Assembly: GCA_012728075.1 (NCBI GenBank)
Contig: JAAYFV010000089.1
Span: 1 to 52,817 of the forward strand
DNA from: Tissierellia bacterium
GTDB taxonomy: Bacteria > Bacillota > Clostridia > Tissierellales > Tepidimicrobiaceae
Length of the DNA stretch: 52,817 nt
Direction of reading: 5' to 3'
Part shown: one piece after another, positions 1 to 52,817 of the stretch
How the letters are laid out: every line of letters begins with the position of its first letter
Position numbering within the stretch: position 1 is the first letter of the stretch
Notes under the pieces: model-generated
The model's input: the letters and a program-made list of their open reading frames with translations, nothing else
Database searches by the model: none
What the model was told of the DNA's origin: nothing
Program-made: the position numbers and the translations under genes

Positions 1-7
1 TATTGAC

Positions 8-655
8 ATGCTGAAGGTTTCACCGTCTATTTTATCAGCAGATTTTGGAAATTTAAAGGAAGAAATATTATCCTTAGAAAAAGGAGGGGCAGATTATATC
101 CATATAGATGTGATGGATGGATTGTATGTACCCAATATTACATTTGGTCCTCCTGTAATTAAAAAGATAAGGAATATTAGCCACACTCCTTTTGATGTCC
201 ATTTAATGATCCATAGGCCTGAAAGGTATATTAAAGATTTTGTTGATGCTGGTGCTGATATTATCACTATACATGAAGAGGCTACTATCCACCTACATAG
301 GACTATTGAACAGATAAAATCCTATGGGGTAAAAGCTGGAGTTGCATTGAATCCATCAACTCCTTTAGATAATATAGACTATGTACTAGATTATATAGAT
401 ATGGTACTTATTATGACAGTAAATCCTGGTTTTGGAGGTCAAAAGTTTATAAATTCTATGGAGAGAAAGATCAAGGACTTAAGAAATATTATAGAAGACA
501 GAAATATAGATGTTTTGATAGAAGTCGATGGAGGGATTAAATTAGAAAATGCAGGAAGAATGAAGGAGTTGGGAGTGGATATTATTGTAGTTGGTTCGGG
601 AATATTTGAGGCGGAAGATATAGCTGAAAGAACTGAAAAATTCAAAAGATTATAA
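8..655 (+). CDS. rpe: Ribulose-phosphate 3-epimerase
   Basis: Interconverts ribulose 5-phosphate and xylulose 5-phosphate in the pentose phosphate pathway; a cytosolic metal-dependent TIM barrel. The 215 aa product is full length for the family. The metal ligands and catalytic acids are visible: H32 and D34 in HIDVMDG, H65 in DVHLM, and D174 in VDGGI. The phosphate-binding NPGFGGQ loop is at 139-145. The ATG lies only 7 bases from the left edge, so its ribosome binding site and upstream partner cannot be seen; in B. subtilis the gene before rpe is the ribosomal GTPase rsgA, and rpe and thiN are neighbours there too. Function is certain; the start is very likely. Confidence 0.97.
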   Translation: MLKVSPSILSADFGNLKEEILSLEKGGADYIHIDVMDGLYVPNITFGPPVIKKIRNISHTPFDVHLMIHRPERYIKDFVDAGADIITIHEEATIHLHRTIEQIKSYGVKAGVALNPSTPLDNIDYVLDYIDMVLIMTVNPGFGGQKFINSMERKIKDLRNIIEDRNIDVLIEVDGGIKLENAGRMKELGVDIIVVGSGIFEAEDIAERTEKFKRL

Positions 656-683
656 TTGAATTATATTTAAAATATGATATAAT
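656..683 (+). promoter_or_regulatory. Sigma-A promoter for the thiT-thiN riboswitch transcript
   Basis: TTGAAT (656-661), a 16-base spacer, then TATAAT (678-683) with an extended -10 TG at 675-676. The -35 box begins on the base after the rpe stop codon, and transcription would start about 20 bases before the TPP aptamer. Confidence 0.7.
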
Positions 684-705
684 GTATTCAATAACTATAT
701 ATGGT

Positions 706-800
706 GTTACCACTAGGGGAGCCATTAAATAGGGCTGAGAGGGAATTAGATTCCGACCCTTTAACCTGAACTAGGTAATTCTAGCGTAGGAAAGTGTATA
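706..800 (+). ncRNA. TPP riboswitch (THI element)
   Basis: The conserved THI-box blocks are present in order: GGGGAGCC near 716-723, GGGCTGAGAGGGA near 733-744, ACCTGAACTAGGTAATTCTAG near 764-784 and CGTAGGAAAGTG at 785-796. A short P1 pairs CACT (711-714) with AGTG (793-796). It sits between a strong promoter and an intrinsic terminator and precedes the thiamine transporter gene thiT. From the known class, thiamine pyrophosphate binding should favour the terminator and switch off thiT-thiN. Confidence 0.95.
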
Positions 801-821
801 ATCATACGTAAATGTAAACAT

Positions 822-858
822 ACCCATTACCAAATTCAGGTAATGGGTTTTATCTTTT
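822..858 (+). terminator. Riboswitch expression-platform terminator
   Basis: Perfect 10-base stem ACCCATTACC (822-831) with GGTAATGGGT (839-848), a 7-base loop and a T-rich run to 858. It lies between the TPP aptamer and the thiT ribosome binding site, as expected for a transcriptional off-switch. Confidence 0.9.
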
Positions 859-872
859 AAAGGAGGTATAAT

Positions 873-1412
873 ATGAAAAAATGGAGTACTAAGATGGTAG
901 TAGAAGCGGGAATTATGATTGCTTTAGCTTATTTGCTAAGTAGAATAAAGATATACGAAGCTCCACAGGGAGGTTCTGTGACAGCAGGTAGTATGATTCC
1001 AATATTGTTATTTGCAATGAGATGGGGTGTAGGTCCAGGTATAATTACTGGGGCTATTTTTGGACTTTTAAAGTTAATGTTGGGAGGGTGGTTTTTTACT
1101 CCTACACAAGCTATACTAGAGTATCCTATTGCATTTGGCCTATTAGGTTTAGCGGGAATTTCATCTATTTCTAAAGAGTTAGATAGTTTTAAAGATTATT
1201 TCAATATAGCCTTATCTGTGTTATTGGCAATTGGAGGTAGATTTATTTGTCATCTTTTGGCTGGAGTAATATTTTTTAGTGAATATGCTGGGACACAAAA
1301 CCCATGGATTTATTCATTGATATATCAATCTAGTTATTTAATTCCAGAGTTTATTATATCTACAATCATATTATCTTTAATTTGGAAGCCTTTAAGTAAA
1401 ATAGAAAAATAA
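873..1412 (+). CDS. thiT: ThiT, thiamine-binding S component of an ECF transporter
   Basis: Membrane substrate-binding subunit that captures thiamine for an energy-coupling factor transporter; the shared EcfA/A'/T module is not in this window. The 179 aa protein has about six hydrophobic segments and the family motif EAPQGGSVTAGSMIP near 30-44, then GAIFGLLKLMLG and ILEYPIAFGLLGLAG. Identity is supported independently by the TPP riboswitch directly upstream. AAAGGAGG precedes ATG 873 at good spacing. It is followed by thiN after 12 bases, pairing uptake of thiamine with its activation to the cofactor that the riboswitch senses. Confidence 0.95.
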   Translation: MKKWSTKMVVEAGIMIALAYLLSRIKIYEAPQGGSVTAGSMIPILLFAMRWGVGPGIITGAIFGLLKLMLGGWFFTPTQAILEYPIAFGLLGLAGISSISKELDSFKDYFNIALSVLLAIGGRFICHLLAGVIFFSEYAGTQNPWIYSLIYQSSYLIPEFIISTIILSLIWKPLSKIEK

Positions 1413-1424
1413 GGGATGAATTAA

Positions 1425-2060
1425 ATGAAAGCTTTAATAATTTCTAATGGAGATATGAAAGATATTAATTGGCTAAGTGAGATAGCGATGGATTTTGATT
1501 TTATTTTATGTGCTGATGGAGGATGTAATTATTGTATAGAGGCAAATATTTTACCAGATTTGGTAATTGGAGATTTAGATTCAATTTCTATTAGAACATT
1601 AGATATTCTTAATAAAGAAGGAATTCCTGTAACGAAATATCCAGTAAAAAAGAATGCAACGGATACGGAGCTAGCTTTGGATATTTTAATAGATAAAGGG
1701 ATTAAAGACATTACCTTTGTAGGGGCTATAGGTAGTAGAATGGATCATACCTTGGCCAATATATTATTACTTATTAAATTACATGAAAAAGGCTGTACAG
1801 GGAAAATCATGGATGAGAAAAACACCATATATTTAGTTGATAAAGAATTAATACTATCGAAAAAGGAAGATTCTTACGTATCTGTGATTCCCTTGACGCA
1901 AAAGGGAGTCAGTATAAGCCTTAAAGGATTTGAATATGAGTTGAAGGAATATACTATTAATTTTGGCTCAACCCTAGGTATAAGTAATAAAATAATCCAT
2001 GATAAGGCCTATATATTGGTTCACGAAGGATTATGTTTAGTATGCCTTTCAAGGGACTAA
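1425..2060 (+). CDS. thiN: Thiamine pyrophosphokinase
   Basis: Transfers pyrophosphate from ATP to thiamine to make thiamine pyrophosphate. The 211 aa protein has the family pattern: CADGG near 29-33, PDLVIGDLDS near 44-53, the NATDTELALD segment and GAIGSRMDHTLAN near 100-112, with acidic residues that bind Mg-ATP. It forms a two-gene unit with thiT under the TPP riboswitch, so end-product control covers both uptake and phosphorylation. The start ATG has only a modest GGGATG binding site. A hairpin follows at 2136-2173. Position after rpe matches B. subtilis thiN (yloS). Confidence 0.95.
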   Translation: MKALIISNGDMKDINWLSEIAMDFDFILCADGGCNYCIEANILPDLVIGDLDSISIRTLDILNKEGIPVTKYPVKKNATDTELALDILIDKGIKDITFVGAIGSRMDHTLANILLLIKLHEKGCTGKIMDEKNTIYLVDKELILSKKEDSYVSVIPLTQKGVSISLKGFEYELKEYTINFGSTLGISNKIIHDKAYILVHEGLCLVCLSRD

Positions 2061-2135
2061 GATTAATTGAATACAATAGGTTAAATAAAATTTATATAAA
2101 TTATTAATTCTAGTTTATACAAGCCTTATCTTAGA

Positions 2136-2173
2136 AGCCAACTAAACTTAGTTTATAATAAGCTTAGTTGGCT
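2136..2173 (+). terminator. Hairpin downstream of thiN, possible terminator or attenuator
   Basis: Left arm 2136-2150 and right arm 2159-2173 form a 15-base stem with one mismatch and an 8-base loop, followed by AAATTATT rather than a clean T run. Parts of both arms are also complementary to 2210-2223, just before the next gene, so alternative pairings exist. Confidence 0.5.
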
Positions 2174-2242
2174 AAATTATTGTAACCAATAGATAAATTT
2201 ATGAATATGATAAACTAAGCTTAATCATTTGAGGTGTTATCA

Positions 2243-2425
2243 GTGAAACATTTTTTTTATAGATGTAAATACAGGTATAGATATAAAATAAAAAAAATTG
2301 TAGGTATAATTTTAGGAGTTATAGGATTATTGATTTTAGTAAACAGAATTTCTATAGAAGGATTGTTATTATTAATAAGTATAGTATTAATAATATTAGG
2401 TTTATTGATATTAAAAACAAAATAA
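2243..2425 (+). CDS. Small basic two-helix membrane protein, unknown function
   Basis: A 60 aa protein that I do not recognise. GAGGTG at 2231-2236 is 6 bases from GTG 2243, which decides the start; the GTG inside the binding site is not the start. The first 18 residues are aromatic and strongly basic (Tyr, Arg, Lys rich), followed by two hydrophobic stretches of about 16-20 residues separated by NRISIEG. It should be a small membrane protein with a positively charged N-terminus in the cytoplasm. It occupies the place of spoVM in B. subtilis but is longer and does not resemble that amphipathic peptide. The leader contains competing hairpins. Confidence 0.6.
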   Translation: MKHFFYRCKYRYRYKIKKIVGIILGVIGLLILVNRISIEGLLLLISIVLIILGLLILKTK

Positions 2426-2454
2426 GGCTTCCATTTCTATTGAGAGGAAGCCTT
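2424..2454. terminator. Bidirectional terminator between the small membrane gene and rpmB
   Basis: Perfect 9-base stem AAGGCTTCC (2424-2432) with GGAAGCCTT (2446-2454), overlapping the plus-strand stop codon. On the minus strand it is followed by ATTTTGTTTTT, a good terminator tail for rpmB; the plus-strand tail is weaker. Confidence 0.75.
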
Positions 2455-2459
2455 AAATC

Positions 2460-2651
2460 TTATAATGCCCTATCTACGTAACCAGATCTTAAACATCTAG
2501 TACAGACATTAATTCTTTTTGTAGTGCCATCCACAACAGCTCTGACCTTTCTAATATTTGGAGACCAACTTCTATTATTTTTTTTATTTGAGAAAGTCAC
2601 CTTATTTCCATATAATTTTCCTTTTCCGCAGATATCACATTTTCTAGCCAT
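2460..2651 (-). CDS. rpmB: 50S ribosomal protein L28
   Basis: A large-subunit ribosomal protein of 63 aa, the usual bacterial length. It starts MARKCDICGKG and has two zinc-binding CxxC pairs (C5/C8 in CDIC and the later CTRC), followed by the LRSGYV tail typical of L28. AGGAGG precedes the ATG on the minus strand. The gene runs against all its neighbours and has a terminator on its own strand at 2424-2454. The inverted single-gene rpmB next to asp23/yloU is also the arrangement in B. subtilis. Confidence 0.97.
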   Translation of the reverse strand: MARKCDICGKGKLYGNKVTFSNKKNNRSWSPNIRKVRAVVDGTTKRINVCTRCLRSGYVDRAL

Positions 2652-2770
2652 ACCAACGCCTCCTTAATCATAAAAAAGATTTCAGTGATATGCTTTAGCA
2701 ATTTCAATAATAACACTTAATATTTTACACAATAGGCAATAAAAAAGCAACTAAAATAATATATATAGAA

Positions 2771-2820
2771 TAAATAGTTTATTGTAATTGGTTGAACTAT
2801 TTAGTATTATAAGGTAAAAT
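2771..2820 (+). promoter_or_regulatory. Sigma-A promoter for asp23-fakA, with an inverted repeat over the -35
   Basis: TTGAAC (2792-2797), 17-base spacer, TAAAAT (2815-2820). A 9-base inverted repeat, TAAATAGTT (2771-2779) and AACTATTTA (2795-2803), brackets and overlaps the -35 box and could be an operator; in AT-rich DNA this may also be chance. Confidence 0.55.
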
Positions 2821-2860
2821 ATATCCATAAAGTATTTATTCTAATAGGGAGGCGATTTTC

Positions 2861-3217
2861 GTGCCAGCAAATACAAAGAATGAGTATGGCTATATCAATA
2901 TAGAGGATAATGTTATTGCTACAATAGCAGGACTTTCAGCTATGGAAAGCTATGGTATTGTAGGCATGGCTAGCAAAAGTGCGACTGATGGTTTTTTTCA
3001 ATTATTAAGATGGGAGAATTTAGCAAAAGGAGTTAAAGTATATACAAGGGACGATGAAGTAGAAATAGATTTGCATGTAATATTGCAATATGGGATGAAG
3101 ATATCTGTAGTGGCACAAAATATAATAGAAAAAGTAAAATTCAATGTAGAAAATCTTACAGGTCTTAAAGTAACTAAGGTAAATGTATTTGTTCAAGGGA
3201 TTAGAGTTGAAAAGTAG
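2861..3217 (+). CDS. Asp23/Gls24 family envelope stress protein (YloU-like)
   Basis: Family of small, often membrane-tethered proteins linked to alkaline and cell-envelope stress in Bacillota. The 118 aa protein starts at GTG 2861 behind GGGAGGCGAT. It shows the domain pattern GYINIEDNVIATIAG, ESYGIVGMA, then a variable acidic region and a C-terminal VNVFVQGIRV strand. No membrane helix is present, so anchoring would need a partner. The next gene is fakA, 18 bases on; the yloU-yloV pairing is widely conserved. It ends in TAG. The family is clear, the precise role is not. Confidence 0.9.
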   Translation: MPANTKNEYGYINIEDNVIATIAGLSAMESYGIVGMASKSATDGFFQLLRWENLAKGVKVYTRDDEVEIDLHVILQYGMKISVVAQNIIEKVKFNVENLTGLKVTKVNVFVQGIRVEK

Positions 3218-3235
3218 TATAAGGAGGTACTATAA

Positions 3236-4870
3236 TTGAAGGTTCAAAATATGGATGGCGTCATGCTTAAAAATGCATTTATTGGCGCTGCACAATATTT
3301 AGATAAAAACAAAGAAGAAGTTGATGCTCTAAATGTATTTCCAGTTCCTGATGGAGATACTGGTACTAATATGTCTCTAACTATGAAGTCTGCCATTAAA
3401 CAGATATTAAATTTAGAAGAATATAGTGCTGGGAAGGTAGCTATAGCAGCAAGTAATGGTTCCTTAATGGGAGCAAGGGGAAATTCTGGGGTTATCCTTT
3501 CTCAGCTTTTTAGAGGATTTGCTAATGGATTAAAAGATAAAGAAAGTGCAACCACATTGGATTTAGCTAATGCATTTAAATTAGCATCAGACACTGCATA
3601 TAAAGCAGTAATGAAACCTACGGAAGGGACTATACTTACTGTAGCAAGAGGTTGTGCAGAATATGGTTTAGAAATTGCAAAAGGCGAAGATGATGTAATA
3701 ATTTTCCTGAAAAAGATAATTGAACATGGAAATTATGTATTAGACAAAACTCCTGAAATGCTACCAGTATTGAAACAAGCTGGAGTTGTTGATGCTGGTG
3801 GGAAAGGCTTAATGTGTGTATTGATAGGTGCATACAATGCTATCACTACTGGTGAGGAGATAGAATTAGAATTTATTGAGCCCACATTGACAAAGGATGT
3901 GTATATTCCCCATGATATTGATACTGCAGATATTAAATATGGTTATTGTACAGAGTTTATTATAAACACATCCTATAGTGATTATGAAGCATTTAGAGAG
4001 GATATATCTGTATTTGGAGATTCTTTAATGGTGGTTGGTGGCGAAGGATTGATTAAAGTTCATATTCATACTAACAATCCAGGGAAAGTGTTGGAAAAAG
4101 CTCTAAGTATAGGGGAGTTAAATGACATCAAGATAGACAATATGAGATACCAACATAGTCATATAATTGCCAATAAGGAATATATTGAAGATAAAAAACC
4201 TAAGGTTACCAATAAAAAGTATAGTCTAATAACTGTTTCAATAGGTAAAGGATTGGATACTGTATTTAAAGAATTAAATGTAGATTATATTATCCCAGGT
4301 GGGCAGACTATGAATCCAAGTACTGAAGATCTATTGAAGGCAATAGATGAAGTAGAAGGTGAAAACATAATAATACTTCCTAATAATGGCAATATCATAT
4401 TGGCAGCTGAACAAGCTAAAGAGCTAAGTGGCAGAAATGTTTATGTGTTCCCTACTAAGAGTATACCTGAAGGTATATCAGCTTTAATTTCTTTTAATCC
4501 CGATTTAGATGTAGAAGAAAATTTAAAAAACATGGAAGAAGCTATTTCCTACGTAAAAACAGCTCAGGTGACCTATGCTGTTAGAGATACGGAAATTGAT
4601 GATATAAAGATAAAAAAAGATGATATAATTGGAATTGCTGGGGATGAGATACTTGCCATTGGTAATGATGTAGAACAAGTGGCTTTTGAATTATTGGAAA
4701 AGATGATAGACGATGAGTCATCTCTTATAACTATATTTTATGGCAATGGAGTGGAAGAAGAAGAAGCTTTCAAATTATCTAAGAAGTTTGAAGAAAAATT
4801 TGAAGACTTTGATGTTGAAGTTATATTTGGTGGTCAACCACTATATTATTATATATTTTCAATAGAGTAA
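3236..4870 (+). CDS. fakA: Fatty acid kinase subunit FakA (DhaL-domain, YloV family)
   Basis: ATP-binding subunit that phosphorylates exogenous fatty acids held by a FakB (DegV-type) protein, making acyl-phosphate for PlsY/PlsX phospholipid synthesis. No fakB is in this window. Residues 1-200 form the DhaL domain, with VFPVPDGDTGTNMS near 32-45 carrying the Mg-binding aspartates and GARGNSGVILSQ after it. The middle and C-terminal DAK-like domains follow, for 544 aa, a normal length. Start is TTG 3236 with AGGAGG 8 bases upstream. It is co-transcribed with asp23 and ends at a strong terminator (4874-4902). Confidence 0.93.
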   Translation: MKVQNMDGVMLKNAFIGAAQYLDKNKEEVDALNVFPVPDGDTGTNMSLTMKSAIKQILNLEEYSAGKVAIAASNGSLMGARGNSGVILSQLFRGFANGLKDKESATTLDLANAFKLASDTAYKAVMKPTEGTILTVARGCAEYGLEIAKGEDDVIIFLKKIIEHGNYVLDKTPEMLPVLKQAGVVDAGGKGLMCVLIGAYNAITTGEEIELEFIEPTLTKDVYIPHDIDTADIKYGYCTEFIINTSYSDYEAFREDISVFGDSLMVVGGEGLIKVHIHTNNPGKVLEKALSIGELNDIKIDNMRYQHSHIIANKEYIEDKKPKVTNKKYSLITVSIGKGLDTVFKELNVDYIIPGGQTMNPSTEDLLKAIDEVEGENIIILPNNGNIILAAEQAKELSGRNVYVFPTKSIPEGISALISFNPDLDVEENLKNMEEAISYVKTAQVTYAVRDTEIDDIKIKKDDIIGIAGDEILAIGNDVEQVAFELLEKMIDDESSLITIFYGNGVEEEEAFKLSKKFEEKFEDFDVEVIFGGQPLYYYIFSIE

Positions 4871-4873
4871 AAT

Positions 4874-4902
4874 AAAATCCCTACCAAATGGTAGGGATTT
4901 TT
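4874..4902 (+). terminator. Intrinsic terminator after fakA
   Basis: Perfect 12-base stem AAAATCCCTACC (4874-4885) with its complement (4890-4901), an AAAT loop and a T run to 4902. Confidence 0.92.
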
Positions 4903-4946
4903 GGTTGAATTGTTATAGAAGTCATAGGCATAGGAGGTGTTTTTAC

Positions 4947-6989
4947 ATGTCTATACAGTATATAAAAGGCGTTGGCCCTAAAAGGGCTTCTAGATTAAAA
5001 AAATTAAATATCAATACAATTGAAGATTTATTGTATTTTGTACCTAGGGAATATGAGAATAGGGCTAATTTTAAATATATAGCTCAATGTGAAGAGGGAG
5101 AAAAGGTAAGTTTAAAAGTAAAAGTATGGGGATATCCTACTAAATTAAGGCCTAGAAAAAATTTAAATATAATAAAAGTACCTGTAAAGGATGAGACAGG
5201 TATTGCTAATTTAGTTTGGTTTAATCAAGACTATATCTTAAGCCAAATATCCATGGGGGACAATATAATAGTCTATGGAAAGGTTAATTACTTTGGTAGG
5301 GAAATACAAATAACCAATCCTATATTTGAGAAAGGAAAGGGTAGTAAGATTGGCTCTATTGTACCTATATATTCTTTAACTGAGGGTTTAAGTAATAATG
5401 AAATGATAAGAATAATGAAAAATGCAATAAATGATTACGCTTATAAGTTACCAGAAATACTCCCTGATTATCTTAGGAGTGAATTAAATTTAATGTCCAT
5501 TAAAGAAGCTATAAAGAATATTCATTTTCCTCAAGATAAAAACAGATATTTGCAAGCAAGGCGTAGACTAGTATTTGAAGAATTACTTACTTTGCAATTA
5601 GGTTTATTCGTAATAAAAAATAGAACAAAGGATATAAATAAAGGAATACAATTCAAGTCATCAGATGAAGTGTATAATTTCATAGAAAAATTACCTTTTA
5701 AGCTTACATCAGCTCAGGAAAGGGTATTTAAAGAAATAGAAAAAGATATGGAAGATAGCAAGCAGATGAATAGATTAGTGCAGGGAGATGTAGGCTCTGG
5801 AAAGACAATTGTTGCCGTGTTAGCAATGCTGAAGGCGTGGGAATCTGGTTATCAATCGGTATTAATGGCACCTACGGAGATATTGGCTCAACAGCACTAT
5901 GAATCCATTACCAAATTGTTTTCCAATTATGATATAAAATGTGAACTTTTAATAGGCTCTTTATCCAACAAAAAGAAGGAACAGGTTCTTAAGGATTTAA
6001 AGAATGGTAATATTCATGTATTAATAGGTACCCATGCTGTTATACAAGAACATGTAGAATTTAACAATCTAGGATTGGCAATTACTGATGAACAACATAG
6101 ATTTGGCGTAAAACAACGAGCAGTATTAAAACAAAAGGGGGATAGTCCAGATATTTTGGTTATGACTGCAACCCCTATACCTAGAACTTTAGCTTTGATA
6201 TTATATGGAGATTTGGATATATCTATTATTGATGAAATGCCTCCAGGAAGAAAGCCAATTGAGACCTACGCTGTAGGAGTCCATATGACAGAAAGGGTAA
6301 ATAATTTTGTAAAGAAACAGTTACTAGAAGGTAGACAGGCATATATAGTGTGTCCTTTAATTGAAGAAAGCGATACTTTAGATGTGAAAGCAGCAGAAGA
6401 ATTGTATAGTTCCTTTAAGGATAATGTATATAAGGATTTTAATGTAGGGTTACTCCATGGTAAGATGAAACCTCAAGAGAAGGATAATATTATGGGGCAA
6501 TTTAAAAACAAACAAATAGATGTATTGATATCTACTACCGTAATAGAGGTTGGAGTTAATGTACCTAATGCAAATATAATGGTAATATATAATGCAGAAA
6601 GATTTGGATTAGCTCAACTCCATCAATTAAGAGGAAGGGTTGGTAGAGGGGAGTATCAATCCTATTGTATATTAATTAATAGTAGTAATAGTAAAATATC
6701 TAGAGAGCGTATGAGGATATTACAAAAATCTAGTGATGGATTTTATATATCGGAAAAAGATTTAGAATTGAGAGGACCTGGTGAATTCTTTGGTACAAAA
6801 CAACATGGTTTACCAGATCTAAAAATAGCAAATTTATTTACAGATATAGATATATTAAAATTGGCCCAAAAGAAAGCTGAAGAAATATTGGAGAAGGATT
6901 ATCTATTGTTAGCTGAAGAACATTTTCTACTTAGGCAGAGGATAATTCATATGTTTGGTGATAGGATTGATGACTTAATTTTAAATTAA
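4947..6989 (+). CDS. recG: ATP-dependent DNA helicase RecG
   Basis: Branch-migrating helicase that regresses stalled replication forks and processes Holliday junctions. The 680 aa protein has the N-terminal wedge/OB region (KGVGPKRASRLKKL at the start, then YGKVNYFGREIQ), Walker A GDVGSGKT near 279, the DEQHRFG motif II near 380, TATPIPRT (motif III), and the RecG C-terminal GRVGRG and ELRGPGEFFG signatures. I chose ATG 4947, 7 bases after GGAGGTG; an in-frame upstream start would begin inside the fakA terminator tail. It lies after fakA, as in B. subtilis apart from the missing sdaA genes. Confidence 0.97.
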   Translation: MSIQYIKGVGPKRASRLKKLNINTIEDLLYFVPREYENRANFKYIAQCEEGEKVSLKVKVWGYPTKLRPRKNLNIIKVPVKDETGIANLVWFNQDYILSQISMGDNIIVYGKVNYFGREIQITNPIFEKGKGSKIGSIVPIYSLTEGLSNNEMIRIMKNAINDYAYKLPEILPDYLRSELNLMSIKEAIKNIHFPQDKNRYLQARRRLVFEELLTLQLGLFVIKNRTKDINKGIQFKSSDEVYNFIEKLPFKLTSAQERVFKEIEKDMEDSKQMNRLVQGDVGSGKTIVAVLAMLKAWESGYQSVLMAPTEILAQQHYESITKLFSNYDIKCELLIGSLSNKKKEQVLKDLKNGNIHVLIGTHAVIQEHVEFNNLGLAITDEQHRFGVKQRAVLKQKGDSPDILVMTATPIPRTLALILYGDLDISIIDEMPPGRKPIETYAVGVHMTERVNNFVKKQLLEGRQAYIVCPLIEESDTLDVKAAEELYSSFKDNVYKDFNVGLLHGKMKPQEKDNIMGQFKNKQIDVLISTTVIEVGVNVPNANIMVIYNAERFGLAQLHQLRGRVGRGEYQSYCILINSSNSKISRERMRILQKSSDGFYISEKDLELRGPGEFFGTKQHGLPDLKIANLFTDIDILKLAQKKAEEILEKDYLLLAEEHFLLRQRIIHMFGDRIDDLILN

Positions 6990-7004
6990 TTCTCTAATAT
7001 TCTG

Positions 7005-7028
7005 TGAAATATGATAAAATATATTTCA
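7005..7028 (+). promoter_or_regulatory. Possible extended -10 promoter within an inverted repeat, upstream of rsmD
   Basis: TGATAAAAT (7012-7020) is an extended -10 match without a recognisable -35. It lies in the centre of the inverted repeat TGAAATAT (7005-7012) and ATATTTCA (7021-7028). It would drive rsmD-coaD and the following gene. AT-rich context makes this tentative. Confidence 0.35.
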
Positions 7029-7052
7029 TAAAGGTGAAGGTGAGGTGATCTA

Positions 7053-7604
7053 TTGAGAGTAATATCAGGAAGTAAAAAAGGGCATAGATTAAAAGCCCCT
7101 AAAGGAAAAGATACTAGACCTACTGAAGATAGAATTAAAGAATCTTTATTTAATATTTTGGGAGATATAGATAAAAATTCAATAGTTTTAGACCTATGTG
7201 CTGGTTCTGGCTCAATTGGTATTGAGTTTTTAAGTAGAGGAGCAAAAATAGCTTATTTTGTTGATAGTTCACCTCAAAGCATAAAAATTATAAAAGAAAA
7301 TTTGATATATACTGAGTTAGGGGAGAGAGCTAATATTATGAAAATAGATGCATTAAGAAGCATAAATGTATTCGCTAATAAAGGTATATTATTTGACTAT
7401 ATTTTTATGGACCCCCCTTATGGAAAAGATTTAATTATAAAAATGCTTGAAAGAGTTTGGGAAAAAAGCATTTTAAACAAACAAGGTATTATAATATTGG
7501 AGCATGAAAAAGAATTAATATTAGAAGACAAGGTATATGGGTTTACTAAGCTAGATTATAGGGATTATGGCAACAAATCTTTAACTTTCTACACAAATAA
7601 CTGA
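7053..7604 (+). CDS. rsmD: 16S rRNA (guanine966-N2)-methyltransferase RsmD
   Basis: SAM-dependent methylation of G966 in 16S rRNA of the small subunit. The 183 aa protein starts MRVISGSKKGHRLKAP, the family N-terminus, followed by TRPTEDRIKESLFN, the SAM-binding LDLCAGSGSIGIE near 47-59 and the catalytic DPPYG near 119. Start is TTG 7053 with a GAGGTGAT binding site. It is immediately followed by coaD, the conserved rsmD-coaD pair (ylbH-coaD in B. subtilis). Confidence 0.95.
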   Translation: MRVISGSKKGHRLKAPKGKDTRPTEDRIKESLFNILGDIDKNSIVLDLCAGSGSIGIEFLSRGAKIAYFVDSSPQSIKIIKENLIYTELGERANIMKIDALRSINVFANKGILFDYIFMDPPYGKDLIIKMLERVWEKSILNKQGIIILEHEKELILEDKVYGFTKLDYRDYGNKSLTFYTNN

Positions 7605-7618
7605 CAAGGAGGAAAAAA

Positions 7619-8104
7619 ATGGTTGTAATATACCCAGGGAGTTTTGACCCTATAACTTACGGGCATCTAGATATAATAGATAGATGCTCTAAAAAATTTA
7701 ACAAAGTTATAGTTTCAGTATTAAATAATAAATCAAAAAAACATATGTTTACTATAGAGGAGAGGGTTGAATTATTGGAAAAAGCTTTAGAAAAATATGA
7801 TAATGTGGAAGTAGATACCTTTTCTGGATTGTTAGTTGATTACGCTAAAGAAAAAGGTTGTACCACGATGGTTAGGGGATTAAGAGCAGTTTCTGATTTT
7901 GAATATGAGATGCAGATGGCTTTGGTAAATAAAAAGTTAGAGCCAGATATTGAAACTTTTTTTATGGTATCAAGGGGGAAATACGCTTATTTAAGTTCAA
8001 GTATTGTGAAAGAAGTGGCGACTTTTGGGGGAGATGTTTCCTGTTTTGTACCCCCTAATGTAGAAATAGCATTAAAAGAAAAGATTGAAGGAGGTTATAA
8101 ATAA
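7619..8104 (+). CDS. coaD: Pantetheine-phosphate adenylyltransferase
   Basis: Fourth step of coenzyme A synthesis: ATP plus 4'-phosphopantetheine gives dephospho-CoA. The 161 aa product is typical in length. It has YPGSFDPITYGH (nucleotidyltransferase motif with H16), MVRGLRAVSDFEYE, and YLSSSIVKEVA near 121-131. AAGGAGG sits just before ATG 7619. It lies 14 bases after rsmD and 2 bases before the SepIVA-like gene, so the three form one unit. Confidence 0.97.
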   Translation: MVVIYPGSFDPITYGHLDIIDRCSKKFNKVIVSVLNNKSKKHMFTIEERVELLEKALEKYDNVEVDTFSGLLVDYAKEKGCTTMVRGLRAVSDFEYEMQMALVNKKLEPDIETFFMVSRGKYAYLSSSIVKEVATFGGDVSCFVPPNVEIALKEKIEGGYK

Positions 8105-8106
8105 TT

Positions 8107-8547
8107 ATGGAGATCTTAAAGTTAATAGATGAAATAGAAGATATAATTGAAAATGGTTCTTCAGTACCCTTTTCTTCTAAAGTTATGATTGATGCAGATG
8201 AAATATACGATATTATAAGTGAAATAAGGATTAAGTTACCAGATGAAATCAAACAAGCTAATTGGATAAAACAAGAGCGTCAGAGGATATTGGCTGAAGC
8301 TCAAAAAGAGGCAGATACCATAGTTAGTGAAGCAGAATTAAGACTACAAGAGTTAATTGAAGAAGATGAAATAACTAAAAAAGCAAAAGAATTAGCAGAG
8401 GAAATTACAACTAAAGCTCAAAACAATGCTAAAGAAATCAGATTAGGAGCTTTGGAATATGCTGATAATATATTAGCAAATACCCAGGAGGATTTAAAAA
8501 AATTAATAGAAATACTAAATGAAAATAGGCAAGAATTAAGGGGATAA
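8107..8547 (+). CDS. Coiled-coil protein resembling mycobacterial SepIVA (DivIVA-like)
   Basis: A 146 aa soluble protein, mostly charged alpha-helix, with heptad-like repeats from about residue 55 to the end. Such proteins are often labelled ATPase or V-type H subunit, but no nucleotide-binding motif is present. The N-terminal 75 residues (a LIDEIEDIIENG helix, SVPF, an IDADEIYDIISEIR helix, LPDEI, then ERQRILAEAQKEAD) match, as I recall it, the pattern of SepIVA, a mycobacterial DivIVA-like septation protein that is also encoded beside coaD. I therefore infer a cell-division or growth-site scaffold. Homology rests on memory, not alignment. Its TAA directly abuts the ylbJ stop on the other strand. 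Confidence 0.6.
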   Translation: MEILKLIDEIEDIIENGSSVPFSSKVMIDADEIYDIISEIRIKLPDEIKQANWIKQERQRILAEAQKEADTIVSEAELRLQELIEEDEITKKAKELAEEITTKAQNNAKEIRLGALEYADNILANTQEDLKKLIEILNENRQELRG

Positions 8548-9741
8548 TTATTCCGAAGATACAAAGCATTGGATAAAAAATACAATAAGGGATGAAATTA
8601 GTAAATATAGTGTCATTAATAGGGCAAGCTTAATAGAGTTTAATAATAGATTTGGCCATTCTAATATAAAAATAGGATCCATAGGGTAATAGTATGGGTA
8701 AAAGGATGGGCTAATTAAGTCTTTATATATAAAGTTATATAATAAAATGGTATATACAGCTGATAAGCTACCATGGATTAGTTTGATAAATATGTATAAT
8801 TTGCCATTTATATCTGTATTACTTATAAAACTCAGGGCTTGGCTATGAACAGAAAAACCACTCCAACCTATTAAGAAATTGATGAGTGTTACTTTATGTA
8901 TTAATTTCAAATTTGCAGCTGAAATTTTTTTACAACCTGTTGTCATCTCGAATATACCAGCAAAGAAAGCTTTTACTAGCTCTTTGTCTAATGTAATAGG
9001 GATTATTTTTTGGATGAAATCTATTAGTAAATTAAAAAAATTTGAGACGAATATTATCTCCACAAGCACAGTATATATAATCATGAATCCACCAATTAAT
9101 GTTATAGTGTTTATGCTGTTTTTTACACTATTAGAAATGATTTTTCCTATAGGTATAGTATTTTCGTTGTTTCTGTTTAAAACAGGTTCTTGATTTTCTG
9201 GTATACTGAGATGATACAATTTATTGTTGTTATTATTATGAAATCTATAAAAAAAACCTATGGTAAGAACTCCCAAGTAATGAGGATATAATATTAATGG
9301 TACTAAAGCTGGGTTATTAAGCATTCCAATAGAGACTGTACCAATCATGAATAAGGGACCAGAAGTACTAGAAAAGCTCATGGTCCTTTCTGCATCTAAT
9401 TTACTTATGAGTTTTTTACTTCTTAAATTAGAGACTATTTTTATGCCTGTAGGATATCCTGATATTATGCTCATAGCAAAAGGGAAAGCAGAAACACCAG
9501 GAACTCTAAATACTTGTTTCATAATAGGCTGCAGTAATTTACCTATAAAATCTACAAATCCCACTCCTATTAATATTTCTGAAATTATAAAAAAAGGTAA
9601 CAAAGAAGGTATTACTACATTAAACCAGGTCAACAAACTGTCATGGGCACTATCTAATACTAATTTAGGATGAACTACAATACCAATTAGTATGCATATT
9701 AGCAGTATTACAAATATAATATTAAAAAAGGAATTTTTCAT
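8548..9741 (-). CDS. ylbJ: Sporulation integral membrane protein YlbJ
   Basis: Polytopic membrane protein of 397 aa with about eight to ten hydrophobic segments and a nucleoside-transporter-like gate fold. Conserved family stretches include GYPTGIKIVSNLR near 93-105, SFSSTSGPLFMIGTVS near 122-137, and GIFEMTTGCKKIS near 262-274. In B. subtilis the SigE-dependent homologue is required for the spore cortex; its substrate is unknown. GGAGG precedes the ATG on the minus strand. I found no convincing SigE promoter. It runs against the coaD unit and is divergent from the patatin gene; ylbJ-ylbK adjacency is conserved. It is the best evidence that this organism sporulates. Confidence 0.9.
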   Translation of the reverse strand: MKNSFFNIIFVILLICILIGIVVHPKLVLDSAHDSLLTWFNVVIPSLLPFFIISEILIGVGFVDFIGKLLQPIMKQVFRVPGVSAFPFAMSIISGYPTGIKIVSNLRSKKLISKLDAERTMSFSSTSGPLFMIGTVSIGMLNNPALVPLILYPHYLGVLTIGFFYRFHNNNNNKLYHLSIPENQEPVLNRNNENTIPIGKIISNSVKNSINTITLIGGFMIIYTVLVEIIFVSNFFNLLIDFIQKIIPITLDKELVKAFFAGIFEMTTGCKKISAANLKLIHKVTLINFLIGWSGFSVHSQALSFISNTDINGKLYIFIKLIHGSLSAVYTILLYNFIYKDLISPSFYPYYYPMDPIFILEWPNLLLNSIKLALLMTLYLLISSLIVFFIQCFVSSE

Positions 9742-9794
9742 AAACTTTTATTCCTCCATTAAATTTTATATAAAAGCTCCTTAATAAATTATAT

Positions 9795-9821
9795 TTGTAC
9801 ATAATATAAATATGATATAAA
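9795..9821 (+). promoter_or_regulatory. Possible promoter for the patatin gene
   Basis: TTGTAC (9795-9800) and an extended -10 TGATATAAA (9813-9821). The spacer is 15 bases, shorter than ideal, so the extended -10 would have to compensate. It lies between the divergent ylbJ and patatin genes. Confidence 0.35.
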
Positions 9822-9840
9822 GAACTTGGGAGGTGTTATT

Positions 9841-10617
9841 GTGGATGAAAAACCAATAGTGGGATTAGCTTTAGGTTCTGGTGCGGCAAGAGGTCTTGCT
9901 CATATAGGAGTGCTAAAAGCTTTAGATGAGTTAAATGTAAAAGTAGATATAATATCAGGGAGCAGTGCTGGAGCTCTTATAGGTGGATTATATTCTACGG
10001 GAATATCACCTGATATGATTGAAAAACTAGCTATCCAAATAGATAAGAAGATGTGGGCAGATTTTACAATGCCTAGAAGGGGAATAATAAAAGGAGATAA
10101 GATTCAGGAGATATTGAAGCTTATTACTGGTAATAGGAGAATAGAAGACTTAGATAAAGATTTGATAATAGTAGCAACAGACTTAAAAACTGGTGAGGAA
10201 GTGATATTTACAGAGGGCTATTTACATACAGCCATAAGGGCTAGTATATCAGTACCAGGTGTATTTGAGCCTGTTGAATATGAGGGTAAAACATTAGTAG
10301 ATGGAGGAGTTGTAGATAGAGTACCTGTTTCTATTTTAAAACAAAAAGGAGCAGATGTAGTTATAGCTATAGATGTTGGGTTTAGCAAATATCAAAGTAG
10401 AATAATTCATATGTTTGATATAGTATTACAGTCTATAGATATAATGGCAAAGCAGATAATGGAACCAGATTTGAAACTAGCAGATTTAATTATTAAATTA
10501 CCTTTAAGCCATATAGAGTCTTCAAGTTTTGAACTAGTTGAAGAATGTACTACCATAGGATATGAAACCACTATGAAAAATAGAGATAAGATACTCCGTC
10601 TATTAAATCAACTTTAA
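9841..10617 (+). CDS. Patatin-like phospholipase family protein (YlbK/RssA type)
   Basis: Predicted serine lipid acyl hydrolase of 258 aa. All patatin elements are present: the oxyanion-hole loop GSGAARG near 12-18, the nucleophile elbow GSSAG with S42, and the catalytic DGG at about 154-156. There is no signal peptide or membrane helix, so it acts in the cytoplasm or at the inner membrane surface. Start is GTG 9841, 5 bases after GGGAGGTG; an in-frame TTG at 9826 lies upstream of that site. Homologue position (ylbK) next to ylbJ is conserved, but substrate is unknown. Confidence 0.92.
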   Translation: MDEKPIVGLALGSGAARGLAHIGVLKALDELNVKVDIISGSSAGALIGGLYSTGISPDMIEKLAIQIDKKMWADFTMPRRGIIKGDKIQEILKLITGNRRIEDLDKDLIIVATDLKTGEEVIFTEGYLHTAIRASISVPGVFEPVEYEGKTLVDGGVVDRVPVSILKQKGADVVIAIDVGFSKYQSRIIHMFDIVLQSIDIMAKQIMEPDLKLADLIIKLPLSHIESSSFELVEECTTIGYETTMKNRDKILRLLNQL

Positions 10618-10623
10618 ATGGTG

Positions 10624-10673
10624 CTATATTATGAAAAAATAGTATATAATAAAACTATTTTTTCATAATATAG
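10624..10673. terminator. Perfect 20-base-stem bidirectional terminator
   Basis: Arms 10624-10643 and 10654-10673 are exact reverse complements with a 10-base AT-only loop. Both arms contain a run of six A or T, so the structure can terminate the patatin transcript (+) and tmcAL (-). The tmcAL stop codon (10655-10657) lies inside the right arm. Confidence 0.85.
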
Positions 10674-11911
10674 GGTGTTGTATAATAATCCATATGGATG
10701 AAAGGTTTAAGGTTTTTTAGGCCAATAAAGAATAGATCAGTAGCTTTTTTATCAAAATATAATATTTTTTCTAAATGGGGATTATTATATTTTTTGTAGT
10801 CAGCGAACTTGGTAATTATTGGTAACTCTGATTTTTCTTTAATTTTATTTAACAATATAAACCCTTTTTTATTAGAGCCTAACACTCGTATGTATGCAGG
10901 ATGATAAGGTTTGAGTACTTCAAATGTTGAGTGAGTTAAATCCATCATAATATGGACAAGAATCCTTTGAATTCTTGTTCTTGGATATCTCTTTGTACTT
11001 ATAGATTCAACTAATTTATCTATGTCCTTATACTTATTAGCTTTATATACTATTCGGTTTTCTAACCCTGGTTCCATATCCATTATTTCAGTCAATTGTT
11101 TTCTATCTTTAGTGCATAATAAATAATGGACTATCTGGTTATAATTATTCAATGTATTGAAATATTTATATTTATTGATATAATTTACTAAGTGGCTATA
11201 GGTTTCTATTGGAACATAATTTTTTATATACTCCACAGGATGATTATTTAAGGCTTTTCGTATTGCGGTAGCACTGGCAATATTATTGTTGAGGGTAGTA
11301 TCATTATATTGATTACCAACTCTTTTTACTGCTATGGGTTTAATTTTGCTATCGAGTGATTCTAATGCTTTTAAGTACTCGATGGCTAGTATATTATTAG
11401 ATTTTTTTAGGATATTCTTTACATCTGTTTTATTTGATATATTTAAACCTTTCATGGTTAAATAATCCTCTATGGCGTTACTGCGAGATAAAGGAAAAGA
11501 ATATCCCATATTTAAATTTTCTCTTAATCTTTTTTTATAAAAAGGAGGTTCAACATATAGAAGGTGAGCGATTTCAGCTAAAGGCTCTAGCTCATCTAAT
11601 TCAGTACCAAATACTAAATAATCAACTATATTAAGTTGATCTAGTAGAGAAACACCCCCATAGGCGAACAATTCTGCAGATTGGACTGAGAATATGAAGG
11701 GTAGTTCTATGACCAAATCTACTCCACTATCAACAGCCATTTTGGCTTTAGTCCATTTGTCAACTAGAGATGGTTCACCTCTTTGTACGAAAGAGCCACT
11801 CATGAGGGCTATGGAATAATCTGCATTAGCTAGATGTTTCGCAGTTTCTAAATGGTATTTGTGACCTAGGTGAAAAGGATTGTATTCGGTTATTAAACCT
11901 ACAACTTTCAT
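10655..11911 (-). CDS. tmcAL: tRNA(Met) cytidine acetate ligase
   Basis: Uses ATP and free acetate to acetylate the wobble cytidine (C34) of elongator tRNA-Met. The 418 aa protein opens MKVVGLITEYNPFHLGHKYH, in which H14-L-G-H17 is the nucleotidyltransferase motif; MSGSFVQRGEP and DLVIELPF follow. A second in-frame ATG lies just upstream at 11914; 11911 has better spacing (7 bases) from GGAGG at 11919-11923. It was formerly called YlbM/DUF795. ackA, which makes acetate and ATP from acetyl phosphate, is the divergent neighbour. It ends in TAG inside a shared terminator. Confidence 0.93.
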   Translation of the reverse strand: MKVVGLITEYNPFHLGHKYHLETAKHLANADYSIALMSGSFVQRGEPSLVDKWTKAKMAVDSGVDLVIELPFIFSVQSAELFAYGGVSLLDQLNIVDYLVFGTELDELEPLAEIAHLLYVEPPFYKKRLRENLNMGYSFPLSRSNAIEDYLTMKGLNISNKTDVKNILKKSNNILAIEYLKALESLDSKIKPIAVKRVGNQYNDTTLNNNIASATAIRKALNNHPVEYIKNYVPIETYSHLVNYINKYKYFNTLNNYNQIVHYLLCTKDRKQLTEIMDMEPGLENRIVYKANKYKDIDKLVESISTKRYPRTRIQRILVHIMMDLTHSTFEVLKPYHPAYIRVLGSNKKGFILLNKIKEKSELPIITKFADYKKYNNPHLEKILYFDKKATDLFFIGLKNLKPFIHMDYYTTPYIMKK

Positions 11912-11938
11912 CATAACACCTCCATTTGGTTTTCTAAT

Positions 11939-11947
11939 ATTATAACA
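11939..11947 (-). promoter_or_regulatory. Extended -10 element for tmcAL
   Basis: Read on the minus strand, TGTTATAAT is a perfect extended -10 about 25 bases upstream of the start codon; no clear -35 accompanies it. It shares the 128-base divergent region with the ackA promoter. Confidence 0.4.
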
Positions 11948-11971
11948 TATTATCTGAAAAGTATTATATTG

Positions 11972-12000
11972 TTGATTTTTTAACAACTATATAATAATAT
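11972..12000 (+). promoter_or_regulatory. Candidate ackA promoter
   Basis: TTGATT (11972-11977), 17-base spacer, TAATAT (11995-12000). An overlapping TATAAT at 11990-11995 is an alternative -10. Confidence 0.4.
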
Positions 12001-12039
12001 TATCTATAGTTAATATTAAATAAATAGGAGGAATAAATT

Positions 12040-13236
12040 ATGAACATACTAGTAATTAACTGTGGTAGTTCTTCTTTAAAATATCAATTGATAAACATGG
12101 ACAATGAGGAAGTCCTTGCTAAAGGATTAGTAGAAAGAATAGGTATAGAAGGTTCTAGGGTAAAACACAGAACTACTGGCAAAGAAGAAGTTGTTATTGA
12201 AGAACCTATGGAAGATCATAGAAAAGCTTTAGAATTAGTGCTTAATGCATTAATTAATCCAAACTATGGTGCTATAAAATCCATGGATGAAATTGGTGCA
12301 GTAGGTCATAGGGTAGTTCATGGAGGAGAAAAATTTGCAAATTCTGTACTCATAGACGATGAAGTAATGAAAGCTTTAAATGATAGTATAGACTTAGCTC
12401 CTCTTCATAATCCGCCAAATATAATGGGTATAGAGGCTTGTAAGGCTCTTATGCCAGATACGCCAATGGTAGGGGTGTTTGATACTGCATTCCATCAAAC
12501 CATACCTATGTCAAACTATATATATCCATTGCCCTATGAATTATATGAAAAATATGGTATTAGAAAATATGGTTTTCATGGGACTTCTCATAAGTATGTA
12601 TCTTTGAGAGCAGCTGAAATGCTAGACAAGGATATAGAAAAGTTAAATATAGTAACTTGCCACTTAGGAAACGGTGCTAGTGTTTGTGCAGTACAGGCTG
12701 GAAAATCTATAGATACTAGCATGGGTATTACACCTTTAGAAGGGCTAGCCATGGGAACTAGATCAGGAGATGTAGATCCAGCTATAATTCCATTTATTAT
12801 GGAAAAAGAAGGTTTAACATTTGATGAGGTAAATGAGTTACTTAATAAAAAATCTGGAGTTTTGGGAATTTCTGGCATTAGCAGTGATTTTAGAGATTTA
12901 GAAGAAGCTGCATCTAAAGGAAATAAAAGAGCCCAATTAGCAATAGATGTATTTTGTAATAGGGTAAAAAAATATATAGGGGCTTATGCTGCTATTATGT
13001 GTCATGTTGATGCTCTTGTATTTACAGCAGGTATAGGAGAAAATTCTATTTCTATTAGAGAAAAAATTTGTGAAGGTTTAGAATGCATTGATATTAGGAT
13101 AGATAAAGAATTGAATAAAGTTAGAGGTAAGGAAGCTATAATAAATAAGGATTTAACATCTACTGCCATATTAGTTATACCAACTAATGAAGAATTGATG
13201 ATAGCTAGGGATACATTAGAGATTGTAAATAAATAA
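12040..13236 (+). CDS. ackA: Acetate kinase
   Basis: Interconverts acetyl phosphate plus ADP and acetate plus ATP, the main ATP-yielding step of acetogenic fermentation. The 398 aa protein is typical in length and has the ASKHA signatures: [10 protein letters not shown] near 7-16, GHRVVHGGE near 89-97, FDTAFHQT near 147-154, HLGNGAS near 208-214 and the late [15 protein letters not shown] precedes ATG 12040. The usual partner pta is not adjacent; instead tmcAL, which consumes acetate, is divergent. yceD downstream has its own promoter. Confidence 0.98.
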
Positions 13237-13242
13237 AAATTC

Positions 13243-13271
13243 TTGACAAATATTGGCCTCCTTTATATAAT
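13243..13271 (+). promoter_or_regulatory. Consensus sigma-A promoter for yceD-rpmF
   Basis: Exact TTGACA (13243-13248), 17-base spacer, exact TATAAT (13266-13271). The predicted start is near 13278, leaving a leader of about 23 bases before yceD. Confidence 0.88.
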
Positions 13272-13300
13272 TAAGTGTGTCAGTTTAAGAGGTGAATAAG

Positions 13301-13810
13301 ATGAATATCGATTTATCAGATTTTCATGAAGAAGATGTTTTAAGTATTCATATTGAAGGAGAATTAAAAAAGGATGCTTTAGATATTAATGGCCGAAAGA
13401 TTAAATTCATAAAGCCTATAAAATACGAAGGGGATATATATAGAGCACAAGGGGATAAAATTCTCCAAGTAAAAATTCATTACGAATACAAAGAAGTTTG
13501 TGGTAGATGCTTGAGCCCTTTTATTAGAGAGGAAGATACTGTTTTATCAGGGAGGCTGATTAGAAATAGTGATGAAATATTAGATGAGGAAGATGAAGTG
13601 ATTTATTATGATGGTGAAGAATTGGATATAACTGAAGATATAAGAGATATGGTTATTTTATCACTACCTATGAAACCTCTTTGCAGTGATACATGTAAGG
13701 GTTTATGTCCAAAATGTGGTACTAACCTAAACGAGGAAAAATGCAACTGTGTTTTAGAAGAGATCGATCCACGATTAGAAAAGTTAAGAGAATTTGTTCC
13801 TAAGGAATAA
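13301..13810 (+). CDS. yceD: YceD family protein (DUF177), ribosome-linked
   Basis: A 169 aa protein of the YceD/DUF177 family, almost always encoded before rpmF; the E. coli member affects 23S rRNA accumulation. The core VCGRCLSPF near 70-78 and the cysteine-rich C-terminus ([13 protein letters not shown], later CNC) suggest zinc binding; the mid-region is very acidic. Start is ATG 13301, 6 bases after AGAGGTG; a GTG inside that site is not the start. It sits under a consensus promoter with rpmF 14 bases on. Equivalent to B. subtilis ylbN. Confidence 0.9.
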
Positions 13811-13824
13811 GGAGGTGTTTTTAT

Positions 13825-14004
13825 ATGGCAGTTCCAAAACGAAAAACTTCGAAAGCTAGAAGGGATAAGAGGAGAGCTTCTGCTTATAGATTAAATAAAG
13901 CAACTATCTCTGAGTGTCCACAATGTCATGAACCAAAGCTACCCCATAGGGTTTGTCCATCTTGTGGCTATTATAAAAACAGAGAAGTTATAGATGTGGA
14001 ATAA
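13825..14004 (+). CDS. rpmF: 50S ribosomal protein L32
   Basis: A 59 aa large-subunit protein. It begins [18 protein letters not shown], the diagnostic L32 N-terminus, and carries two zinc-binding pairs, CPQC (31-34) and CPSC (44-47). GGAGGTG lies 7 bases before ATG 13825. It is co-transcribed with yceD and followed by a terminator at 14011-14046. The yceD-rpmF-plsX order is conserved across many bacteria and couples ribosome and phospholipid genes. Confidence 0.97.
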
Positions 14005-14010
14005 TTAGAT

Positions 14011-14046
14011 AAAAGATAGTGATATAATATCGCTATCTTTTTTTAT
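14011..14046 (+). terminator. Intrinsic terminator after rpmF
   Basis: Stem of 13 base pairs with one G-U (14012-14024 with 14028-14040), a 3-base loop and a run of T at 14038-14044. Confidence 0.88.
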
Positions 14047-14053
14047 ATAAATA

Positions 14054-14082
14054 TTGCATTTTTACATATTCTATAATATATT
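14054..14082 (+). promoter_or_regulatory. Candidate promoter for plsX-acpP
   Basis: TTGCAT (14054-14059), 17-base spacer, TATATT (14077-14082). A TATAAT at 14072-14077 overlaps but leaves only a 12-base spacer. No FapR-type operator was seen. Confidence 0.4.
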
Positions 14083-14120
14083 TAATATCAATAGCTCTAT
14101 TAAACTTTAGGAGGATGATC

Positions 14121-15113
14121 ATGAATATTATTGTAGATAGTATTGGAGGAGACAAAGGCCCAGAAGAAATTATTAAAGGGTGTGTTGATGCAGTAAATGA
14201 AGTAGATATAAATATAACTATAGTTGGAAGAGAAGATAAAATAAAAGAAGAATTGTCAAGATACACTTTTTCAAAGGGGAGTATTGATATATTAAATTCC
14301 GAAGATGAAATAACAAACGAAGATGATCCTGCTTTAGCTATTAGGAGAAAAAAGAACTCATCTATGGTGATGGGATTAAAAGCATTAGCTGAAGGATATG
14401 GAGATGGCTTTGTATCTACAGGTAACACTGGTGCATTGTTAGCAGGGGGATTATTTATTGTAAAAAGGATAAGAGGAATAGAAAGAGCAGCCTTAGCTAC
14501 AGTTTATCCTACCCGAAAAGGGTTTTCTTTGATGCTAGATATAGGTGCAAATGTAGATTGTAAACCTGAATATTTAGAACAATTTGCAGTAATGGGTTCC
14601 ATATATAGCGAAAAAGTATTAGGTACAAGTTCTCCAAAAGTAGGATTAGCAAATATAGGTGTGGAAGAAGGAAAAGGGAACATTTTAGTTAGGGAAGCTT
14701 ATGATCTACTGAAAGAGACTAATATTGATTTTTATGGAAATGTGGAGGTAAGGGATATCCCTGAAGGTGTAGTGGATGTTATAGTATGTGATGGATTTGT
14801 TGGAAATGTTATATTAAAATTAACAGAAGGAATGGCTATTACTTTATTTTCTACACTTAAAGAAGAATTTAGTAAATCTTTTAAATCAAAAATAGGAGCT
14901 TTGATGCTAAAACCCCAATTAAAATCCTTTAAAGATAGATTTGATTATAGAGAATATGGAGGAGCACCATTGTTGGGATTGAAGAAACCGGTAGTTAAAG
15001 CTCATGGAAGTTCTGATTCCTTTGCAATAAAAAATGCTATTAGGCAGGCGAAAACTTTTATTGACAAAGATGTAATAAAAATAATAGAAAATGAAATAAA
15101 TATATTAGAATAA
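14121..15113 (+). CDS. plsX: Phosphate acyltransferase PlsX
   Basis: Converts acyl-ACP to acyl-phosphate, the acyl donor for PlsY in phospholipid synthesis; a peripheral membrane enzyme. The 330 aa protein begins MNIIVDSIGGDKGPEEI (family DAMGGD region, here DSIGGD), followed by STGNTGALLAGG and the ANVDCKPEYLEQFA stretch. ATG 14121 is 6 bases after AGGAGG; the ATG at 14115 touches the binding site and is unsuitable. In B. subtilis fapR precedes it and fabD-fabG lie between it and acpP; both are absent here. FakA upstream feeds the same acyl-phosphate pool. Confidence 0.96.
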   Translation: MNIIVDSIGGDKGPEEIIKGCVDAVNEVDINITIVGREDKIKEELSRYTFSKGSIDILNSEDEITNEDDPALAIRRKKNSSMVMGLKALAEGYGDGFVSTGNTGALLAGGLFIVKRIRGIERAALATVYPTRKGFSLMLDIGANVDCKPEYLEQFAVMGSIYSEKVLGTSSPKVGLANIGVEEGKGNILVREAYDLLKETNIDFYGNVEVRDIPEGVVDVIVCDGFVGNVILKLTEGMAITLFSTLKEEFSKSFKSKIGALMLKPQLKSFKDRFDYREYGGAPLLGLKKPVVKAHGSSDSFAIKNAIRQAKTFIDKDVIKIIENEINILE

Positions 15114-15136
15114 TAAATTATTTGGAGGTGTTTTTA

Positions 15137-15370
15137 ATGATATGTGAAAAGATAAAGATGATAATATCAAACCAATTTAATATTGATGAAAAGGATATTA
15201 CTATGGATACGTCTTTTAGAAAGGATTTAGGTGCAGATTCTATAGATTTAGTAGAATTGGTAATGGCATTAGAAGATGAATTTGATTTAGAGGTAGAAGA
15301 TGACCAGTTGGAGAACATAAATACAGTAGGAGATGCTGTTAATTATATAGATAAGCATATTGATTTATGA
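15137..15370 (+). CDS. acpP: Acyl carrier protein
   Basis: A 77 aa acidic carrier of acyl chains on a 4'-phosphopantetheine arm. The attachment serine is S35 in GADSIDLVELVMALEDEF, with Ile instead of the commoner Leu after it. TGGAGGTG precedes ATG 15137 by 7 bases. It follows plsX by 23 bases and precedes rnc, the common Bacillota order without the intervening fab genes. Confidence 0.96.
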   Translation: MICEKIKMIISNQFNIDEKDITMDTSFRKDLGADSIDLVELVMALEDEFDLEVEDDQLENINTVGDAVNYIDKHIDL

Positions 15371-15373
15371 TGA

Positions 15374-15407
15374 TAAAGTATTAAATCTTTCATGATTTAA
15401 TACTTTA
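15374..15407 (+). terminator. Perfect 14-base-pair hairpin between acpP and rnc
   Basis: 15374-15387 pairs exactly with 15394-15407, with a 6-base loop. There is no T run after it, so it is a poor terminator; as a long RNA duplex in the rnc leader it could instead be a processing site. Confidence 0.5.
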
Positions 15408-15433
15408 CTGTCAATATATTTGGAGGTAATATT

Positions 15434-15559
15434 GTGAGAATATCGTATAGGCGGTAGGAAAAATTAGAGGAGATTCAGAAAAAAATAAATTATTTTTTTA
15501 AAGACATAGAGCTATTAAATATCTCACTAACCCATAGTTCCTATTCCAATGAAAATAAG
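15434..15559 (+). other. rnc: 5' part of rnc interrupted by an in-frame TAG
   Basis: TGGAGG followed 7 bases later by GTG 15434 opens a frame reading MRISYRR and then TAG at 15455-15457. The same frame continues EKLEEIQKKI, FFKDIELLN and SLTHSSYSNEN straight into the intact RNase III frame. These residues are the expected RNase III N-terminal helices, so the gene is continuous except for one amber codon. No ATG, GTG or TTG lies in frame between the TAG and ATG 15560. Full length with the TAG read as one residue would be 241 residues, normal for the family. Confidence 0.8.
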
Positions 15560-16159
15560 ATGAGAGCCAATGAGAACAATGAAAGGTTAGAATTTTTAGG
15601 AGATGCTATAATTGGTTTAGTAGTATCTGAATACTTATATAATCGGTTTAAGGAGTTCCCAGAGGGAGAGATGACCAAGAAAAGAGCTGCTATAGTGTGT
15701 GAATCCTCCCTGGCTTTTGCTGCAAGAAAAATAAATCTAGGTGATTATATACTTCTTGGAAAAGGAGAAGAGGCAACTGGTGGGCGGAACAGGGATTCCA
15801 TATTGGCAGATGCTTTTGAAGCATTAGCTGGGGCTATTTTTATAGATGGAGGTTTAAATAGTACACGAAACTATCTTTTGGGAATGTTTGAAGAAGAGGT
15901 AATATATGCTATATCCAAGGGAAACTTGTTTATAGATTATAAAACAGAATTGCAAGAAGTATTACAGAAAAAGGGAAAGCCTAAAATTGAATATAATGTG
16001 GAAAAAGAAGTAGGTCCAGATCATAATAAAAAATTCTACATGAATGTGATTGTAGAAAACAAAATCATCGGCAGTGGTATGGGTAGAAATAAAAAAGAAG
16101 CAGAACAGATGGCAGCGAAACAAGCCCTTATTAGAATAGGTGAAGAAAATGAGCAATAA
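15560..16159 (+). CDS. rnc: Ribonuclease III, uninterrupted portion
   Basis: Double-strand-specific endoribonuclease for rRNA processing and mRNA decay. This frame keeps the catalytic signature NERLEFLGDA, the second acidic motif DAFEALAGAIF and the C-terminal double-stranded RNA-binding domain (DYKTELQEVLQKKGKPKIEY through NKKEAEQMAAKQALI). If translation began at ATG 15560 (199 aa) it would lack the first helices, including the conserved THSSY segment, and there is no ribosome binding site there. The true gene very probably starts at GTG 15434 and contains an amber codon at 15455. It overlaps the next gene by 11 bases. Confidence 0.85.
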   Translation: MRANENNERLEFLGDAIIGLVVSEYLYNRFKEFPEGEMTKKRAAIVCESSLAFAARKINLGDYILLGKGEEATGGRNRDSILADAFEALAGAIFIDGGLNSTRNYLLGMFEEEVIYAISKGNLFIDYKTELQEVLQKKGKPKIEYNVEKEVGPDHNKKFYMNVIVENKIIGSGMGRNKKEAEQMAAKQALIRIGEENEQ

Positions 16160-17243
16160 CTATTTTATAATACCTATATTTGTTCCTCATTTAGGCTGTC
16201 CTCATGATTGTGTTTTTTGCAATCAAAAAAGAATAACTGGGTTATCTACTGATGTAAATTCTGATGATGTACACAGGATAATAGAAGAACATATGGCTAC
16301 TTTTCCAAGTGGCGATAAACATGTAGAAGTTGCTTTTTATGGTGGAAGTTTTACAGGTATAGATAAAAAGGTTCAAATAGAATTGTTATCTGTACCATTA
16401 AAATATAAAAACAAAAAGATGATTCATGGGATTCGATTGTCTACAAGACCAGATTATATTGATAGGGATGTATTAGATTTGCTTAAGGAATACAAGGTGG
16501 ATACTATAGAATTAGGAGTTCAATCTTTGGTGGATGATGTGTTAAATAAAAGTGGTAGAGGGCACAATAGTCAAGATGTATATAGAGCAGTACAGTTGAT
16601 TAAAAATTACGAATTTAATTTAGGATTACAAATGATGATTGGTCTTATTGGAGACAGTAGGGAAAAGTCCATATATACTGCCAAAGAATTTGTAAAAATA
16701 AATCCTTATTGTGTAAGGATTTATCCTACATTGGTAATAAAAGATACTTATCTAGAAAAATTATATAGAGAGCAACATTATAAACCTTTGTCCCTTGATC
16801 AGGCTGTAGATATGACCACAGATTTATTAATGCTTTTTGAATATAATAATATCCATGTAATACGTGTAGGATTACAACCTACAGATAATATAACATTAGG
16901 AAGAGATGTAATAGATGGACCTTTTCATCCTTCTTTTAGACAATTAGTAGAATCTAATATATATAGGATTATTTTGGATGATTTACTGATAAATTGTGAG
17001 GAAGGATTATTGAGAGGAAATATAATGAAGATTGAATCTAATAACCATAATATATCTAATATAGCAGGGCAAAGTTCTTATAACAAAAAGTATTTTATCC
17101 AGAAGTATGGATTCAAAGATATTAAGATTTACGAAAGGAATATTCCCCTAGAAGATATTATTATAAATATAGGGAATTTTTACTATAGGATGAATAGAAA
17201 AAAAGCTATTGAGAAGTATTTAAAATCTAAATCTATAATATAA
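16149..17243 (+). CDS. Elp3-like radical SAM protein
   Basis: A 364 aa radical SAM enzyme. CPHDCVFC near 17-24 is the Cx3Cx2C cluster motif, followed by VAFYGGSFTG, GIRLSTRPDYI and ELGVQSLVDDVL, the pattern of the Elp3/YhcC group. The C-terminal acetyltransferase domain of full Elp3 is missing, as is usual for the clostridial genes found between rnc and smc. Substrate is unknown; tRNA modification is a plausible inference only. ATG 16149 is preceded by AGGTG inside the end of rnc. Confidence 0.85.
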   Translation: MSNNYFIIPIFVPHLGCPHDCVFCNQKRITGLSTDVNSDDVHRIIEEHMATFPSGDKHVEVAFYGGSFTGIDKKVQIELLSVPLKYKNKKMIHGIRLSTRPDYIDRDVLDLLKEYKVDTIELGVQSLVDDVLNKSGRGHNSQDVYRAVQLIKNYEFNLGLQMMIGLIGDSREKSIYTAKEFVKINPYCVRIYPTLVIKDTYLEKLYREQHYKPLSLDQAVDMTTDLLMLFEYNNIHVIRVGLQPTDNITLGRDVIDGPFHPSFRQLVESNIYRIILDDLLINCEEGLLRGNIMKIESNNHNISNIAGQSSYNKKYFIQKYGFKDIKIYERNIPLEDIIINIGNFYYRMNRKKAIEKYLKSKSII

Positions 17244-17260
17244 ATTAAGAGGTGTTTAAT

Positions 17261-20200
17261 TTGCACTTAAAAAAAGTTGAAATACGAGGCTTTAAGTCCT
17301 TTGCTGATAAAATTGAAATAGATTTTGAAGAAGGTATTACAGCTATTGTAGGACCTAATGGTAGTGGAAAGAGCAATATTTCTGATGCTATTAGATGGGC
17401 CTTAGGAGAACAAAGTGTAAAAACCCTAAGGGGTAACAAAATGGAGGATATTATATTCTCTGGTACAGATAAGAGGAAAGCATTGGGATATGCTGAAGTT
17501 AATATAATATTTGATAATAAGGATGGTATTATACCTATCGATTATCAAGAAGTAGCTATTACTAGAAGAATGTTTCGTTCTGGGGAATCTGAGTATTATT
17601 TAAATAAAAATTCCTGTAGACTAAAGGATATTAGGGAAATTCTTATGGATACAGGAATAGGTAAGGACGGTTATTCCATAGTTGGACAAGGGAAAGTTGA
17701 TGAGATACTTAGTAGTAGGCCAGAGGATAGAAGGAATATATTTGAAGAAGCAGCTGGAATAGTTAAGTATAAATCTAAAAAAGAAGAGGCTGAAAAAAAG
17801 CTTGAAAAAACCCAAGAAAATTTAATTAGGATAAAGGATATTATAATTGAATTAGAAAAACAAACAGAGCATCTTAAAGAGCAATCGGAAAAAGCCAATG
17901 TTTTTCTACAACTATCCCATAGACTTAAAAATTTAGAAGTTAATATATATATTAGGGATATTAAAAGGATTGATGAGGAATTAAAACTAATCCAAAGAGA
18001 GATAGAAAATTTTGCTGAAGATATGGGGAAAAAGAAAAAAGAAAAAGATGAAATCGAATCTAAGTTTAACTTAATGAAAACTAGAATAGATGAAATAGAT
18101 TTAAATATAGATAAAGTGCAAAGGGAAAAAATAGAACTTTTAAATCGATTGAATGAAAACAAAAATAACATAAAGATACTTGAAGAAAAACGTAAATTTT
18201 ATATTAAAGATGTAGATAGGATAAATAAGGATATAATTGATTTAAAAATGCATATGAAAGAATTGATAAGGAAAAGCAAGGATTTTGATATGGAAATTTT
18301 AGATGATAAAAAGTTACTTGAGACCTTGAAGTTTAGTTTTGAACAAAAGAATGCAGAACTTAATAAAACAAATGACCAAATGCAATTAGAGGAAATAGAT
18401 ATAGAGAAAGAAAAAAATAAACTAATTACTTTTTATAATGGAATAATGGAAATCAAAGGTAAGATAAATAATTTGGAAAGCTTTGAGGAAAATATATATA
18501 AAAGGATATATCAATTAGAAAAAGAAATTAGCACTTTGGAAATAGCAATAAAAGAATATAAGCAATCGTTAGAGAAAATAGAACAATTGGAAATTAAAAA
18601 AAATGATCTAATAGTATCCTATAATAAGTCCATAACAAACTATAGACTTAAGGATGATAATTACAAAAATCAACTAGATAATATATATAGGAAATTAAAT
18701 AACAATAAAGTAGAATTACAAGGGAAGATATCAAATTACAATTTATTAAAAAACATGCAAGAGGATTATGAAGGATATTTTAAAAGTGTAAAAAATTTGA
18801 TGATAGCATATAAAAAAGATGAAATACTAAATGGAAAATTGGTAGGACTTGTGGCGGATTTAATAAGTGTAGAAGAAAGATACGAGAAAGCTGTAGACGT
18901 GGCATTAGGTGGAAGTTTACAAAACGTAGTTACATGGGATGAAGAGGATGCAAAATTTATTATAGAATATTTGAGAAAAAACAACTTAGGTAGAGTAACT
19001 TTTTTGCCCTTGACTACTATAAGAGGTAGTACTATTAATATTAATTCAAAAGATAGAGAGGACCTAAAGATAATAGGTTTAGGCTCGGAATTGGTTAAAT
19101 ATAATGTTAAATATAAAAATATTGTTGAATATTTACTAGGAAGAACTATAGTTGTTGAAAAACTTGATGATGCTACTTCTGTGGCTAGTAGATTTAATTA
19201 TAGGTATAGAATAGTTACTTTGGAAGGAGATATAATAAACACTGGGGGATCAATGACTGGTGGTAGTATGAATAGATCTAGCGGTAATCTTTTAAATAGA
19301 GGTTATAGGCTGGGAAAACTCAAAAATGAGATAAATGATTTAACAGAAATTCAAAGAAAACTTGAAAGAGAAAAAAAAGATATTCAACTTAAGCAAGAAG
19401 AAAATATTAAACAATTAGCTCAATATGAAGAGCTATTACAAAGTTTGAATATTGAAATAGTTAAGCTGGAAAATCAAAAGAATAATATTGCTAACCAAAT
19501 GAAAAATGCTAATGATTCTATTTTTAAATGTAAAGAGGAAATATCTAAATTAAATCAAGAGCTAAAGGATATAGAACAAGAGAAGGAAGATTTAAAAAGT
19601 AAATCGAATATTTATGAAATAGAAAATCAAAATATCAAAAGTAATATAGAAATCCTTATGGAACAATTTGAATCCATTAAGGAAATTAAAGAAATGCTAG
19701 TTAAGGAAGTAACAGATTTAAATATTCAGATAAATTTATTAGAAAATAAATTGCTGAATAAGGAAGAGAAAAAATGTAGTATTCAACAAGAGTTAGAAGA
19801 TTTAAAGGTATTAATAGAAAAGAAAAAAATAGAACTTAAAAATTTAACAAATGAGATAGAAAATACGGATATTCTCATGGATTCCACAAATGAAAATATC
19901 GATAAATTAGTTGCACTAGAGGAGGACAAGGATAAGCAATTAAATTTTTTACAAAATAAACGGTCTGAGGGAATGAAAGATTACTATATTCATCAAAATC
20001 AGCTAAAGAAGGTTAATGATGATTTAAATCAATTGGAAAAAATTAAAAATAAATATGAAGTAAAAGAAGCTAAAAACATGGTTCAATTAGAAAATATAAA
20101 ATTAAGGCTAAAAGAGGATTATGAGCTTTCTTTTCAAGAAGCATTGGATTTATGGATCGAAATAGACAATATGGATAAAGCTGTTTTAGAGGTAAAAAAA

Positions 20201-20839
20201 TTACAAGAAGATATAAAAGGACTTGGAAATGTAAATTTAAATTCCATTGAAGAATATAAGGCTTCTAGGGATAGATTAGAATTTTTAACAAAACAAAAAG
20301 ATGATTTACTTGCTGCTAAAGCTAATCTAAAAAAAGTAATTAAAGATATGGATAAGAAAATGGAGGAACAGTTCTTAATTAGTTTTAATGAAATAAGGGA
20401 TAATTTTAATCAAATTTTTAGCACACTGTTCCATGGAGGAAAAGCCGATTTGATTTTAGAGGATGAGGATAATATTCTTACTTGTGGAGTAGAAATAAAA
20501 GCTCAACCACCAGGAAAAAAATTACAAAACCTTTCATTACTTTCTGGAGGTGAAAAATCGCTGACAGCAGTAGCGTTATTATTTGCAATAATACAAACTA
20601 AACCAACTCCTTTTTGTATATTAGATGAAATTGATGCAGCATTAGATGAAGCTAATATAAATAGATATACGAATTATCTTAAGAGTTTATCTAACAATAC
20701 TCAGTTTATAATTATAACCCACAGGAAAAGTACTATGGAAATTGCAGATATATTATATGGTGTAACCATGGAAGAAGAAGGGGTCAGTAAAATTATCTCT
20801 GTAAAATTAACAGATGATTTAGATGAAATAGCTAGCTAG
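17261..20839 (+). CDS. smc: Chromosome segregation ATPase SMC
   Basis: Structural maintenance of chromosomes protein; with ScpA and ScpB it forms the condensin that organises replicated chromosomes. The 1192 aa protein has Walker A GPNGSGKS near 30, a first coiled coil of about 170-520, the hinge from GLVADLISVEERYEK near 528 to GGSMTGGS near 661, a second coiled coil, the ABC signature LLSGGEKSLTA near 1092 and Walker B ILDEIDAALDEAN near 1119. Start is TTG 17261, 6 bases after AGAGGTG. ftsY follows directly, as in B. subtilis. Stop is TAG. Confidence 0.98.
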   Translation: MHLKKVEIRGFKSFADKIEIDFEEGITAIVGPNGSGKSNISDAIRWALGEQSVKTLRGNKMEDIIFSGTDKRKALGYAEVNIIFDNKDGIIPIDYQEVAITRRMFRSGESEYYLNKNSCRLKDIREILMDTGIGKDGYSIVGQGKVDEILSSRPEDRRNIFEEAAGIVKYKSKKEEAEKKLEKTQENLIRIKDIIIELEKQTEHLKEQSEKANVFLQLSHRLKNLEVNIYIRDIKRIDEELKLIQREIENFAEDMGKKKKEKDEIESKFNLMKTRIDEIDLNIDKVQREKIELLNRLNENKNNIKILEEKRKFYIKDVDRINKDIIDLKMHMKELIRKSKDFDMEILDDKKLLETLKFSFEQKNAELNKTNDQMQLEEIDIEKEKNKLITFYNGIMEIKGKINNLESFEENIYKRIYQLEKEISTLEIAIKEYKQSLEKIEQLEIKKNDLIVSYNKSITNYRLKDDNYKNQLDNIYRKLNNNKVELQGKISNYNLLKNMQEDYEGYFKSVKNLMIAYKKDEILNGKLVGLVADLISVEERYEKAVDVALGGSLQNVVTWDEEDAKFIIEYLRKNNLGRVTFLPLTTIRGSTININSKDREDLKIIGLGSELVKYNVKYKNIVEYLLGRTIVVEKLDDATSVASRFNYRYRIVTLEGDIINTGGSMTGGSMNRSSGNLLNRGYRLGKLKNEINDLTEIQRKLEREKKDIQLKQEENIKQLAQYEELLQSLNIEIVKLENQKNNIANQMKNANDSIFKCKEEISKLNQELKDIEQEKEDLKSKSNIYEIENQNIKSNIEILMEQFESIKEIKEMLVKEVTDLNIQINLLENKLLNKEEKKCSIQQELEDLKVLIEKKKIELKNLTNEIENTDILMDSTNENIDKLVALEEDKDKQLNFLQNKRSEGMKDYYIHQNQLKKVNDDLNQLEKIKNKYEVKEAKNMVQLENIKLRLKEDYELSFQEALDLWIEIDNMDKAVLEVKKLQEDIKGLGNVNLNSIEEYKASRDRLEFLTKQKDDLLAAKANLKKVIKDMDKKMEEQFLISFNEIRDNFNQIFSTLFHGGKADLILEDEDNILTCGVEIKAQPPGKKLQNLSLLSGGEKSLTAVALLFAIIQTKPTPFCILDEIDAALDEANINRYTNYLKSLSNNTQFIIITHRKSTMEIADILYGVTMEEEGVSKIISVKLTDDLDEIAS

Positions 20840-20849
20840 GAGGAAAAAT

Positions 20850-21929
20850 ATGTTCAAAAATTTGTTTAAACGAAATAAAAAAAATGAAAATGAAAATAAG
20901 GATAAGGCAAAATTATATAAACAGGATGTAGCAGAAGATAAATTAAAAGAGGATTATTATTTAGAGGAAAAAACAGATGGGAAAAAAGAAAATGCTAATG
21001 AAGACAAATCTAAACAAGGTTTTTTTGAAAAATTAATGCATGGATTGGATAAAACTAGGAAAGAGATGACTAATAGGATTGATAATGTTTTAAAATCCTA
21101 TACTAAAATAGACGAGGAATTGTTTGATGATTTAGAGGAAATATTGGTAACTGCAGATGTGGGAATAAAAACTACCATGAAGATTACCGATAGACTAAAG
21201 GATAGGGTTAAGGAAGAAAAAATTAAGGATCCTGAATTAATTAGAGATTTATTAAAGGATGAAATAAGGAATTTAATGATCCAATCTGAAGAAAAAAACA
21301 AATTGATATTAGAACCGTCTCCTGCTGTAATATTGGTTGTAGGGGTTAATGGGGTTGGTAAAACAACTACCATAGGTAAATTAGCTTATAATTTAAAGAA
21401 AAAGGGTAAGAAAGTTATAATTGCTGCAGGAGATACTTTTAGGGCAGCTGCTATTGAACAACTTGAAGAATGGGGAAATAGGGCTGGAGCTGATATTATA
21501 GCCCATAACGAAGGAGCTGATCCTGCTGCAGTTATATTTGATGGAATCCAGGCATCAAAGGCCCGTAAAGGTGATGTATTAATATGTGATACTGCTGGAA
21601 GGCTACACAATAAAAAAAATTTGATGAATGAACTTAATAAAATATTTCGTGTAGTAGAAAGAGAGTACCCTGAGGCTCAAAAAGAAGTTTTATTAGTATT
21701 AGATGCAACCACTGGACAAAATGCTATATCTCAAGCTAAAGTATTTAAGGAAGTTTGTGATATTACTGGCGTGGCTTTAACTAAATTGGATGGGACGGCA
21801 AAAGGTGGAGTAGTAATTGCTCTACAATCGGAATTAGGTTTACCAGTAAAACTTGTAGGAGTAGGAGAAGGAATAGAAGATTTACAACCTTTTAGCACTG
21901 ATGATTTTGTTGAAGCTATTTTCGGATAA
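20850..21929 (+). CDS. ftsY: Signal recognition particle receptor FtsY
   Basis: SRP receptor GTPase that docks Ffh-ribosome complexes at the membrane. The 359 aa protein has a very charged N-terminal region (about 1-60, Lys/Glu/Asn rich), an N domain, then the G domain with GVNGVGKTTTIGKLA near 163, GDTFRAAA, DTAGRLHNKKNLM and TKLDGTAKGG. AGGAGG lies before ATG 20850, 10 bases after smc. A promoter and hairpin separate it from ylxM-ffh, so SRP and its receptor may be transcribed separately. Confidence 0.98.
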   Translation: MFKNLFKRNKKNENENKDKAKLYKQDVAEDKLKEDYYLEEKTDGKKENANEDKSKQGFFEKLMHGLDKTRKEMTNRIDNVLKSYTKIDEELFDDLEEILVTADVGIKTTMKITDRLKDRVKEEKIKDPELIRDLLKDEIRNLMIQSEEKNKLILEPSPAVILVVGVNGVGKTTTIGKLAYNLKKKGKKVIIAAGDTFRAAAIEQLEEWGNRAGADIIAHNEGADPAAVIFDGIQASKARKGDVLICDTAGRLHNKKNLMNELNKIFRVVEREYPEAQKEVLLVLDATTGQNAISQAKVFKEVCDITGVALTKLDGTAKGGVVIALQSELGLPVKLVGVGEGIEDLQPFSTDDFVEAIFG

Positions 21930-21958
21930 AATAATTTGATTTATTTTTCAATTATATA

Positions 21959-21987
21959 TTGACAAATTTTAAAAATTATAATAGAAT
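21959..21987 (+). promoter_or_regulatory. Promoter for ylxM-ffh
   Basis: Exact TTGACA (21959-21964), 17-base spacer, TAGAAT (21982-21987). A TATAAT at 21977-21982 is an alternative -10 with too short a spacer. The predicted start falls inside the hairpin that follows. Confidence 0.6.
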
Positions 21988-22021
21988 AGCACTGTCAAGC
22001 AAAAAGCTTGACAGTGCTATT
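21985..22021 (+). terminator. 16-base-pair hairpin before ylxM
   Basis: 21985-22000 pairs perfectly with 22006-22021 around an AAAAA loop. It overlaps the ylxM -10 and start region. It could terminate ftsY transcripts, though the T tail is short, or form a stable 5' end or an operator. Confidence 0.55.
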
Positions 22022-22036
22022 TAGATTGGTGATAAA

Positions 22037-22420
22037 ATGGTTAAAAAGTTAGTAGAGATTGGTATATTATTTGATTTTTATGGGAAATTGCTAAGTGAAA
22101 GTCAATATGATATTGTGGAATTATACTATATCCATGATCTATCTCTTACAGAAATAGGTGAAGAATTAGGTATAAGTCGTCAAGCTGTATATGATACTCT
22201 TAAGCGAGCAGAGCATAAGTTATATGAATACGAAGATATACTTGGTCTTGTAAGTAAATTTAATTCTAGCAATAGGGACATAAAAAAAATTGCTAATATA
22301 ATAGATGAGATAGAAAGGGAATCTAAAGATATAGATAATAAAAAAATAGAACAGAAGGCAAAAGAATTACAGGATATAGTTAGTAGATTAATAGATAATA
22401 GCCGGGAGGTCGTAGATTGA
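22037..22420 (+). CDS. ylxM: YlxM, UPF0122 family DNA-binding-like protein
   Basis: A 127 aa protein with a sigma-70 region 4-like helix-turn-helix (LSLTEIGEELGISRQAVYDTL near 34-54) and a helical, charged C-terminal tail. YlxM homologues interact with the SRP and modulate it in streptococci. The gene sits directly before ffh and overlaps it by one base (TGATG), implying translational coupling. Start ATG 22037 has a GGTGAT binding site. Confidence 0.92.
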   Translation: MVKKLVEIGILFDFYGKLLSESQYDIVELYYIHDLSLTEIGEELGISRQAVYDTLKRAEHKLYEYEDILGLVSKFNSSNRDIKKIANIIDEIERESKDIDNKKIEQKAKELQDIVSRLIDNSREVVD

Positions 22421-23760
22421 TGGTATTTGAAAGCTTATCCGAAAAGTTACAAAATGCATTAGGTAAACTGAAAGGTAAAGGAAAACTTTCAGAAAAAGAT
22501 GTGGATATAGCTATGCGAGAGGTAAGATTGGCCCTCTTGGAGGCTGATGTTAATTTTAAAGTGGTAAAAGATTTTGTAAACAAAGTAAAAACAAGGGCTG
22601 TTGGTGCAGAAGTTATGGAAAGTTTAACTCCTGGGCAACAGGTAGTAAAAATTGTAAACGAAGAATTAACTAATCTAATGGGAGAAAAAGAAGAAAAATT
22701 AAATTTATCACCAACACCGCCAACAGTAATTCTTATGTGTGGATTACAAGGTGCAGGTAAAACTACAACATCTGGAAAATTGGCTTATAATCTTAAAAAA
22801 CAGAATAAGAAACCTTTATTAGTTGCTTGTGATGTATATAGGCCTGCAGCTATAAAACAATTGGAAGTAGTTGGAGAGCGAGTTGGAGTGCCTGTTTTCT
22901 CAATGGGAGATAAAAAAAATCCAGTGGATATTGCCAAAGCAGCTATGGAATATGGAAGAAAAAATAGTAATGATTGTATTATAATAGATACTGCAGGCAG
23001 ACTTCATATTGATGAAGAACTTATGGATGAGCTTAAAAATATTCAAGCTGCCGTTAATCCTCAGGAGGTTTTATTAGTAGTTGATGCCATGACTGGTCAA
23101 GATGCAGTTAATGTGGCAGAAAGTTTCAATGACATATTAGATATTACTGGAATAATTTTGACCAAATTAGATGGGGATGCTAGAGGAGGTGCAGCTTTAT
23201 CTATTAGAGCTGTTACTGGTAAACCCATAAAATTTGTTGGTATGGGTGAAAAAATAGACCAGTTGGAACCTTTCCACCCTGATAGAATGGCCTCTAGGAT
23301 ATTAGGCATGGGGGATGTTTTAAGCCTAATAGAAAAGGCTCAAGCCTCAATTGATGAGAAAAAGGCATTAGAATTGGAGAAAAAAATTCGTTCTCAACAA
23401 TTTACCCTTGATGATTTTTTAGATCAATTAGATCAGATGAAAAACTTAGGACCTTTAGATGAATTGATAGGTATGATTCCTGGGGTCAATGCCAAAGCTA
23501 TGAAAGGATTAAATGTAGATGAGAAGGAAATAGTTAAGATACAAGCTATTATACAGTCTATGACCCCTGATGAAAGGGAAAACCCTGTTATTATTGATAG
23601 TAGTAGAAGAAAAAGGATTGCAATGGGTAGTGGAACAAATGTACAAGATGTAAATAGGCTTTTAAAACAGTTTAAAGAGACTAAGAAAATGATGAAGCGA
23701 TTTAATGATATGGAAAAAACCATGAAGAAAAAAGGGAAATTTGGGTTCCCCTTTTTCTAG
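22420..23760 (+). CDS. ffh: Signal recognition particle protein Ffh
   Basis: SRP54 homologue: binds signal sequences and 4.5S/6S RNA and delivers ribosomes to FtsY. The 446 aa protein has the N domain, G domain with GLQGAGKTTTSGKLA near 107, DTAGRLHIDEELM and TKLDGDARGGAALS, then the methionine-rich M domain (MKNLGPLDELIGMIPG onwards). I chose ATG 22420; TTG 22417 is also possible and would add one residue. GGGAGG lies 10 bases upstream. Stop is TAG. Confidence 0.98.
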   Translation: MVFESLSEKLQNALGKLKGKGKLSEKDVDIAMREVRLALLEADVNFKVVKDFVNKVKTRAVGAEVMESLTPGQQVVKIVNEELTNLMGEKEEKLNLSPTPPTVILMCGLQGAGKTTTSGKLAYNLKKQNKKPLLVACDVYRPAAIKQLEVVGERVGVPVFSMGDKKNPVDIAKAAMEYGRKNSNDCIIIDTAGRLHIDEELMDELKNIQAAVNPQEVLLVVDAMTGQDAVNVAESFNDILDITGIILTKLDGDARGGAALSIRAVTGKPIKFVGMGEKIDQLEPFHPDRMASRILGMGDVLSLIEKAQASIDEKKALELEKKIRSQQFTLDDFLDQLDQMKNLGPLDELIGMIPGVNAKAMKGLNVDEKEIVKIQAIIQSMTPDERENPVIIDSSRRKRIAMGSGTNVQDVNRLLKQFKETKKMMKRFNDMEKTMKKKGKFGFPFF

Positions 23761-23791
23761 ATAGATATTTTAAACAGCAGGAGGTGAAAAT

Positions 23792-24064
23792 ATGGCAGTT
23801 AAAATTAGATTAAGAAGAATGGGTGCTAAGAAGAACCCTTTTTATAGAATTGTAGTTGCTGATTCTCGTTCCCCAAGAGATGGGAGATTTATTGAAGAAA
23901 TAGGCTATTACAGTCCTTTAACTGAGCCTAAGACGATTAAAATAGATGATGAAAAGGCTACAAAATGGTTGAATAATGGTGCCAAACCAACAGATACAGT
24001 TGATAGATTGTTTAGAGAAAATGGCATATATGATAAGCTTAAGGATAAGTCAACAGAAGAATAA
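23792..24064 (+). CDS. rpsP: 30S ribosomal protein S16
   Basis: A 90 aa small-subunit protein with the standard start [20 protein letters not shown] and the [14 protein letters not shown] motif. AGGAGGTG precedes ATG 23792. It belongs to the ffh-rpsP-khpA-rimM-trmD-rplS group conserved across Bacillota. Confidence 0.98.
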
Positions 24065-24086
24065 TTTCTAGGAGGTGCTAATAAGA

Positions 24087-24317
24087 ATGGGTGAACTAGT
24101 AGAGATAATAGCAAAAGCACTTGTAGATAATCCTGATGAAGTAGAGGTAAATGAAATTGAAGGTACACAATCAGTAATAATTGAGTTAAAGGTTGCTGAA
24201 GAAGACATGGGAAAGGTAATTGGTAAACAAGGTAGAATTGCAAAGGCTATTAGAACAGTAGTAAAAGCAGCTGCTATTAAAGAAAACAAAAGAGTAGTAG
24301 TAGAAATTATTCAATAG
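24087..24317 (+). CDS. khpA: KH-domain RNA-binding protein KhpA
   Basis: A 76 aa single KH-domain protein (YlqC family) with the GxxG RNA-binding loop in MGKVIGKQGRIAKAIR. In streptococci KhpA forms a complex with KhpB that controls cell elongation through RNA binding. The start ATG 24087 gives the family N-terminus MGELVEIIAK; it is 11 bases after GGAGG. A GTG at 24075 overlaps the binding site. It lies between rpsP and rimM as in B. subtilis. Stop is TAG. Confidence 0.93.
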   Translation: MGELVEIIAKALVDNPDEVEVNEIEGTQSVIIELKVAEEDMGKVIGKQGRIAKAIRTVVKAAAIKENKRVVVEIIQ

Positions 24318-24340
24318 AGGGGATTAGAATCTAATTCCCT
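24318..24340 (+). terminator. Hairpin between khpA and rimM, possible attenuator
   Basis: AGGGGATTAG (24318-24327) pairs with CTAATTCCCT (24331-24340), with one G-U pair and a 3-base loop. The following bases are TTATATTATATTTT, a mixed AT tail, so termination may be partial. Confidence 0.45.
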
Positions 24341-24367
24341 TTATATTATATTTTGGTGGGTGGAAAT

Positions 24368-24871
24368 ATGAACTATACTCAGGTAGGGAAAATAATAAAT
24401 ACCCATGGAGTTAAAGGTGAAGTAAAAGTTTATCCACTAACAAACAACATATATAGATTTGACCAGCTGAAAAAAGTTTATTTAGGTAAAGATAAATTAA
24501 AAGTTGAGGTTGAAAAAATTAGATACCATATAGAAATGGTTATAATTAAATTTATGGGAATTAACGACATAAATCAGATAATATCTTTTAAAGATGATTT
24601 CATCTATGTAGATGAAGAAGATAGAATAGAATTACCTGAAGGACATTATTTTATCTATGACATTATAGGATGTATTGTGTATAATACTCATGGAGAAAAA
24701 ATTGGTACTGTTGTAGATGTTATCCAATCAGCAAGTAATGATGTATATGTTGTGAAAGAATATGATATAGATAAAGAATATTTGATTCCAGCAATAAAGG
24801 AGTTTATTATTCATGTAGATGTTGATAAAAAAAAGATAATAATAGACCCAATTGAAGGAATGATAGAATGA
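24368..24871 (+). CDS. rimM: Ribosome maturation factor RimM
   Basis: Assists 30S head assembly by binding ribosomal protein S19. The 167 aa protein starts MNYTQVGKIINTHGVKGEVKVYP, the family signature, and contains the PRC-barrel half from about 95 onward (HYFIYDIIGC, then EYLIPAIKEFI). ATG 24368 is preceded by GGTGGGTGG. Its stop overlaps the trmD start (ATGA), so the two are translationally coupled. Confidence 0.96.
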   Translation: MNYTQVGKIINTHGVKGEVKVYPLTNNIYRFDQLKKVYLGKDKLKVEVEKIRYHIEMVIIKFMGINDINQIISFKDDFIYVDEEDRIELPEGHYFIYDIIGCIVYNTHGEKIGTVVDVIQSASNDVYVVKEYDIDKEYLIPAIKEFIIHVDVDKKKIIIDPIEGMIE

Positions 24872-25605
24872 GAATTGATGTGCTTACTCTATTCCCTGAG
24901 TTATTTGATAGTTTTGAGGAATGGAGTATAATAGGCAGAGCTATAGAAAAAGGCATATTTACCCTTAATAAAATAGATATTAGGGATTTCTCCAAAGATA
25001 AACACAAACGTGTAGATGATTATCCTTATGGAGGAGGCCCTGGAATGGTAATGAGACCTGAGCCTATATATGATGCTATATCTAGTGTAAAGAAGGATAA
25101 CTCCATAGTTATATATCTATCGCCCCAAGGGAAAAATTACAACCAAGAGTTAGCTAACATATTGGCTGAAAAGGAACATTTAATCCTTCTATGTGGCCAT
25201 TATGAAGGTGTAGACAATAGGATTATGGAACATTATATAGATATGGAAATTTCTATTGGAGATTATATATTAACTGGTGGAGAGATTCCTGCTATGGTCC
25301 TTATAGATTCTATTGTTAGATTGTTACCTGGAGCTTTAGGAAATAGGGAATCCATTGTAAATGAGTCCCATTACGATGGTTTACTTGAGTATCCTCAATA
25401 TACTAGGCCAAGAACTTTTAATAAAATATCTGTGCCAGATATTCTATTATCTGGGAATCATAAAAAGATTGAGGAGTGGCGTAGATATAAGGCTATAGAG
25501 ACTACCTATATAAAAAGGCCTGAGCTCTTAGATAAGCGTTTATTAACTAAGGAGGAAAAAGAAATACTTAAAGATATTAAGCAAAAATTAAAGGATAAAA
25601 ATTAG
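24868..25605 (+). CDS. trmD: tRNA (guanine37-N1)-methyltransferase TrmD
   Basis: Methylates G37 next to the tRNA anticodon, preventing +1 frameshifts; a homodimeric SPOUT enzyme with a trefoil knot. The 245 aa protein has MRIDVLTLFPELF, PYGGGPGMVMRPEP near 52-65, LLCGHYEGVDNRI, and the knot motif SIGDYILTGGEIPAMVLIDSI near 130-150. Start ATG overlaps the rimM stop. It ends in TAG before the separate rplS promoter. Confidence 0.98.
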   Translation: MRIDVLTLFPELFDSFEEWSIIGRAIEKGIFTLNKIDIRDFSKDKHKRVDDYPYGGGPGMVMRPEPIYDAISSVKKDNSIVIYLSPQGKNYNQELANILAEKEHLILLCGHYEGVDNRIMEHYIDMEISIGDYILTGGEIPAMVLIDSIVRLLPGALGNRESIVNESHYDGLLEYPQYTRPRTFNKISVPDILLSGNHKKIEEWRRYKAIETTYIKRPELLDKRLLTKEEKEILKDIKQKLKDKN

Positions 25606-25634
25606 TTGTATTTTGTATTTTCATATGCTATAAT
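25606..25634 (+). promoter_or_regulatory. Promoter for rplS
   Basis: TTGTAT (25606-25611), 17-base spacer, TATAAT (25629-25634) with an extended -10 TGC just before it. It gives rplS a leader of about 65 bases. Confidence 0.72.
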
Positions 25635-25640
25635 ACACAA

Positions 25641-25700
25641 GGTATAAGAAGTACGGACGGTCCTCTACCATAAGGTAAGAACGTCTAGGGAGAAGGGAGG
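25641..25700 (+). ncRNA. Probable L19 (rplS) mRNA leader
   Basis: About 60 bases of GC-richer, structured sequence lie between the rplS promoter and its binding site. GGACG near 25654 can pair with CGTCT near 25681, enclosing a short CTACC-loop-GGTA hairpin. A ribosomal L19 leader motif is known in low-GC Gram-positives; identity here rests on position and rough structure only. Confidence 0.45.
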
Positions 25701-25708
25701 TTTGAACA

Positions 25709-26056
25709 GTGGATGTTATTAAGGTTTTAGAGGATGAACAATTAAGAAATGATTTGCCTGATTTTAATGTAGGTGATACTGTTCAAGTTCATTATAAGGT
25801 TAAGGAAGGAACTCGTGAAAGAGTGCAGATATTTGAAGGTACAGTTATAAAAAGACAAGGTGGAGGAATTAGAGAAAGTTTTACCGTAAGAAGATTATCT
25901 TATGGTGTAGGTGTGGAGAGAACTTTTCCTCTACATTCTCCTAGGATTGAAAAAATCGTGGTAACTAGAAAAGGTAGGGCTAGAAGAGCAAAGCTTTACT
26001 ATCTACGTAAAAGACAAGGTAAAGCTGCTAAGGTAAAGGAAAAAAGAATGCATTAA
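25709..26056 (+). CDS. rplS: 50S ribosomal protein L19
   Basis: A 115 aa protein at the 30S-50S interface. Diagnostic segments are [26 protein letters not shown] (roughly 18-44) and [17 protein letters not shown]. Start is GTG 25709, 8 bases after GGGAGG. It has its own promoter and structured leader, followed by a strong terminator, so it forms a single-gene unit. Confidence 0.97.
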
Positions 26057-26059
26057 TGT

Positions 26060-26090
26060 ATTGGGACTAGAATAGTCCCAATTTTATTTT
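26060..26090 (+). terminator. Intrinsic terminator after rplS
   Basis: Perfect 10-base stem ATTGGGACTA (26060-26069) with TAGTCCCAAT (26073-26082), a 3-base loop and TTTTATTTT. Confidence 0.92.
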
Positions 26091-26108
26091 AAAAAGCAGG
26101 TGATTTGT

Positions 26109-26963
26109 ATGAATATAAATTGGTATCCTGGTCATATGAAAAAGGCAAAAGAATCCATTAAGAAAAATCTATCATTAGTCGATTTAGTATATGAAGTAAT
26201 AGATGCAAGAATCCCTTATAGTAGCCGTAATCCAGAAATAGATAATATTATTGGTGATAGACCAAGACTTATCATTTTAAATAAGTCAGGTTTAGCTGAT
26301 GAAAAGGCAAATTTAATCTGGGAAGAATATTTTAAATCTAAAGGAATTTTAGCAATAAGTGTAGATAGCCTTAATAATAAGGGTATAGATGATATAATCA
26401 GCTTATCCTACAAACTTACAAAAGACAAAAGGATGGTTTTGGAGAAAAAAGGCATAAAAAATAGGCCTATAAGGGCAATGATACTAGGTATACCTAATGT
26501 AGGAAAATCTACTCTTATCAATAGCCTTTCTAAGAGAAAAGGGGCTAAAGTGGGAAACAAACCAGGAGTAACTAAAGGAAACCAGTGGATCAAAATTAAA
26601 GGAGATTTGGAATTATTGGATACTCCTGGAATATTATGGCCCAAATTTGAAGATAGATATATAGGATTAAATTTAGCCTTTACTGGTGCTATAAAAGATG
26701 AATTATTGGACATAGAGACATTATCCTTAGAACTTATTGAAAAACTTAATTCTATTTCAATAAGTTATATAGAAAAGCGCTATAATATAGTAACTCAGGC
26801 CAAAACAAACTATGATATTATAATGGAAATTGGTAGAAAAAGAGGATGTATTGTTAAAGGTGGAGAGGTTGATTTTGAAAAAGCTTCTCGAATAGTTATA
26901 GATGAGTTTAGAAAAGGACTTTTAGGAAGAATAACATTGGAGTTACCAAAGGATTTGAGGTGA
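26109..26963 (+). CDS. ylqF: Ribosome biogenesis GTPase YlqF (RbgA)
   Basis: Circularly permuted GTPase needed for late 50S assembly. The 284 aa protein begins MNINWYPGHMKKAKESI and has the permuted order: G4 first, near 57-60, then G1 GIPNVGKST near 126 and G3 DTPGILWP near 170, with the helical ANTAR-like C-terminus. The G4 motif reads NKSG instead of NKxD, which loses the Asp that recognises guanine; this is odd. ATG 26109 follows AGGTGAT; a GTG at 26100 overlaps that site. rnhB follows within 4 bases. Confidence 0.95.
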   Translation: MNINWYPGHMKKAKESIKKNLSLVDLVYEVIDARIPYSSRNPEIDNIIGDRPRLIILNKSGLADEKANLIWEEYFKSKGILAISVDSLNNKGIDDIISLSYKLTKDKRMVLEKKGIKNRPIRAMILGIPNVGKSTLINSLSKRKGAKVGNKPGVTKGNQWIKIKGDLELLDTPGILWPKFEDRYIGLNLAFTGAIKDELLDIETLSLELIEKLNSISISYIEKRYNIVTQAKTNYDIIMEIGRKRGCIVKGGEVDFEKASRIVIDEFRKGLLGRITLELPKDLR

Positions 26964-26967
26964 TATA

Positions 26968-27579
26968 TTGCTAAATATTGAAAAAAAGCTACAGGATAAA
27001 GGGTATAATTTTATTGCTTGTATCGATGAAGTGGGTAGAGGCTGTTTAGCAGGAGATGTGGTAGCTTGTGCTATAATAATGCCCAAGGGTATGATAATAG
27101 AAGGAGTTAAAGATTCAAAAAAATTAACAGCTACAAAACGAGAAAGTTTATATTCTGAAATAATTAAAAACTCAATTGCTGTAGGTATTGGTCAAGTAGG
27201 GCCAGAAACTATAGACAGGATAAATATAAAGGAAAGCACAAAGCTTGCTATGAAAAAGGCCGTATTAAATTTAAAAGATAAGAAAAACATGTGTGTAACT
27301 CCAGATTATTTATTAATAGATGCTGAAAGGATATCCTTGGATATACCTCAAACTAGTTTGATTAAAGGAGATGAAATTAGTCATGGCATTGCATGTGCTT
27401 CCATAGTTGCAAAAGTATATAGGGATAAACTATGTGAAACATGGGATAAACAATATCAAGGCTATAAAATATATAAAAATAAAGGATATGGTACAAAAGA
27501 ACACAGGGAAGCCATTAAGTTAATAGGGCCCTCACCTATACATAGAATATCTTTTCTAGGGAACATTTTAGGAAAGTAA
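26968..27579 (+). CDS. rnhB: Ribonuclease HII
   Basis: Removes RNA from RNA-DNA hybrids, including single ribonucleotides in DNA. The 203 aa protein carries the DEVGRG catalytic motif near 21-26, the third acidic residue in LIDAERISL near 112-120 and the SHGIACASIVAKVYRD segment near 139-154. Start is TTG 26968 with GAGGTGAT overlapping the ylqF stop. ylqF-rnhB is a conserved pair. Confidence 0.96.
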   Translation: MLNIEKKLQDKGYNFIACIDEVGRGCLAGDVVACAIIMPKGMIIEGVKDSKKLTATKRESLYSEIIKNSIAVGIGQVGPETIDRINIKESTKLAMKKAVLNLKDKKNMCVTPDYLLIDAERISLDIPQTSLIKGDEISHGIACASIVAKVYRDKLCETWDKQYQGYKIYKNKGYGTKEHREAIKLIGPSPIHRISFLGNILGK

Positions 27580-27594
27580 GGTGGTGAAAATATT

Positions 27595-28944
27595 TTGAAA
27601 ATAGAAGGCTTATTTAATATGGATAATATTTTTAGAAATAAAGATGGGATTCTATTGAAAGAAGGAGATTTAATTGAAGGGGAGATTCTAGAAATAATAG
27701 GTGATAGAGCCATACTTAATATAAAAGAATTAGGTACTATAAAAGCAAATATACAAGGAGATCTGAGTCAGTACGAAAAAAAGTATTTAAAATTTACTAT
27801 AAAGGCTATGTTACCCAATAAAATTGAAATAACTCCTATTGTTGAAGGAGATAGAACTTATAATCTAGATATAGAGATTAAAAAGGATGAATACCTGACT
27901 AATATATTAAAGGAATTTGATATACAAAAAGATCCCATTTCTATAGAATTTTTAGACAGTTTAATAAAATATAATGTTTCCATAAATAGAAACAATTTAG
28001 AAAATGGGATTAGAATATTGGATAAATTAGAACAAATAATAAACATTACTCAGGAAGAGGTAATTTTACCAGCCTATTTTCATGAAAAAATGGGGTTTTT
28101 AGGAGATGAAGATATTAGAAATTTTTTAATACAAATAACAGATGAAAATAATGAACAATTAGATGTTTCCAACTACATAAAAGAGCAATTTAGTCATTTG
28201 TTAGAAAAAGAAACTATAGATTCAAATCTAATTAAAACTATTGCATTTTTTGTTAAATATGAAATAAAACCAAGTATAAAAAACATAAACTACTTTTTAG
28301 AATTAGTTGAAAACCCTTATATGTTCTTTGAAGATTACAAAGTTATTGAGACTCTTGGGGCAAAAGAGTTTACAAAATATCACAAAAAAGCTATTATTAA
28401 AAGTGGCGAGTCTAATATAATAGAACAGAATATCATAAAACATAAGATTACGATAGAAGAAATTGTTCAATTATTTAAATATAATAAAGTTAAATTGGAT
28501 AAAAATATTATTACGGGTATGGAGGAATTACAAAACAAATTGGATTTTTTGCAGGAGCTTCGAGAACACTTAAATATTATTTTTTTGCCTTTAATATTTG
28601 ATGAAATCAAAAAAGAGGGTTATATTACCTTAATAAAGGATAAGAGAAAAAACGCAAATGCTAAAGAAACAATTAACATTTATATTAAATTACAAACCAA
28701 TAAATTAGGAATTGTAGATATTTCCTTAAAAATAATTGATGATAAAATTAATATATTATTTAATGAATTAAAAGAAGAGGATATAATTCTTTTTAAAAAT
28801 AGAGAAAATCTGCTAAAGGAAATGGTAGATACTACAGGCTATAAGATTGATAATATTAGTTATTCAACTAATAAAGGGAATAATATATTGGATCATTTGA
28901 TTGTAAATCCAAAGCCTGTCTATAATTTAGATGTGCAGGTGTAA
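27595..28944 (+). CDS. FliK-like protein with C-terminal hook-length-control fold (YlqG position)
   Basis: A 449 aa acidic, Ile/Lys/Glu-rich protein. The N-terminus (about 20-80) has a beta-rich pattern; the middle is helical. The last 100 residues (a NIYIKLQTNKLGIVDISLKI strand pair, INILFNELKEED, then RENLLKEMVDTTGYKI) match the shape of the FliK C-terminal domain, which binds FlhB. The next gene encodes a stand-alone FlhB C-terminal domain, which supports that reading. B. subtilis has ylqG-ylqH in the same place after rnhB. Start is TTG 27595. A true fliK lies at 44993-46339, so this is a paralogue of uncertain role. Confidence 0.65.
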   Translation: MKIEGLFNMDNIFRNKDGILLKEGDLIEGEILEIIGDRAILNIKELGTIKANIQGDLSQYEKKYLKFTIKAMLPNKIEITPIVEGDRTYNLDIEIKKDEYLTNILKEFDIQKDPISIEFLDSLIKYNVSINRNNLENGIRILDKLEQIINITQEEVILPAYFHEKMGFLGDEDIRNFLIQITDENNEQLDVSNYIKEQFSHLLEKETIDSNLIKTIAFFVKYEIKPSIKNINYFLELVENPYMFFEDYKVIETLGAKEFTKYHKKAIIKSGESNIIEQNIIKHKITIEEIVQLFKYNKVKLDKNIITGMEELQNKLDFLQELREHLNIIFLPLIFDEIKKEGYITLIKDKRKNANAKETINIYIKLQTNKLGIVDISLKIIDDKINILFNELKEEDIILFKNRENLLKEMVDTTGYKIDNISYSTNKGNNILDHLIVNPKPVYNLDVQV

Positions 28945-28948
28945 AAGA

Positions 28949-29239
28949 ATGAATAAGAATAATGATAAAATTAAAAAAAAGGCAGTTGCATTATCCTATA
29001 AGAAAGAATATAATGCTCCAAAGGTAATTGCAAAGGGTCAGGGAGAGATTGCAGATAAAATCATAGAAAAAGGGAAAGAAGAAGGAGTTCATGTACATAG
29101 GGACGAAAAATTAATTGAAGATCTAATAGATTTGGAATTACATCAAGAGATACCTAGGGAACTTTATGAAGCAGTATCAGAAATTATATTATTCGTATAT
29201 CTTCTTGATAAAGAAAAAGGAGGTTTTAATAATCGATAA
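28949..29239 (+). CDS. Stand-alone FlhB C-terminal domain protein (FhlB/YlqH family)
   Basis: A 96 aa protein equivalent to the small cytoplasmic fragment of the flagellar export gate protein FlhB: AVALSYKKEYNAPKVIAKG, then EIADKIIEKGKEEGVHVHRD and LELHQEIPRELYEAVSEIILFVY. It begins just after where the autocleaving NPTH motif would be and has no membrane helices. YlqH can substitute for this part of FlhB in B. subtilis, as I recall. ATG 28949 follows GCAGGTG inside the previous gene's end. It overlaps the probable yraN start. Confidence 0.88.
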   Translation: MNKNNDKIKKKAVALSYKKEYNAPKVIAKGQGEIADKIIEKGKEEGVHVHRDEKLIEDLIDLELHQEIPRELYEAVSEIILFVYLLDKEKGGFNNR

Positions 29240-29585
29240 TAAAGAAAAAGGTAGAATAGGGGAAGAATTGGCAACAAAATATCTTAAGTCTAATGGATAC
29301 AATGTATTAGAAAGAAATTATAGAACCAATATGGGAGAGATAGATATTATAGCCATAAAATCTAATTTATTAATTTTTATTGAAGTTAAAACCCGAACTA
29401 GTACTTATTTTGGTTACCCCTATGAAGCCGTAAATATAAAAAAACAAGATAAGATTATAAAAACTTCTTGGATGTATATGAAACAAAAGAAATTATTTGA
29501 CTATCAAGTGAGATACGATATAATAGAAGTGTTTTTGACTAAAAAATATAAAATAAACCATATAGAAAATGCATTTTGTAGATAA
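29232..29585 (+). CDS. yraN: YraN family endonuclease-fold protein
   Basis: UPF0102 protein with a restriction-endonuclease-like core: KGRIGEELATKYL, RNYRTNMGEIDIIA and IFIEVKTRT carry the E, D and ExK residues typical of the fold. Biological role unknown. The natural N-terminus would be xDNKEKGRIGEE. A strong AAGGAGG (29217-29223) is followed 8 bases later by ATC (29232), with no ATG, GTG or TTG in frame nearby. The only upstream canonical start, ATG 29166, lies before that binding site and deep inside the previous gene. I give the ATC position (117 aa); it could be a rare ATC start or an altered ATG. Confidence 0.82.
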   Translation: MDNKEKGRIGEELATKYLKSNGYNVLERNYRTNMGEIDIIAIKSNLLIFIEVKTRTSTYFGYPYEAVNIKKQDKIIKTSWMYMKQKKLFDYQVRYDIIEVFLTKKYKINHIENAFCR

Positions 29586-29659
29586 TAGCAAAAAAAAGGA
29601 GCATTCTCACTATTACCTAGGGAATAAATATACTTTTTCAACAAAAGGGGGGCCTTGTT

Positions 29660-31186
29660 ATGTATTCTAAAGTTAATACCTGTGTATTGCAGGGATTAAA
29701 TGGATATATTATAGAGGTAGAAACAGATTTATCTAGGGGATTACCAGTATTCAACATAGTAGGATTAGCTGATACATCGATTAAAGAATCAAAAGAGAGA
29801 GTACGCACTGCCATAAAGAATAGTGGATATGTATTTCCATTAAATAGGATTACTGTCAACCTAGCTCCAGCAAATTTAAGAAAAGAAGGCTCACAACTTG
29901 ATTTATCCATCGCTGTAGGGCTCCTAATTGCTATGGGTGTTATTGATAATATACATGGTAATAATATAGCATTTATAGGGGAACTTGGTTTAGATGGGAA
30001 GTTAAATCCTATAGAAGGTGCCTTACCAATGGTTATATCAATGCGTGAATTAAATATAAAAAAATGTATAGTTCCTTATGAAAATAGGGATGAGTCAGCA
30101 GTTGTGGAAGACATAGAAATTATACCTGCTAAAAGTTTAAGACAGGTAGTAAATTTCCTTAACGGTAATGAAAATATTGCACCTTATAAGACAAATACTA
30201 CAGTGGAAGATAATATAGAAGGGTATAATTTAGATTTTAGTGATATACGAGGGCAGGATAGTTTAAAACGTGCCTTAGAAGTAGCGGCTGCTGGGTCTCA
30301 TAATACTTTAATTATAGGGCCACCAGGAGCAGGTAAGACTATGGCTGCGAGAAGACTTCCTACTATATTGCCTACCCTTACTTTTGATGAGGCAGTTGAA
30401 GTAACAAAGATATATAGTGTTGCTGGTATGCTAAAGTCCAACGCTTTGATAAGAAATCGCCCCTTTAGATCCCCCCATCATACTGCATCTGCAACATCGT
30501 TAATTGGCGGAGGTAGGATACCTAAACCAGGAGAGGTTTCTTTAGCTCATAATGGAGTATTGTTTTTAGATGAGTTACCAGAATTTAAAAAGGAAGCCAT
30601 TGAAGCATTAAGACAACCAATGGAAGATGGAGTGGTGACTATATCTAGAATCAATGCTACTTTAACCTATCCATCTGATTTTATGATGATAGCTAGTATG
30701 AATCCATGTCCCTGTGGTTATTATGGGGATCCATATCATGAGTGTAGTTGTACCCAAAATAATATTGATAGATATTTATCTAAGATCAGTAATCCTCTAT
30801 TAGATAGAATAGATATCCATATTGAGGTGTTGCCAGTAGAGTATAAAGATTTAAATGATGATAGAAAATTAGATACTTCTGAGAAAATAAGAGCTAGAGT
30901 AAATAATGCAAGGAAAATTCAACTAGAAAGATATAAGGGAAAAAATATATATAGCAATTCCCAGCTAGGAACAAAGGATATAAAAAAATATTGTAAGCTA
31001 ACTAAGGAAGCTGAACTTATAATGAAACAAGCTTTTAAAAAATATAGATTTAGTGCTAGAACATATAATAAAATACTAAAGGTAGGAAGAACAATTGCAG
31101 ATTTAGATGAAGACCATATGATTCAAGATAAACATATATTAGAAGCTATAAGGTATAGAAGCTTGAATAATAAGTATTGGGGGTAG
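29660..31186 (+). CDS. comM: YifB/ComM family Mg-chelatase-like AAA ATPase
   Basis: A 508 aa AAA+ protein. In naturally transformable proteobacteria ComM is a hexameric helicase that extends integrated DNA during recombination. Domains: N-terminal Lon-protease-like/ChlI region (GLPVFNIVGLADTSIKESKERVR near 28-50), Walker A GPPGAGKT near 220, Walker B LFLDELPEF near 301, and a C-terminal Mg-chelatase domain with a CPCGYYGD cysteine segment. GGGGGG precedes ATG 29660. It is followed by dprA, another transformation gene. Confidence 0.94.
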   Translation: MYSKVNTCVLQGLNGYIIEVETDLSRGLPVFNIVGLADTSIKESKERVRTAIKNSGYVFPLNRITVNLAPANLRKEGSQLDLSIAVGLLIAMGVIDNIHGNNIAFIGELGLDGKLNPIEGALPMVISMRELNIKKCIVPYENRDESAVVEDIEIIPAKSLRQVVNFLNGNENIAPYKTNTTVEDNIEGYNLDFSDIRGQDSLKRALEVAAAGSHNTLIIGPPGAGKTMAARRLPTILPTLTFDEAVEVTKIYSVAGMLKSNALIRNRPFRSPHHTASATSLIGGGRIPKPGEVSLAHNGVLFLDELPEFKKEAIEALRQPMEDGVVTISRINATLTYPSDFMMIASMNPCPCGYYGDPYHECSCTQNNIDRYLSKISNPLLDRIDIHIEVLPVEYKDLNDDRKLDTSEKIRARVNNARKIQLERYKGKNIYSNSQLGTKDIKKYCKLTKEAELIMKQAFKKYRFSARTYNKILKVGRTIADLDEDHMIQDKHILEAIRYRSLNNKYWG

Positions 31187-31191
31187 TAGAT

Positions 31192-32289
31192 GTGAAAGGG
31201 ATTTCCAATAGAAAAGTTTTAATATGGTTAAATAGCCTTGGGATTGGAAATAGGAATATTGATAAATTGATGAAACAAATTCCCCAGCTAACAGATATTT
31301 GGTGGGCTTCTAGTGAGCAATTATATAGTTTGAAAGGTATAAAATCTAAAATAATAGAAAAAATCATACACTATCGAAATAATGATTATATAAATAAATT
31401 ATTTTTTATGATTGAAGAACAAAATATAAGAGTAACTACTGTACTAGACGTGGATTACCCTAAGAGGCTTTATCATATATACGATAATCCAAAAGTTATA
31501 TATAGCCGGGGAGAATGGAGTGAAGAAGATGATCTTTCTATTGCTGTAGTGGGTTCTAGAAAAGCTACAAACTATGGAAAGTGGGCTACTGAAAAAATCG
31601 TTAAGGAATTAGTTGATTTGGATGTAACTATAGTTAGTGGCCTGGCCTTAGGTATAGATGCTATAGCTCATAAAGTAGCTTTAGAAGAAAATGGAAGAAC
31701 TATAGGGATTTTAGGAAATGGTTTAGATATAGTATACCCAAAACAGAATGAAGGTTTATATGAGGAAATTCCAAGAAAGGGTGCTATTATAACTGAATAT
31801 TTTCTAGGTATACCACCACTAGCTCACAATTTTCCACAACGAAATAGAATGATAAGTGGATTATCGTTAGGAGTATTAGTTATTGAAGCTAAGGAAAGGA
31901 GTGGTTCCTTGATAACAGCACATCATGCTTTAGAGCAAGGGAAAGAAGTATTTGCTTTACCTGGCAATATTAATAGCATATTCAGCAGAGGAACTAACAA
32001 ACTCATTAAAGATGGTGCTAAGCTTGTAATGGATATAGATGATATAATTGAGGAGATTTATGAATTACAAGATAAAATACATTCTCAAAAGAAGGAAGGA
32101 ATAGATTTATCGGGTTTAAGCCCATTAGAAGTACAGATAATGGAAATAGTGCAGGAAGGACCTACACATAGAGACGCCATAACAATAAAGACTGGAGTGG
32201 ATATCTCTACTGTGAATAGTGTACTTACTATATTAGAACTTAAAGGAATGATTAAAGAAATGACAGGTGGAATATTTACCTTGTCATAG
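31192..32289 (+). CDS. dprA: DNA-processing protein DprA
   Basis: Binds single-stranded DNA and loads RecA during transformation; widespread even in non-competent bacteria. The 365 aa protein has an N-terminal helix-hairpin-helix region, the Rossmann-like core with VGSRKATNYG near 120 and SGLALGIDAIAHK near 148-160, then GSLITAHHALEQG, and a C-terminal winged helix (about 300-365). Start is taken as GTG 31192, 8 bases after GGGGG in the comM tail; TTG 31177 is a less likely alternative. Order comM-dprA-topA is conserved. Confidence 0.95.
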   Translation: MKGISNRKVLIWLNSLGIGNRNIDKLMKQIPQLTDIWWASSEQLYSLKGIKSKIIEKIIHYRNNDYINKLFFMIEEQNIRVTTVLDVDYPKRLYHIYDNPKVIYSRGEWSEEDDLSIAVVGSRKATNYGKWATEKIVKELVDLDVTIVSGLALGIDAIAHKVALEENGRTIGILGNGLDIVYPKQNEGLYEEIPRKGAIITEYFLGIPPLAHNFPQRNRMISGLSLGVLVIEAKERSGSLITAHHALEQGKEVFALPGNINSIFSRGTNKLIKDGAKLVMDIDDIIEEIYELQDKIHSQKKEGIDLSGLSPLEVQIMEIVQEGPTHRDAITIKTGVDISTVNSVLTILELKGMIKEMTGGIFTLS

Positions 32290-32314
32290 GGAGTGTTATT
32301 TGGAGGTGTAAACA

Positions 32315-34399
32315 TTGCAAAAAAACCTAGTCATAGTTGAGTCACCTGCAAAAGCAAAAACTATTGGAAAGTTTTTAGGGAAAAATTATAAGGTTAAGGC
32401 TTCTGTAGGACATGTAAGGGATTTGCCTAAAAGTACTTTAGGTATTGATATAAAAAATAATTATAAACCTAAGTATATTACAATCAGAGGAAAAGGACCG
32501 GTGGTAAAAGAATTAAAGGATGAAGCAAAAAAATCCAATAAGATTTTTTTAGCTACCGACCCAGACAGAGAAGGAGAAGCTATTTCATGGCATTTAGCTC
32601 ATATATTAAAAATACCAGAAGATGAATTGGTTAGAGTAGAATTTAATGAAATAACAAAGGATGCTGTATTAAATGCTATGAAAAGGCCAAGAGCTATTGA
32701 CAAAAATCTTGTAGATGCCCAACAAGCTAGGAGAATATTGGATAGATTAGTAGGATATAAAATAAGTCCTTTGCTTTGGCGAAAAATTAGAAGAGGTTTA
32801 AGTGCAGGTAGAGTCCAATCGGTAGCGGTAAAATTAATATGTGATAGGGAGAAAGAAATAAAAGCTTTTGTGCCTCAAGAATACTGGAGTATCAAAGCTT
32901 TAGTAGAAAAAGATAAAATACCTTTTGAGGCAAATTTTTATGGAATAGTAGAAGATGGAAAAGATAAAAAAATTGAAATTTCCAATAAAGAAGAAGTAGA
33001 TAAGATAATCAATAGTATTGATAAAAATAATTTTGTTGTAGAAGAGATAAACAAAGGGAGTAAGAGAAGAAATCCTTATGCACCTTTTACTACAAGCACT
33101 CTTCAACAGGAGAGCTCAAAAAGATTGAGATTTTCTACTAAAAAAACTATGGCAATTGCACAACAACTTTATGAAGGAGTAGATATTAAGGGGGAAGGTA
33201 CAGTAGGACTTATAACCTATATGAGAACTGACTCTACTAGAGTGTCAAATGAAGCAGTAAAGTTAACAAAATCTTTTATCATTGATAATTATGGTAAGGC
33301 TTATTGTAATGGAGGGAAAACCTATACTAATAAGAGCAAAAAAGAAGCTCAGGATGCCCATGAAGGCATTAGACCTACATCAGTATTGAGAAAGCCAGAA
33401 GATATAAAGGCCTCCTTAACTTCAGAACAATATAAGTTATATGATTTAATTTGGAGAAGATTTGTTGCTTCTCAGATGAGCCCTGCTAAATATGATACTA
33501 TATCCGTTAGAATTGTTTCAAATGGGAATGTATTTAGAGCTTCTGGTTCAAAGTTAAAATTTGATGGCTTTTTAAAGATATATGATAATAAAGATGACAA
33601 AGAAAAAGATTTGGAAATACCAACTTTAGTTGAAGGGGAAAAGCTAAAGGTAAATAAAATAGAATCTAATCAACATTTTACCCAGCCTCCTTCTAGATAT
33701 ACAGAAGCATCATTGATTAAGACAATGGAGGAGCTAGGAATAGGAAGACCTAGTACTTATGCACCAACTATATCCACAATATTAAATAGGGAATATGTAA
33801 GTTTAAACAATAGATCCTTTATACCTACTGAATTGGGAATATTAGTAAATGATTTATTAGAAGAGTATTTTGAAGATATAGTAAATGAAGAGTTTACTGC
33901 AGAATTAGAAGAAAAGCTAGATAAAATAGCTGAAGGTGAATATAAATGGCAATTAGTAGTAGATGATTTCTATAAGGATTTTGAAGTGGTATTAAAAAAA
34001 GCTGAAGAAGAAATAGAAGAAATAGAAATTAAAGATGAAGTAACTGATGAAGTATGTGAAAAATGTGGCAGAAATATGGTCATAAAACATGGACGATATG
34101 GAAAATTTTTAGCTTGTCCAGGATATCCTGAATGTAAAAATACTAAAGCTATAGTAGATGAGTTAGATATTCCTTGTCCATTATGTGGTGGCAATATTAT
34201 AAGAAGAAGATCCAGAAAGGGGAGATTGTTTTACGGGTGTAGCAATTACCCAGATTGTAATTTTATTTCTTGGGATGAACCCATAAAGGAAAAATGTCCT
34301 CAGTGCAATGGTATTATGGTCAATAAAAAGACAAAAAAAGGTACTATAATACAATGTATAAATAAAGAATGTGGATATAAAAAGATAGAAAAAGAATAA
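32315..34399 (+). CDS. topA: DNA topoisomerase I
   Basis: Type IA topoisomerase that relaxes negative supercoils. The 694 aa protein starts NLVIVESPAKAKTIGKFLG (toprim domain), with the active-site tyrosine in YMRTDSTRVS near 301 and three C-terminal four-cysteine zinc fingers near 580, 619 and 660. Start is TTG 32315, 6 bases after GGAGGTG. In B. subtilis trmFO and codV lie between topA and hslV (codW); both are missing here. Confidence 0.98.
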   Translation: MQKNLVIVESPAKAKTIGKFLGKNYKVKASVGHVRDLPKSTLGIDIKNNYKPKYITIRGKGPVVKELKDEAKKSNKIFLATDPDREGEAISWHLAHILKIPEDELVRVEFNEITKDAVLNAMKRPRAIDKNLVDAQQARRILDRLVGYKISPLLWRKIRRGLSAGRVQSVAVKLICDREKEIKAFVPQEYWSIKALVEKDKIPFEANFYGIVEDGKDKKIEISNKEEVDKIINSIDKNNFVVEEINKGSKRRNPYAPFTTSTLQQESSKRLRFSTKKTMAIAQQLYEGVDIKGEGTVGLITYMRTDSTRVSNEAVKLTKSFIIDNYGKAYCNGGKTYTNKSKKEAQDAHEGIRPTSVLRKPEDIKASLTSEQYKLYDLIWRRFVASQMSPAKYDTISVRIVSNGNVFRASGSKLKFDGFLKIYDNKDDKEKDLEIPTLVEGEKLKVNKIESNQHFTQPPSRYTEASLIKTMEELGIGRPSTYAPTISTILNREYVSLNNRSFIPTELGILVNDLLEEYFEDIVNEEFTAELEEKLDKIAEGEYKWQLVVDDFYKDFEVVLKKAEEEIEEIEIKDEVTDEVCEKCGRNMVIKHGRYGKFLACPGYPECKNTKAIVDELDIPCPLCGGNIIRRRSRKGRLFYGCSNYPDCNFISWDEPIKEKCPQCNGIMVNKKTKKGTIIQCINKECGYKKIEKE

Positions 34400-34499
34400 A
34401 ATATCCTGTACATTTTGTTAAAAATATAGTAATCTATTATATGTGTGGCTAAATATTCAGAATTGTCTATTAACCAAGTTGTGAATCGAGGTGTTGGAA

Positions 34500-35030
34500 T
34501 TGTTAAAGGGTACTACTATTGTAGCAGTTAAAAAGGAAGGAAAAGTTGCTATAGCTGGAGATGGACAGATTACCTTTGGTAATGCAACTATTATGAAAAA
34601 TACTGCAAAAAAAGTTCGAAAAATATATAACGATAATGTTATAATAGGATTTGCTGGTTCAGTTGCCGATGCACTTACTTTGGCAGAGATCCTAGAGGAA
34701 AAATTAGAACAATATAGTGGGAATCTTAAAAGGGCTGCTGTAGAGTTAGCTAAAGAATGGCGAAGGGATAAAGTTTTAAGACGCTTAGAAGCTATGCTAA
34801 TTGCAGCAGACGATGAAAACTTACTCCTTATTTCCGGAAATGGAGAAGTAATAGAGCCAGAAGACGGAATAATTGCCATAGGTTCTGGAGGTAACTATGC
34901 CTATGCTTCTGGTAAAGCCCTTCTAAAGCATTCGGACTTAAACGCAGAGGAAATAGCCCAGGAATCTATATTAATTGCTTCATCCATATGTATTTATACT
35001 AATAACAATATTACCATTGAGGTAATTTAG
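34500..35030 (+). CDS. hslV: HslV, proteolytic subunit of the HslVU protease
   Basis: N-terminal-nucleophile threonine protease that forms dodecamers driven by HslU. The 176 aa protein begins [23 protein letters not shown]. Catalytic Thr follows a four-residue leader, so N-terminal processing must expose it. FAGSVADA and [10 protein letters not shown] are also typical. TTG 34500 is 6 bases after GAGGTG; the GTG at 34491 is part of that site. It is followed by hslU and codY, the B. subtilis codWXY order. Stop is TAG, two codons before a TAA. Confidence 0.95.
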
Positions 35031-35042
35031 GAGGGATAATAT

Positions 35043-36428
35043 ATGGTTGAGCTTACACCAAAGGAAATAGTTGAAGAGTTAGATAAGTATATTATTGGAC
35101 AAAAAAAAGCTAAGAAAGCTGTAGCTATTGCATTGAGAAATAGATATAGAAGAAACCTATTATCTGAAGAATTTAAAGAAGAGATAAGACCGAAAAATAT
35201 CCTTATGATAGGTCCAACAGGAGTAGGTAAAACTGAGATAGCTAGAAGATTGTCTAAGCTGGTGGAGGCGCCTTTTATAAAAGTAGAAGCTACAAAATTC
35301 ACAGAAGTTGGATATGTTGGAAGAGATGTAGATTCGATGGTTAGAGACTTAGTAGAAGAATCTATTCGAATGGTTAAAGTTGAGAAAATCGAAGAAGTTT
35401 ATGGGAAAAGCGAAAAAATTGCTGACGAAAAGATACTAGATATATTAATTCCTATATCTTCAAAGAGAAAGAGTTCTAATCCATTGGAAGCTTTGTTCAG
35501 TACAAAGGAAGAAGAAGACGAAAATTCATTAAAGGAAAAAGAACATATAATGAATAAACGAAATGAAATAAGGGAAAAATTGTTAAAGGGGGAACTAGAA
35601 AACGAAGTCATAGAGATAGAAGTTGAAGATAATTATAACTCTACTATAGAATTGTTTAGCGGCTTTGGTATGGAAGAATACAATATAAACATGGAAGATA
35701 TATTTGGAGATTTTTTACCTAAGAAAACTAAGAAGAAAAAGGTTACCATAAAAGAGGCCAGAAAGATAATAGGCAATCAAGAAGCACAAAAGCTTATAGA
35801 CATGGATGAGGTTACAAGATTAGGAATAGATAAAGCCCAGGAAACAGGAATCATTTTTATTGACGAAATTGACAAGATTGCTGGAAAAGATTATAGTGGA
35901 GGATTAGATGTTTCTAGAGAAGGAGTCCAGCGTGATATACTACCAATTATAGAAGGTACTACAGTCATGACAAAATATGGCCCTGTAAAAACAGATCATA
36001 TATTGTTTATTGCAGCAGGTGCTTTTCATGTTTCAAAGGTAAGTGATTTAATTCCTGAAATTCAAGGGAGATTTCCTATTAGAGTTGAATTAGAAAATCT
36101 AACTGAAGAAAACTTTGTTGAAATACTTACTAAGCCTAAAAATGCTATAATAAAACAATATCAACTACTATTAAGTACAGAGGGTGTTAATTTAAAATTT
36201 ACTGAGGAAGCTATCAAAGCTATTGCTAAAGCTGCATATATTACAAATGAACAATCTGAAAATATAGGTGCAAGGAGATTACAGACAGTTTTAGAAAAAT
36301 TATTGGAAGATATTTCATTTGAAGCTTCTAATCTAGATAATAGGGATATAGTTATAGATGAGGCTTATGTAAATAAAAAATTAATGACAGATATACAACA
36401 AAGAGATATATCAAAATATATATTATAG
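35043..36428 (+). CDS. hslU: HslU, ATPase subunit of the HslVU protease
   Basis: AAA+ unfoldase that feeds substrates to HslV. The 461 aa protein has [22 protein letters not shown] at the start, Walker A GPTGVGKT near 57, an acidic variable I domain of about 110-240, Walker [11 protein letters not shown] near 271, sensor and C-terminal domain, ending KYIL, the short tail that docks into HslV. AGGAGGG precedes the ATG. Stop is TAG. Confidence 0.97.
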
Positions 36429-36444
36429 AAGGAGGATATAGTTG

Positions 36445-37224
36445 ATGGAAAGTTTATTACAAAAAACAAGAAGATTAAATAAGACATTACAAAGCTCAGG
36501 TTCAAAGCCTGTATCGTTTCAAGAACTAAGTAAAATACTCAGTGAAATATTAGATGCAAATGTTTATATAGCTAGTAGAAAAGGCAGGGTATTAGGATAT
36601 GAATTATCTACTGGGTTTGATTGCGATATAATCCAATCTGAGATAGTTAAAGAGAAAAGATTTCCTAAAAAGTATAATGATGAATTATTGAAAGTAGAGG
36701 AAACAAAAGAAAATGTAGAAGAAATTACTGAATGTGTATTTGATCAAGTCTCAGAGTGTGATTATCCAGATAAAATTACTACTATAATTCCAATAAATAG
36801 TGGTGGTGTAAGATTAGGTACTTTAGTTTTAGCTCGTTTTGGTAGAGAATTTACTGAGGATGATTTGGTTTTGGCAGAATATAGTGCTACTATTGTAGGT
36901 ATGGAGATACTTCGTTCTAAAAGTGAAGAAATGGAGGAAGAAGCTAGGAAGAGAGCTGTAGTTCAAATGGCAATAGATACCCTATCCTATTCTGAGTTAG
37001 AAGCCATGGAGCATATATTTGAAGAATTAGATGGTGATGAAGGTTTACTAGTAGCTAGCAAAGTTGCTGATAGAGTAGGCATTACCCGTTCGGTAATAGT
37101 TAATGCTCTACGTAAATTTGAATCTGCTGGGGTAATCGAATCTAGATCTTTAGGGATGAAAGGTACTCATATAAAGATCTTAAACGACAAGTTATTGGAG
37201 GAGCTAGAAAAGGTTAAAGAATAA
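36445..37224 (+). CDS. codY: GTP-sensing transcriptional repressor CodY
   Basis: Global regulator responding to GTP and branched-chain amino acids; represses nutrient-limitation genes, often including motility. The 259 aa protein has an N-terminal GAF domain (about 1-155), a long linker helix and a C-terminal winged helix, with [21 protein letters not shown] around 200-220 as the recognition region. ATG 36445 is 9 bases after GGAGG; TTG 36442 would add one residue. It ends at a strong terminator just before the flagellar operon. Confidence 0.97.
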
Positions 37225-37256
37225 AAATAGTGGGGTTTCCCCACTATTTTTTATTC
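37223..37256 (+). terminator. Intrinsic terminator after codY
   Basis: AAATAGTGGGG (37225-37235) pairs exactly with CCCCACTATTT (37239-37249) around a TTT loop, followed by T-rich sequence. It separates codY from the flagellar operon. Confidence 0.92.
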
Positions 37257-37283
37257 TTTATTAGGTCTTAAGAAGGATTTACC

Positions 37284-37298
37284 AATTTTCATCAAAAT
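37284..37298. promoter_or_regulatory. Candidate CodY box
   Basis: The 15 bases match the AATTTTCWGAAAATT consensus at 12 positions. It lies 119 bases upstream of the likely flgB promoter and downstream of codY itself. Chance matches are common in AT-rich DNA. Confidence 0.35.
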
Positions 37299-37402
37299 AC
37301 TACTACAAATATGGAGGATTATCTGGTATTATGTAGAATATAAGCAAAGAAAGGCTAATATTTATTTAAAAATTTAAAAACAAACTATATTGGATATAAA
37401 TG

Positions 37403-37431
37403 TTGAAACTTATGGATTATTGTAATAATAT
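37403..37431 (+). promoter_or_regulatory. Candidate promoter of the flagellar operon
   Basis: TTGAAA (37403-37408), 17-base spacer, TAATAT (37426-37431). Transcription would begin about 15 bases before the flgB GTG. The 228-base gap from codY to flgB otherwise holds AT-rich sequence and the possible CodY box. Confidence 0.45.
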
Positions 37432-37452
37432 TTATTATAAAGAGGTGATAAA

Positions 37453-37863
37453 GTGTTAAAACAATTTTATAATAATGTGGACATATTAAATAAAACTTTA
37501 GATGGGGTATGGCTTAGAAATAAGACTATAAGTCATAATATAGCCAATGCTAACACACCAAATTATAAAAGATTAACTGTAAGCTTTGAAGATAAACTAA
37601 AGAAAGCAATGGAAAAAGAAGAAAATAAGTTAGTTAGAACTCACCCTAAACATTTTCCTATATCCCAAAATATAAATGACATTAAACCGGAAATAATAGT
37701 AGATAAAAATTTCTCCTATAGATTTGATGGAAATAATGTAAATATAGATACTGAATCAGCAAATTTAGCAAAAAATACCATAATGTACAATGCTCTTGTA
37801 AGCCAAACTATAGATGAGTTTGATAAGATAAAAAATGTTATTAATGAAGGGAGTAAGTATTAA
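37453..37863 (+). CDS. flgB: Flagellar basal body rod protein FlgB
   Basis: Proximal rod subunit. The 136 aa protein has the family N-terminus with SHNIANANTPNYKR near 27-40 and a C-terminal NTIMYNALVSQTID helix. Start is GTG 37453 with GAGGTGAT. It is the first gene of the flagellar operon and its stop overlaps the flgC start (TAATG). Confidence 0.96.
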   Translation: MLKQFYNNVDILNKTLDGVWLRNKTISHNIANANTPNYKRLTVSFEDKLKKAMEKEENKLVRTHPKHFPISQNINDIKPEIIVDKNFSYRFDGNNVNIDTESANLAKNTIMYNALVSQTIDEFDKIKNVINEGSKY

Positions 37864-38303
37864 TGGGTATGTTTGATTCAATCAATATTAGTGCTTCTGC
37901 GTTAACAGCAGAAAAAACTCGTATGGATATAATAAGCAAAAATATAGCAAATGCAAATACCACTAGAGCTACAGGGGGAATGCCATATAGAAGACAAATG
38001 GTAGTATTTGAGGAAAATAAGGATAAATCTTTTTCTTCTTATTTAGATGAGTATAGCAATAAATTTACAGGTGGAGGAGTAAAGATAAGGGAAGTAGTTG
38101 AAGATAGTGCTCCATTTAGATTAGTATATGAGCCTGGCCATCCTGATGCTAATGAAGATGGCTATGTAATGTTACCTAATGTAGAAATGGTAAAAGAAAT
38201 GGTAGATATGATTGATGCTCAAAGGGCGTATGAGGCCAATATTACCGCTATGAATACAAGCAAAACCATGTTGATGAAGGCTTTAGAAATAGGTAGGAGG
38301 TAA
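37863..38303 (+). CDS. flgC: Flagellar basal body rod protein FlgC
   Basis: Second proximal rod subunit, 146 aa. SKNIANANTTRA near 26-37 and the C-terminal VEMVKEMVDMIDAQRAYEAN helix are diagnostic. ATG 37863 overlaps the flgB stop; ATG 37869 is a possible alternative two codons in. Confidence 0.96.
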   Translation: MGMFDSINISASALTAEKTRMDIISKNIANANTTRATGGMPYRRQMVVFEENKDKSFSSYLDEYSNKFTGGGVKIREVVEDSAPFRLVYEPGHPDANEDGYVMLPNVEMVKEMVDMIDAQRAYEANITAMNTSKTMLMKALEIGRR

Positions 38304-38307
38304 TTAT

Positions 38308-38604
38308 ATGCAGATTAAAACAATTACTCCATACAAACCAGCTTTTCACTATGAGGATAAAGAGCACAGCACAAAAAAAGAAGACTTAAAGTTTAGCAAT
38401 TTATTGGAAGAATCATTGGACAAGGTAAATCAATTGCAAAGGGAAAAAGAGGAATATAAAAATCTCCTTATTACAGGAGAAGTGGACAATCTTCATGATA
38501 TAACTATTGCAACAGAAAAAGCTAATATCGCTCTTCAGTTAACCCTAAGTATAAGAAATAAGATTGTTGAAGCTTATAAAGAGATTATGAGAATGCAGAT
38601 ATAG
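38308..38604 (+). CDS. fliE: Flagellar hook-basal body protein FliE
   Basis: Adaptor between the MS ring and the rod, 98 aa. It has the FSNLLEESLDKVNQLQ segment and the C-terminal IALQLTLSIRNKIVEAYKEIM pattern. GGAGG precedes ATG 38308, 4 bases after flgC. Stop is TAG. Confidence 0.94.
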   Translation: MQIKTITPYKPAFHYEDKEHSTKKEDLKFSNLLEESLDKVNQLQREKEEYKNLLITGEVDNLHDITIATEKANIALQLTLSIRNKIVEAYKEIMRMQI

Positions 38605-38635
38605 GAAATAATGTTGCAAGAAATGAGGTGTTAAG

Positions 38636-40156
38636 GTGGGGGAAACAATACAACATATGCGGAATCAATTGAATGAGTATTGGAATGAAATGGATAAAAA
38701 TAAACGAAAAAAAATACTCATTATTTCCGCTGCAATAATTCTTACAATAATAATACTTACAATTATACTTACTAGACCTAAATATGAAGTACTTTACGAA
38801 GATCTATCCTTGAAGGATATGGCCCAAATAACTAAAAAATTAGATGAAATGGGAGTGAAATGGAAAACTCCAGATAAAGATAGTAGTACTACTATATTAG
38901 TACCAGCTGATATGAAGAATAAGATAAAAATTGAATTGGCTTCTTATGGTTTACCTAAAGAAGGTTATAGCTTTATAGATGCTTTTAATGACAGTAGCTG
39001 GACCATGACAGATTACGATAAGAAGGAAAGAATGAAATATGCACTACAAAGCGAACTTTCATCCACCATATCGGAAATAGATGGCATTGAAAATGCTACT
39101 GTGTACATAGATGTGAAAGAAGGAACTGGTTTCATATTAGAAGAGAATAAAATGGAAACTACAGCTTCAGTATTTATAGAAAGGACTGACAATAGACCGT
39201 TAAAGGGTGAAACTATAACTGCTATAAAAAATCTTGTAGCAGGTTCAATAAACATGGATCCAGAAAATGTGAAGATAATAGATAGTGAAGGCAAATTGTT
39301 GAGTGAAGAACATGAAGATGAAGATTTTTTATTGACAGATCAATTTGTTATAAAGCACAATTTAGAACTTAGAATAAATGATAGCTTACGAGAATTTTTA
39401 GAAAATGTCTTTGGGGCTGGTAATGTAGATGTGAGATCTAGTGTTAAGATTAATTTTGATAGTGAAAACACAAGTATAGTTGAATTTGCACCTCCAATTG
39501 AAGGAAATGATGAAGGTTTAATTAGAAGTATGGAACAAATAGAAGAACATATGGCAGATGCTACTGAAGGAGGAATACCTGGAGTAGACCCTAATATGGA
39601 TCCTGAAGATTACCAGATGATGGAAGATGGAAATGAACGCTATAGCAAGATTAGCAATACTATAAATTATGAATTAAATGAGATTAATAAAGAAATTAGA
39701 AAAGCACCAGGTCAAGTAGAAGATATTACTGTAGCTGTACTTATCAATAGAAATGCTTTAATTGATGGAGAGTTTACACCAGGGTTAGAAGATGAAATTA
39801 CTGATTTAATTTATGCTGCAACAGGGTTAGATACAAAACAAGTAGAAGTTAAGGCTCAAAACTTTAGAAAGGATGATTTAGAAACAGCAGAAGAGAAAAG
39901 GGACATGAAGTGGCTGCCGATTATATTGTCTATCATTTTAGCATCAGCTGTAGTAGCTTATGTGGCGTATAGAAGACGCCAAGAGGATATTGAAGGGTTT
40001 GAACCAGAAATAGATGAAGAAACACTAATTGAGACTGAAGTACAAGATTTGGAATTTGAAACGGAAGAATCCAAGATGAAGGCACAAATAGACAAACTTG
40101 TTGATAATAAGCCAGAAGCAGTAGCACAATTACTAAGGACATGGCTAAATGAATAG
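38636..40156 (+). CDS. fliF: Flagellar M-ring protein FliF
   Basis: Forms the MS ring in the cytoplasmic membrane. The 506 aa protein has a first transmembrane helix near 25-42, YscJ-like ring-building domains (VLYEDLSLKDMAQI to about 220), a variable periplasmic region, a second transmembrane helix near 425-445 and a C-terminal tail that binds FliG. Start is GTG 38636, 5 bases after GAGGTG. Stop is TAG. Confidence 0.97.
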   Translation: MGETIQHMRNQLNEYWNEMDKNKRKKILIISAAIILTIIILTIILTRPKYEVLYEDLSLKDMAQITKKLDEMGVKWKTPDKDSSTTILVPADMKNKIKIELASYGLPKEGYSFIDAFNDSSWTMTDYDKKERMKYALQSELSSTISEIDGIENATVYIDVKEGTGFILEENKMETTASVFIERTDNRPLKGETITAIKNLVAGSINMDPENVKIIDSEGKLLSEEHEDEDFLLTDQFVIKHNLELRINDSLREFLENVFGAGNVDVRSSVKINFDSENTSIVEFAPPIEGNDEGLIRSMEQIEEHMADATEGGIPGVDPNMDPEDYQMMEDGNERYSKISNTINYELNEINKEIRKAPGQVEDITVAVLINRNALIDGEFTPGLEDEITDLIYAATGLDTKQVEVKAQNFRKDDLETAEEKRDMKWLPIILSIILASAVVAYVAYRRRQEDIEGFEPEIDEETLIETEVQDLEFETEESKMKAQIDKLVDNKPEAVAQLLRTWLNE

Positions 40157-40167
40157 GGTGATTTAAT

Positions 40168-41172
40168 ATGGTAAAGAGAGAATTTAATGGGAAAGAGAAA
40201 GCTGCTATATTATTAATTTCTTTAGGTCCAGAGAAATCTGCAGAAATATTCAAGCATTTAAACGAAGAAGAGATAGAAGAGTTAACATTACAAATTGCAA
40301 ATACCCGAATGGTATCAGCAGAAGAAAAAAGAGAAGTTCTAGAAGAGTTTTACCAAATTGCATTAGCTCAAGAGTATATATCAGAAGGTGGAATAAAATA
40401 TGCTAAAGAAATTTTAGAAAGGGCTGTTGGACCAGATAAGGCAATAGATATAATAAGCAGATTAACTTCCTCCTTACATGTGAGACCTTTTGAATTTATA
40501 AGAAAGGCAGATCCCAATCAATTATTAAATTATATACAAAATGAGCATCCTCAAACTATAGCTTTAATACTATCCTATCTTAATCCTAATCAAGCAGCTC
40601 AAATATTAGCCAATTTGCCACCAGAAAAACAAGGAGAGGTTACAAGGCGAATAGCAATAATGGATAGAACATCACCTGAAGTTGTAAAAGAAATTGAAAA
40701 GGTATTAGAAACTAAATTTTCTGGGATGTTGGCTCAAGATTTTACAACTACTGGAGGAGTACAGACTGTTGTTGATATACTAAATTCAGTAGATAGAGGT
40801 ACTGAAAAGTTTATCATGGAAGAATTAGATATTAGAGATGCTGAGCTAAGCGAGGAAATAAGAAGGAGAATGTTTGTGTTTGAGGATATAGTGGCCTTAG
40901 ACAATAGAAGCATTCAAAGAATTATCAGAGAAATTGATAACTCTCAATGGGCTATTGCTTTAAAAGGTGCAAGTGAAGAGGTTAAGGAAGTAGTATTTGC
41001 AAATATGAGTAAACGACTTGTAGAAATGATAGAAGAAGATATAGAATTTATGGGCCCAGTAAGGATAAGAGATATTGAGGAAGCGCAACAGAATATAGTA
41101 AATGTAATTAGAAAACTTGAAGAAGACGGGGAAATAATCACTCCTAGAGGAGGAGATGAAATCATTGTCTAA
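40168..41172 (+). CDS. fliG: Flagellar motor switch protein FliG
   Basis: Rotor protein that interacts with MotA and converts ion flux to torque. The 334 aa protein has KAAILLISLGPEKSAEIFKHL near 11-31, the EHPQT motif near 126-130 and the C-terminal torque helix FEDIVALDNRSIQRIIREID with charged residues near 237-256. Its end overlaps the fliH start by 17 bases. Confidence 0.97.
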   Translation: MVKREFNGKEKAAILLISLGPEKSAEIFKHLNEEEIEELTLQIANTRMVSAEEKREVLEEFYQIALAQEYISEGGIKYAKEILERAVGPDKAIDIISRLTSSLHVRPFEFIRKADPNQLLNYIQNEHPQTIALILSYLNPNQAAQILANLPPEKQGEVTRRIAIMDRTSPEVVKEIEKVLETKFSGMLAQDFTTTGGVQTVVDILNSVDRGTEKFIMEELDIRDAELSEEIRRRMFVFEDIVALDNRSIQRIIREIDNSQWAIALKGASEEVKEVVFANMSKRLVEMIEEDIEFMGPVRIRDIEEAQQNIVNVIRKLEEDGEIITPRGGDEIIV

Positions 41173-41923
41173 TATTATAAAATCTACAAGAATTATTGAA
41201 AGACAATTAGTATCTAGAGAAGAAGAAACAGATACCTCTATATATGAAGCTCTTTTAGAAGAAGCTAGAGAAAAATACGATGAAATAATTAAAGATGCAA
41301 TGAAAACATCTGAAGAGATTATCAACTCTGCTTATGAAAAATCTGAAGAAGTCTTAAATAATACACACAAGAGAGCTCAAGATATATTTAAAGAAAGTGA
41401 AATAAAAGGATATGAAATTGGTCATAAAAAAGGCTATAAGGAAGGATATGACGATGGTTATTATAAAGGATACAAAGAAGGCAAAGAAGATTCAAAAAAA
41501 TTAATATCCCAAGCTTTGGATATTAAAAAGGAATATATTGACAAGAGAAATTATCTATTAAAGGATGTAGAGAAGGATTTGATTCAACTGGTAATATCTG
41601 TTTATGAAAAGGTACTATATGAAAAAGTAGAAGAAGACGAAGAACTTATAGTATCCTTAATATTAAACGGAATAGATAATTTAGAAATATCACAAAAGTT
41701 AACTATAATAGTATCTGAAGAAGATTATGAAGCAGTTAAAAGATCTAAAGATATTATATTAGCAAAAGCAAGTTTGGTAGATGAAATAGATATACGGATA
41801 AATAGTGATATGATTAGAGGGGATTGTGTATTGGAAACTTCAAAGGGAAATGTAGATGTAAGTATAAACAATCAACTTAAAGAAATTAAAGATTTATTAT
41901 TAACTATAATGAATAATGAGTGA
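41156..41923 (+). CDS. fliH: Flagellar assembly protein FliH
   Basis: Regulator and stator-like partner of the export ATPase FliI. The 255 aa protein has a helical N-terminal half and a Gly/Tyr/Lys-rich run at about 83-110 of GxxxGxxxG-type repeats (GYKEGYDDGYYKGYKEG), the hallmark of FliH. The C-terminal domain resembles V-ATPase subunit E. Start ATG 41156 is only 2 bases from a GGAGG in fliG. It ends in TGA overlapping the fliI binding site. Confidence 0.93.
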   Translation: MKSLSNIIKSTRIIERQLVSREEETDTSIYEALLEEAREKYDEIIKDAMKTSEEIINSAYEKSEEVLNNTHKRAQDIFKESEIKGYEIGHKKGYKEGYDDGYYKGYKEGKEDSKKLISQALDIKKEYIDKRNYLLKDVEKDLIQLVISVYEKVLYEKVEEDEELIVSLILNGIDNLEISQKLTIIVSEEDYEAVKRSKDIILAKASLVDEIDIRINSDMIRGDCVLETSKGNVDVSINNQLKEIKDLLLTIMNNE

Positions 41924-41928
41924 TATAT

Positions 41929-43260
41929 ATGGAAGATAGAATAGATATAAAAAAATATATAAAAGAAGTTAATAGGAGAAGATTTATAAAATACACTGGA
42001 AATATAACAAAAGTTACTGGATTAACTATAGAATCTAATGGACCTATGGCTACCATTGGGGAACTTTGTTATATATATCCTCACAATAGTTTGGAACCTA
42101 TTACTGCAGAAGTTGTAGGTTTTAGAGAAGATAAAATACTTCTCATGCCTTTGGGAGATATGGAAGGGATTGCATCAGGAAGTAAAGTCGTTGCTAGCGG
42201 TAAAACCCTAAGGGTTAATGTAGGAGAGGAACTAATAGGTAGAGTTATTGACGGGCTAGGTAACCCTATAGACGGGAAAGGACCTATAAAGACTGAAAAA
42301 ACATATCCTGTATCTAATTATCCACCTAATCCATTGGAACGTAAGATAATAACTGAGCCCCTTTCCTTTGGCATTAAGGCGGTAGACGGATTGTTAACCT
42401 GCGGTAAGGGACAGAGGATAGGTATATTTGCAGGTAGTGGTGTAGGTAAAAGTACTCTTATGGGTATGGTTTCCAGAAACAGTTCTGCAGATATAAATGT
42501 TATAGGATTGATTGGTGAAAGGGGAAGAGAGGTTAGGGAATTTATTGAAAAAGATTTACAAGAAGAAGGATTGAAAAAATCTGTGGTGGTGGTAGTCACA
42601 TCTGATCAACCTGCTTTAATAAGGGTTAAAGGAGCCTTGGTAACGACTGCAATAGCTGAGTATTTTAGAGATAGTGGAAATGATGTGATGCTACTTATGG
42701 ACTCTCTTACTAGATTTGCAATGGCTCAAAGGGAGATTGGATTAGCAATTGGAGAACCCCCTGTAACTAGAGGTTTTACACCTTCAGTTTTTGCAATAAT
42801 GCCTAAATTATTAGAAAGGGCAGGTACCTCCTCACGAGGCACTATAACAGGTTTATATACTGTTTTAGTAGATGGTGATGACTTAAACGAACCAGTTACC
42901 GATATGGTAAGAGGTATAATAGATGGTCATATTATACTGTCGAGGAAATTAGCCAATCAAAACCATTATCCTGCTATAGATGTGCTAGCTAGTGTGAGTA
43001 GAGTAATGCCAAGTATTATTAATAAAGAACATTTAAATATGGCTAATGCAATAAAAGATGTGATGGCTACTTATAGTGAATCTGAAGATTTAATCAATAT
43101 TGGTGCATATAAAATGGGTTCAAATAAAAAAATTGATACAGCAATTCAGCTGAAGGATGATATAGACCTATTATTGCAACAAGAAGTTTTAGAGAGTTAC
43201 CCATTTGAAGAAACCATTTCTATAATGAATGAAATATATGAAAAAATCAATAACTTTTGA
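41929..43260 (+). CDS. fliI: Flagellar protein export ATPase FliI
   Basis: F1-beta-like hexameric ATPase of the flagellar type III export apparatus. The 443 aa protein has Walker A GSGVGKST near 169, GERGREVREF, DSLTRFAMAQREIGLA and the GTITGLYTVLVDGDD segment. ATG 41929 follows a GAGTGAT site overlapping the fliH stop. It ends in TGA followed at once by TAG. Confidence 0.98.
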   Translation: MEDRIDIKKYIKEVNRRRFIKYTGNITKVTGLTIESNGPMATIGELCYIYPHNSLEPITAEVVGFREDKILLMPLGDMEGIASGSKVVASGKTLRVNVGEELIGRVIDGLGNPIDGKGPIKTEKTYPVSNYPPNPLERKIITEPLSFGIKAVDGLLTCGKGQRIGIFAGSGVGKSTLMGMVSRNSSADINVIGLIGERGREVREFIEKDLQEEGLKKSVVVVVTSDQPALIRVKGALVTTAIAEYFRDSGNDVMLLMDSLTRFAMAQREIGLAIGEPPVTRGFTPSVFAIMPKLLERAGTSSRGTITGLYTVLVDGDDLNEPVTDMVRGIIDGHIILSRKLANQNHYPAIDVLASVSRVMPSIINKEHLNMANAIKDVMATYSESEDLINIGAYKMGSNKKIDTAIQLKDDIDLLLQQEVLESYPFEETISIMNEIYEKINNF

Positions 43261-43296
43261 TAGGGGGAATGGTGGAAGGTAGATTTTAACTTTAGA

Positions 43297-43716
43297 TTGG
43301 AAAAAGTTCTTAATTATAAAAAAACCCTTGAAGATTATAAGAAAAGTCAATATGGTATAGCTCAGAAAAAATTATTTGATGAAGAGGATAAACTTGCTAA
43401 GTTTAATAAATATAAGAATATTGTGAAAAACGAAAAAAATCAAACTGTTATAAAGACCAATATTGGTAATTTAGCTATGTATAATAATTATATTAATGAT
43501 TTAAGCAGAAAAATAAAATCACAAGAACAAATTGTCAATAAAACAAGAAAAGATGCAGAGGAAGCAAAAGAAGAGATGATAACTGCTGTGAAGGAAAAGA
43601 AGATATTTGAAAAACTAAAGGAACAGGAATATGAGGAATATTTATATCAGTTAAAAAGAGATGAAGAAAAACAGACAGATGCAATCGTAAGTTATAAAAC
43701 AAGTACCCAGCAATAG
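43297..43716 (+). CDS. fliJ: Flagellar export chaperone FliJ
   Basis: Coiled-coil stalk protein of the FliI-FliH export complex. From TTG 43297 it is 139 aa of charged helix. The expected FliJ start (xxFxFRLEKVLxYK) is encoded just upstream as VDFNFRLEKVLNYK from GTA 43279. TTG 43297 corresponds to the Leu of that motif and has no binding site, while the real 5' end has a GGTGG-rich stretch (43271-43275) but no canonical start codon. Either GTA is used, a base change or single-base insertion has occurred, or the protein is shortened. Stop is TAG. Confidence 0.82.
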   Translation: MEKVLNYKKTLEDYKKSQYGIAQKKLFDEEDKLAKFNKYKNIVKNEKNQTVIKTNIGNLAMYNNYINDLSRKIKSQEQIVNKTRKDAEEAKEEMITAVKEKKIFEKLKEQEYEEYLYQLKRDEEKQTDAIVSYKTSTQQ

Positions 43717-43726
43717 GGGGAGTATC

Positions 43727-44968
43727 ATGGAAGATATGGGAAATATAAAGCAGAAAAAATCATGGAAGGTAAGATTAATATTGATTACACTATTAATAAT
43801 CCTACCTCTATCTATATTAACTTTTTTATATTTTAACAATAAGTCCTTCAATTCTAAAGCAAACAATATATTAAGTAAGTTGCCAGGAGCTTTAGGAGAA
43901 TATTTTTATTCATCATCTGATTTTGATGATGTGGACAGTGAATACAAGAAGGAGTATCTAGCAAATCATTTTTTATCTTTAGACTCTAATACGGCTGCAG
44001 ATAAGCTATACATAATAAAAGGAGAAGATGAAAAGCTATATGCAGAAATTATAAGAATTATGAATTCAAATTCTCCTACAAAGACTAGTGAAATAATAAC
44101 TATAGTTAGAAATAGGGAGCAAAGTAAAAATATCCTTTCATCTATTTATGATGAAGTAAAAGATAGGAATGAAAGTAAATTTTTAGATGAGGTAAATAGA
44201 TTAGAGAACCAGGATTTATTGAGTACCATCAATGAAATAACAAAGAGGATGGAGAAAGATAAGGAGTTTAGAGATAATATTTCTGAAATATTTACTGTAA
44301 TGGATGAAGAAAAAGCTGCAGAAATTTTATATTATCTAGATGAATCTCTTAAAGATGATATATTGTTCTCTTTAGAAGACAATATAAGATCTACCATAGA
44401 AGCTAAGTTATCAGCTAAAAAGGCTGAATATTTAAAACTAGTGGATTTAGCTGGCTTATATGAAGTAAAACCAGTTGAAACAGCAGTTGAAGAAATAGGA
44501 AATACAGAAATATACACTATAGATGAATTAGGGACTATATATAGAAATTTATCTATACTCAAATCTGCTGAGATACTATCAAAAGTAGATGATGATGATT
44601 TTATACAAGAATTATTTAATTCCATTAGAAAACAAGAAGAATTAAATGGAGATGAAAAATCTATAACTGGAGAGATTAGCAAAACAATACAATTTATGAG
44701 TGAATACAATAAAAAAATTGATGATTTAGTTTCTGTTTATGAGAAGATGAATCCTAGTAAAGTCGCTAAAATTGTTGAAAAGATGATGGACAACGATACT
44801 ACAGTAACCTATTTGGAGATATTTTCTGAACCGGCTTACGAAATTACAGACTCTACTATAGTAATAGATGTGCTATCTAGAATGGGAAATAAAACTTTAT
44901 CAAGTATTATGAATTATATTAGTACTGACAAAGCTTCTAAACTAACTCAAATGTTAGTTGAACCATAA
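43727..44968 (+). CDS. MotE/YlxF-like flagellar protein, enlarged
   Basis: A 413 aa protein with one N-terminal transmembrane helix (about 15-35) and a long helical exported or periplasmic-side part. Segments such as MDEEKAAEILYYLDE near 191-205 and MNPSKVAKIVEKMMDN near 344-359 resemble the MgtE N-terminal repeat found in MotE chaperones. B. subtilis ylxF occupies the same slot between fliJ and fliK but encodes only about half this length. The duplication of MgtE_N-like modules is unusual. Function here (a motor or rod chaperone) is inferred from context. Confidence 0.65.
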   Translation: MEDMGNIKQKKSWKVRLILITLLIILPLSILTFLYFNNKSFNSKANNILSKLPGALGEYFYSSSDFDDVDSEYKKEYLANHFLSLDSNTAADKLYIIKGEDEKLYAEIIRIMNSNSPTKTSEIITIVRNREQSKNILSSIYDEVKDRNESKFLDEVNRLENQDLLSTINEITKRMEKDKEFRDNISEIFTVMDEEKAAEILYYLDESLKDDILFSLEDNIRSTIEAKLSAKKAEYLKLVDLAGLYEVKPVETAVEEIGNTEIYTIDELGTIYRNLSILKSAEILSKVDDDDFIQELFNSIRKQEELNGDEKSITGEISKTIQFMSEYNKKIDDLVSVYEKMNPSKVAKIVEKMMDNDTTVTYLEIFSEPAYEITDSTIVIDVLSRMGNKTLSSIMNYISTDKASKLTQMLVEP

Positions 44969-44992
44969 ATTTAAGTCATAGGAGGTGATAAG

Positions 44993-46018
44993 ATGATAAA
45001 CATTAATTCAATACTAGAAAGCTTAGAAACTTCTAATACAAACATTTCTAATAATAAATCTATTAAAGAAAAATCAGAGGATTTTTCAAAGATATTTGAA
45101 AAAGAATTAAGCCTAAAAGATAAAAATAAATATATTAATAAAGAATCCAAAAATCCCATGGATAAAACAAAATCCATAAAAGAAATTACTAAAGAACATG
45201 TAGAAGATAATTGGCTTACCAAGGAAGAAGATAAGACTAAAATGGATATAAAAGATGAAGTATTAGCATTGATGAATGAGCTGTGGATGTTAATAGATAA
45301 ATTAGGACTTCAATTTAAAAACCAAGAAAATTTTGAACAGTTAAAGTTAGATATGGATTTTCAATTAGCTAAATTTGAACAATTGATAGAAGAAAATTCA
45401 TTTGAATATTCAGCTTTAGAGAATATTATGGATTTGATAGAGTATATAGAAGAATTTTTAATAGAAATTAAAACTATACGTCCATCAGGGAATGAATTGG
45501 AAACTATAGACGAATTTCCATTAGAGTTAGAAGAAGTAGAAGTATTACTAAATCAAATTAAAGAGACAATTGAAAATACTATTCCCTATAAACAACAAGG
45601 AAAATCAACAGATAGTAGCAATAGTAATACAAACAAGGAAAGTCCTGATGAATTTGATTTAGTACAGAAACCATTAGAAGCTCAAGAAAAGTCAGAGGAG
45701 TGGATACAGTCATTAGAAAACGAACCTGATTTAGGAGATGAATCTATAATAAATGATATTGTAATAGGGGATACTCAAGAACTACTAGAAGAAAGGGTAG
45801 AATTTAACGATTCCCCAAACAACCCTTTATTAGAAATAGTTGATAGAGAGATTAATACCACAAAGAATATAGAGGGAAATAAAGAGGAATTAAAAGAAAT
45901 AAATCATAGGGATATATTTAAACTGATTGTAGAAGAAGCAAAGTTAAATTTAGATGATTTTAAGCAAGAAATAAGGTTGAAATTAAAGCCTGAGATACTT
46001 GGGGAATTGATGCTATAG
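44993..46018 (+). CDS. fliK: Flagellar hook-length control protein FliK, part before an in-frame TAG
   Basis: FliK measures hook length and switches export specificity via FlhB. This 341 aa frame contains the low-complexity, Asn/Glu/Lys-rich ruler region and the first strand of the C-terminal hook domain, KQEIRLKLKPEILGELML, then stops at TAG 46016. The next codon is ATG and the same frame carries the rest of the domain. Without that second part the specificity switch should fail. GGAGGTGAT precedes ATG 44993. Read as one gene it would be 448 residues. Confidence 0.85.
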   Translation: MININSILESLETSNTNISNNKSIKEKSEDFSKIFEKELSLKDKNKYINKESKNPMDKTKSIKEITKEHVEDNWLTKEEDKTKMDIKDEVLALMNELWMLIDKLGLQFKNQENFEQLKLDMDFQLAKFEQLIEENSFEYSALENIMDLIEYIEEFLIEIKTIRPSGNELETIDEFPLELEEVEVLLNQIKETIENTIPYKQQGKSTDSSNSNTNKESPDEFDLVQKPLEAQEKSEEWIQSLENEPDLGDESIINDIVIGDTQELLEERVEFNDSPNNPLLEIVDREINTTKNIEGNKEELKEINHRDIFKLIVEEAKLNLDDFKQEIRLKLKPEILGELML

Positions 46019-46339
46019 ATGGAGATGGAAAAAGGTTCTATATTAGCCAAGATCATGGTAGATAATTACAGGACTAAAGAGATTATAGAGGCAAATCTAT
46101 ATCAATTAAAAGAAGATATGAGGGAAAATGGTTTAGATATTAAAACCTTTGAAGTATTTGTAGGAACAAATGAGGATTTTGAAAGAGAAGGTGACTTAGA
46201 TTTTAATTCAAACAAAAAACAGAATAAATCACCAACTAAATTAAAAATTAAAAATAAAGAATTAATAGAAAAAGAGACATATATGCAAAATACATTACCA
46301 ATTATAAATGAAAAAGGGAGTATAAATTTATTGGCTTAA
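46019..46339 (+). CDS. fliK: FliK C-terminal hook-domain part after the TAG
   Basis: In-frame continuation (106 codons) of fliK: MEMEKGSILAKIMVDN, EIIEANLYQLKEDMRENGLDIKTFEVFVG completes the conserved FliK C-terminal domain, followed by a polar tail. It follows TAG 46016 with no gap (TAGATG), so it could be made by amber readthrough or by termination-reinitiation; there is no separate binding site. flgD follows with its own GGAGGTG. Confidence 0.85.
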   Translation: MEMEKGSILAKIMVDNYRTKEIIEANLYQLKEDMRENGLDIKTFEVFVGTNEDFEREGDLDFNSNKKQNKSPTKLKIKNKELIEKETYMQNTLPIINEKGSINLLA

Positions 46340-46351
46340 GGAGGTGTTAAT

Positions 46352-46951
46352 ATGAAAATAGGTAATATAGAATATAAAGAACATATTCGTTATATTGATG
46401 ATGAAATAGATAATAAAAAACCTTTAGAAACTAAAAAAAACGATTTAGATAAAGATGCTTTTTTAAGATTATTAACAACACAATTAGCTAATCAAGATCC
46501 TTTAAATCCAATGGAAGATAAGGAGTTTATAGCACAATTAGCACAATTTAGCTCTTTAGAACAGATGCAAAATTTAAATAAAAATGTTGAAAATTTAAGT
46601 GAAGAGCTTTTAGAGACTATGGATATAATTAATTTAAATCAAATTCAAGCAAATGTATTAATGCTTAAAGAGATAACTAATATTAGAAAAGCTTTAGAAA
46701 CTTATTTTGGGGAAATTCCTGAAGATCAAGTTGGGAAAATAGAATTATGGACCAAAATAAAATCTGCTGAAGAACTGAAGGAATCTAATTATACAAAAGA
46801 AACTTGGGAAAAATTTAGCACAGCTTTATTAGCTGCTAAGGAAATATTTGATAAAGAAGATGCAACTTTAGAAGAAATTCAAAATGCTTATGATGAATTG
46901 GTTACTGCAATAGAAAATTTAGAAAAAGCAGATTCTAAGGAAGATGATTAA
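46352..46951 (+). CDS. flgD: FlgD hook-capping scaffold with a FIVAR-like C-terminal domain
   Basis: FlgD caps the growing hook. Residues 28-100 are the conserved N-terminal FlgD domain ([20 protein letters not shown] and [18 protein letters not shown]). The usual C-terminal Ig/tudor hook domains are absent. Instead residues about 128-195 form a helical unit with the FIVAR pattern: [58 protein letters not shown] modules are typical of surface and carbohydrate-active proteins, so this pairing is odd. 199 aa; ATG after AGGAGGTG. Confidence 0.88.
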
Positions 46952-46977
46952 TGTAATTCAAGAATAGGATGATAACC

Positions 46978-47358
46978 ATGAATAATATAAAAATAAAACA
47001 ATTAGAAAGTCAAATTATTAACTCATCTCAAAACAATAGGAAAATGAATAATATATCTAATAAGAATTTTGAAGAAATACTTGAAAAAACAAAAAATAAA
47101 AATAATGAAATTAAATTTTCTAAACATGCTATTTCAAGAATAGATACAAGAAATATTCAATTAAGCGAAGATGAGTTGGAACAATTGAAAATTGGATTTA
47201 ATAAAGCGGAAGAAAAAGGAATAAAGGATGCTTTAATATTTGTAGGAGATAAGGCTTTTATTGCTAGTATAAAGAATAAGACTATAATAACCACATTTAG
47301 CAAAGAACAATTAAAAAACAATGTATTTACTAATATAGATGGGGCAGTTATAGTATAA
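46978..47358 (+). CDS. Flagellar operon protein (TIGR02530-type)
   Basis: A 126 aa protein of the small family found between flgD and flgE in Bacillota. Its core is FSKHAISRIDTRNIQLSEDELEQL, a continuing helix, then ALIFVGDKAFIASIKNKTIITTF. The N-terminal 40 residues are Asn/Lys-rich and probably flexible. The molecular role is unknown; conserved location implies hook assembly. ATG 46978 follows AGGATGAT; ATG 46969 is an alternative overlapping that site. Confidence 0.88.
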   Translation: MNNIKIKQLESQIINSSQNNRKMNNISNKNFEEILEKTKNKNNEIKFSKHAISRIDTRNIQLSEDELEQLKIGFNKAEEKGIKDALIFVGDKAFIASIKNKTIITTFSKEQLKNNVFTNIDGAVIV

Positions 47359-47434
47359 CCGGACCTTTTAGGAGGTTATGTATATCTGACTGATAGAAGA
47401 TATACAGCTGCCCAGTAAATGGGAGGTAATATTT

Positions 47435-48808
47435 ATGATGAGATCAATGTATGCTGGGGTATCTGGCTTAAGAGCCCACCAGAACAAGATGGATGTTATA
47501 GGAAATAATATTGCTAATGTAAATACCGTAGGTTATAAAAAAGGCACTATGACCTTTCAAGAGGTATTTAGTCAAACTATAAGAGGGGCTAGTGCTCCTC
47601 AGGAAGGTAGAGGAGGTACCAATCCTCAACAGGTAGGACTAGGAGTATCCATTGGCTCCATTAACACTATTCATACTAAAGGTCCTGCTCAGAGGACAGA
47701 CAATCCTGAAGATTTAATGATAGATGGAGAAGGCTTTTTTGTAGTATCTGATGATACTAATTTTGAGAATAGATACTATACTAGAGCTGGAAACTTTACC
47801 TTGGATAGGGATGGAAACCTAGTTACTGCTGATGGATATAAGGTGTTAGGATATGTAGCCGACGAAGAAGGAAATATTACGTCAGAAGTTGGAGGAATTA
47901 GAATTAATAAATCTGAAACTAAAGCACCTACTGCAACTAGTAAAATTTGTTTCGAAGGAAATTTAGACTCTAGATTGGAAGAAAATGGTGTGCATAAAGC
48001 TGATACTGTTATAAAAGACAGTTTGGGAAATTCCTATATAATTACTTTCAAATTTAAGAAGCTAACAAATTCTCAAGAAGGTAATACTTGGGAACTTACT
48101 GTAGATAGAATTACTGAACAAGCAACAGGAAACTATATAGAAAATCCAAGTGTAATCCCAGAAGGAAATTCTTTAGAATTAGAATTTGATTCTACTGGAA
48201 AATTAGTTAGAATTGGGGAAAATTCTTTAGAAGGAGAAGATGCAGGAGAATTTAAAGTATTGTTAACAGGATTAAGTGATATTAAATTTGATAGGAACAA
48301 GGAAAAAAATACAATAGATCCTGTTAGCCCATCAGGAACTTTTGAAAATATAACTTTATTTGATTCAGAAGATAATGATAGTTATAGGCTACTTACCCAA
48401 CATGCTAACGATATGGATGCAAAACCTTATGCAAAGGATGGTAACTCTTCAGGAAAGCTAGAAGGGTATTCCATCGATGATACAGGAATTGTATTAGGGG
48501 TTTTTACTAATGGGGAGAGGAAAGCATTAGGGCAAATTATGTTAGCTAAATTTGATAATCCAATGGGACTTCAAAAGATGGGGAACAACTTTTTTGTAGA
48601 TACAAGAAACTCTGGGGAACCTCAATTTGGAAAGGCTGGTACTAGTGGATATGGACCTATAGCATCGGGTACATTAGAGATGTCTAATGTAGATTTATCC
48701 ATGGAGTTTACTGAAATGATAACTACCCAAAGGGGTTTCCAAGCTAATTCTAGAATTATAACTACATCCGATGAGATGTTACAAGAACTAGTCAATATGA
48801 AAAGATAA
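47435..48808 (+). CDS. flgE: Flagellar hook protein FlgE
   Basis: Subunit of the hook, the flexible joint between rod and filament. The 457 aa protein has MRSMYAGVSGLRAHQNKMDVIGNNIANVNTVG-type rod/hook N-terminus (within 1-35), the DGEGFFVV segment, a variable middle domain, and the C-terminal NVDLSMEFTEMITTQRGFQANSR helix. GGGAGGT precedes ATG 47435 (ATG 47438 adjacent is an alternative). A GC-rich hairpin follows the stop. Confidence 0.96.
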   Translation: MMRSMYAGVSGLRAHQNKMDVIGNNIANVNTVGYKKGTMTFQEVFSQTIRGASAPQEGRGGTNPQQVGLGVSIGSINTIHTKGPAQRTDNPEDLMIDGEGFFVVSDDTNFENRYYTRAGNFTLDRDGNLVTADGYKVLGYVADEEGNITSEVGGIRINKSETKAPTATSKICFEGNLDSRLEENGVHKADTVIKDSLGNSYIITFKFKKLTNSQEGNTWELTVDRITEQATGNYIENPSVIPEGNSLELEFDSTGKLVRIGENSLEGEDAGEFKVLLTGLSDIKFDRNKEKNTIDPVSPSGTFENITLFDSEDNDSYRLLTQHANDMDAKPYAKDGNSSGKLEGYSIDDTGIVLGVFTNGERKALGQIMLAKFDNPMGLQKMGNNFFVDTRNSGEPQFGKAGTSGYGPIASGTLEMSNVDLSMEFTEMITTQRGFQANSRIITTSDEMLQELVNMKR

Positions 48809-48816
48809 TTAACAAA

Positions 48817-48838
48817 GGGTAGGTAGCTCTACCTACCC
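48817..48838 (+). other. Hairpin between flgE and flbD
   Basis: GGGTAGGTA (48817-48825) pairs exactly with TACCTACCC (48830-48838) around GCTC. It lacks a T run, so it is more likely an mRNA stability or processing element than a terminator. The next bases (ACCTT...AAGGT) can also pair near the flbD binding site. Confidence 0.5.
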
Positions 48839-48859
48839 TACCTTAAAAGGTGGGATATT

Positions 48860-49072
48860 ATGATTAAAGTGAAAAGGCTAAATGGAAAAGAATTTGTAGT
48901 AAATAGTGATTTAATACTATATGTTGAAGAAACCCCTGATACGGTAATCACCCTTACTACTGGTCAAAAAATAGTAGTAGCAGAAACGGTGGATGAAATA
49001 ATAGATAAAGTTATAGACTTTAAATCTAAATCTATAGAATATAAAAGAATAGTTGATGAGAAAGAGGTGTAG
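48860..49072 (+). CDS. flbD: Flagellar protein FlbD (SwrD family)
   Basis: A 70 aa protein beginning MIKVKRLNGKEFVVNSDLI with VEETPDTVITLTTGQKI, the standard FlbD/SwrD pattern. SwrD raises flagellar power in B. subtilis by supporting stator function, consistent with motA-motB directly downstream. AAAAGGTGGG precedes ATG 48860. Its TAG is one codon (CAA) upstream of the motA TTG and in the same frame. Confidence 0.93.
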   Translation: MIKVKRLNGKEFVVNSDLILYVEETPDTVITLTTGQKIVVAETVDEIIDKVIDFKSKSIEYKRIVDEKEV

Positions 49073-49075
49073 CAA

Positions 49076-49861
49076 TTGGATATATCAACAATTATTGGTC
49101 TCATTTTGGGACTAGCATTTGTTATAGGGGGAATAGTCACATCTGGGGATATAAGTTCCTATTTTGATCTACCTTCAATAATCATCGTATTAGGAGGGAC
49201 TATAGCTTCAACTTTAGCTAGTTTTCCATTGGAAAATTTTTTCAATACATTTAAAATTATAAAAAAAGCATTTGTACGTGATGAAATTTCCCCAGATAAT
49301 GTAATAGAAGAAATCATAAACTTGGCTAATGTGGCAAGAAAAGAAGGATTGCTATCCTTAGAGGAGTATGCAGAAAATTTAGATGATGATTTCTTGCAGA
49401 AGGGAATAATGTTAATAGTTGATGGCACTGATCCTGAATTGGTTAGAAACATATTAGAAACTGAGTTAGTATTTTTAGAAGAGAGACATACTGAAGGGCA
49501 GAGTATTTTTGAAACAATGGGTACATATTCACCTGCATTTGGTATGTTGGGAACATTAATTGGATTAATAAATATGTTACGACATTTGGATGATCCTAGC
49601 ACTATAGGTCCAAATATGTCTGTTGCGCTAGTGACTACTTTTTATGGTTCCATGTTAGCTAATGTGGTTTTTTTACCAATGGCTCAAAAACTAAAAATTA
49701 GAAGTAAATCAGAAATATTGGTTAAGGAACTAATGGTAGAAGGATTACTATCTATACAAGCAGGAGAAAATCCTAGAATCATTGAGGAAAAGCTTAAGAC
49801 ATTTATACCTCCTGAAATGAGAAGAGATTATAGGAAACAGCTGGAGAGAGAGGGAATATAA
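49076..49861 (+). CDS. motA: Flagellar stator protein MotA
   Basis: Ion-channel stator subunit of 261 aa with four transmembrane helices. GLILGLAFVIGGIV starts TM1; LPSIIIVLGGTIAST lies in TM2; AFGMLGTLIGLINML and NMSVALVTTFYGSMLAN form TM3-TM4, with the large cytoplasmic loop that contacts FliG between. Start is TTG 49076, 6 bases after GAGGTG within flbD. Its TAA overlaps the motB ATG. Proton versus sodium use cannot be decided here. Confidence 0.95.
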   Translation: MDISTIIGLILGLAFVIGGIVTSGDISSYFDLPSIIIVLGGTIASTLASFPLENFFNTFKIIKKAFVRDEISPDNVIEEIINLANVARKEGLLSLEEYAENLDDDFLQKGIMLIVDGTDPELVRNILETELVFLEERHTEGQSIFETMGTYSPAFGMLGTLIGLINMLRHLDDPSTIGPNMSVALVTTFYGSMLANVVFLPMAQKLKIRSKSEILVKELMVEGLLSIQAGENPRIIEEKLKTFIPPEMRRDYRKQLEREGI

Positions 49862-50580
49862 TGAGAAGGCGAAGACGAAAAGATGAACAGAATAATACTG
49901 GTAACTGGCTTACAACTTATAGTGATATGGTAACCTTGTTACTAACTTTCTTTGTACTTCTGTTTTCTTTTTCTGAAATCGATGCACAAAAATTTAGAAG
50001 CATAATGAGTAGCTTTCAAGGTGGTGCAGGAGTGTTAGAAGGAGGTACAAGCTTAAATTTAGATGAAAATCTTGGATCTACAGAAGGATTATTGGAGGAA
50101 GATTTAGAAAAACTAAAGGATATTTTAGAAGAATATGCAGAGAGCATAGGGCTTGGAGAAGAAATTATTCTTTCTGTAGAAGAAAGGGGTCTTGTTGTAC
50201 GTTTCATGGATAATGTGCTTTTCGATTCAGGGAAGGCAGATTTAAAACCTGAGTCCAAGGAGATTTTAAAAAGTGTAGCTGAGATATTAAATAGAGATGA
50301 ATTTAAAGATAAATTGATCAAAGTTGAAGGACATACGGATACAGATCCTATACTCTATTCTAAAAAATATCCAACAAATTGGGAACTATCTGTAATTAGG
50401 GCTACTAATGTATTAAGATATCTTGTGGAAGAAGAAAATATTGAAGGAAATAGGATTTCTTCTTCAGGATATAGCTATTATAGACCTATAGCTCCTAATG
50501 ATACTAGGGAAAATAAGGCTAAAAATAGGAGAGTAGATATAGTTATTTTAAGATCTTCTTTTGAAGAAATTGAGCCATAG
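49861..50580 (+). CDS. motB: Flagellar stator protein MotB (OmpA family)
   Basis: Anchors the stator to peptidoglycan and provides the ion-binding Asp. The 239 aa protein has a basic N-terminus, WLTTYSDMVTLLLTFFVLLFS near 15-35 with the essential Asp in SDM, a plug/linker region, and the OmpA-like domain with VEGHTDTDP and NRRVDIVILRS. Start overlaps motA. It ends TAG, and the frame stays open into fliL. Confidence 0.96.
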   Translation: MRRRRRKDEQNNTGNWLTTYSDMVTLLLTFFVLLFSFSEIDAQKFRSIMSSFQGGAGVLEGGTSLNLDENLGSTEGLLEEDLEKLKDILEEYAESIGLGEEIILSVEERGLVVRFMDNVLFDSGKADLKPESKEILKSVAEILNRDEFKDKLIKVEGHTDTDPILYSKKYPTNWELSVIRATNVLRYLVEEENIEGNRISSSGYSYYRPIAPNDTRENKAKNRRVDIVILRSSFEEIEP

Positions 50581-50601
50581 CAAGGGAAATGGAGTGATAA
50601 T

Positions 50602-50754
50602 ATGAATAATAGAAATGCAATATTGGTTATTATTCTAGTGTTGGTAGTTGTGTTAGCAATTGTTGGTATTGTGTTGGGTATTGCTTTTTATAGAAATAAT
50701 AATGCTGACAATTCTAACAAAAAACATTCTGAAACATTTAATTTAACTTTATAG
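50602..50754 (+). CDS. fliL: FliL, N-terminal part before an in-frame TAG
   Basis: FliL is a single-pass membrane protein associated with the stator. This 50 aa frame from ATG 50602 (after GGAGTGAT) contains a short polar start, the transmembrane helix of about 6-28 and the first periplasmic residues HSETFNLTL, then TAG at 50752. The same frame continues with the rest of FliL. On its own it would be a membrane stub without the SPFH-like domain. Confidence 0.8.
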   Translation: MNNRNAILVIILVLVVVLAIVGIVLGIAFYRNNNADNSNKKHSETFNLTL

Positions 50755-50757
50755 GAT

Positions 50758-51027
50758 ATGTATTGCAATATAAAAGATAGTAAAAAAATAGTAAGGGTAA
50801 AAGTAACTATAGAAACAAATAATAAAAACACCCTAGAACTACTGGAGAACAAACAATTTTTAATAAGAGATGATATAAATAAAATTATTAGAAGTAAAAC
50901 AGAAGAAGAGTTGCAAGGGGATGAGGGACAAATTAAGCTGCAAAAAGAGATAAAAGAGAGTTTAATAAAGCTATTTGACGACGTAGCCATAACCAATGTA
51001 TACTTTGATGATCTAATTATTCAGTAA
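50758..51027 (+). CDS. fliL: FliL, C-terminal part after the TAG
   Basis: In-frame remainder of FliL: MYCNIKDSKKIVRVKVTIET and the helical INKIIRSKTEEEL then LIKLFDDVAITNVYFDDLIIQ, matching the conserved extracytoplasmic domain. It lacks the membrane anchor and has no binding site of its own. Joined across TAG 50752 the protein would be 141 residues, the normal FliL size. fliM follows 17 bases on. Confidence 0.8.
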   Translation: MYCNIKDSKKIVRVKVTIETNNKNTLELLENKQFLIRDDINKIIRSKTEEELQGDEGQIKLQKEIKESLIKLFDDVAITNVYFDDLIIQ

Positions 51028-51044
51028 GGAGAGGGTGAAGGCCA

Positions 51045-52037
51045 TTGTCCGAAGTATTATCACAGAGTGAAATTGATGCACTACTTCAGGCATTAAGTTC
51101 TGGAGAAGTTGATGTTAAGGAAATTCAAGAGGTAGAGAGTTCAACTAAGGTAAAAAAATACGATTTTAGAAATCCACAAAAAATTGCAAAAGACCAATTG
51201 AGGACATTGGAAATAATCCACGAAAACTTTGGTAGATTGTTTCAAACCTTTTTATCTGGTTACTTGAGAGCACCAGTAAAAATATCTATCTTAACTGTGG
51301 ATCAATTTGCCTATAGTGAATTTAGTAATGCAATATCTAATCCTGCTTTTTTAAGCATTATAGATTTTAATCCATTAAATGGGCAAATATTAATGGATAT
51401 ATCAACAAATGTAGTTTATGCTATATTAGATAGACTTTTAGGCGGAGATGGTACTGAAAAACAAGAGGTTAGAGCTTTTACTGAAATAGAACTATCGTTG
51501 CTGGATAATATGATGGTAAAAGTAATGCCTTTAATCCAAGAAGCATGGAGCAATGTAATTCAATTAAAACCTAAGTTGGATAAAATTGAAATCAATCCAC
51601 AATTTGCTCAAATAGTGCCTCCTAATGAGACAATAGCCCTTGTAACTATGAATATTGAAGTGGGCTCTACTGAGGGAATGTTAAATATTTGTGTACCTCA
51701 TTTAGTTATAGAGCCTATATTGGACAAATTAAGTACTAAATACTGGTTTTCTACAGCACAGAAAGATTTATCTGAAAAAGAGATGCAAGTTATAAGGCAA
51801 AGGATGTTGGATACAAGAGTACCTGTTAAAGTTGAACTAGGTTCTACAAGGGTAAGAATACAGGATGTTTTAGATTTACAAAAAGGAGATGTAATAAAAC
51901 TTGACAGAGGAATTGATGATATGGCTAAGGTTAGAATTGGTTCTCAAGTAAAATTTTTAGGGGATATTGGTGTATCTAGAAACAAGATGGCAATTAAAAT
52001 AGTAAAGGTTGTAAAGGATGGTGATGAAGATGACTAA
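51045..52037 (+). CDS. fliM: Flagellar motor switch protein FliM
   Basis: C-ring protein that binds phospho-CheY and switches rotation. The 330 aa protein starts MSEVLSQSEIDALLQALSSG, the CheY-P-binding motif, followed by the FliM middle domain (LEIIHENFGRLFQTFLSGYLR) and the C-terminal SpoA domain (VPVKVELGSTRVRIQDVLDLQKGDVI). Start is TTG 51045 with GAGGGTGAAGG upstream. Its stop lies 8 bases inside fliY. Confidence 0.97.
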   Translation: MSEVLSQSEIDALLQALSSGEVDVKEIQEVESSTKVKKYDFRNPQKIAKDQLRTLEIIHENFGRLFQTFLSGYLRAPVKISILTVDQFAYSEFSNAISNPAFLSIIDFNPLNGQILMDISTNVVYAILDRLLGGDGTEKQEVRAFTEIELSLLDNMMVKVMPLIQEAWSNVIQLKPKLDKIEINPQFAQIVPPNETIALVTMNIEVGSTEGMLNICVPHLVIEPILDKLSTKYWFSTAQKDLSEKEMQVIRQRMLDTRVPVKVELGSTRVRIQDVLDLQKGDVIKLDRGIDDMAKVRIGSQVKFLGDIGVSRNKMAIKIVKVVKDGDEDD

Positions 52038-52817
52038 AGATATGCTTTCCCAAGAAGAGATAGATTCCTTATTAAAGGGAACTGAAAATACAAATACAGA
52101 ACATGATGAAGATGATATAGTAACAGATATAGAAAAAGATACTATAGGTGAAATAGGCAATATTAGTATGGGAACCGCTGCGACTACTTTATCTACTTTA
52201 TTAAATAGAAAGGTTATAATAACTACTCCAAAGGTTACAGTGACTACTGCTGGAGAATTATCCTATGAATATCCAATTCCTTTTGTTGCAGTAGATGTTA
52301 GATATAAAGAGGGATTTGAAGGTTCAAATGTACTTATAATAAATGTAGATGATGTGAAAATAATAACTGATATAATGCTAGGTAATGAAGAGATTGATAC
52401 AGATAGAGAGCTAACAGAATTGGATTTAAGCGCTATATCAGAAGTAATGAATCAAATGATGGGTTCAGCTTGTACATCTTTATCGGAGATATTTCAGAAA
52501 AAAATAGATATTGAACCACCAAAATCTTATGAGATTACATTTGAAGAAGGTAGGGAAACATTAGATGTATTAAAAAGTCCAGATCCAATAATAAAAGTAT
52601 CTTTTAAAATGGTGGTTGAAGATTTAATAGATAGTGAATTCATGCAGTTAATACCTTTAAAATTTGGACAAGATATGGTGGAAAATTTGTTAGGGGAATC
52701 CTATAAAAGTGAAGAATTGAAAACTGATAATTTTGATAACTATTCTGGCGATACTGGTGGAGCACCCAATGATATTGTGCAAGATAAAACTATTGATAGT
52801 CATGAGATACCATCAAA
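52030..52817 (+). CDS. fliY: Flagellar motor switch phosphatase FliY, truncated by the window edge
   Basis: CheY-P phosphatase and C-ring component of Bacillota. The 262 codons present read MTKDMLSQEEIDSLLKG (CheY-P binding), then CheC-like active-site helices DTIGEIGNISMGTAATTLS near 38-56 and DLSAISEVMNQMMGSACTSLSE near 135-156. The C-terminal SpoA/FliN domain must lie beyond the right edge. ATG 52030 overlaps fliM by 8 bases. No internal stop is seen. Confidence 0.94.
   Translation, partial: MTKDMLSQEEIDSLLKGTENTNTEHDEDDIVTDIEKDTIGEIGNISMGTAATTLSTLLNRKVIITTPKVTVTTAGELSYEYPIPFVAVDVRYKEGFEGSNVLIINVDDVKIITDIMLGNEEIDTDRELTELDLSAISEVMNQMMGSACTSLSEIFQKKIDIEPPKSYEITFEEGRETLDVLKSPDPIIKVSFKMVVEDLIDSEFMQLIPLKFGQDMVENLLGESYKSEELKTDNFDNYSGDTGGAPNDIVQDKTIDSHEIPS

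Follow-up and report, generated by a model that had tools for sequence, protein, structure and literature searches.

We found that the hook cap protein FlgD encoded in the window, the whole 52,817-nucleotide stretch of DNA analysed here, almost certainly ends in a FIVAR domain. The 199-residue protein is read from a single open frame (46352-46951, +) and constitutes a genuine clade-restricted domain fusion within a standard machine, one of moderate interest. As for what the added domain does, we favour, with a probability of roughly one half, the reading drawn from analogy that the hook cap carries it at its outer end as a helical 'petal'. The gene, its parts and its neighbours are as follows.

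38636-44968 (+): fliF, fliG, fliH, fliI, fliJ and an MgtE_N-like protein (profile scan)
44993-46339 (+): fliK, with an in-frame TAG at 46016-46018 (Flg_hook PF02120 in the downstream half)
46340-46346 (+): GGAGGTG, ribosome binding site of flgD (read from the sequence)
46352-46951 (+): flgD with FIVAR tail (ORF reading, Pfam)
46412-46591 (+): FlgD N-terminal region (PF03963), residues 21-80 (Pfam, E 1.2e-25)
46508-46708 (+): predicted long helix, residues 53-119, ending in a 22-letter stretch (AlphaFold2, alignment)
46736-46939 (+): FIVAR domain, residues 129-196 (Pfam match 134-190, models)
46969-47358 (+): small flagellar operon protein (PF12611; Pfam)
47435-48808 (+): flgE, hook protein and substrate of the cap (Pfam Flg_bb_rod, FlgE D1, D2, Flg_bbr_C)
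48860-50580 (+): flbD, motA, motB (profile scan)

The window flgD sits in a normal flagellar operon that runs from fliF to motB on one strand, with fliK upstream and the small flagellar gene, then flgE, downstream. No pattern was seen in the lengths of the neighbouring flagellar genes. Between fliJ and fliK lies a 413-residue protein with an MgtE_N-like match (43727-44968). The TAG in fliK (46016-46018) falls near the conserved C-terminal part, and the copies in relatives are intact; it is either a real nonsense change, in which case disturbed hook-length control would be expected, or an error in the 229-contig assembly. Pyrrolysine at this codon was rejected, as the PylS matches in the genome reached 21.5 bits against a cut-off of 178.

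The N-terminal part is that of a normal FlgD, as the first-pass annotation had held. PF03963 matched residues 21-80 with 89.9 bits against a cut-off of 27, the segment is strongly conserved across 13 aligned sequences, and the NCBIfam FlgD models matched the first half of the protein below their cut-offs. The annotation had also described the C-terminus as a three-helix FIVAR module, to be checked by profile search and fold prediction, and both agreed with it. PF07554 matched residues 134-190 (E 5.2e-8; 33.9 bits, cut-off 29.2), covering profile positions 7-70 of 71, and a model of the tail alone had three helices (pLDDT 81.5, pTM 0.68), placed at 129-140, 149-167 and 173-196. NCBIfam models for lacto-N-biosidase, beta-L-arabinobiosidase HypBA2 and metalloprotease ZmpB also matched the tail, below their full-length cut-offs. 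Pfam gave no match in the window protein to either domain of the classical FlgD C-terminus, tudor (PF13861) or Ig (PF13860); we took this as non-defining for FlgD, since two relatives (L010 and L108) also have neither.

Both the FlgD and the FIVAR family were matched in all eight tailed proteins that we identified, the window's included (E <= 0.01). Six of the eight exceeded the FIVAR cut-off in the whole-genome scan, with G017 (28.9) and G015 (25.2) below it. Ten controls derived from the 84-residue tail, nine shuffled and one reversed, gave no FIVAR match at E <= 1, and the tail was 40-48% identical to four FIVAR stretches from three family genomes. A sequence search of the PDB gave a best E of 0.016 (EngBF 0.016-0.17, NagH 0.052). 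With the tail model, the top nine Foldseek rows were chains of NagH, EngBF and ZmpB (E 0.04-0.28, nothing below 0.001), which we take to carry FIVAR or FIVAR-like modules; the weak sequence matches (NagH and EngBF in the PDB, the ZmpB model in NCBIfam) agree with FIVAR-type modules in those chains. AlphaFold2 modelled the whole protein with a disordered N-terminus, helices at 34-46 and 53-119 and three more (mean pLDDT 71), the long helix scoring 71-87 in ten-residue blocks; with its pTM of 0.34 this model does not fix how the tail is placed against the stalk.

The first-pass annotation had proposed listing FlgD proteins of this architecture. We found the FIVAR tail in eight of 20 family genomes spanning five genera: G000 (the window's), G012, G016, G011, G017, G015, G019 and G005. 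In this count the flgD of G018 is broken by a contig end, and G009, G010 and G013 gave no FlgD match. Across the 249 genomes of the order, where the FlgD part was matched in at least 81 (listed rows), there was no further full-length match among the matches listed, and samples of the class (391 genomes) and phylum (398) likewise held no other fusion among the matches listed. In a named collection the tail occurred at five loci among the best 80 of 187 relatives (Schnuerera sp. xch1, [Clostridium] ultunense, Clostridium sp. Cult1 and Cult2, and one Tissierellia MAG). These five proteins are identical to those of five of the eight family genomes and are therefore not additional cases.

Among the matches listed for the order, the eight tailless FlgDs with a match extending past residue 140 (G224, G175, G218, G230, G021, G037, G206, G201) did not match the tail query at E <= 0.001, nor did the FlgDs of G008 and G105. 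Three candidates from the wider samples were rejected: the class-sample protein of G274 has a tudor domain and no tail-HMM match, that of G570, a short FlgD, was likewise not matched by the tail HMM, and the phylum-sample protein of G910 matched neither the tail query nor the tail HMM. The G105 protein, from the same order, is a 304-residue FlgD with a DUF3659 (PF12396) tail (L118:615-1526, -). The window genome has no FIVAR besides that of FlgD (E <= 10); outside FlgD, FIVAR (E <= 0.001) was absent from seven of the eight bearer genomes and present once in G019. Our literature search, with subscription journals largely outside its reach, found no publication treating both FIVAR and FlgD.

The first-pass annotation had placed the FIVAR in the stead of Ig/tudor hook domains, and this part of its account did not stand. 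The close relatives that we read have, as a rule, a short FlgD: in L010 and L108, which are tailless, only the FlgD N-terminal model matches, and 23 of 26 short FlgDs end 4-32 residues past the conserved ..A.E.Y helix end, the motif search having failed in the other three (L017, L034, L109). As the FlgDs of near relatives are short and without Ig or tudor domains, the FIVAR was added onto an already short FlgD, and replacement of Ig/tudor by FIVAR in this line is ruled out.

The history of the tail involved more than one change. A tree built from nine operon genes of 19 genomes, with flgD represented by its N part alone and three genomes less than half filled, required three changes of the tail, forced by its starred branches. 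On this tree the tailless G014 is the sister of the window's genus, and four further tailless genomes (G008, G001, G006, G007) are nested beside the tailed G011. A single clade of the eight bearers was rejected (p-AU 2.2e-5); because the bearers are not one clade, gains, losses or transfers must have occurred. On the operon tree, a single gain plus two losses is as costly as two gains plus a single loss. In a 73-domain tree the eight FlgD tails grouped against 65 other FIVAR domains (94/90; 92% of 200 bootstrap trees), on an alignment of 76 columns only and with the bootstrap not settled, and FastTree also grouped them (0.95). A single gain of the tail is favoured.

The nearest outsider to the FlgD tails was a FIVAR of G014, from the same family (85/84). 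It lies in a 145-residue open frame at a contig end (L134:5887-6321, +), and the FlgD of that genome has no FIVAR. Three other FIVAR proteins of the order were scanned. Two of them (L186 and L187) are SLH surface proteins, with seven and five FIVAR stretches, which accords with the annotation's statement that FIVAR is known from surface proteins; in the third, the contig-end fragment L134, FIVAR alone was seen. Several adjacent repeats of L186 are identical or nearly so. Most likely, an ancestor within the family captured a FIVAR once from a surface-protein FIVAR repeat; the domain would then have retained its fold while its surface drifted, and would have been lost in some lines.

Our favoured reading of the role follows the Salmonella cap. 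There, five FlgDs come together, their N-terminal helices making up a stalk and their C-terminal domains a petal region; the N-terminal part is indispensable and by itself weakly sufficient, and the C-terminal part aids assembly (PMC8595650). By analogy, five copies of the window FlgD would form the hook cap, with residues 53-119 making a stalk in the hook channel, like helix 56-98 of Salmonella FlgD, and with five FIVAR bundles at the outer end, where the Salmonella protein has beta-rich petals. These helical petals would widen and steady the lid, keeping unfolded FlgE at the tip. A domain of this small size, built of helices and without cysteines, should be easy to unfold for export. Stabilisation of the cap, which the first-pass annotation had also proposed, would fit. 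The petal reading is backed by the stronger conservation of the tail's core columns and by the tail dN/dS in most pairs (values below). Against it, the close relatives G014, G008, G001, G006 and G007 have no such domain, so a hook can do without it. A surface-protein domain is attached at the cap end where Salmonella has its tudor and fibronectin-III-like petal; it is retained across five genera of a single family, and close relatives with otherwise alike operons have none. Such natural pairs, the window's genus with the tail and G014 without, make the role of the outer part of the cap testable.

It is possible, but doubtful, that the FIVAR is instead a near-neutral decoration, riding along with little effect on a FlgD C-terminus that tolerates additions. 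The close relatives with short FlgDs and no FIVAR are compatible with this, as is the variety of FlgD tails in the phylum, which includes the DUF3659 tail of G105 and tudor-only forms. Divergence from the sister genome G012 points the same way: the two proteins agree throughout residues 1-120, their seven differences all falling at 121-172, with a dN of 0.042 in the tail against 0.005 in the N part, where the single nonsynonymous count arises from path averaging at the Leu 86 codon. However, the core T, W and closing A/L residues are retained in all eight tails across five genera, and for five of the seven pairs compared the dN/dS of the tail lay at about 0.25-0.30. The seven values were 0.465, 0.263, 0.255, 0.77, 0.301, 0.249 and 0.288, of which 0.465 belongs to G000-G012 (8 nonsynonymous and 4 synonymous changes, too few to judge) and 0.77 to G017-G015, and synonymous sites were near saturation in several other pairs. 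In the N part, dN/dS was 0.029-0.074 in six pairs and undefined in one.

An unlikely account is envelope contact, the first-pass annotation's idea, in which the FIVAR bundles would touch wall polymer, the S-layer or its glycans during passage of the hook tip through the thick wall. L186 and L187, two of the three further FIVAR proteins that were scanned, are surface proteins with SLH domains, and SLH domains occur in all eight genomes with a FIVAR-tailed FlgD. However, nine of the remaining 12 genomes of the family have them too, so the link to S-layer genes does not discriminate. Published findings on FIVAR point in both directions: FIVAR-holding repeats of Embp bind fibronectin (PMC7587433) and FIVAR has been termed a putative carbohydrate-binding module (PMC7846122), but the one-FIVAR adhesin AsaA is reported without fibronectin binding (PMC7846122).

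The conserved columns of the tail are mostly the core common to all FIVARs (1.8 distinct residues per core column against 3.2 in the rest). Twelve columns are invariant, nine of them core; the Pro, Thr and Glu columns are the only invariant ones outside it, which speaks against envelope contact, and that Thr is general to FIVARs (61 of the 65 others). Compared with those 65 domains, the tail columns contained no FlgD-specific ligand site that stood out. A net charge of -7 to -15 would be unfavourable for binding anionic wall polymers, but the 65 other FIVARs are as acidic (-25 to -1, mean -13), so that charge argues neither way on a surface function. In its strongest form, a hook cap with a captured adhesin- or S-layer-type module whose five copies engage the wall or S-layer during hook growth, the idea is quite improbable; if true, it would give flagellar caps a second way, besides the rod-cap muramidase, to handle a thick, S-layered envelope. 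Envelope contact would be the more exciting reading, and its support is circumstantial.

That the tail is a convergent acidic three-helix bundle without FIVAR homology is very improbable. In favour of this idea, VIA-align scored unrelated bundles of three helices (the Hsp70 lid, CAMP factor, SCIN) equally high (Z about 9-11), the Foldseek E-values are weak and two of the eight members stayed below the FIVAR cut-off when whole genomes were scanned. The window tail's score over the curated Pfam cut-off, the matches in all eight members, the silent composition controls and the 40-48% identity to FIVAR stretches of the family speak against it and leave it close to refuted. Since unrelated bundles score equally, fold alone proves little, and the FIVAR call rests on the profile match.

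The window FlgD shares with Salmonella FlgD an N-terminal export/cap region followed by a long helix and differs in its C-terminus, a FIVAR bundle where the Salmonella protein has a tudor and a fibronectin-III-like domain (PMC8595650). With the short FlgDs of its own order, such as those of Tissierella praeacuta DSM 18095 (L029) and G014 (L010), it shares the N-terminal part and the helix ending in ..A.E.Y, with 80% identity to the G014 protein over residues 1-123. Unlike the window protein, these short FlgDs have no FIVAR and end 19 (L029) and 17 (L010) residues past the motif. The FIVARs of the SLH proteins L186 and L187 belong to the same sequence family and have the YT..[ST]W motif, but they come as seven and five stretches, whereas FlgD, a flagellar axial protein, bears a single copy. 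In helix 3, all eight FlgD tails have a Tyr where 54 of the 65 other FIVARs have a Leu. Among solved structures, those of NagH, EngBF, ZmpB and Embp were among the Foldseek matches of the tail (E 0.04-0.92); these proteins are glycosidases, a protease and an adhesin.
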